DNA from: Planctomycetota bacterium
GTDB lineage: Bacteria; Planctomycetota; Planctomycetia; Gemmatales; Gemmataceae
NCBI GenBank assembly: GCA_021413475.1
Contig: JAIOQJ010000512.1
Location: 1 to 34,385, forward strand
Reading direction: 5' to 3'
DNA length: 34,385 bases
Shown: one piece after another, positions 1-34,385 of the stretch
Position numbering within the stretch: position 1 is the stretch's first letter
How the letters are laid out: every line of letters begins with the position of its first letter
Program-made: the position numbers and the translations under genes
The notes under the pieces: model-generated
Seen by the model: only the letters and a program-made list of their open reading frames with translations
The model's database searches: none
What the model was told of the DNA's origin: nothing

Positions 1-98
1 CTCGCCGAGCGTTACGCGACCCATTTTGGCTGGAGCCCGCCACGGCCGTGCTGTATCGAAATCGAAGTGGCCGACCTCCGATTAAAAGTCGCGATCCA

Positions 99-1241
99 TT
101 ACCGCGTGTACCGGACACTAATCACATCGCGGACGACGCCGATGGTGCGTTTCGTTTCCGGAAGGTCAACTTTGACGGGCGGGCCGAAACCGGTCTCGTT
201 GCCGCCGGTGCGTGCGCCCTTTTCATCTTCGGGGATATTCTGGCCGCTCCACGCGAGAGCGAACGTCACAGTCAGCACTCCGACTTTGCCGCGGCCAACA
301 CTTGGCTGCGTGGAGATCGCACCCTTGCCGTATTCCGTGATCAGGAACGAATCGGCCTTGCTATTGGTCTTGAACCAGCCGGTGATGATGAACGACGATT
401 TGGGCGGCACGATGAAAGTGCTGTATTTGGGTCGGCCTTCCGGCGTGCGCACCTCGCTGAAAGTGAAGACATCGAGGCCGTCGATCGTCAGGGTCACGGC
501 CGCGTCGTGCGGCGTGTTGTTGAAGACACGCACGGCGTAGACGTCATTCCGCTGAATGTTCGCCTCTGCTCCGTTCGCTCCCTTGCCGATCGGGATCGGC
601 GCGATGTTCTCCCAGCCGGCGGCGTCCTTCGGTGCGCTCTCCAGCAACGTCGTCAGCAGTTCGAGTTCGAACGGGCTTTCCTTGCTGGTCTTGATCCGCG
701 TGTTTGCCGGCTGTTCGATCTTCGGCTCGTCGATGCTTTTCTTGATGCGCTCGTTCAACTGCTCGCGGGTCTCGCGCGGCGGGAGTGGTGTCGTGCGGGC
801 CGTCATCACCGCCAGCACATCCGAATCGACGATTTTAAGTTTCTCCTGGTTGAACTTCTGGCTAAGTTCACCGACTTTCTCCCCGTTGTTCTTCTCGATG
901 TTCAGCGTGAGTTCGAAGAAGCTCAGTCCGTTGTCGGGTTTCTTGAAGCTATACTTGCCGGAGAGCCGCAACAGGGCCTTGGGATCGACGATTCCCTTTT
1001 GCGTCACTTCGAGTTCTTGCTGGAGCAATTGCTCGATACCGGGGCCGAAGTTCATGGCGTCCACGCCGGCACCGGCAAATTGATCGACGGCGATGCTCGT
1101 CTGTCCTTCTTCCTTGACGATCTTCTGAATCTTCTCCGCCAGTGGCTTGATATCCTTGCGGATTTTCTCGTTCACCGTGGCAGAAGACGCCCCGGTACTC
1201 ATGAGCGAAACGACGATCGCAAATAGGAAACCGTATCGCAT
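99..1241 (-). CDS. Secreted hypothetical protein (380 aa) with C-terminal beta-rich 'NDVYAVRVFNNTPHDAAVTLTIDGLDVFTFSE' region
   Basis: Full ORF with Sec-type N-terminus MRYGFLFAIVVSLMSTGASSA; lies 52 bp downstream of the same-strand cytochrome c gene. Confidence 0.8.
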   Translation of the reverse strand: MRYGFLFAIVVSLMSTGASSATVNEKIRKDIKPLAEKIQKIVKEEGQTSIAVDQFAGAGVDAMNFGPGIEQLLQQELEVTQKGIVDPKALLRLSGKYSFKKPDNGLSFFELTLNIEKNNGEKVGELSQKFNQEKLKIVDSDVLAVMTARTTPLPPRETREQLNERIKKSIDEPKIEQPANTRIKTSKESPFELELLTTLLESAPKDAAGWENIAPIPIGKGANGAEANIQRNDVYAVRVFNNTPHDAAVTLTIDGLDVFTFSEVRTPEGRPKYSTFIVPPKSSFIITGWFKTNSKADSFLITEYGKGAISTQPSVGRGKVGVLTVTFALAWSGQNIPEDEKGARTGGNETGFGPPVKVDLPETKRTIGVVRDVISVRYTR

Positions 1242-1293
1242 AAATCACCTTTGATGTTAGATGGTATTTTGATTTTAGGTTCAGGAACTAAGT

Positions 1294-3075
1294 TTACTCT
1301 TTCGCACCCAACACATGGACCGGTTTGCCAAGATCCAGTTCGCGGGCCACACGCTGCATGAGCGAGTTGGCACCGCGTTCCCATTCGTTGCGTTTAATCA
1401 CACCGCGCTCGGCCATGAGCACGCCCAGGCCGAGTTCGCGGAGTTTTTTGTTCCCTTGAATCATCGTTTTGAACTGCTCGGGTTTATCGAGGCCCAGTTC
1501 ACAAGCGGCAGTGGCGGCATCGAGTTCCTGCAACCCGTACAGCCGGGCGATCTCGCCGATCGGCTCGGCCGGCAGATCCTTGATCGACTTGGCGATAAAG
1601 GGTTTCATCGCTTTTTCGCAGGCTTTCAGGAAACGGTCCTCGTCGTCTTGGATCAATTCCACCATCTTTTTGGCTTCCGGGTAAAGGCGTTCAACCTTTC
1701 GCTTGGCATCGCCAAATACGGAGTTGCCGGCGCGGATCGCATCGGCGGGCGGCTTGACCACGCCATACTTGTGGCAGGCCATGCAGGAAAGCCCATTGAC
1801 AATCAGATTGCTTCCCGACGTCTTCTGAGAATCGCTGACCACGTCAATCGGCCCCTCATCGATCCGCCCATCCTTGGCGTCCACAAGCATGTAACCATTC
1901 AGGCCGTTCGGCAGGCTAAAGACGATCTCGCCGCCGTCGTGCTGGAACGCCTGAGCCGCGTATTTGTTGCCTTTGAATTCAGGGCCCAGCGGGAAGCGAA
2001 TCAGGTCGTTGTTGCCGGCATTGTTTTTCTTGAAGTCGTAGCTCTTCCAGTAGGCACCGTAAGACGCATCATGCCGTTCGATCAACCGATTCTGCTCTGA
2101 GACACCGCTCTTGATGAAGCCGGCTCGATCCAGTCGATCGCGCCCGAAGTTCAGGGGAATATCGACATCCAGTTTCTTCTCCAGTTCGACGGCGTTCTTG
2201 GGGATGCGTAGCAACACATGGTAAAGCGGCGGCCGGGTCGCGGTGGCGATGAACCAGTCGGCCCGAATGATCGGAATCGAACAATCGGTGAGGGTTCGGA
2301 CGTCTTCATCGAGCTTCTGCAAGTCGCGGTCGGCGTGTTCGGAGTAAGAGACGCCGTAGGGATAGGCCGCCATGATCGCCGTCCAGAGATGGTCGCGGTC
2401 CCAGTCGTAGTCACGCAGATCCACGGCGAAGACGGTCTGGTCCTTGTCGATCGCCTTGGGGACGGCGATGCGCGGCTTCCACGACAGGCTGTTGATCGCC
2501 TTGGAAAGGGCGGCCCGGTAACTGCCGAGGTCGTCGTCGGGCACCCGTGCGTTGTTGTAAAGCTGCATGATCGTGAAGTATCGGATGTACGGCCGATCCT
2601 GCTGATCGACGTCGCGGAGATGATCGCGCACGGCCGTCAGCATTGCCTTGGGCGACACATACCGACGGGCCGCTTCGGCCTTGGGCTCGGCTTTCGCATC
2701 GGCGACAACTTCCACTCGCGGGTAAGTCGATGCACCCGCTTCGATCCACTTCTTGATAATTTCCAGGTCGGCATCGCTGGGTCGGTTCTGAATGTCCTTG
2801 GGCGGCATGTTCTTCTTCACGCCGGCCCGCTGCCAGAGCTTCGATTCGTCGAGTTTGCCGGGTACGACGACCGGCTTCTCGCCCTGGAGTTCGGCCAACA
2901 GGGTTTGCTCGTTCATGACGTCGAAATTGCCGCCCGCCGACCCTTCGCCGTTGTGGCAACGCTGACAATGGGTCTTGAGTACGGTCCGGGCCTGGGCGGC
3001 CAGGCTGGGGTCAGCGAAAAGCGAACCGGGCAGAGCCAACAGGCCGAGCAACCCGGAAATAAACGCGATCTTCAT
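1294..3075 (-). CDS. Secreted di-heme planctomycete-type cytochrome c protein (593 aa)
   Basis: Signal peptide; two CxxCH motifs (CQRCH near the N-terminus, CMACH in the C-terminal half); 'NMPPKD...IKKWIEAGA' context typical of PSCyt1-like domains. Confidence 0.85.
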   Translation of the reverse strand: MKIAFISGLLGLLALPGSLFADPSLAAQARTVLKTHCQRCHNGEGSAGGNFDVMNEQTLLAELQGEKPVVVPGKLDESKLWQRAGVKKNMPPKDIQNRPSDADLEIIKKWIEAGASTYPRVEVVADAKAEPKAEAARRYVSPKAMLTAVRDHLRDVDQQDRPYIRYFTIMQLYNNARVPDDDLGSYRAALSKAINSLSWKPRIAVPKAIDKDQTVFAVDLRDYDWDRDHLWTAIMAAYPYGVSYSEHADRDLQKLDEDVRTLTDCSIPIIRADWFIATATRPPLYHVLLRIPKNAVELEKKLDVDIPLNFGRDRLDRAGFIKSGVSEQNRLIERHDASYGAYWKSYDFKKNNAGNNDLIRFPLGPEFKGNKYAAQAFQHDGGEIVFSLPNGLNGYMLVDAKDGRIDEGPIDVVSDSQKTSGSNLIVNGLSCMACHKYGVVKPPADAIRAGNSVFGDAKRKVERLYPEAKKMVELIQDDEDRFLKACEKAMKPFIAKSIKDLPAEPIGEIARLYGLQELDAATAACELGLDKPEQFKTMIQGNKKLRELGLGVLMAERGVIKRNEWERGANSLMQRVARELDLGKPVHVLGAKE

Positions 3076-3166
3076 GGGACAGGCTCCGATGTGTGTTGGA
3101 GTTATGATCGCTGAGGATAACGGGTGAGGGGAAGAAAAATTCTGGGAATTTCGCGAATAATCTAGC

Positions 3167-3179
3167 GAGGCTTCGCCTC
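3167..3179. repeat. Short solitary palindrome GAGGC-TTC-GCCTC
   Basis: Perfect 5-bp stem with TTC loop, just upstream of the larger 3198-3261 inverted repeat. Confidence 0.4.
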
Positions 3180-3197
3180 AGACCGATGAGGTTCTTT

Positions 3198-3261
3198 GTT
3201 CGTAGTGACCCGCTTCAGCGGGTCCAGGCGCTCAGACCCGCTGAAGCGGGTCACTACGAAC
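3198..3261. repeat. REPIN-like nested inverted repeat: 27-bp perfect arms (gttcgtagtgacccgcttcagcgggtc), 10-nt spacer
   Basis: Arms 3198-3224 and 3235-3261 are exact reverse complements; each arm also contains the palindrome GACCCGCT-TC-AGCGGGTC. Confidence 0.85.
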
Positions 3262-3405
3262 CAAAAACGGGTGCTGAAAACTTGATTCATCCGCTATGAG
3301 TTTTCAGGAAAAAGTAACCTAGCACCGCGATGTACACGAACGAAGAAGAAGGTGGTTTCAGCACACGATTACTGCGGAGACTTCTTGGCAGAAGGGTTCT
3401 CACGA

Positions 3406-3744
3406 TCACAATTTTGAGCTTGGGGCGGGATCGTCCAAATCGAGTGATTTGAGCATCGTTTCCACCGAGAACGACTTATCGCGATTTTCGTAGCGATGTT
3501 GCAGTTCGGCACGCTCCCCGGGCGTCAATTCCGGCGGCGTCTTGCGGGTCGACTGGAACCGGCTCGATGGCACGAAAGTCCCCAAGCGTTCACCGGTTTT
3601 GTCGAGAATGGAAATGAGTTCTCCGTCCTGTTGTTCGACGATCCGCTCGCGCATGATCTCCGCGAGAATCGCCGCTTTTGCGTCAGGCGAACTCTGCCGG
3701 ACCGTTTCCAGGATGGGTGCTTCCGTGGTCTTCAACATGGTCAA
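3406..3744 (-). CDS. Small hypothetical protein (112 aa), antitoxin-like composition
   Basis: ORF in the gap between the caspase-FGE and cytochrome genes, same strand; helical N-terminus, charged C-terminus; no clear family recognised. Confidence 0.55.
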   Translation of the reverse strand: MTMLKTTEAPILETVRQSSPDAKAAILAEIMRERIVEQQDGELISILDKTGERLGTFVPSSRFQSTRKTPPELTPGERAELQHRYENRDKSFSVETMLKSLDLDDPAPSSKL

Positions 3745-3875
3745 GCCTCAAGAATCGATCTACCGCGTCGCTCGTCAGATCGTCGAAATTGTCGAATCGC
3801 CGCAAATTTTTTGGCGATCTTCCTTTCTGAAATGATACTCGATCCGAAGGTGAAAATGCAAATCGAAAGCAATCC

Positions 3876-5615
3876 TCACGGCAGAACAGCAACACGAAAC
3901 CCGACGTTATAGTCGCGATTGACCGGCGCTAGGATGTATCGGTAGGCTGCGCTACATCTCCTAGGAAAGCTGCTCCAAGAGCCACCCCGCAAGGCGCGCC
4001 GGTCGTTCGATTGCTTGGCTGTTTGGATTTGATTACCGCCCTTCGGTAAGTCCGCATATTTCCCGTAGAAGTCCTCACACCACTCATATGCGTTTCCGTG
4101 CATGTCATACAGCCCGAATTCGTTCGGCTTGTACTTTCCGGTCGCCGCCATGAAGGCATGGCCATCGGATGCTTTGATGCCGTGATTCAGTCCGGTTTTC
4201 CCTCGATAGTCCGCGTCAGCCACATTGCCGTACTCGGCAAGCCCTTCTTCTTCATCGCCAAATGCGAAACGAGACTTGCTACCGGCCCGGCAAGCATATT
4301 CCCATTCCGCTTCCCCTGGCAAGCGTACGTTCTTGAGGCGCACCTTGCCGTCCCCCTTCTTCGCCATCCACTCGCAGAACTGCTTCGCATCGTTCCAAGT
4401 GACGTTTACCACCGGATGCTCGTCTGTCTGTGTGAAACCCGCATTTTTCCAGGTGTACTTCTTGTCGCGGCCTTCGAACTTCTTGTCGGTGTCGTTCCAG
4501 CCCCAGCCGCCATCGTCTTCCTCGGCTTCGGTCTTGTAGCCAGTCTCTTCAACGAAACGCCGAAACTGTCCCCGCGTGATTTCTAACTGGCCGATGTAGT
4601 AGTCATCGGTAAACGTGATGTCGCGCTGCTCTTCGTTGTCTTCACGACCTTTCTCCTCTTGCGGTGAGCCAATCGTAAACGTCTTTCCCTTTGCCGCGAT
4701 CTTCACCAGTCGCAACTCCACGCCCTTGCCGAGGTCGTAGATCAGGTACTCGAATTCCTTATTGAGCTTGGCATCGCGGGCCCGAACGATTCGCGGATTG
4801 GTTAGTTCCGCCTTTGAATCGACACCGCCGAGCGACACCAGCACCGGCGGGGCACCCGACAGATTGCCCATCTCGTTGGGATGCTGAAGGCGTTTGTCGC
4901 CGAACAATTTCGGCACCGCGATGGGTACTTGCTTTTTCACGTAGGCACGCAGCGAATCCCAGGTGACTTCGTCGCCGTCTTTCGCCGCCCCTTCCATTCC
5001 TTTGATGACGTGGTAGAAGAACACGCCGTGTTGCAGTTCCTTGTGTTCGTTGGCGAATTCGCCGTCGGAACAACTCATCAAGACGCCGACACCTTTGGGC
5101 GGTAGCGGCGTATCGTCGGCACCGCCGCGGATGCCGCGTTTACCGTCGTTCCGGCAGGCATCGACCAGCACCAACTTCACGCCGGCGTAACTCTCTTGCA
5201 ATTTCTGGTAGGTTGCGGTGAGAGAAACCAACGTTCGCGTCTGTGTGTCGAATGGCTTGGCGTCAGTCGGGCAGAAATAGCAGTCCTTGCCGAACTGAAG
5301 GCCGTGGCCCGCGAAGGCGATGATCAGCGTATCGTTCTTCTTGTACTTGCCGAGGATCTCATCCAGCGCCGCTTCGATATTCATTTTAGTCGGCTTCCCG
5401 GCCGTTGAATCCGTGAGCAAGGAAACGTCGTATTCGTGTTTTTTCAGGAGATCCGCGAGCTTGGCGGCATCGTTGACCGCATAATCGAGTTTGGCGAGGT
5501 CGCCATGATCGTATTCATTGACGCCGACCAGAAGGGCGTATTTTTTGCCCTCGGCGAGGACCGAGGATGACGATGTCAGCAGGAACGCGACAAGTAGATA
5601 ACTATAACGTTTCAT
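3876..5615 (-). CDS. Exported caspase-like (peptidase C14) protein with C-terminal FGE-sulfatase (C-type-lectin-fold) domain
   Basis: MKRYSYLLVAFLLTSSSSVLAEGKKYALLVGVNEYDH; dyad motifs AFAGHGLQ and LVDACRNDG; C-terminal 'VRLPGEAEWEYACRAG...FGLYDMHGNAYEWCEDFYG...RALRGGSW...NVGFRVA'. Start trimmed from the ORF track (5867) to ATG 5615 with GAGG upstream, avoiding overlap with the neighbouring gene. Confidence 0.92.
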   Translation of the reverse strand: MKRYSYLLVAFLLTSSSSVLAEGKKYALLVGVNEYDHGDLAKLDYAVNDAAKLADLLKKHEYDVSLLTDSTAGKPTKMNIEAALDEILGKYKKNDTLIIAFAGHGLQFGKDCYFCPTDAKPFDTQTRTLVSLTATYQKLQESYAGVKLVLVDACRNDGKRGIRGGADDTPLPPKGVGVLMSCSDGEFANEHKELQHGVFFYHVIKGMEGAAKDGDEVTWDSLRAYVKKQVPIAVPKLFGDKRLQHPNEMGNLSGAPPVLVSLGGVDSKAELTNPRIVRARDAKLNKEFEYLIYDLGKGVELRLVKIAAKGKTFTIGSPQEEKGREDNEEQRDITFTDDYYIGQLEITRGQFRRFVEETGYKTEAEEDDGGWGWNDTDKKFEGRDKKYTWKNAGFTQTDEHPVVNVTWNDAKQFCEWMAKKGDGKVRLKNVRLPGEAEWEYACRAGSKSRFAFGDEEEGLAEYGNVADADYRGKTGLNHGIKASDGHAFMAATGKYKPNEFGLYDMHGNAYEWCEDFYGKYADLPKGGNQIQTAKQSNDRRALRGGSWSSFPRRCSAAYRYILAPVNRDYNVGFRVAVLP

Positions 5616-5688
5616 GGTCATCCTCACAGCATTGGTCTGGCGGACACATTGGCATGCCCGCGACGAGAACGCGCAGTATAGAAAGCGA

Positions 5689-7230
5689 TCACGGTGAAAC
5701 GCCCAGGCGCTTGAGCGCATCCCTCGCGGGGGCGAACCCCCCGGTTGCGGCCTTCTTGTATAGCTCGATCGCTTTTCCGAGGTCCTTGGTAACACCAGAA
5801 CCTTCCTCGTAATGGGTTCCGAGATGGTACATCCCGATCGGATCACCGCGCTCCGCGGACTTTGCAAGCCACTCCACGGCCTTGCCTTCGTCTTTATTGG
5901 TGCCGCGACCCTCCTTATAGATCACGCCCAACGACTGCATGCCGTTAGCATTCCCGGCTTCCGCGCTCTTCGAGTACCACTCGAAGGCTTTGATGAGATC
6001 TCGGTCGACACCCGTGCCGTTTGTGTAGCACCGGCCGAGGTTGTTCATCGACCACGTGATGCCCAGGTCGGCCGCCTTGCGATACTGCTCCACGGCAAAA
6101 AATTCGTCCTTATTCACGCCACGGCCAAAGAAGAAGCAGTTGCCGTATTCGTTGAGCGCCAGCCCGATCCGCTTATTGGCCGCCTTCTGGTAGTACTCGA
6201 ATGCCTTGTTATAGTCGCGGTCCACCCCACTTCCGTCCGCCAAACACCGGGCATACAAATACTGCCCTATGGCGGAGCCATTTTCCGCGGCCTTCTTCCA
6301 CGCCGAGACATGTTCGGGAGCGAGCTTCTTGATTTCCTCATGGACCCCCCTTATCCGGGCCACCTCCTCGATCCGCCGCCATTCTCGCAGTAGTGTCTGA
6401 TCTGCCCGATTGATGAGAAAGAGCTGGCCTGAAGCATCGGGGATCTTTAGGTTCGGCGTTTGCTTGGCACCTCCGCCAATAACGGTCGCCACCGTCTTCG
6501 GCACTCGCTTGTTCACGTAGACTGCCAGACTCAAAAAGTCGATCTGGTCATCTTCCGCATCGGCCTTGCCGCGCAACCCTTCCAAAACGTGGTAGAAAAA
6601 TACGCCGTGCTTGAGCGAATTATGCTCGAACGCCTTCTGGTCCTTGCTGCAACTGAAGAAGGCATACACCCCGCGCGGCGGCACCCGGTCGAGCAGATCG
6701 TTTTCCAGATTGCGGCCGCGGCCTTGCTGCGGATCGGTGCGGCAACAATCGGCGAGCAGCACCTTTGCCGAGGCGTTGCAGGCTTGCAGTTCCTTGTAGA
6801 TGTGCTCCAGCGAAACCAACGACTTTTTCTCCTCGGCGAACGGTTTGGCGTCCTTCGGGCAGAAATAGGCGTCGGCATCGTCGTTGAATTGCAGGCCGTG
6901 TCCTGCCAGGCCGATCAGGATCAGGTCGTCGCGATCCCGCTTCGCCAGCATCGTCTTCAATTGCTTCTCGATGTTCGCCTTAGTCGGCACCAAGTCCGCG
7001 TTCGCCTTGCCCTCGGTATCGGTGAGCAAGATGACGGTGTAATTGGCTTCACGCAAAACCTTGGCCATCTCGGTCGCGTCGTTCTCGGTGAAATCGAGGA
7101 CGGAGAGATTGGCGTGGTCGTATCGCTTCACGCCGACGAGTAGGGCGTATCGCTTTCCCTCGGCGAGGGCGGATGATGCCCCCGAGAGCATAAGCACGAT
7201 CAAAAGAAGCCATCGGTGAAATGCGATCAT
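5689..7230 (-). CDS. Exported caspase-like (peptidase C14) protein with C-terminal Sel1 (TPR-like) repeats
   Basis: MIAFHRWLLLIVLMLSGASSALAEGKRYALLVG; GLAGHGLQ and LLADCCRTD dyad motifs; about 5-6 Sel1 units such as 'GQYLYARCLADGSGVDRDYNKAFEYYQKAA'. ORF-track start 7242 is a GTG; ATG at 7230 preferred. Confidence 0.92.
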   Translation of the reverse strand: MIAFHRWLLLIVLMLSGASSALAEGKRYALLVGVKRYDHANLSVLDFTENDATEMAKVLREANYTVILLTDTEGKANADLVPTKANIEKQLKTMLAKRDRDDLILIGLAGHGLQFNDDADAYFCPKDAKPFAEEKKSLVSLEHIYKELQACNASAKVLLADCCRTDPQQGRGRNLENDLLDRVPPRGVYAFFSCSKDQKAFEHNSLKHGVFFYHVLEGLRGKADAEDDQIDFLSLAVYVNKRVPKTVATVIGGGAKQTPNLKIPDASGQLFLINRADQTLLREWRRIEEVARIRGVHEEIKKLAPEHVSAWKKAAENGSAIGQYLYARCLADGSGVDRDYNKAFEYYQKAANKRIGLALNEYGNCFFFGRGVNKDEFFAVEQYRKAADLGITWSMNNLGRCYTNGTGVDRDLIKAFEWYSKSAEAGNANGMQSLGVIYKEGRGTNKDEGKAVEWLAKSAERGDPIGMYHLGTHYEEGSGVTKDLGKAIELYKKAATGGFAPARDALKRLGVSP

Positions 7231-7446
7231 GGGCCTGCTCACATATTGATTGATAAGAGGATTGCTCAGTCACTTCGTCAGGAGAACGGACGTGCGGAGC
7301 GAATCTTCTGATCTTTTTCGTTGATGATCAAAAACATCTGTCGCCGATGAAGTCAACGATCGCAGAAGTATACGGCGATACACACTTCTCTTGCCAGCAA
7401 ATTCGTACGCGAGAGTGCGGCCATGCGAGCAAGGCAATTCCTGCAT

Positions 7447-8862
7447 TTACTTCAATTCCAACACCTCAACCCGCTTGAAGATGACCTCGGTGGCGGACCC
7501 GATAACTTGCAGCGCGAAGTGGCCCTTCGTGAAGTGCCTGTGCGGATCCTTCCAGTCGACCGTGGTCTTGCCGTTCACCTTGATAATAAGGTGGTTGTCG
7601 ATGGCAATGACCTCTTGCGTGAACCATTCGTCGCGCTTATGCAGGGGAGTATTCACAACAATCTCATTTCGATACTCGCCCAGTCTCGTTCCGCGGGCAG
7701 GAAAGAGACTCCCCGTCAATGGGCCGGCATTGCCCAGGTAAATCTGCGCCTCGTAGCCAGCGAGGAAATTGGTGCCGAACTTGGCCCTGAAGAACTGCCC
7801 GCTGTTGCCGAGGTTGCCACCGTCGTTGATTTTGGCCTCAATTAGAAAATGGAAGTTGGAGTAGTCGTCGCGATCACTGAACAAATGATGGCGTGCCCCG
7901 GTGCCAACAAGCATGCCATTGCGGATGCGCCAGAGTGCAATTGTCGTGTTATCGAGGAGTTTGCCGTCGTAACCAACGAGTTTTCCGTCAAGCACGATCT
8001 TGCTCACACTTGCAACTTCATCACTCGGCTTGTCGGGCATCTTCCAACCAGTCAGGTCATTACCGTTAAAGAGCGAGACCCAGCCATTCAAGAGCACGGG
8101 CGAAGTCCCCGATAGATTGCCCACTTCGTTGGGGTTCTGCCGCCGTTGGTCCTTAAACAGCTTCGACATCGCCCCCGGCACTTCGTCCTTCACATATGCC
8201 CGCAACGAATCCCAGGTCACGACGTTCTTCTTGTTCTTCGCTTCCCCCTCCAGGCCCTTGATGACGTGATAGAAAAACACGCCGTGTTTCAGTTCTTCCG
8301 ATTCCGAGGCCTTTTCTCCATCCGAACAACTCATCAAGACGCCGATTCCCTTGGGCGGTAGCGGTGCGTCGTTGCTGCCGCCGCGGATGCCACGGCCGCC
8401 ATCGTCGCGGCAAGCATCGATCAACATTAGCTTGACGCCGTCGAAGGCTTTTTCCAATTTGCTGTAGACCTCGGTCAATGAAACGAGCGTCTTGGTTTCA
8501 TCCGGAAATGGCTTGGCGTCGCGGGGACAGAAGTAGCAATCCTTGCCGAATTGCAGGCCGTGCCCCGCGTAACCGAGTACGATCGTGTCGTTCTTCTTGT
8601 ACTTACCAAGAACATCTTCCAAGGCGGCCTCGATGTTCTTCTTGGTCGGCTCCTTCCCGGATTTGTCGGTGAGCAGCGTCACCTCGTAGCCGTGCTTTTT
8701 CAGCAATTCCGCCATCTTGGCCGCGTCGTTCATGGCGTAGTCGAGCTTCGGCAGTTTGGCGTGGTCGTATTCGTTGATGCCGACGAGGATGGCGTAGCGA
8801 TTGCCTTCCGCATGGACGGACAGTGGCAGCAGGAGCAAGATGATGGTGGCGAGGCGTTTCAT
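7447..8862 (-). CDS. Exported caspase-like (peptidase C14) protein with C-terminal DUF1080 (concanavalin-like) domain
   Basis: MKRLATIILLLLPLSVHAEGNRYAILVGINEYDH; GYAGHGLQ and LIDACRDDG; C-terminal 'GWVSLFNGNDLTGWK...GNSGQFFRA...GYEAQIY...EWFTQEVIAIDNHLIIKVNGKTTVDWKD'. GGAG precedes ATG 8862. Confidence 0.92.
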   Translation of the reverse strand: MKRLATIILLLLPLSVHAEGNRYAILVGINEYDHAKLPKLDYAMNDAAKMAELLKKHGYEVTLLTDKSGKEPTKKNIEAALEDVLGKYKKNDTIVLGYAGHGLQFGKDCYFCPRDAKPFPDETKTLVSLTEVYSKLEKAFDGVKLMLIDACRDDGGRGIRGGSNDAPLPPKGIGVLMSCSDGEKASESEELKHGVFFYHVIKGLEGEAKNKKNVVTWDSLRAYVKDEVPGAMSKLFKDQRRQNPNEVGNLSGTSPVLLNGWVSLFNGNDLTGWKMPDKPSDEVASVSKIVLDGKLVGYDGKLLDNTTIALWRIRNGMLVGTGARHHLFSDRDDYSNFHFLIEAKINDGGNLGNSGQFFRAKFGTNFLAGYEAQIYLGNAGPLTGSLFPARGTRLGEYRNEIVVNTPLHKRDEWFTQEVIAIDNHLIIKVNGKTTVDWKDPHRHFTKGHFALQVIGSATEVIFKRVEVLELK

Positions 8863-9091
8863 GGGAAGGCTCCGGATCAATTTGCACCAGATCATGAAAA
8901 TCATCAGAATGTTATACCGCGCTTGGAGAGTATCCGGCGAAACAAAAACGCGAGGTGCCAGCGAACGGGGGTTGAAACCGTTGCCTTCTTACATGGGAGA
9001 ACGGAGAGACTGACGAGATCTTCCAGGATTCTTCGAGAAAAATGATGATGAATGTAGCGTGCTTTATGCAAAATACGGGCGGGATAGATCT

Positions 9092-9120
9092 TTGACATCG
9101 CTGCGATCGTTTGATAAACT
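9092..9120 (+). promoter_or_regulatory. Candidate sigma70-type promoter (TTGACA - 17 nt - TAAACT)
   Basis: Perfect -35 hexamer, 17-nt spacer, 4/6 -10 match, 85 bp upstream of the 9205 start codon. Confidence 0.5.
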
Positions 9121-9204
9121 CCCACCTTGCGTGGCATCGTAGCTAGAACAAACTTCTGTCCTTGCCTGTTCGGTTAATGAGAACGATCCCAACGGGAGTT
9201 CGCC

Positions 9205-11733
9205 ATGAATCTTTCGACAATTCGGGTTCCCCGAGGAGCCTTCGCGGGTATGGTGGCTTGGTTTGGGATGTTTGTCTGCTGGGACGGGAAGGCGCTCGGT
9301 GAATCGGACTATGTTTCCCCTTGGACACAGAACCGGCAAGGGTTCGGTCCCTGGGGGAGTAATATCCCCAACGACGTCAATGCCGGCCGACCGTGGATGG
9401 TCAGGCCAGCGCCGACTCCCATAATGCCGTCATACCCTCAAACTCCACAACCAAGCCTAGTTGTTTCGAATCCGACAGTCCCGCGCGAACTGTCGCCTTC
9501 GTCAGCACTTGTCGATGATCCGGATGGATTACCGGAAGCCACTCCCATCGCGAATGGAAAACCTGCCGAAGCAGCGAAAGCGAGCGGAGGAAAAGGGTGG
9601 TACTGGTGGGCACTCGCTGGGGTGCTGGGCGCGGGCGGTTTGTCAGCGTTGTTCGGTCGACGCAGGTGGGGACTGATCCTCGCTGTCGGCGGAACGCTCG
9701 TGCTGGGCGTTGTTTGGTTGGTTCAACCGAACGCGCGGAACATCGCGAGCGATGGGAGTCCGGAATCCGTTTCCTTAACAGACGGGAAAAAGAGCTTTCA
9801 TCCCGTTCCCGATTTCGAAACCTTCAAAGAGAAAATTGTTAGCCCGAATCCTTACTATCGGGCTCAGGCGATACGATATGGGCATTTGTTCGGCGAAAAG
9901 GCATACCCTTTTTTGGAAGTCGAGGCGATGGCCGGTTCGATTGACGCTAAGCAAGCACTTTACCGGGTGGATCCCGTTCGGCGGATTCTGTCGCTGATGA
10001 AGCTCGCTCTGCAATACGGGAAAGACGGGAATGACGAGCGGATGAAAAAACTCAGCGGCGAGGCGATTTTTGATCTTCAATCGGCGATGGTATACCCTGG
10101 TCCTTATCCTCCCTTTCCCAGCAATACCTACCTTTTTGCTGCCAGTCAAGAAGCCGCTCCCACCGAGATACTTCTCGAAATAGTGTCGACGAAAGGCGCG
10201 ATATTTCGGCATGATTGGCGGGCTGACAATTACGAGTATTCTCGTGCTCGCTCAATTCTACTACAGCGATTGGCAGGAGTGTCGGCGACGCAGAAGAGCA
10301 ACGAAGATATCGAAAACGATCTCTTTCAAGGAAAAATCGGTAAAGAGCAATTTCTTCGTGCCATTGCCAACCGCCATGTTGAGTGGTTGATCCAGAACGC
10401 GGAGATAAGCCCCAACGATTATCGGCCGCTAAAAATTGAAATGCTACCGGACGTCTGCAAAGTAGCACCGAGCGCGTTAGCGAAACTTCAGCGTGCGTAT
10501 GCGAGTTTCCTCTCCTCGAAAAATTATGGTGATTTAGCACACGCCGTCCGTGCCATCGCCGCCAGTGGAGACGAAGGCGAAGAGTTTCTGGCTCGAGATT
10601 TGTTGATCATTCGCGGCGAACCGGGAAAAATTCGGCCGATTCAGCTAGGGAGACTGCAGGTAAAATTGCTTGATTCGCCCTCCCCCAAACTTCGGGATGC
10701 CGCCCAAGTTGCGGTTAGAGAATGGCTGGCGGAGATTCGCGAAAACAAGCCGATCCAGCAGAATCAATTTGAAGACGCTGACCGTGTCGAACTTCAAGGC
10801 TTTCTCCTTCTCACATTGGCTGCGGCAGGCGACCAATATGCGTACGCTGAAATGCGCACAAAGAGACTTTCACTGCTCGAAAGTTATTCCGCCTATTCTC
10901 TGAATTATGGCACTTGGGGTCCTTGGCACAAGAGCGACGCCGCTAAGCGGGAACTGGGGGAACGGGTGCAAGAGGTGAAAACGGTAATCGAGTCCGGCAA
11001 ACCGATACCGGAAGAGCTCCGCTGGCTCCTGTTCAAATATCCGAAAGAATTCGGAAATGCTCACGATTTTTACTTGCATCACGTCTACCGCGAACCCCAA
11101 ACGGATGACGATGCCTACCGCACCTTGAGCGAGATGTTGGCACTGGGAATCGACTGCAGCAAGGTTCTGGCGATGCTACTGAAGCGTGAGCGGGCGACCA
11201 CCTTGGATCTCGAGGGACTCTACCTGAGATTGAGTGCGAATGATTTCAGGAAGCTGTTGCCGTCGCTGATCAAATACATGGAAGAAAACGCTAGCTCAGG
11301 CTCAATTGCCGGCCTTTGCTTGGCGTGCTACATCCTTCACCAGAACGGGGCGGACGCGAAGGAAGCCGGCCCCGTTCTAGTTCGGCTGGCACGGCAAGGG
11401 AACAAATCCTTGCGCATGAACGCGCTGATGGCCTTGGAAAACGTGAAATCGTATAGCGAAGAATCATTTGCCGAGATTGTGCGAGGAGTGAAAAGCCGCG
11501 ACCGCGAGATTCGGAAAAATGCAATGCGTGCCCTACTTCGATTCGAAGACAGAGCGGCCATTGTGTTCGACGACGTCGCTCCCCTACTAAAAAGTGATGA
11601 TTCAGAGGAACGCAATGCAGCCGCCTCGCTGCTTTCGTCCATGGGACCGCCGGTCGCTGCTCGCGCCATCGAGGCACTCCAGCCGTTTCCGGAGTTCGGT
11701 CGCCAAGTAGAATGGTTGCGAAGCGTAAATTAA
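9205..11733 (+). CDS. Membrane-anchored HEAT-repeat-like protein (842 aa)
   Basis: GGGAG upstream of ATG; hydrophobic 'WYWWALAGVLGAGGLSALFGRRRWGLILAVGGTLVLGVVWLV'; C-terminal HEAT-like helices 'SRDREIRKNAMRALLRFEDRAAIVFDDVAPLLKSDDSEERNAAASLLSSMG'. Confidence 0.8.
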   Translation: MNLSTIRVPRGAFAGMVAWFGMFVCWDGKALGESDYVSPWTQNRQGFGPWGSNIPNDVNAGRPWMVRPAPTPIMPSYPQTPQPSLVVSNPTVPRELSPSSALVDDPDGLPEATPIANGKPAEAAKASGGKGWYWWALAGVLGAGGLSALFGRRRWGLILAVGGTLVLGVVWLVQPNARNIASDGSPESVSLTDGKKSFHPVPDFETFKEKIVSPNPYYRAQAIRYGHLFGEKAYPFLEVEAMAGSIDAKQALYRVDPVRRILSLMKLALQYGKDGNDERMKKLSGEAIFDLQSAMVYPGPYPPFPSNTYLFAASQEAAPTEILLEIVSTKGAIFRHDWRADNYEYSRARSILLQRLAGVSATQKSNEDIENDLFQGKIGKEQFLRAIANRHVEWLIQNAEISPNDYRPLKIEMLPDVCKVAPSALAKLQRAYASFLSSKNYGDLAHAVRAIAASGDEGEEFLARDLLIIRGEPGKIRPIQLGRLQVKLLDSPSPKLRDAAQVAVREWLAEIRENKPIQQNQFEDADRVELQGFLLLTLAAAGDQYAYAEMRTKRLSLLESYSAYSLNYGTWGPWHKSDAAKRELGERVQEVKTVIESGKPIPEELRWLLFKYPKEFGNAHDFYLHHVYREPQTDDDAYRTLSEMLALGIDCSKVLAMLLKRERATTLDLEGLYLRLSANDFRKLLPSLIKYMEENASSGSIAGLCLACYILHQNGADAKEAGPVLVRLARQGNKSLRMNALMALENVKSYSEESFAEIVRGVKSRDREIRKNAMRALLRFEDRAAIVFDDVAPLLKSDDSEERNAAASLLSSMGPPVAARAIEALQPFPEFGRQVEWLRSVN

Positions 11734-11791
11734 TGATTGACGAAAGACTGAGCGACAATCGTTCGTGCAGAATTTCACACCGGGGTACCCG

Positions 11792-12526
11792 ATGGTTCGC
11801 AAACGCCTGTACGTTTATATCAAAGACGACGAAGCGCCGATCTGGTTCCGATTCTTGATCGGCTTGATACTCTGCTCAATTGGCGCGGGTGCCTTGGCGT
11901 TGTTCGACCTGCATGCCTCCTATTGGCTCATTCCCGTCATTATCTGCATCGCTATCGGCGGCTTGGTCATCCTCTTCGCAGGGTATTCGAGCCTCGGCCC
12001 GAGAGGGGTCGCGGCTTGCACTGTCCATGAAGGCGGGATCCATCTCAATATCGAACCACCCGTGTATTTCGCTTGGTCCGATGTCGGATCGACGATTTTC
12101 GAGGGTGAAGGCAATAACGCCCGATTGAAAATCATCGACCGCGAGGGCAATCAGACGGCGATCAAACTACACCGTTGCGCGGTGAAAATCGATACGTTGA
12201 AGAACGCGATCGACGTTTGTTCGCGTCATCCCGATTCCGAGACTTTGTTTCTTACGTGCCCCGCTTGCCACTTCTCGGTCGATACTCTGAAGGAATACAC
12301 GGTCGGCAATTTCCTTCTCTTGTTCGTCGTGGGTGCTTTGAAAAAGCAGCGAGTCATTGCCTGCCCTTCGTGCATGCGATCGCACGCACTTCAAATGCTT
12401 GCCGGCAATCTCTTAAGCGCTAACCTTCTCTGGCCCATCATCGTGCTTCCTTGGGGAACTTGGCTTCTCGCGCGATCGTTCTTCGGGAAAGGGCATTCGA
12501 ATGATGTCATGCTCTCTTTGAATTGA
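11792..12526 (+). CDS. Hypothetical membrane protein with split CxxC zinc-ribbon-like motif (244 aa)
   Basis: Hydrophobic segments; CPACH and CPSCM separated by a hydrophobic stretch; the ORF track begins at GTG 11765, ATG 11792 preferred. Confidence 0.7.
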   Translation: MVRKRLYVYIKDDEAPIWFRFLIGLILCSIGAGALALFDLHASYWLIPVIICIAIGGLVILFAGYSSLGPRGVAACTVHEGGIHLNIEPPVYFAWSDVGSTIFEGEGNNARLKIIDREGNQTAIKLHRCAVKIDTLKNAIDVCSRHPDSETLFLTCPACHFSVDTLKEYTVGNFLLLFVVGALKKQRVIACPSCMRSHALQMLAGNLLSANLLWPIIVLPWGTWLLARSFFGKGHSNDVMLSLN

Positions 12527-12552
12527 CGCCATGGGGGAAACAATGGCGTCAA
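12523..12552. terminator. Stem-loop between convergent genes (TTGACGCCAT / ATGGCGTCAA)
   Basis: Perfect 10-bp inverted repeat with 10-nt loop overlapping the stop codon of the upstream CDS; no clear T-tract. Confidence 0.5.
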
Positions 12553-12584
12553 AAACATGACCGAAAGAAAATGAACCGTCTTGC

Positions 12585-13493
12585 TCAACCGCGCAGATTC
12601 TCCGCCCGAGAGCGAAGCGCCGCCGCGATGTCGCGGACAGTTTCATCGACCTCCACGCGTACGCGAATCGGGTCGGTGCCGGCTTCTAGGTCGGCCAGGT
12701 GAGTGTTGATTTTTTTGGCCCAGTCGCGGCAGCGGTTTTTCAGCCAGGTCTTCTCGTCGGCCGGCAGCGGTTGGTGCGTCGCCAGTAGCAACATCGAACA
12801 GCCCTGGCGAAACTCGTTCAGACGCTTCGACAGGTCAACGGCATTTTCAGGTCGCCTGTCGCTCCATTCCGTGACAGCAACACCCAGCTTCGCCAGGTAA
12901 TCGGGAGCCGCAAGGTTATTCGGCAGAGCGTCCGGCTTGTTCCAGCCCCAACCGGGAGCGGGTGATTCGTCAGGCTTTTTGGCCACCTCAGTCTTATCCG
13001 GGGTGGGACCAGGCGCGCGCCGGTTGATCGCGAAGACGGCAATCAGCACGACCGCCGCGGTGGCGAAGCTCACGACAAACGGATGACGCCAGATCGGTGC
13101 GGCCGGTCGCGCCGGCATCGCTGGCTCGACGTCCTTTTCAAGTCGCCGCCGACCGTTCGCTGTCAGAAGAGTGAGATCTTCGTCGCTCGCCGCCACTTTA
13201 TCCCAGTAAGGTCCCCCCTCGGATAGGACCGCCTCTTGGAGTGTCAGCAGCAAGTCAGGTTGCTTGAGCAAGGCGATAAGCCGGTGATGCGGAATCGCGG
13301 CCAGTCCTCGTTCCATGATCTCGACGAATACGTCGCCGAGCAATTCTTCGAACGTGCCGGCCGGGGCCGGGGCAGACCGATGGACGGCCGCCAATTCTTC
13401 AACAACGGCGCGCAAGTGCCGGCCGGCGATCTGTTCATCCAACCAACGGCCCAGATCTCGAGATTCAGCGGGAATCGTCATGGCATGTATCAT
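12585..13493 (-). CDS. Putative anti-sigma factor (single-TM protein, 302 aa)
   Basis: ATG 13493 overlaps the TGA of the sigma factor gene (ATGA); TM segment FVVSFATAAVVLIAVFAI; N-terminal cytosolic region. Confidence 0.7.
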   Translation of the reverse strand: MIHAMTIPAESRDLGRWLDEQIAGRHLRAVVEELAAVHRSAPAPAGTFEELLGDVFVEIMERGLAAIPHHRLIALLKQPDLLLTLQEAVLSEGGPYWDKVAASDEDLTLLTANGRRRLEKDVEPAMPARPAAPIWRHPFVVSFATAAVVLIAVFAINRRAPGPTPDKTEVAKKPDESPAPGWGWNKPDALPNNLAAPDYLAKLGVAVTEWSDRRPENAVDLSKRLNEFRQGCSMLLLATHQPLPADEKTWLKNRCRDWAKKINTHLADLEAGTDPIRVRVEVDETVRDIAAALRSRAENLRG

Positions 13494-14026
13494 TCGTCGG
13501 CCCATTCTTTCATGCAGTTTTCCAGCCGGTCCTTGGCCTGGAAGAAGAGCTTGTGCGCCTGCGGGGTCTTGATGCCTATACGCAGGCAAATTTGCTCGTA
13601 ATCTTCGCCGCCGAGCTTGCCGCGAACGACGGTTCCCTGGTCGCCTGGAAGATGATCGAGGCACTTTTCCAAACGGACGCGCCGTTCGGATTCCAAGGCC
13701 AGGCGCACGGGCGACTGACCGGATTCCGGTTCGATCTCACCGAGCATGCCGGCTCGCTTTTTCCGCCGATGATCGATGGCAAGATTGCGGGCGATCTGAA
13801 AAAGCCAGCCGCGAAAGTGCCCCTCGAAGGGCTTGCTTTCGGACTGCTTCCAGACGCGGATCCACACATCGTGGTGAATGTCCTCGAGTTCCGCCTGGGG
13901 AACGCCCTGTCCGGCAAGAAACGCCAATACTCGCCGGGCGTATCGCCCGTAGAGAGCGGTCACGTCCCGGCGAGCGGCGAGTGATTCATCTGAGGCATTT
14001 TGGGATGGGTCGCTTAGAGGAGTCAT
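13490..14026 (-). CDS. ECF-type RNA polymerase sigma factor
   Basis: Region 2: 'LEDIHHDVWIRVWKQ...FRGWLFQIARNLAIDHRRKKR'; region 4: 'GEDYEQICLRIGIKTPQAHKLFFQAKDRLENCM'. Start 14026 or 14068 uncertain. Confidence 0.88.
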   Translation of the reverse strand: MTPLSDPSQNASDESLAARRDVTALYGRYARRVLAFLAGQGVPQAELEDIHHDVWIRVWKQSESKPFEGHFRGWLFQIARNLAIDHRRKKRAGMLGEIEPESGQSPVRLALESERRVRLEKCLDHLPGDQGTVVRGKLGGEDYEQICLRIGIKTPQAHKLFFQAKDRLENCMKEWADE

Positions 14027-14071
14027 GCCGTAAGCTTGCCGACCCCACCCCAGAATGTCAAGTATCATGGC

Positions 14072-14350
14072 TCAATCGCAAACCTTGACCCATTTAACGT
14101 AAGCGACTTGTTTCTGAACCGGAACCTGCACGTCGCGGGTGCAAGTGACCTCTTTCGCGTACGGTTTGCCGCAATGGTCATAGCAAACCACCTTTTTGAC
14201 GTAAGTTTCTTGTTGAACGACATACTCAGTCACCGTCTTGTAGCATACTTGCTTGACGTAGCGGCAACACGGCTCGGAAGCGGAACTCAGCGACGGGGCG
14301 GTGAACAGGGCTGCGGCAACGGTTGCGGCGGTCAGGAACTTGCGGAACAT
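14072..14350 (-). CDS. Small secreted cysteine-rich, valine/tyrosine-rich protein (92 aa)
   Basis: Signal peptide MFRKFLTAATVAAALFTAPSLSSA; mature part has 7 Cys and repeated aromatic-Val motifs (TEYVVQQETYVKKVVCY, AYVKWVKVC). Confidence 0.75.
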   Translation of the reverse strand: MFRKFLTAATVAAALFTAPSLSSASEPCCRYVKQVCYKTVTEYVVQQETYVKKVVCYDHCGKPYAKEVTCTRDVQVPVQKQVAYVKWVKVCD

Positions 14351-14714
14351 GGTCGTCTCCTCGGTTTGGTTTGGTTGATCTTTCGCTCACGACAAACAGG
14401 AAAACGAAGGCGGCGGAAGAATCTTCCGAGAAAATTGAAAATAATCGACTCACGCCTTTGTTTCCCAATCGGGCAGACAGCCAGCGCGAACGCAAGTTTG
14501 TTGCTTCGTGACAAATGCAGAGCCTGGAATGTCAACGCCCTGCGCACGCAAGCGCGTATCTTGTGCGTGCCATCCCTGGACTTTCATAAGGGGAACGACA
14601 TAACGACTGAACCAGCTTTCGCGAGGCCGATCTTGCGATCCTCTTGGCGGTTTCCTCGCTTTTGCTCAAACGACAAGAGAGGGCCCAATCACGGAATGGA
14701 TTCTTTCCGCACTG

Positions 14715-15674
14715 ATGCTCGCACTAGCCGCACCGACCACGCTCTGGATGGCCGGTGCGATTCGCTACGATTTGTGCCAAACGGACACGTTGGGTCGATT
14801 GTTCGCGGCGTGTTGGGTTGTTAGCGTCGGTTTCCTTTTCGCGGTCTGGCAACCAGTTTGGCAGCCGTTCGCGTTTCTGATGGGAGTCACCGGAATTTTC
14901 CTCGTCTGGTGGTTGCGGCTGAAGCCGAGCCACGACCGCGACTGGGACCCAAGCGTGGCGGTACTACCGCGAGTTTCGCGCCACGAGGATGAACTCACAC
15001 TTGAGAACGTCCGCAACTTCGAATATCGTTCGCTAAACGATTTCACCCCGCGTTACGAGACCCGCACGGTCCACTTCTCGAATTTACGGGGCGCGGACAT
15101 CATCTTCTTCAACTGGGGCTCGCCGTGGATGAGCCACCCCGTGCTGGTCTTCGATTTTGGCACCGACGGCCGCATCTGCATCTCGATCGAGGTGCGATAC
15201 CGAAAAGGGCAGAAATACGCGATCGTCCGTAGTTTCTACCGTCAGCAGGAGTTGATCTACCTGGTAGCTGACGAACGCGACGTGATTCTGCGGCGGACGA
15301 AACATTCCCCGAACCAGACCGCTCACCTGTACCACATGACCGTGAGCCTGGATATTGTGCAAAAAGCGTTCCTTGATTACGTCGGAGCGATCAACGACCT
15401 GTACGAAACGCCGCACTGGTACCACGGCCTGTTCCGAAATTGCACCACCACGTTTTACCGCCTCCCAAGCAGCCGATCGTTGCGCGATTTTCGCGTGCTC
15501 CTCAACGGCCGGCTCGACCTCGCCTTGTATGAGAATGGCCGGTTGGATCGTTCACTCCCTTTCGACGAACTGAAACGACTCGCCCTGATTAACGATATCG
15601 CGAATGGCGCTCCCGAGGCCGACTTCGGGGGTCACCTCCGCCGCGAACTGGAAAGGCGCTGCCATGAACAATGA
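14715..15674 (+). CDS. DUF4105 (Lnb N-terminal periplasmic) domain membrane protein (319 aa)
   Basis: N-terminal TM segments; 'YETRTVHFSNLRGADIIFFNWGSPWMSHPVLVFDF...RNCTTTFYRL' matches the DUF4105 pattern. True start may lie slightly upstream because the frame stays open with hydrophobic residues. Confidence 0.75.
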   Translation: MLALAAPTTLWMAGAIRYDLCQTDTLGRLFAACWVVSVGFLFAVWQPVWQPFAFLMGVTGIFLVWWLRLKPSHDRDWDPSVAVLPRVSRHEDELTLENVRNFEYRSLNDFTPRYETRTVHFSNLRGADIIFFNWGSPWMSHPVLVFDFGTDGRICISIEVRYRKGQKYAIVRSFYRQQELIYLVADERDVILRRTKHSPNQTAHLYHMTVSLDIVQKAFLDYVGAINDLYETPHWYHGLFRNCTTTFYRLPSSRSLRDFRVLLNGRLDLALYENGRLDRSLPFDELKRLALINDIANGAPEADFGGHLRRELERRCHEQ

Positions 15675-17514
15675 AATTCCCGCGTTGTTGAAAGTCCACG
15701 AGTATTTCCGGGGCGCAAGCGAAGAGGCCTTGCGGGACGTGCTGGATGTCGGCAGGATTCGGCACTTCGAGGCTGGTGAGATCGTGCATCAGCCCGAGGA
15801 ATCTGTCGTAATGGTCGAGTTTATTCTCCGAGGCCGCTTGAAGTCGGTAAAAGTCGATACGCGGGGTCGAGAAACTCTGTTCCGCTTTCTCGAGCGAGGC
15901 GAGCAGTTCGGCATGATGGCCGGAGCGCTCCATGAACCCATTCCGCTTCGCGTGTTCTCGCTCGAGCCTTCGACGGTCTTGCAGGTGGACTACGAAACGG
16001 CAATGGAGTTGACGCTCAAGCACCCGGATCTGCGTCAGATATGGCTGAGAACTTACGCGAGCAGTTTGAAGAAGCACTTTTTCGGCAGCACGTCCAGCCG
16101 TGCCCCGATGATACTTGTTCTGATCCACGAATCCCCCGCTTCTCGCTCCACTGCCGAACTGCTTCTGAGCCGCCTCCGCGAAGTCGGCGAGGAAATCGCC
16201 GTCTTCAGCGATTCGGACGATTGGCACAAACAGCCAGGAATGCGGTTCCGTTCACTCACGGTGGCCGGCCGCCCGCTGGAACCGGAACAAATTCGTCAAC
16301 AAGTGGCCGAATGGAAGGATACGCACCGGATCGTCTTCGACATCCACGCTCAAATGACACTCGACGGTGCGGAGCGGGTGATGAAGCTCGCTGATCGCGC
16401 GGTGTACTTCGTTCCAGCGAAGGAGGGAGAGGCCGCGGTCGCACGGTTACGGGGGATGGATGTCGCCGCGCGCGGTTGGCGCGACAAGCTCAGCATCGCC
16501 TGGTTGCTCGAGGAAGGGCGGACGGTTGCCCCAGCTATTCCGGGCCTCCACGATTTTATTTGCCGCGACTTCAAGCTTGCCGCCCCCGCGCCACTTCCGT
16601 GGAGCCGATCGCTCAGCAGCGGGCTGGAACGTCTGGTTCACGACCTTCGCGGCGTCCGAATCGGCGTGGCCCTTGGCGGAGGTGCTGCCCGCGGCATGTC
16701 TCACCTCGGCGTCCTCAAGGCACTTGAACAAAATGGGATTGTCGTGGACATGGTTGCCGGTACGAGCGCCGGTGCGATGACCGGCATCATGTACGCGACG
16801 GGGCTCGATGCGGACTATAGCGCCAATCAATTCGCCACGGATCTCCGCCCTTCCTGGATTTTTCGCCGCCTGCCGAGCGGCAAGCAACTTTACCTACTTT
16901 ACAAATACCGCCGCGGGCACTTCGATCCAATGCTCCGCAAGTACCTTCAAAACTGGCGGCTCGAACAACTCTCCCTCCCTTGCCTCTCCGTCACCGTCGA
17001 TCTGGTGAGCGGGAGTTCCGTGGTTCGCGAGCGCGGCGATGCCACCCACGCGGTGCTCGAGAGCATCAACCTGCCCGTCCTTTCGACCCCGATCGTCCGC
17101 GATGGGCAGGCGCTGATCGACGGCGGGCTGGTGAATAACATCCCTGCGGACGTGCTCGTCGCCATGGGTTGCAACTTCGTGATTGCCGTCAGCGTGACGG
17201 CGAAGATGGAAAAGCGGTTCTGCGAAATCACGTCGGAGAAACCGGTCCGGTCGGGGAAGAAACCTTCCACCATTCAAACAATCCTCCGCAGCCTGTTGGT
17301 TCAGAACCACAGCTTGAACGCCATTGGGGTGCAGCCGGCGGATGTGGTGATCGAGCCAGACGTGACGGAATTCGACCTGACGGAATTCATGCGGGCGAAA
17401 GAACTGGCCGCGATCGGCGAAGCGGCCGCCCTCGAACAGATCCCGAAGATTCAGCAATTGCTCACTCGGCTCGATCCGCAACTATTCCCCTGGTCTGCCG
17501 AGGCACGTCGTTGA
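15664..17514 (+). CDS. Patatin-like phospholipase with N-terminal cyclic-nucleotide-binding-like domain (NTE-like architecture)
   Basis: N-terminal cNBD-like 'FEAGEIVHQPEESVVMVEFILRGRLKSV'; GGGAARGMSHLGVLKAL oxyanion hole; GTSAG nucleophile elbow; DGG (ALIDGGLVNNIP). Confidence 0.9.
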   Translation: MNNEIPALLKVHEYFRGASEEALRDVLDVGRIRHFEAGEIVHQPEESVVMVEFILRGRLKSVKVDTRGRETLFRFLERGEQFGMMAGALHEPIPLRVFSLEPSTVLQVDYETAMELTLKHPDLRQIWLRTYASSLKKHFFGSTSSRAPMILVLIHESPASRSTAELLLSRLREVGEEIAVFSDSDDWHKQPGMRFRSLTVAGRPLEPEQIRQQVAEWKDTHRIVFDIHAQMTLDGAERVMKLADRAVYFVPAKEGEAAVARLRGMDVAARGWRDKLSIAWLLEEGRTVAPAIPGLHDFICRDFKLAAPAPLPWSRSLSSGLERLVHDLRGVRIGVALGGGAARGMSHLGVLKALEQNGIVVDMVAGTSAGAMTGIMYATGLDADYSANQFATDLRPSWIFRRLPSGKQLYLLYKYRRGHFDPMLRKYLQNWRLEQLSLPCLSVTVDLVSGSSVVRERGDATHAVLESINLPVLSTPIVRDGQALIDGGLVNNIPADVLVAMGCNFVIAVSVTAKMEKRFCEITSEKPVRSGKKPSTIQTILRSLLVQNHSLNAIGVQPADVVIEPDVTEFDLTEFMRAKELAAIGEAAALEQIPKIQQLLTRLDPQLFPWSAEARR

Positions 17515-17717
17515 CCAAACCCGAGAATCTTGAATTCGCACACGCGCATTTACCCCGCGTGATTTTGGGATGCGGCCAGCGTGCACATCGCCGGATTGAA
17601 ATCTTCAATTCTGCGAAACTTGCCATCCAGGCGAATCCTGGTGTTCTCGTTCATCGCCCCTGATGCGCCCATAGAATATTCGTTTCGTTTTCGTCTCGCT
17701 TGTATGGGAGCCAGGTC

Positions 17718-18149
17718 ATGCCGCAGGAGTTCGCGCGTTCCGGTATCAAGGTGCGATTCCCGGACAACTGGTTGATCGAGGTCGATGAGACGGAAGATGG
17801 CTGGTCGGCGACGATCCAGAGTCCCGATACCGCATTCTTGATGCTCAACCACTATCCCGACGACTACGAGCCGATGGAACTGGCCGATATGGCGCTCGAA
17901 GCCATGCGCGAGAGCTACCCTGATCTCGAAGCCGAGGAGATCGTCGAAACGCTGAACGAAAAACCGGTGATCGGTTACGACGTCAATTTCATTGCCCTGG
18001 ATCTGACCAACACTTGCTGGATCCGGTCGCTGATCGGCCTGGAAGGAAACTTGCTCTTCATGAGCCAGTGCACCGACCAGGAGTTGGAGACGTATGGTTC
18101 GACACTTCGCGAGATTGTCGAATCGTTGACATTCGAGGATGAAGATTGA
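17718..18149 (+). CDS. Hypothetical protein (143 aa)
   Basis: GGGAG before ATG 17718; stop overlaps the start of the next ORF. Confidence 0.7.
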   Translation: MPQEFARSGIKVRFPDNWLIEVDETEDGWSATIQSPDTAFLMLNHYPDDYEPMELADMALEAMRESYPDLEAEEIVETLNEKPVIGYDVNFIALDLTNTCWIRSLIGLEGNLLFMSQCTDQELETYGSTLREIVESLTFEDED

Positions 18150-18355
18150 TGGAAACGGCCGCGCAAGTGCTGGGCGTGTTCCTGATTTTCGATCTCCTGG
18201 CCGCTTTCTTGTTGGTCGGGTTGGTGGCGATCGTGGGCCGGCGCGGGCCAACGAAGGTGCCGCTGAAGCAACTTCTGGGGCCGTTGGTTTTGCTGGCTCT
18301 GTGCGCGAGTTTGATTTATGGGTCGTTGTGGATGATGGTACACTTTAGCAATTGA
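18149..18355 (+). CDS. Small two-TM membrane protein (68 aa)
   Basis: Hydrophobic segments VLGVFLIFDLLAAFLLVGLVAIV and LLGPLVLLALCASLIYGSLWMMV; start overlaps the previous stop. Confidence 0.65.
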   Translation: METAAQVLGVFLIFDLLAAFLLVGLVAIVGRRGPTKVPLKQLLGPLVLLALCASLIYGSLWMMVHFSN

Positions 18356-18356
18356 T

Positions 18357-18447
18357 TAAAGTACTCATCTCGCTCCGCGTGATGTTCTTCGCCAGACGGA
18401 ACGTTTCCCATGCATCGAAGAACATCACGCGGAGCGTGATGAGTACT

Positions 18448-18450
<3 letters not shown>
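18357..18450. repeat. REPIN-like nested inverted repeat between convergent genes (35-nt arms, one mismatch)
   Basis: Arms 18357-18391 and 18416-18450 pair 34/35; each contains CATCACGC-TCC-GCGTGATG (left copy has T at 18370). Fills the 18355-18448 gap and includes the hemL stop codon. Confidence 0.85.
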
Positions 18451-19743
<1,293 letters not shown>

Positions 19744-19959
19744 GATGCTCGCGGGGTTGACGGAGGAAATTCGGTTCGGCGTCGTTGGGACAGTTTAGGC
19801 GAAGTCGCGAACGAAGCCAGCGGCATCCCCGACGCGAATTTGTGAGTTTCGTTTGCATAACCGGAGAATCTGGTCTAGATTTCATCGAGCAAACGTTTGT
19901 ACCGGTTTTGGCGATACAGACGGGGGCAGATGTTCGTGTCTCGCAACGACTCCAAACGC

Positions 19960-20078
19960 CTTTCATCCTCGAAAGGGCAAAACCGTCGAAAGACGGTGAC
20001 GCAAAGCTATGGGCCTTCGGCGTTTACACCCCTGACGAATCTGTGCCGATGGTTGCCAGGTTGCCGAAGGGATTGGCA
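19960..20078 (+). ncRNA. Cyclic-di-GMP-I (GEMM-I) riboswitch aptamer candidate
   Basis: GAAAGGGCAAAACC-GTC-GAAA-GAC-GG-TGACGCAAAGC-TAT-GGGCCT ... GGTTGCCAGGTTGCCGAAGG matches the GEMM-I core: GGGCAAACC, GAAA-capped P2 hairpin CCGTC-GAAA-GACGG (19983-19996), GACGCAAAGC (19998-20007), GG(C/G)CCU receptor strand, GGUUxCCGAxGG 3' element. Lies about 190 bp upstream of a start codon. Confidence 0.85.
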
Positions 20079-20161
20079 GGTGAAACACCCTTCCATCCCC
20101 GAAGCGGTTCCTTTGAGGAACGCGCCTCGCCGGAGTCGCTGGACCGAGTTAAACCGGTTAC

Positions 20162-20184
20162 GCGGGCATCTGCTTCGCTTTTTT
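20162..20184 (+). terminator. Possible expression-platform terminator (GCGGGC-ATCT-GCTTCGC then TTTTTT)
   Basis: Short imperfect stem with GU pairs and one bulge, followed by T6, between the aptamer and the start codon at 20268. Confidence 0.4.
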
Positions 20185-20267
20185 CACTTTCTCTCGTTTT
20201 TTCCCTCAAGAAATGCCGATTTCTATTTCAGACGAGCGTCGCGGCGTTTCTTCATGGAGGGAATCAA

Positions 20268-21398
20268 ATGCGTCAGGCCTTTATCATCGCGTGGCTGCTC
20301 GCCACCTCGGCCGGCGTTCTGGCTCAATCCAATCCTCAAGAACCCAAGGCATTGCCCCCCGCGGTGAATAACGCTCCCGCGGTATCGGGTGCGGCGTTGA
20401 TTCGTTTTGATGCCACCCATCTCGAAATCAAACGGGTCGACAATCGCCATCAGCTCTGGGCGGGCAAGCAATTCCTGAAAGACTTCGGTCCCTTCGAGCG
20501 CGAGGCCTCGGAAGCCTTGCGGCTGGTGCGGGAGCTTGGCTTTACCCAGTACGGAACAATTGCGGGTTCGACTCCCGTCTTCGAATACTGGCTCGCCGAC
20601 GACGCGGCACTCAAAGGACGCTTGGCTGCTAAGAATGTGATCCTCTTCAATTCGAAGGCACTCAAAGTGGAACAGATCACCGGGGCCTGGATCATCCGCG
20701 ACGATCGGCAATTGCTTTACAACTTCGGCAACCAGCGTGAGGCGGCCCTGCAAGCTCATGCGACTATCCTCAAGCTCGGTTTCAATCAGCTCGGTTTCGT
20801 CGGCACGCCGGTCCCCGTCATGACGTATCTGACCACTGATGCGTATTCGCATCCGATGGACATTTCGAGCTCGCAACCCGATTCGCGCGAGCTCATCGCC
20901 AAAGTCGCCGAGCAGGGTCTGGTTTTGCCGGAGGTTGGCTACGTCGGCAGCCGGACACCGATCGAACTTCGCAAACTCGATCTAAACCGCCAGCAAAGTG
21001 AATGGGTTCTGGTCCATGGCAAGGACGTGATCGCACGTTTCGGCCCGAACGGCGCGCAAGCACGCGAAGCCTTACGCATGTTGCAAGACGCGCGTGTCAC
21101 GGAGCTTTGTCTGGTCGGAAAAAGTAGCTTCCCCATCTTTTTGAGCAACGGTCTCGCCCCACGCGGTCCGACCCTCGGCTTCAACAACCAGCGCCTGCAA
21201 CCAGCCCAGATGAGATTGCAAATGATCAACAAGGTCGCTTGCATCACCGATGGGGCACGGATCCTGTTCGAGTTCGGCGACAATCAGTCTGAGGCCGAGC
21301 TGATCTTGAAGGTGCTGAAGCACTTTCAATTCGACCAGTTTAATGCCCTCGGCGATGTCACGCGCGGGGGGATTCGATTTTTCACGAAATCGAAGTGA
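20268..21398 (+). CDS. Secreted four-repeat hypothetical protein (376 aa)
   Basis: GGAGG RBS then ATG 20268; signal peptide MRQAFIIAWLLATSAGVLAQ; four degenerate repeats around 'LLxxFGxxxxEAxxAxxxLxxLGFxQxGxVG'. ORF-track start 19785 is rejected because it spans the riboswitch. Confidence 0.85.
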   Translation: MRQAFIIAWLLATSAGVLAQSNPQEPKALPPAVNNAPAVSGAALIRFDATHLEIKRVDNRHQLWAGKQFLKDFGPFEREASEALRLVRELGFTQYGTIAGSTPVFEYWLADDAALKGRLAAKNVILFNSKALKVEQITGAWIIRDDRQLLYNFGNQREAALQAHATILKLGFNQLGFVGTPVPVMTYLTTDAYSHPMDISSSQPDSRELIAKVAEQGLVLPEVGYVGSRTPIELRKLDLNRQQSEWVLVHGKDVIARFGPNGAQAREALRMLQDARVTELCLVGKSSFPIFLSNGLAPRGPTLGFNNQRLQPAQMRLQMINKVACITDGARILFEFGDNQSEAELILKVLKHFQFDQFNALGDVTRGGIRFFTKSK

Positions 21399-21448
21399 GT
21401 AATTCGCAATCGCGGCGGCGGAGGCCGTCGAACTGTAAAAATCCCCGA

Positions 21449-24400
21449 TCATTCCTCTCGCAGCGCCGGAATCAATGGCGCACGCAATGTGGTGAACACC
21501 GCGAGACAGACCACCGATAGACCGACGACGAACACCATGCCGAGCAATAGCCCCAACCGCACCCAGGGGATCTGTCCCCCCGATGCGAGATGCGGCGTGA
21601 CTGCGGCCAGGGCGGCGAAGATGCCCGCGCCAAGGCCGAGCACGAGCAGCAAGCCATTCTCCGCCAGCACCATGCCATTGAGCGCCCGCACGCGGTAGCC
21701 GAGGGCACGCAGCAACGCAAGCTCGGCCCGGCGTTCCCAGATGCTGCGGAGCAAGACGACGGCCAAACCCAGAACGCCGAGCAGCAGGCCGAAGCCGCCG
21801 AGGAGTTGAAACGTCGTCAGATAGGTGTTCTGCACGGCCAGGTAGGCGGCAACTCGATCGCGGGTGGGCGTCGTCTCGAAGCCGTAGTTCGCCAGCCCGC
21901 CGGTCAAGGCACGGACGAGCTCTTTCTCCTGGTCGGACTTCACGTCGATCAGAAAGAAACTGAAGCCTTCCGTGCGCGGGAAATGTTGGCGGAAGGCCGC
22001 ATCGGGGATCAGGACTTCACTCTGAAACACGCTGTCCTTGAGCAGGGCGACGATCTTCAGCTTGATCGGCCGATTCTCTTCGTCCGGCACTTCGAACACA
22101 TCGCCAAGACCTTTCTTGAGCATCCACATGGCGGTGTTTTGCTCGACGATACACGGAATCGGTTCATTGGGCGGCGCGTTTTCGAGGAGCTTCCAATAAT
22201 TGGTCTCCTTCGTGGGCTTTTCAGCCAAGCTGGCGCTAAATGAGAATCCACCGCGTTCGATGATCGACGCCGGCACGCCGAAGATCCGCGGCCGGCTAGC
22301 CTGGTAGAGATTCAGGCAACTGGCATCGTCGCCTCCTTTAACCCGAAATCGATAGATCTTGGCGGCTTCGATCGCGGCCATCGCTTCTTTCAATCGTTCG
22401 CTTCGTTCGATTGCCGTCAGGGAAAGATCTTGCAACCGCTTCTGCAATCCTGTCCGGAAATGATCCTGGCCATCTTCATCAGTCAGGTCGAAATCGATCG
22501 GCGTCGCGGACTCCGCGAGGAGCGGGAAGCCGCCGCTGCCGCCCGATTTGCTCAGGAAATCCTTATCCGGCTCGCGGCGAAACGACTCGACCGCGACGAG
22601 CAGAAACGACGCCGAGGCGAGAAGTGCGGCCGTCAGCAGACTCCGCGTGGGATTGCGAACGGCATTCCGCGAACCGAGCCGCGCCAGGGCGGGCAAGCCG
22701 TGCCCGTGCAGCAGCGCGTGATGCCCCTTCTTCATCCAGGCCCAGAGCAGCGTGAGCCCAGCCGTTAGAAGCAAAGCACCCGAGCCGAAGAAGGCCCCCG
22801 CTTGCGGTTCGCCCGGCGGCATTGAAGGGGCCGCCAGCGCCAGGGCGATCGCGCAGAGGATTGAAGTCAACGCGATGCGGAGCGGCCAGGGGGATGGCTT
22901 CATCACCTTCCGAGGATCGACCGTGGGCGTCATGTCCCCCTTGAGAAGTTGGGCCGGCGCTACGGTACTGAGAGTCCGCAGGGCCCAGAGGATCGCCAAT
23001 CCGCTCATGACGATGGACGCGACGAAGCCGATACCCAGGCTCATGGGCGTGACGTGCATTGAGAGGTACGACTCAACGCCAGGCGTCGGCCAGAGTGCGA
23101 CCAGCAAGCGAATCATGGCATCCGCGTAGGCCAAGGCTCCGATCAGGCCGATGAAAGACCCCAGACTGGCGAGGAGCAAGCCTTCGATGAGCAGCAACCA
23201 ACGGACGGTCCGCAAGGGAAAGCCGCTGGCACGAAGCAAGCCAATCTCGCGCGCCCGGCGGTCGAGATTGAGGCGGAAGAGCAATCCCACGAGCATGAGC
23301 GCGGCCACGATCAGGAAGAAACTGAACGACAGAAAGAGCATGCCAAAATCGGTGCTCCCCTTGCCCGCGGCGAGCATCCGCTCGCGGATCGGCTGGAAGA
23401 CCAGGCCGGCACTTTCGGGGTCGATGTTTTTGAGCAAACGCTCCGCGAATTCGGCCTGCGTCTGCTCCGGCGTTTGACCGGCCTTGGGAGCAATCCGAAT
23501 CGAGGTAACGTCGCCGAAACGCGTTCCCCAGAGTTTTTGACCATCCTCCAGGCGAATGTACGCCTTCGGCGTCGTTCGATAATCGTTCCAGAACTTCTCG
23601 TCCGTCTTCTTGTTGATCTTGTCGAGATCAATGTCAAACGGCGGCCGCCAGGAACTGATCTCCGCTTGATCCGTGATGCCGGGGAAGTCGGGTGTCAGGT
23701 TGCGGTCGTTGGCAACGCCGTCCAGCGGGATCATGCCCCGGTACGTGAACGTGTGTTCCGACTGCTTCAACTCGCCTTCGACTTCGGGGTTGTAATACTT
23801 CAGCGTGATCTTGGCGTCCGTCGCCTGGGGGTCGATCTTAATGGGTGATAGCTTCCAATCAACCAGAACGATCTCGTCGGGTTTCAGTTCCTTGCCGTCG
23901 GGAGAGAACGGTCCAAGCGGGGCCTTTTTGGATGTGTCCAACGCAGCCACGATCGAGTAAGGAATCGACTTCTTACCGTACTGGATTTCGTTGGCGAGAT
24001 AAGTATAGGACTTGGCGTAATCCAGCCCCATTTCCCGAGCCGTTTTTTCGACAGCAGCGATGATGGACGGCTCCAGAATTAGTCGGGTACTTTCGACGCT
24101 GACGTAGGCCTTCCGAAATGCGGGCACAAAGACCTTCAAGCTCAAATCGTCGAGCGACAGTCGAGTTTTGAGTTCCGATTGTAACGATTGCGCGGTTTGT
24201 CCGGTCCCCATCAGGACATTGACCTTGCCCGGTTGCTCGATTTCCTGTTGCAAACGGGTGATCGGAATAAACATATTAGATGGTAGAGTTGGTGAAATCG
24301 ATAAACTGAGCGCGTTGGCGGGGTCGGTATCAGATAAGATGGCTTTGACGGTCAGGCGGATATTACTGGTCGTATCGGAAACGCTTCTTCGAGACAAAAA

Positions 24401-24874
24401 CGAGGAGCGCGGTAACGACGAAGCCTTCTGTACCCCAACGAAGATGACATCGCCGACTTTTGCATTCAGTGTTTTGGCCAAGTTGGAGGAGAGGATCGCA
24501 ATCGGCTCGTCCCCCTCGAGTTCCGGTTGATCGATCCCAAAGTGGGAATTGATTCCCCAGACGGTGACTTTGCCGGCACGCCGATCCCCCTCCGGCGTGC
24601 CGGCATGGACGGTCCCTTGCAGCAGGAGTGCTCCGCGATTTTTGCCGGGTAGTTCCTCGGCGAGTTGGGCACGAAGAAAACGCGGTCCGATCAGGACCGT
24701 GTCGATGTTGCCCAGTTGACGTTCGGTGCGGTCGCGCAAGCTCCCCCGGAGCGAATCGCCGACAAGCAACGCCCCGGTGAGTACGGCTGCCCCGACGGCG
24801 GCCCCCAACAAGACGGCAAGATTGCCGCGAGCGTGAAAGCGAAGATTGCGAACGACAAATTCTGTCTTGTTCAT
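21449..24874 (-). CDS. Large FtsX-like (MacB/LolCE-type) ABC transporter permease, two permease halves (1141 aa)
   Basis: N-terminal TM plus 'LVGDSLRGSL'; 'RLNLDRRAREIGLLRASGFPLRTVRWLLLIEGLLLASLGSFIGLIGALAYA' and 'LLRSIWERRAELALLRALGYRVRALNGMVLAENGLLLVLGLGAGIFAALAAV'. Confidence 0.88.
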   Translation of the reverse strand: MNKTEFVVRNLRFHARGNLAVLLGAAVGAAVLTGALLVGDSLRGSLRDRTERQLGNIDTVLIGPRFLRAQLAEELPGKNRGALLLQGTVHAGTPEGDRRAGKVTVWGINSHFGIDQPELEGDEPIAILSSNLAKTLNAKVGDVIFVGVQKASSLPRSSFLSRRSVSDTTSNIRLTVKAILSDTDPANALSLSISPTLPSNMFIPITRLQQEIEQPGKVNVLMGTGQTAQSLQSELKTRLSLDDLSLKVFVPAFRKAYVSVESTRLILEPSIIAAVEKTAREMGLDYAKSYTYLANEIQYGKKSIPYSIVAALDTSKKAPLGPFSPDGKELKPDEIVLVDWKLSPIKIDPQATDAKITLKYYNPEVEGELKQSEHTFTYRGMIPLDGVANDRNLTPDFPGITDQAEISSWRPPFDIDLDKINKKTDEKFWNDYRTTPKAYIRLEDGQKLWGTRFGDVTSIRIAPKAGQTPEQTQAEFAERLLKNIDPESAGLVFQPIRERMLAAGKGSTDFGMLFLSFSFFLIVAALMLVGLLFRLNLDRRAREIGLLRASGFPLRTVRWLLLIEGLLLASLGSFIGLIGALAYADAMIRLLVALWPTPGVESYLSMHVTPMSLGIGFVASIVMSGLAILWALRTLSTVAPAQLLKGDMTPTVDPRKVMKPSPWPLRIALTSILCAIALALAAPSMPPGEPQAGAFFGSGALLLTAGLTLLWAWMKKGHHALLHGHGLPALARLGSRNAVRNPTRSLLTAALLASASFLLVAVESFRREPDKDFLSKSGGSGGFPLLAESATPIDFDLTDEDGQDHFRTGLQKRLQDLSLTAIERSERLKEAMAAIEAAKIYRFRVKGGDDASCLNLYQASRPRIFGVPASIIERGGFSFSASLAEKPTKETNYWKLLENAPPNEPIPCIVEQNTAMWMLKKGLGDVFEVPDEENRPIKLKIVALLKDSVFQSEVLIPDAAFRQHFPRTEGFSFFLIDVKSDQEKELVRALTGGLANYGFETTPTRDRVAAYLAVQNTYLTTFQLLGGFGLLLGVLGLAVVLLRSIWERRAELALLRALGYRVRALNGMVLAENGLLLVLGLGAGIFAALAAVTPHLASGGQIPWVRLGLLLGMVFVVGLSVVCLAVFTTLRAPLIPALREE

Positions 24875-24997
24875 GAGATCGTTTCTAGTTTCAAAACGGC
24901 GAGCCGAGCGGCGTAAGCCGCCGGGTCAATAAACCGAACGGCCTCATTGTAAGCCAAGCGGTCCCCGGTGCCACTATTCAATGATCGGAGTGTGTCC

Positions 24998-25591
24998 ATG
25001 TTCTTCTCGAAATGGCGGATCGCCCTGAGTGCGGCCGCGATTCTGTTCAGCTTCACCCTGCTCGGCCGAGCGGCCGACGACGCGGGCCTCGAAGGCCTGC
25101 CGAACGGCACGTACATCCATAAAGACTCGAAAACGGCCTTAAAAGTGCCTGTCGATTGGAAAATCATCGCTCCCTATCGGCTACGGCGCACAACCTCGTC
25201 GAGTATTCTGGGGCTGGAGAAAGCCGATCCTCGTGTCAACATTACCATCGTTTGGAGCCGGATCAGCAATTGGCCCTTCAGGGAGGTCACTCCGACCGGG
25301 GAAAACGCCAGCCTCGCGGATGCGCAGGCAACGCTCGTCACCGTTTACTCGAAGGAAAAAGTCGGCCAACCTTCCGTTATGAAAGTCGGCACGTTCAACG
25401 TCTTCAAGATCCTGATCGATGACGGTCCCGACCGTGATGGCCGCTATGCGGGGGCGTTCTATCTGTTCGAAACCGGTACCGGCGACGATCGCTGGAAGGT
25501 TCGAATCCGAGCCGATTTCCCCGCACTCAATCGCGAAGAGTACATCAAGCAAGTTGAGGACGTGATCAAGCAGTTTGTGGTGGAGGAATGA
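24998..25591 (+). CDS. Secreted hypothetical protein (197 aa)
   Basis: ATG 24998 with nearby GGAG; signal peptide MFFSKWRIALSAAAILFSFTLLGRAA. Confidence 0.75.
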   Translation: MFFSKWRIALSAAAILFSFTLLGRAADDAGLEGLPNGTYIHKDSKTALKVPVDWKIIAPYRLRRTTSSSILGLEKADPRVNITIVWSRISNWPFREVTPTGENASLADAQATLVTVYSKEKVGQPSVMKVGTFNVFKILIDDGPDRDGRYAGAFYLFETGTGDDRWKVRIRADFPALNREEYIKQVEDVIKQFVVEE

Positions 25592-25600
25592 TGGGCGCGC

Positions 25601-25700
25601 AGGTAGTCCGGTTGCTCCGCAACCGGTCGGTGTTCGACGCTTTCAAGTAGTCAGGTTGCTCCGCAAATTCTCACCCGGTTGCGGAACCTGACTACTTGAA
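25601..25700. repeat. REP-like cluster: one solo palindromic unit plus one inverted doublet
   Basis: Solo unit 25601-25626 with CCGGTTGC-TCC-GCAACCGG; doublet with perfect 16-bp arms 25642-25657 / 25685-25700 (ttcaagtagtcaggtt) and inner CCGCAA / TTGCGG stem. Fills the gap between convergent genes. Confidence 0.82.
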
Positions 25701-26453
25701 TTAAGTAACGGGCCGGATGTGCCGAATCGCCTCCGGCGGCAGCGCCATCGGTCCGTTTTCTTGATCGATGATGATGCCGTCGAAGGCCATTTCGAGTAGT
25801 CGCCCTTCGACTTCGCTACCATCCATGCGTTCCATTACAACTTGTCGGCCGAGCAGCCCGATCCGCCATTTCCAATCGGCCTCCAAGGCCGTCCGTTCAC
25901 CATGCCAGATTCGTTCGTACTCCGCGTCGAGGTGTCGAACGAGAATCTCAACCAAATCCGGCACTTCGAACGTTCTCTCTGAACAAATGCCGAGGGAGCT
26001 GGCGGCGGGTAATCCCATCTTCTCAAAATCATCGAGCGTCTGATTCACATTCACGCCGATGCCAGCCACGAGATGATTCGCCCCTGCCTCGCAGAGGATG
26101 CCGCAGACTTTCTTGCCGCGAATCAGCACGTCGTTCGGCCATTTGATCCGGGCCTGCAACCCCGTGGCTTCGAGAATGGTCTCGCAAACCGCGACCGCGG
26201 CCCAGGCGGTCAGCAGGGCGGGACGACGGAGTTCCGCGATCGGAAAAAGCAGCACGGACATCAGGATGCTGCTTCCCGCGGGGGCCTGCCAGACGCGATC
26301 GTATTGGCCTCGGCCGAGCGTCTGCGTTTCCGCGGTGACGACCAAGCCGTGCTTCGACGGATCGTTCGCATGCGAGGCAGCAATGGTGTTGGTGCTGGCA
26401 ACGGACGCGAGATGGAGTCGTTGCCGTCCGATGGGGATGCGTTGCTCGGTCAT
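25701..26453 (-). CDS. birA: Biotin--[acetyl-CoA-carboxylase] ligase, catalytic-domain-only form
   Basis: 'STNTIAA', 'ETQTLGRGQYDRVWQAPAGSSILMSVLL', 'IKWPNDVLIRGKKVCGILCE', 'VAGIGVNVNQ'; no N-terminal HTH. Confidence 0.92.
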   Translation of the reverse strand: MTEQRIPIGRQRLHLASVASTNTIAASHANDPSKHGLVVTAETQTLGRGQYDRVWQAPAGSSILMSVLLFPIAELRRPALLTAWAAVAVCETILEATGLQARIKWPNDVLIRGKKVCGILCEAGANHLVAGIGVNVNQTLDDFEKMGLPAASSLGICSERTFEVPDLVEILVRHLDAEYERIWHGERTALEADWKWRIGLLGRQVVMERMDGSEVEGRLLEMAFDGIIIDQENGPMALPPEAIRHIRPVT

Positions 26454-26665
26454 GATGACGTTCTATGATTCGCGAGAGGAAGGAAACCTCGATCCAGTCT
26501 CTTCATCGGCCGCCCGTCAGAGACCATCTCAAACCGTGCGGCAATTCGGGATCAGTAGTTTATCCTGCATAATCGCACCAATCGGCACTTTTGCTCCGAT
26601 CATAAATTCCGGCAGGACTCGACCCGAATTCAGGCAGGATACCCGTTAGAACCGTTCTCATCAAT

Positions 26666-26694
26666 TTGACATGCTCATCCGTGCGACTTAGCAT
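26666..26694 (+). promoter_or_regulatory. Candidate sigma70-type promoter (TTGACA - 17 nt - TAGCAT)
   Basis: Perfect -35 hexamer, 17-nt spacer, 4/6 -10 match; about 180 bp upstream of the subtilase start. Confidence 0.45.
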
Positions 26695-26874
26695 TGTACA
26701 CAGAGATGGCACGGACGTTTGAACCGGGCCATCCGACATAAGCGGTTCACCTGTCTTTATCCGATTCCCCCTCGAACTGCATGGATTCCGGGAATCCCGT
26801 GCGACTCCGTCGGCCGTTGCCGTCGGCCCGTACGTTGTACGCCTCATTGATGCTGCAACCTGAAGGATCCTCAC

Positions 26875-29289
26875 ATGCCGAATCGTTCATCCATCATCCG
26901 AAAGAACGTCTTTCGCCAGGTCCGCCTGCAATACGACGAACTGGAAGCTCGTGATGTGCCCAGTGCGGCACTGCCGGATATCACAATTGACCACGATCAA
27001 TACGCCACGGACCATATCCTGGTCCGCTGGCTTGACGATCAGCCGGTGCAAAGCAACTTTTCCGCAGGCCTGGAAGATCTCGGGAACAACACCTACTCCG
27101 TTCGTCTGGCCGATGGAGTGAGCGTCGCGGATGCGATCGACTATTACGGCCAACTCTCGGGCGTCGATTTCGCCCAGGCCGACTTTGTCATCAACGTGGC
27201 CAGGACCTCGAACGATCCTTACGCCTCATCGCAATGGGCATTAAGCGCCATCGGGGCGCAGACGGCCTGGAACTACACCACCGGCAGCAACACGATCATC
27301 GTCGCGGTCATCGACACGGGCGTCAATTATTTGCATTCCGACCTGGCCGCGAATATATGGAGGAACGCGGGGGAGATCGCGGGGAACGGCCGAGACGACG
27401 ACGGCAACGGCTACGTTGATGATTCCCTCGGTTACGACTTCGTCAACAACGATAGCGACCCGCTCGACGACAATGGGCACGGCACGCACGTGGCAGGCAT
27501 CATCGGGGCAGTTGGCAACAACGGCGTCGGCGTCTCCGGTGTGAACTGGAACGTCAAGATCATGTCGCTCAAGTTCATGAACGCTGCCGGGTCGGGCTAT
27601 CTCAGCAATGCCGTCAAGGCGGTCAATTACGCGGTTCAGATGGGGGCCAAGGTCCTCAACAATAGCTGGGGCGGCGGCGGCTACGATGCCGCCATGGCCT
27701 CGGCCATTCAAAACGCTCAGAACCGTGGGGTGATCTTCGTCGCCGCCGCGGGGAATAGCGGCGCGAACAACGACGTGACCCCGGCGTATCCCGCCAATTA
27801 CTCGAATTCGAACGTCATCAGCGTGGCCGCGTCTGATTCGAACAACAATCTCGCGACCTTCTCCAACTATGGTGCCGGCACGGTCGATATCGCCGCCCCC
27901 GGCGTATCGATTCTCAGCACGTACCTCAACAACCAGTACGCGTATTACAGCGGCACTTCGATGGCGACGCCCTATGTCGCCGGGGCTCTCGCCCTAGTCT
28001 GGAGCCAAAATCCGACTTGGTCCTACAGCCAGGTGATCGCCAGCGTCCTCAATAACACCACCCGCCCAGCCGGCTTGGCGGGCAAGGTCACGACTGGGCT
28101 ATTGAACGTCGGCAATGCCGTGACCGCTGGCGCTCCCGTGCAAACTCCTCCTCCGGTTCAGACGCCCGCTCCGTCAATATCGTCCGCGTCATTCGCTGGC
28201 GGAACGAACTACTTCAACAGCCTGCGTGTCAACTTCGCCGGGGCGATCAATCCGGCGACTTTCACGGCCGACGATGTCTTCGTCACCGACCCCTCGGGCG
28301 CGCGGGTCAACGTCACCAGCATTTCCGCCGTCGCGGGTTCAAACAATTCACAGTTCAACGTCTACTTCGCGACGCAGACTCGCATCGGTGCCTACCAGGT
28401 AGTGATCGGGCCCGATATTCGCGACTCCTCAAATCGGCTGATGGATCAAAACAAGAACGGCGTCTCGGGTGAAACCGCCGACCGCTTCACGTTCTCCGGA
28501 AACCTCGGAGGTTCCCAGACCTTCGCCTCGGGGACGTTGAATCAGGCCATTGCCGATCAGTCAACCCTTACATCGACGATCACGATCAATCAGCACGTGC
28601 CGATCAGCAGCTTGGTAGTCAATCTCAGTATCAAGCACACTTACGACTCGGATCTCTCGATCATGCTCGTCTCGCCGACCGGGAAGTCCATTTATCTCTT
28701 CTATCGCCGTGGCGGTAGCGGCGACAACCTGACGAACACGACCTTCAGCGACGCTGCCACGACGGCCATCGCCAACGGTGCCGCCCCATTCAACGGCACG
28801 TACAAGCCTGAAAACGCCCTATCGGCCTTCCAGAACCTGGATGCCTACGGCACCTGGAAGCTCGTCATTACCGACATGGCACGTTACGACACGGGTACGC
28901 TGGTGAACTGGTCGATCACCCTGTCCAGCACCACGAACGTTTCGCGGGCCGCCAGCGACGGTGGCGAAAGCAACTTCGGAATCCCAGTCACGGCGGGTGA
29001 TTTTGCGAAGGGAACAAATGAACTCAGCGGCAGCTTCTCCGCAGGCAAGGGCGTGCAGGGGGAATTGGTCGCCTGGATCTCGACGCCCAATGATTCGAAT
29101 AAAGGGTTCGTCAATCAAGCGAACCTGCCAAGCAAGTCAGCTCGGACCCCGCGGGAAAGTCAGTCGGAATCAACGAGCACTCCGCTCGCGCGTTTGAATT
29201 CAACCATTCTGCACGGCCCGCTGGGCGAGGAATCGGCCGATGAAGTCGATATCGACGCCATGCTCGATGCCCTCTTCGTCGAGATTTGA
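26875..29289 (+). CDS. Subtilisin-like (S8) serine protease with C-terminal proprotein-convertase P-domain
   Basis: Catalytic motifs 'VIDTGVNYLHSDL', 'NGHGTHVAGIIG', 'GTSMATPYVAGALALV'; P-domain-like 'ISSLVVNLSIKHTYDSDLSIMLVSPTGKSIYL...GTWKLVITDMARYDTGTLVNWSITLSS'; N-terminal 'QYDELEARDVPSA' planctomycete motif. Confidence 0.95.
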   Translation: MPNRSSIIRKNVFRQVRLQYDELEARDVPSAALPDITIDHDQYATDHILVRWLDDQPVQSNFSAGLEDLGNNTYSVRLADGVSVADAIDYYGQLSGVDFAQADFVINVARTSNDPYASSQWALSAIGAQTAWNYTTGSNTIIVAVIDTGVNYLHSDLAANIWRNAGEIAGNGRDDDGNGYVDDSLGYDFVNNDSDPLDDNGHGTHVAGIIGAVGNNGVGVSGVNWNVKIMSLKFMNAAGSGYLSNAVKAVNYAVQMGAKVLNNSWGGGGYDAAMASAIQNAQNRGVIFVAAAGNSGANNDVTPAYPANYSNSNVISVAASDSNNNLATFSNYGAGTVDIAAPGVSILSTYLNNQYAYYSGTSMATPYVAGALALVWSQNPTWSYSQVIASVLNNTTRPAGLAGKVTTGLLNVGNAVTAGAPVQTPPPVQTPAPSISSASFAGGTNYFNSLRVNFAGAINPATFTADDVFVTDPSGARVNVTSISAVAGSNNSQFNVYFATQTRIGAYQVVIGPDIRDSSNRLMDQNKNGVSGETADRFTFSGNLGGSQTFASGTLNQAIADQSTLTSTITINQHVPISSLVVNLSIKHTYDSDLSIMLVSPTGKSIYLFYRRGGSGDNLTNTTFSDAATTAIANGAAPFNGTYKPENALSAFQNLDAYGTWKLVITDMARYDTGTLVNWSITLSSTTNVSRAASDGGESNFGIPVTAGDFAKGTNELSGSFSAGKGVQGELVAWISTPNDSNKGFVNQANLPSKSARTPRESQSESTSTPLARLNSTILHGPLGEESADEVDIDAMLDALFVEI

Positions 29290-29293
29290 TCGA

Positions 29294-29370
29294 CTTGGCG
29301 AGCCGGCTCGCGTGAGCGGCCGGAGGAGTTTCAAATTCCTCCGGCCGCTCACGCGGGCCGGCTCGCCAAG
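29294..29370. repeat. Long near-perfect palindrome between convergent genes (38-nt arms, 36/38)
   Basis: cttggcgagccggctcgcgtgagcggccggaggagttt / aaattcctccggccgctcacgcgggccggctcgccaag; shares TTGGCGAGCCGGCTC...CCGGAGGA with the 32804-32872 element. Confidence 0.88.
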
Positions 29371-29373
29371 ATT

Positions 29374-30681
29374 CTATTCACGCACGGGGCTCGCATAATC
29401 GCCGCGCATGAAGCCCGAATCCTTCGGCGCCGCGTACGACACATCGAGGTCGGGCGTCTCCAGCTTTTTCTTCTGCACCCGTGAATCCAGCGCCCAATCA
29501 AGAATGCCGCCCGTGAGCGCGGTCCGCTCGACGGGATAGGGTGCCTTGCCGGTCGCCAGGAACGACTCGACATGGATGGCAAGCGCTTCCAGGAACGCGG
29601 CACCGGGAGGCGGCGGTAGCCAGAAGAGCGTCGAAACGGGTTGTTTTTGGCCCTCGATAGTCGCGGCAAACGTGTCGTAGGAAACGTGACCATCGAGTTG
29701 CAGAACGTTCGCTTTCAGTCCATCGCGATACTCGATCAAGAACGCCTTGGGACCGGGGCCGCGGATCTCCCAGTTCGAAGGGAAGATATAGTGATTGCAG
29801 TTCTCGCGGATGTCGCCGGCGTTTCGCGACTGGCTACGGCCGAGTGCATGTTCCAGCAATTTCCATGACCATCGGCCTGCATCGCCCGCTTTCCAAACCG
29901 CGTCACCTTCCAAATATTCCACTGATTTGACCCCTTGCTGTCCCTCGCCCTCAGTACGGCGTTCGACCATGGTCTGCAACGCTTCGAGGGCGTGGATCCC
30001 GTAGGTTTCGAGTTCGCCGCGCGAGGCGAACAGTGCCTCCTTGATCTTGACGCCGAGCGGCAGTTCGAGTTCCGGCCGGCGCCAGGTGACCGGCAGGCTC
30101 GAACCCGCCATGAACGGGAAGCCCATCTTCTTCGCGGTCGCCACCATCTCGAAACCCTTCTTGCGATCGAACGACAGGTGCTTGTCGTTGAAGACCGGCA
30201 CGACCTTGTTCGAGGCGCGGAAGACCTCGACGATCTTCTGGAACATCTCGTAGCGAGGATAGAGCTTCTGGCCCTTGTCGTTGAACGGATAGTCGCCGTG
30301 CTCGCCGATCAAGAGCACGCCATCGACGGCCAGCTTGCCCGTGCCGAGCGTCAGGGCGTCGGCCACGCTCTTGCACGAACGGAAATTGTGCTGTTTGGCG
30401 AGTTTCTCGCTGAGATCATTCACTTTCGTTTGTTCGACAAAGGCGGAAACGATCTGCGAATCAGGGTACTGGTGCTTGCCATCCTTCAGATAGCCGTGCA
30501 GAAAACGTCCGCCGATGTGGTAGGCGTGCGACAGATAATGCCAGACCGAAGCGACTACCGCGATCTTTCTCGCGGGTGGCTTTTCGCGCTTCGGCGGCGA
30601 CAGCAAGGGCTGATGCTCGCCATGAAGAGAGCCCACCATCGAAATCGCAGCGGAAGAAGCCAGAAAATCGCGACGGTTCAT
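29374..30681 (-). CDS. Tat-exported hypothetical protein (435 aa)
   Basis: N-terminal twin-arginine motif MNRRDFLASSAAISMVGSL; start trimmed from 30714 to ATG 30681. Family not recognised with certainty. Confidence 0.75.
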   Translation of the reverse strand: MNRRDFLASSAAISMVGSLHGEHQPLLSPPKREKPPARKIAVVASVWHYLSHAYHIGGRFLHGYLKDGKHQYPDSQIVSAFVEQTKVNDLSEKLAKQHNFRSCKSVADALTLGTGKLAVDGVLLIGEHGDYPFNDKGQKLYPRYEMFQKIVEVFRASNKVVPVFNDKHLSFDRKKGFEMVATAKKMGFPFMAGSSLPVTWRRPELELPLGVKIKEALFASRGELETYGIHALEALQTMVERRTEGEGQQGVKSVEYLEGDAVWKAGDAGRWSWKLLEHALGRSQSRNAGDIRENCNHYIFPSNWEIRGPGPKAFLIEYRDGLKANVLQLDGHVSYDTFAATIEGQKQPVSTLFWLPPPPGAAFLEALAIHVESFLATGKAPYPVERTALTGGILDWALDSRVQKKKLETPDLDVSYAAPKDSGFMRGDYASPVRE

Positions 30682-30697
30682 GTCAGTGCCTCGGTTG

Positions 30698-30740
30698 CAA
30701 AAGGAAAGACACAAGTAACTCCCGGGTGTTCCTTGTGTCT
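30698..30740 (-). terminator. Intrinsic terminator-like hairpin downstream of the HEAT-repeat gene
   Basis: AGACACAAG (30707-30715) / CTTGTGTCT (30732-30740) with inner AAC/GTT and CCCGGG; minus-strand 3' side is T-rich (TTTCCTTTTGC). Confidence 0.65.
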
Positions 30741-30771
30741 TCTTAGTAAATCCCGCTGGACACGCTTCGAC

Positions 30772-31278
30772 TTAGTTTTTCCGACCGGTGATCGCCATCA
30801 GTGCCGCCTGATATTGCCGGGCGTCATTCTTGGGGGCCTTGGCCATCGCTTCGCGGATCGCGGGCACGGCATCCTTCGCATCGGGGCCCATTGCCCCAAG
30901 TCCTAATGCCGCCCCTTGCTTCACGGATTCATCCTTCTCTTCCTTCAAAATTTGGATGAGCTTATCGACCACCTGCTTCTTGTTCGTCGGATCGATCTTG
31001 CCGATCGCGTGAGCGGCCGCGGCCTTGACCTTGGGGTCCTTGTCGTCGAGGGCCTTGATGATGTCTTCAACCGCTGGTTTTGCGAGGCTGGTCGAGATCG
31101 CCCCGAGCCGGCCGAGTTCTTTCAACGCGAAAATTTTGTCCTTCGCGTCTTTCGAGGTCTTGAGCATCTTGATGCACTTCTCGGCCTCGACCTCGTCGCG
31201 CGTCGGAGCGGCGACCAGCGTGATGCCGCCGAGAAGAAAAATTCCCAAGGTGATCGTGTGAAGTCGTCGGCTGGACAT
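30772..31278 (-). CDS. Secreted HEAT-repeat protein (168 aa)
   Basis: Signal peptide; HEAT units 'DIIKALDDKDPKVKAAAAHAIGKID', 'KLIQILKEEKDESVKQGAALGLGAMG'. Confidence 0.8.
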   Translation of the reverse strand: MSSRRLHTITLGIFLLGGITLVAAPTRDEVEAEKCIKMLKTSKDAKDKIFALKELGRLGAISTSLAKPAVEDIIKALDDKDPKVKAAAAHAIGKIDPTNKKQVVDKLIQILKEEKDESVKQGAALGLGAMGPDAKDAVPAIREAMAKAPKNDARQYQAALMAITGRKN

Positions 31279-31444
31279 GGATGGTTCCTGATTCAGTTGA
31301 GGCGAGTAGGGTTGATGAGGGAACAGGGGAGAGGCAACCCCAGCGTATTAGACGCTTTCGGAACGCGTAAGTTCCGATCCTTTTTGATATACGACAATCC
31401 AATAAACTAATTTCAGCATCCTCACCTGAAAAAGGGGCTCGCAT

Positions 31445-32797
31445 ATGCGTTTCTGGTATCTCGGATTTCTATTCGCCCTGGGTTGCTCGTCGCAGGTATC
31501 CAAAGATATTCCGGTCGAAGGCGAAGAGAAAGCCGACCTCCGCACCCGCAAGAACGGCGTCGATTGGCCAACTTTTCTGGGGCCAACGCAAGACGGCGTC
31601 TCGCCCGAGAAGGGGATTTCGACCACCTGGCCGAAGGACGGCTTGAAGCCGATCTGGGAAGCACAAATGGGGCTGGGTTACGCCCCGCCCGTGGTCAGCA
31701 AGGGCCGGCTGTTTCATTTCGACCGCTTCGGCGAAAACAACCGCCTTACTTGCCGGAATGCCGAGACCGGCAAGCTCCTCTGGAAGTTCGAATTCCCGAC
31801 CGACTACGAAGATCGCTACGGCTATAGCCCCGGTCCGCGAGCCTGCCCGGTCGTGGATGAAGAGCGCGTGTATATCTACGGGCCCGAAGGGATGCTCCAC
31901 TGCTTGAACGCTTACAACGGCAAGGAAATTTGGAAAATCAACACCTCGAAGGAGTACCATGTCCACCAGAACTTTTTCGGGGTCGGCAGCGTGCCCGTGA
32001 TTGAAGGAGACTTGCTCATCGTCGCCATCGGCGGCAGTCCGAAGGGCCCCAGGCCCAACGACCTGCGTGAAGCCAAGGGCGACGGCACCGGTATCGTCGC
32101 TTTCGACAAGAAAACCGGCAAGGAAAAGTACCGGCTCAGCGACGAGCTTTCCAGCTACTCGAGCCCGACGATCGTAACCATTGGCGATCGCCGTTGGGGT
32201 TTCTATTTTTCTCGCGGCGGCTTGCTCGCCTTCGAGCCCGCCACCGGCAAGATCGACTTCTTCCACAAGTGGCGGGCGAAGAGCATGGAGAGCGTGAACG
32301 CCAGCAATCCGGTCATTGTGGGCGACAAAGTGCTGATCTCCGAGTGCTACGAGAAAGGGGCTGCCCTGCTCAAGATCAAGAACGGGGCCAAGCCCGAGGA
32401 AATTTGGACCGATGACGAGTACGACTATCGCGAAAAGCACCTGAAGTGCCACTGGAACACGCCGCAGCACGTCGATGGCTACATCTACGGTTCAAGCGGC
32501 CGACACGAGGACGAGGCCCAACTCCGCTGCGTTGAACTGGCTACCGGCAAGATCATGTGGAGCGAAAAAGGGCTGGAACGTTGTTCGCTTACCCGTATCG
32601 ACGGCCATTTCCTCTGCCAGGCCGAGCGTGGTGATCTCCTCCTGCTCAAGATCAACCCGAAGAAGTTCGATGTGGTCGCCCGCTGGAGTACCGAACTCGA
32701 CTATCCCACATGGGCCGCCCCGGTGGTTTCCAATGGGTTGATGTATGTTCGCGGGAAGAACAAGTTGGTTTGCGTGGAGTTGATTCCCGCGAAGTGA
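31445..32797 (+). CDS. PQQ-binding-like beta-propeller lipoprotein (450 aa)
   Basis: Lipobox-like LFALGCSS; 'WPTFLGPTQDGVSPEKGISTTWPKDGLKPIWEAQMGLGYAPPVVSKGRLFHFDR...CRNAETGKLLWKFEF'. Confidence 0.9.
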   Translation: MRFWYLGFLFALGCSSQVSKDIPVEGEEKADLRTRKNGVDWPTFLGPTQDGVSPEKGISTTWPKDGLKPIWEAQMGLGYAPPVVSKGRLFHFDRFGENNRLTCRNAETGKLLWKFEFPTDYEDRYGYSPGPRACPVVDEERVYIYGPEGMLHCLNAYNGKEIWKINTSKEYHVHQNFFGVGSVPVIEGDLLIVAIGGSPKGPRPNDLREAKGDGTGIVAFDKKTGKEKYRLSDELSSYSSPTIVTIGDRRWGFYFSRGGLLAFEPATGKIDFFHKWRAKSMESVNASNPVIVGDKVLISECYEKGAALLKIKNGAKPEEIWTDDEYDYREKHLKCHWNTPQHVDGYIYGSSGRHEDEAQLRCVELATGKIMWSEKGLERCSLTRIDGHFLCQAERGDLLLLKINPKKFDVVARWSTELDYPTWAAPVVSNGLMYVRGKNKLVCVELIPAK

Positions 32798-32803
32798 ATC
32801 CGA

Positions 32804-32872
32804 TTGGCGAGCCGGCTCCCGGAGGGGCCGGAGTTGTATCCTCCGGCTCCTCACGGGAGCCGGCTCGCCAAA
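32804..32872. repeat. Inverted repeat of the same family as 29294-29370
   Basis: ttggcgagccggctcccggaggggccggag ... ctccggctcctcacgggagccggctcgccaa; one indel plus mismatch in the arms. Confidence 0.85.
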
Positions 32873-32882
32873 TCAATAACGT

Positions 32883-33281
32883 TCAATCTCCCGCCTTATC
32901 GTAATTCCCTTCAAGCACATTTTTGGCCGCGTCGTCGATGCCATCTCCCGTGAATTCAGTGACCTTGGCGGTTTTTCCCTTCACGTCGATCTTGAAGCTG
33001 AACTTGTAGCCGACATCCTTCGAGACTGGGAAGCCGCCCTTCTTCTCGAATTTGGTGACCTCGCACTTGATCGTGCCATCTTTGTCGGTGGTAAACTTGG
33101 CATCGAGCACGCAACCCTCGGTGCCGTTATCCATGGTGATCTGGACCATGTCTTTTTTCGGGAACCCGAGTTTCAAATCGAATCCCTCGGCCTTTTTGCC
33201 AAACGTGCCGGTGAGTTTCTTGTCTTCAGCGAACGCGACCCCGGTGATGAGGAACAACGCGACGACGGACAGGAAGCGCAT
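32883..33281 (-). CDS. Small secreted hypothetical protein (132 aa)
   Basis: Signal peptide MRFLSVVALFLITGVAFA; complete ORF. Confidence 0.75.
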   Translation of the reverse strand: MRFLSVVALFLITGVAFAEDKKLTGTFGKKAEGFDLKLGFPKKDMVQITMDNGTEGCVLDAKFTTDKDGTIKCEVTKFEKKGGFPVSKDVGYKFSFKIDVKGKTAKVTEFTGDGIDDAAKNVLEGNYDKAGD

Positions 33282-33385
33282 ATCGAGACTCCTTGGTGGT
33301 GGAACTGATCCTTGAAAGCGTCCCTGCTGAGTTTATGGGTGGGTGCCGCCAGGAACAGTTCTAGCTCGGCACGTTCCTTTCCTCC

Positions 33386-34228
33386 TCACCCCACCCGATT
33401 CACCAACGTCCCGATCCCTGTGATGCTGATGCGGACCTCATCTCCGGAGGCCAGCGAGAAGCTATCGGGCGGCACGATACCGGTGCCGGTTAGGAGCATG
33501 GCACCATCGGGGAAGTCCATTTCCTTGCCGAGCCATTCGACCAGGCTTTCCGGGGTGCGGGCCATCTGGGCGAGCGTGGTCGTGCCTTCGAAACTGGGCT
33601 TTCCGCCGCGATTGATGGTGAGGCGAATTTCGACGCCCGGCAAAGCCGGCATGGCGCTGGCCAAAGTGATGACCGGGCCGATCGAGCAGGCACCGTTGTA
33701 GATTTTCGCCTGCGGAAGATAAAGCGGGTTCTCGCCTTCGATGTCGCGGGAGCTCATGTCGTTGCCGATGGTGTAGCCGACGATCTTGAGGGCCGGCGAG
33801 ATCACCAGCGTCAATTCCGGCTCGGGGACGTTCCACTTGCTGTCGTGGCGAATGCGGACCGGATCGCCGGGGGCGACCACGCGCGAGGCCGTGGCCTTCA
33901 AAAAGAGTTCCGGTCGCGGGGCCGTGTACACTTTGTCGTAGAACTGGGCGGCCCCGACCGACTCTTCTTCACGAGCGACTTTACTTCGTTTGTAGGTGAC
34001 GCCGGCGGCCCAGACTTCTTGCTGATCGACCGGAGCGAGCACTTTCAGTGAGGCGAGCGGTTCCGTTGCCTTACTGGCAGCCAGCAGTTGACCGGCCAGG
34101 CCCGCGGGGTCGGGCGAGGCCAGGAGGTCCCCGAGCGTGCCCGGCCAGGCGAAGATGGAAATCCGCTCATTATGCACCGCGCCGAACGCGATCTCGCCAT
34201 TGGCACGCCGAACTCGAGCAAGTTGCAT
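33386..34228 (-). CDS. Fumarylacetoacetate hydrolase (FAH) family protein
   Basis: 'PELFLKATASRVVAPGDPVRIR', 'WNVPEPELTLVIS', 'VGYTIGNDMSSRDIEGENPLYLPQAKIYNGACSIGPVI', 'LLTGTGIVPP'. Confidence 0.9.
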   Translation of the reverse strand: MQLARVRRANGEIAFGAVHNERISIFAWPGTLGDLLASPDPAGLAGQLLAASKATEPLASLKVLAPVDQQEVWAAGVTYKRSKVAREEESVGAAQFYDKVYTAPRPELFLKATASRVVAPGDPVRIRHDSKWNVPEPELTLVISPALKIVGYTIGNDMSSRDIEGENPLYLPQAKIYNGACSIGPVITLASAMPALPGVEIRLTINRGGKPSFEGTTTLAQMARTPESLVEWLGKEMDFPDGAMLLTGTGIVPPDSFSLASGDEVRISITGIGTLVNRVG

Positions 34229-34335
34229 CAGAATATCTCAAAGAAGGAGAATCGAGGGAGTGAAAAACGTGCTGCTATTGATATGTTCCCCGGCCTTATG
34301 CGACCATGCGTGGCGAGGTCCGAAATGAGCGGGGT

Positions 34336-34385
34336 TGCGTAAGCGCCCCGTGTATTCACACTCGCTAACACGGGGCGCTTACGCA
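34336..34385. repeat. Inverted repeat at window edge (18-bp perfect arms TGCGTAAGCGCCCCGTGT)
   Basis: Arms 34336-34353 and 34368-34385 are exact reverse complements with 14-nt loop; truncated by the window end. Confidence 0.75.

Follow-up and report, generated by a model that had tools for sequence, protein, structure and literature searches.

An extended, single-copy RNA built around a class I cyclic di-GMP aptamer precedes the gene of a secreted-looking repeat protein in a Gemmataceae genome

Does the class I cyclic di-GMP (c-di-GMP) aptamer that stands in front of the gene of a secreted-looking repeat protein in a planctomycete control that gene, and, if so, through which ligand and by which part of the transcript? 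The locus lies in a window of 34,385 nucleotides, by which we mean the whole stretch of DNA that was analysed (contig JAIOQJ010000512.1 of assembly GCA_021413475.1, forward strand), taken from a Gemmataceae MAG that is 93.6% complete and 6.6% contaminated. An initial annotation, made from the letters of the window, had proposed a c-di-GMP-I riboswitch controlling a secreted repeat protein.

The stretch is a genuine c-di-GMP-I class RNA. The initial annotation had named a comparison with Rfam RF01051 (c-di-GMP-I) as its check, and the covariance score of that model against positions 19966 to 20069 of the forward strand is 69.8 bits, above the gathering cut-off of 35; a cmscan of the whole window also places RF03167 (c-di-GMP-I-GGC) at 19967 to 20069 of the same strand (67.2 bits, cut-off 59, E 5.6e-14). 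Both scores are far above chance, and no other Rfam family was found near the aptamer, the only further match being a sub-threshold snoRNA on the opposite strand. All GEMM-I motifs quoted in the initial annotation are present on the forward strand between 19959 and 20070. Within the aptamer, which is composed of P1, P2 and P3, the hairpin CCGTCGAAAGACGG (19983 to 19996) forms P2 with its GAAA tetraloop and is followed by the motif GACGCAAAGC (19998 to 20007). The P3 arm (20006 to 20060) includes the motif GGGCCT (20011 to 20016) and is extended in the window, where the alignment and the consensus fold pair CCTTCGGC (20014 to 20021) with GCCGATGG (20045 to 20052). The motif GGTTGCCGAAGG (20059 to 20070) overlaps GCCGAAGG (20063 to 20070), which includes the P1 3' strand. 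Compensatory changes are seen in relatives for both P2 and P3; in an alignment of 41 sequences (alignment A5), 16 of the 31 consensus pairs show them. The c-di-GMP contacts in Vc2 are G20, A47 and C92 (PMC4744006), and their equivalents here are G at 19976, as the initial annotation had read it, A at 20003 and C at 20064, the last within the P1 3' strand; all three are canonical.

The aptamer makes up only the 5' half of a longer RNA (about 230 nt), which we call type A and which extends from about 19954 to 20184 of the forward strand (ends approximate), as delimited by alignments A5 and A6, consensus folds and a hold-out covariance model. Common to the 41 sequences of the window's group in A5 are the 5' flank CCTTTC-NTCCTCGAAAGGGC, which is near-invariant, and a conserved P4 behind P1; conservation in the group runs on past P4 through P6 to a terminal ...GCUUUUU. 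In the window the flank reads CCTTTC-ATCCTCG-AAAGGGC (19959 to 19978), leading into the P1 5' strand and J1/2. The P4 hairpin (20069 to 20099; GGGATTGG with CCATCCC, inner GGTG/CACC) appears in both the consensus and the window folds, and the GGG with which it begins is shared with the 3' strand of P1. The P6 hairpin (20142 to 20158; GACCG...CGGTT) shows compensatory changes at all five of its pairs in relatives. The RNA closes with a terminator-like 3' end (20100 to 20184, fold of -27.8 kcal/mol), in which CGAAGCGG (20100 to 20107) pairs with CTGCTTCG (20170 to 20177) ahead of a U-tract at 20179 to 20184. The equivalent helix in relatives is CRGGG:CYYYG, closing before GCUUUUU; the window's helix departs from this family form, with non-standard pairs in the model match that are replaced by CGAAGCGG:CTGCTTCG.

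In the training alignment of the 3' half, 94.9% of cells are paired, compared with at most 54.6% when the partners are slid; since this structure is the alignment's own consensus, the hold-out test is the stronger evidence. For this test a covariance model was made for the 3' half from 15 relatives, with the window excluded; it matched the window at 20064 to 20183 (56.4 bits, E 1.8e-12) and nowhere else in it. The same model recovered each of the 23 further held-out group members put to it (E 0.01 or better), and among 37 control c-di-GMP-I loci it gave no match better than E 0.26. No sigma-70-like promoter was found in 19740 to 20300, a terminator scan of the same interval gave one weak match, no more than in shuffles, and the leader as a whole is not more stable than its shuffles. 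Two alternative pairings were considered and set aside. In the ligand-free minimum-energy fold the P1 3' strand GCCGAAGG pairs with CCTTCGGC of P3, a candidate switch helix that is strong in folding calculations; it is not conserved in relatives and was therefore left out as evidence. An antiterminator between the P4 3' strand and the 5' arm of the terminator fits several relatives by eye, although its strands hardly vary and its fit to the window is poor. The conserved 3' half is absent from Rfam, and the extended variant was not found in the literature searched, which is a weak negative, most subscription papers lying outside the coverage. The aptamer adds one member to a class already known; the RNA in which it is embedded, extended, single-copy and restricted to the order, is the variant that these searches did not find.

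The gene behind this RNA (20268 to 21398, forward strand) starts with ATG at 20268, six bases after GGAGGG (SD, 20256 to 20261), and encodes a 376-residue protein, P0001, of a family without a name. The secreted repeat protein of the initial annotation is consistent with an N-terminus (MRQAFIIAWLLATSAGVLA-QS) that resembles a signal peptide by eye and with an AlphaFold2 model (mean pLDDT 76) predicting four beta-beta-beta-alpha-beta-beta repeats. The closest relatives share 27-40% identity; the aligned family members gave no Pfam, NCBIfam or convincing PDB sequence match, and a PDB fold search with the model returned nothing at E below 0.001. A single-sequence search of the genome contigs gave no match, and relatives there were recovered with a close subset of the alignment. 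The divergent upstream neighbour (18448 to 19743, reverse strand) is a class-III aminotransferase (Pfam PF00202), which we infer to be HemL-like, and the convergent downstream neighbour (21449 to 24874, reverse strand) is a MacB/FtsX-type permease by Pfam, so that the repeat-protein gene forms a single-gene unit.

We found c-di-GMP-I RNAs in 59 of 98 genomes of the family, with one to seven copies each; a single one was recognised in the window's own genome. Of the 398 genomes of the class, 42 contain the exact 19-base flank pattern, each of them a single time: 41 of 98 from the same family and one of seven from the same order, with none elsewhere in the class. Because the aptamer is the front half of an RNA of about 230 nt that is present once per genome across the family, control of the secreted protein is likely but unproven. 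Control of the repeat-protein gene in cis is nevertheless the best reading of the locus, and on balance a probable one. It is favoured by the finding that five type A loci, from five genera, are followed on their own strand by a gene of the repeat-protein family (leaders of 199 nt in the window and 195, 184, 451 and 411 nt elsewhere) while the window's two flanking genes were not found at the other four. It is favoured also by the nearest gene lying on the same strand at 29 of 43 loci, and by terminator-like signals 30-250 nt from the aptamer at 18 of 45 group loci as opposed to five of 40 in a control stretch. Against control in cis count the roughly 32 neighbour groups at the 43 loci and the 14 loci whose closest gene runs on the other strand (neighbour groups and strands come from a crude coding-potential gene finder, so all these counts are approximate), the presence of the RNA in front of the gene in only five of the 53 genomes, among the 98, that have the repeat-protein family, and, in the window itself, the departure of the terminator helix from the family form, the lack of excess leader stability and the equal access to the SD in free and bound-like constrained folds. 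What the initial annotation had described stands as to aptamer, G20 and downstream protein; the control that it named stays a proposal, against which speak the varied neighbours, the opposite-strand cases and the small number of loci at which the repeat-protein family follows. It had noted neither the GGC label given by cmscan nor the reach of the conserved RNA to about 20184.

In the c-di-GMP-I class the ligand stabilises P1. The P1 3' strand (20065 to 20071) and the P4 5' strand (from 20069) of the window share the GGG at 20069 to 20071, which makes P1 and P4 mutually exclusive. Under control in cis, a leader RNA of about 230 nt would carry the aptamer as its 5' half and a terminator-like hairpin with U-tract 83 nt before the repeat-protein gene. 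C-di-GMP, presumably made by the sole canonical diguanylate cyclase found, would hold P1 closed; this would open P4 and alter transcription stop at 20179 to 20184. The binding of the ligand and the exchange of strands are proposals; for the class, P1 formation with ligand has been mentioned (PMC4744006). By analogy with Vc1 (PMC4744006), the ligand may favour read-through, that is, act as an ON signal.

The distribution that counts against control in cis speaks for a serious rival, a free-standing c-di-GMP-sensing sRNA (about 230 nt) that would be transcribed from a promoter of its own, end at its own terminator and act on other targets, the repeat-protein gene being merely its neighbour; we regard this as a real but less than even possibility. 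One exact-pattern copy in each of 42 genomes, the many neighbour groups with opposite-strand genes among them, and a conserved structure that extends to the U-tract end all agree with it, as does another GEMM-I RNA of the same family, type B, whose neighbours are mostly convergent and which likewise ends in a terminator, some 60 nt beyond its aptamer. Targets are constant for other c-di-GMP-I classes of these genomes: the 93 next genes include 21 Flp pilins, 13 subtilases and 13 trypsin-like proteases. The recurrence of the repeat-protein family as next gene in five genera, the excess of same-strand over opposite-strand nearest genes (29 to 14) and the absence of a U-tract from many members of the Gemmata-like lineages speak against a free-standing RNA. 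A broader version, in which the window RNA would be one of two single-copy, order-restricted, free-standing c-di-GMP-sensing sRNAs of Gemmatales, trans-acting effectors with their own terminators, is likewise tentative.

Control at the level of translation, with c-di-GMP opening a hairpin that hides the ribosome-binding site, is improbable. Such a hairpin is predicted at 20201 to 20265 of the forward strand, where TTCCCTC (20201 to 20207) pairs with GAGGGAA so that GGAGGG is paired in an 18-bp stem (z -2.06, with six of 200 shuffles as stable), and a similar stem precedes the gene in genome G076 (z -2.6). The stem is weaker or absent in G002, G050 and G040, however, its position is beyond the point at which the conserved RNA ends, and no pairing links it to the aptamer; in constrained folding, SD access is unchanged between the free and bound-like states.

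As to the ligand, the canonical G20, A47 and C92 equivalents predict c-di-GMP rather than cGAMP. The mark of GEMM-Ib (cGAMP) RNAs, A20, is absent from the window, 19976 being G. The top cmscan label, RF03167, is misleading here, because its consensus GACGC[G]AAGC has G where the cmscan alignment puts the window's A at 20003. The GGC of the family name we take to refer to a G at this equivalent of Vc2 A47, the consensus letter itself coming from the alignment; this diagnostic nucleotide is absent from the window, though the RF03167 cut-off is passed. Annotation pipelines that keep only the best match of a clan may mislabel RNAs such as that at 19967 to 20069 as RF03167. One GGDEF protein was found in the source genome, a response-regulator GGDEF with GGEEF, along with three HD-GYP and three PilZ proteins and no EAL matches. 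Together with G20, the canonical c-di-GMP type of this sole GGDEF protein agrees with the preference for c-di-GMP over cGAMP expressed in the initial annotation. Another ligand, be it 3',3'-cGAMP or what GGC variants bind, is very unlikely: cmscan does rank RF03167 first and relatives with position-20 variants exist, but the window has G20 and A47, RF01051 gives the higher score in bits (69.8 vs 67.2), and the sole GGDEF protein found keeps the Asp of canonical cyclases (...LLPGGD) for which Hypr cGAMP enzymes carry Ser (PMC6456294), no GGDEF of that type having been found in the 93.6%-complete MAG.

The type A RNA shares with Vc2 and Vc1 of Vibrio cholerae (RF01051) the aptamer fold, the GAAA tetraloop and G20/A47/C92, and with Vc1, which precedes gbpA (PMC4744006), a place in the 200-odd-nt leader of a gene for a secreted protein. 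It differs from them in the conserved 5' flank and the 3' half (P4, P6, U-tract end), which lie outside the Rfam model, and it belongs to a class in which J1/2 is one base shorter. RF03167 differs at position 47 in spite of the passed cut-off (67.2 vs 59), and the GEMM-Ib or 3',3'-cGAMP riboswitches of Geobacter have the same scaffold with A20 in place of the window's G20, which occurs in a genome where no Hypr-type GGDEF was found. Bc1 of the Bacillus cereus group (PMC11218506) likewise has a class I aptamer followed by a long, terminator-bearing expression platform; the window RNA differs in phylum and sequence, in a neighbour gene that is not constant, and in P4 and P6, which are conserved together and were seen in a single order of planctomycetes.

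Other c-di-GMP-I RNAs were observed in the family. The commonest next gene is a Flp/Tad pilin (21 of 93; L011, L013, L018, L019, L020, L036, L068, L070, L072 and others), which suggests that these RNAs control adhesive pili there. Type B is a second conserved group (24 hits, including L030, L071, L075, L097, L108, L109, L116 and L122) marked by the tail GAAGGGATGGACGGGACCCGTAAGTATGCTTGG; some 60 nt beyond its aptamer stands a strong intrinsic terminator (by score, in 14 of 20). As it mostly faces convergent, varying genes, type B looks like a free-standing c-di-GMP-sensing sRNA, even more so than type A. Of 398 genomes, 48 have its tail, almost all of them in one copy. In many genomes (L241-L245, L247, L248 and L251-L254) the tail and the aptamer 3' half are kept and the 5' half (P2, GACGCAAAG) was not found upstream, while L246 and L249 retain the 5' half; in some lineages the aptamer of type B may have disappeared or been exchanged for something else. 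Position 20, the ligand-selecting site of the class, is A at nine Gemmataceae loci (L080, L081, L087, L088, L113, L120, L123, L131, L156) and C at five (L015, L130, L154, L158, L175), many of these RNAs preceding subtilases. The canonical Asp is present in all 25 GGDEF domains recovered from eleven genomes (that of the window and those of ten relatives), so that there is no obvious Hypr cGAMP enzyme. In RNAs before trypsin-like proteases (L105, L126, L132, L135, L136, L139, L141, L144, L157, L159, L160, L166, L173) the equivalent of the G21-C46 pair is swapped to C-G (AAGCTAAACC with GGCGGAAAGCC), and in most of these RNAs about ten bases separate the end of the aptamer from the start codon. 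Rfam mir-1343 passes its cut-off narrowly at L050 (2863-2944) and L229 (2164-2245), both planctomycete; these matches are surely false, mir-1343 being an animal microRNA family.

To judge by the literature searched, c-di-GMP signalling has received little attention in planctomycetes, and the extended, single-copy c-di-GMP-I RNA with its conserved 3' half is a concrete candidate for an RNA effector, in a genome that shows one diguanylate cyclase. Were the RNA free-standing, a class I c-di-GMP aptamer would be used as an sRNA, of which we know of no description. If instead control in cis holds, it would show what a nearly minimal c-di-GMP circuit acts on, and there would be a first handle on an orphan family of secreted proteins.
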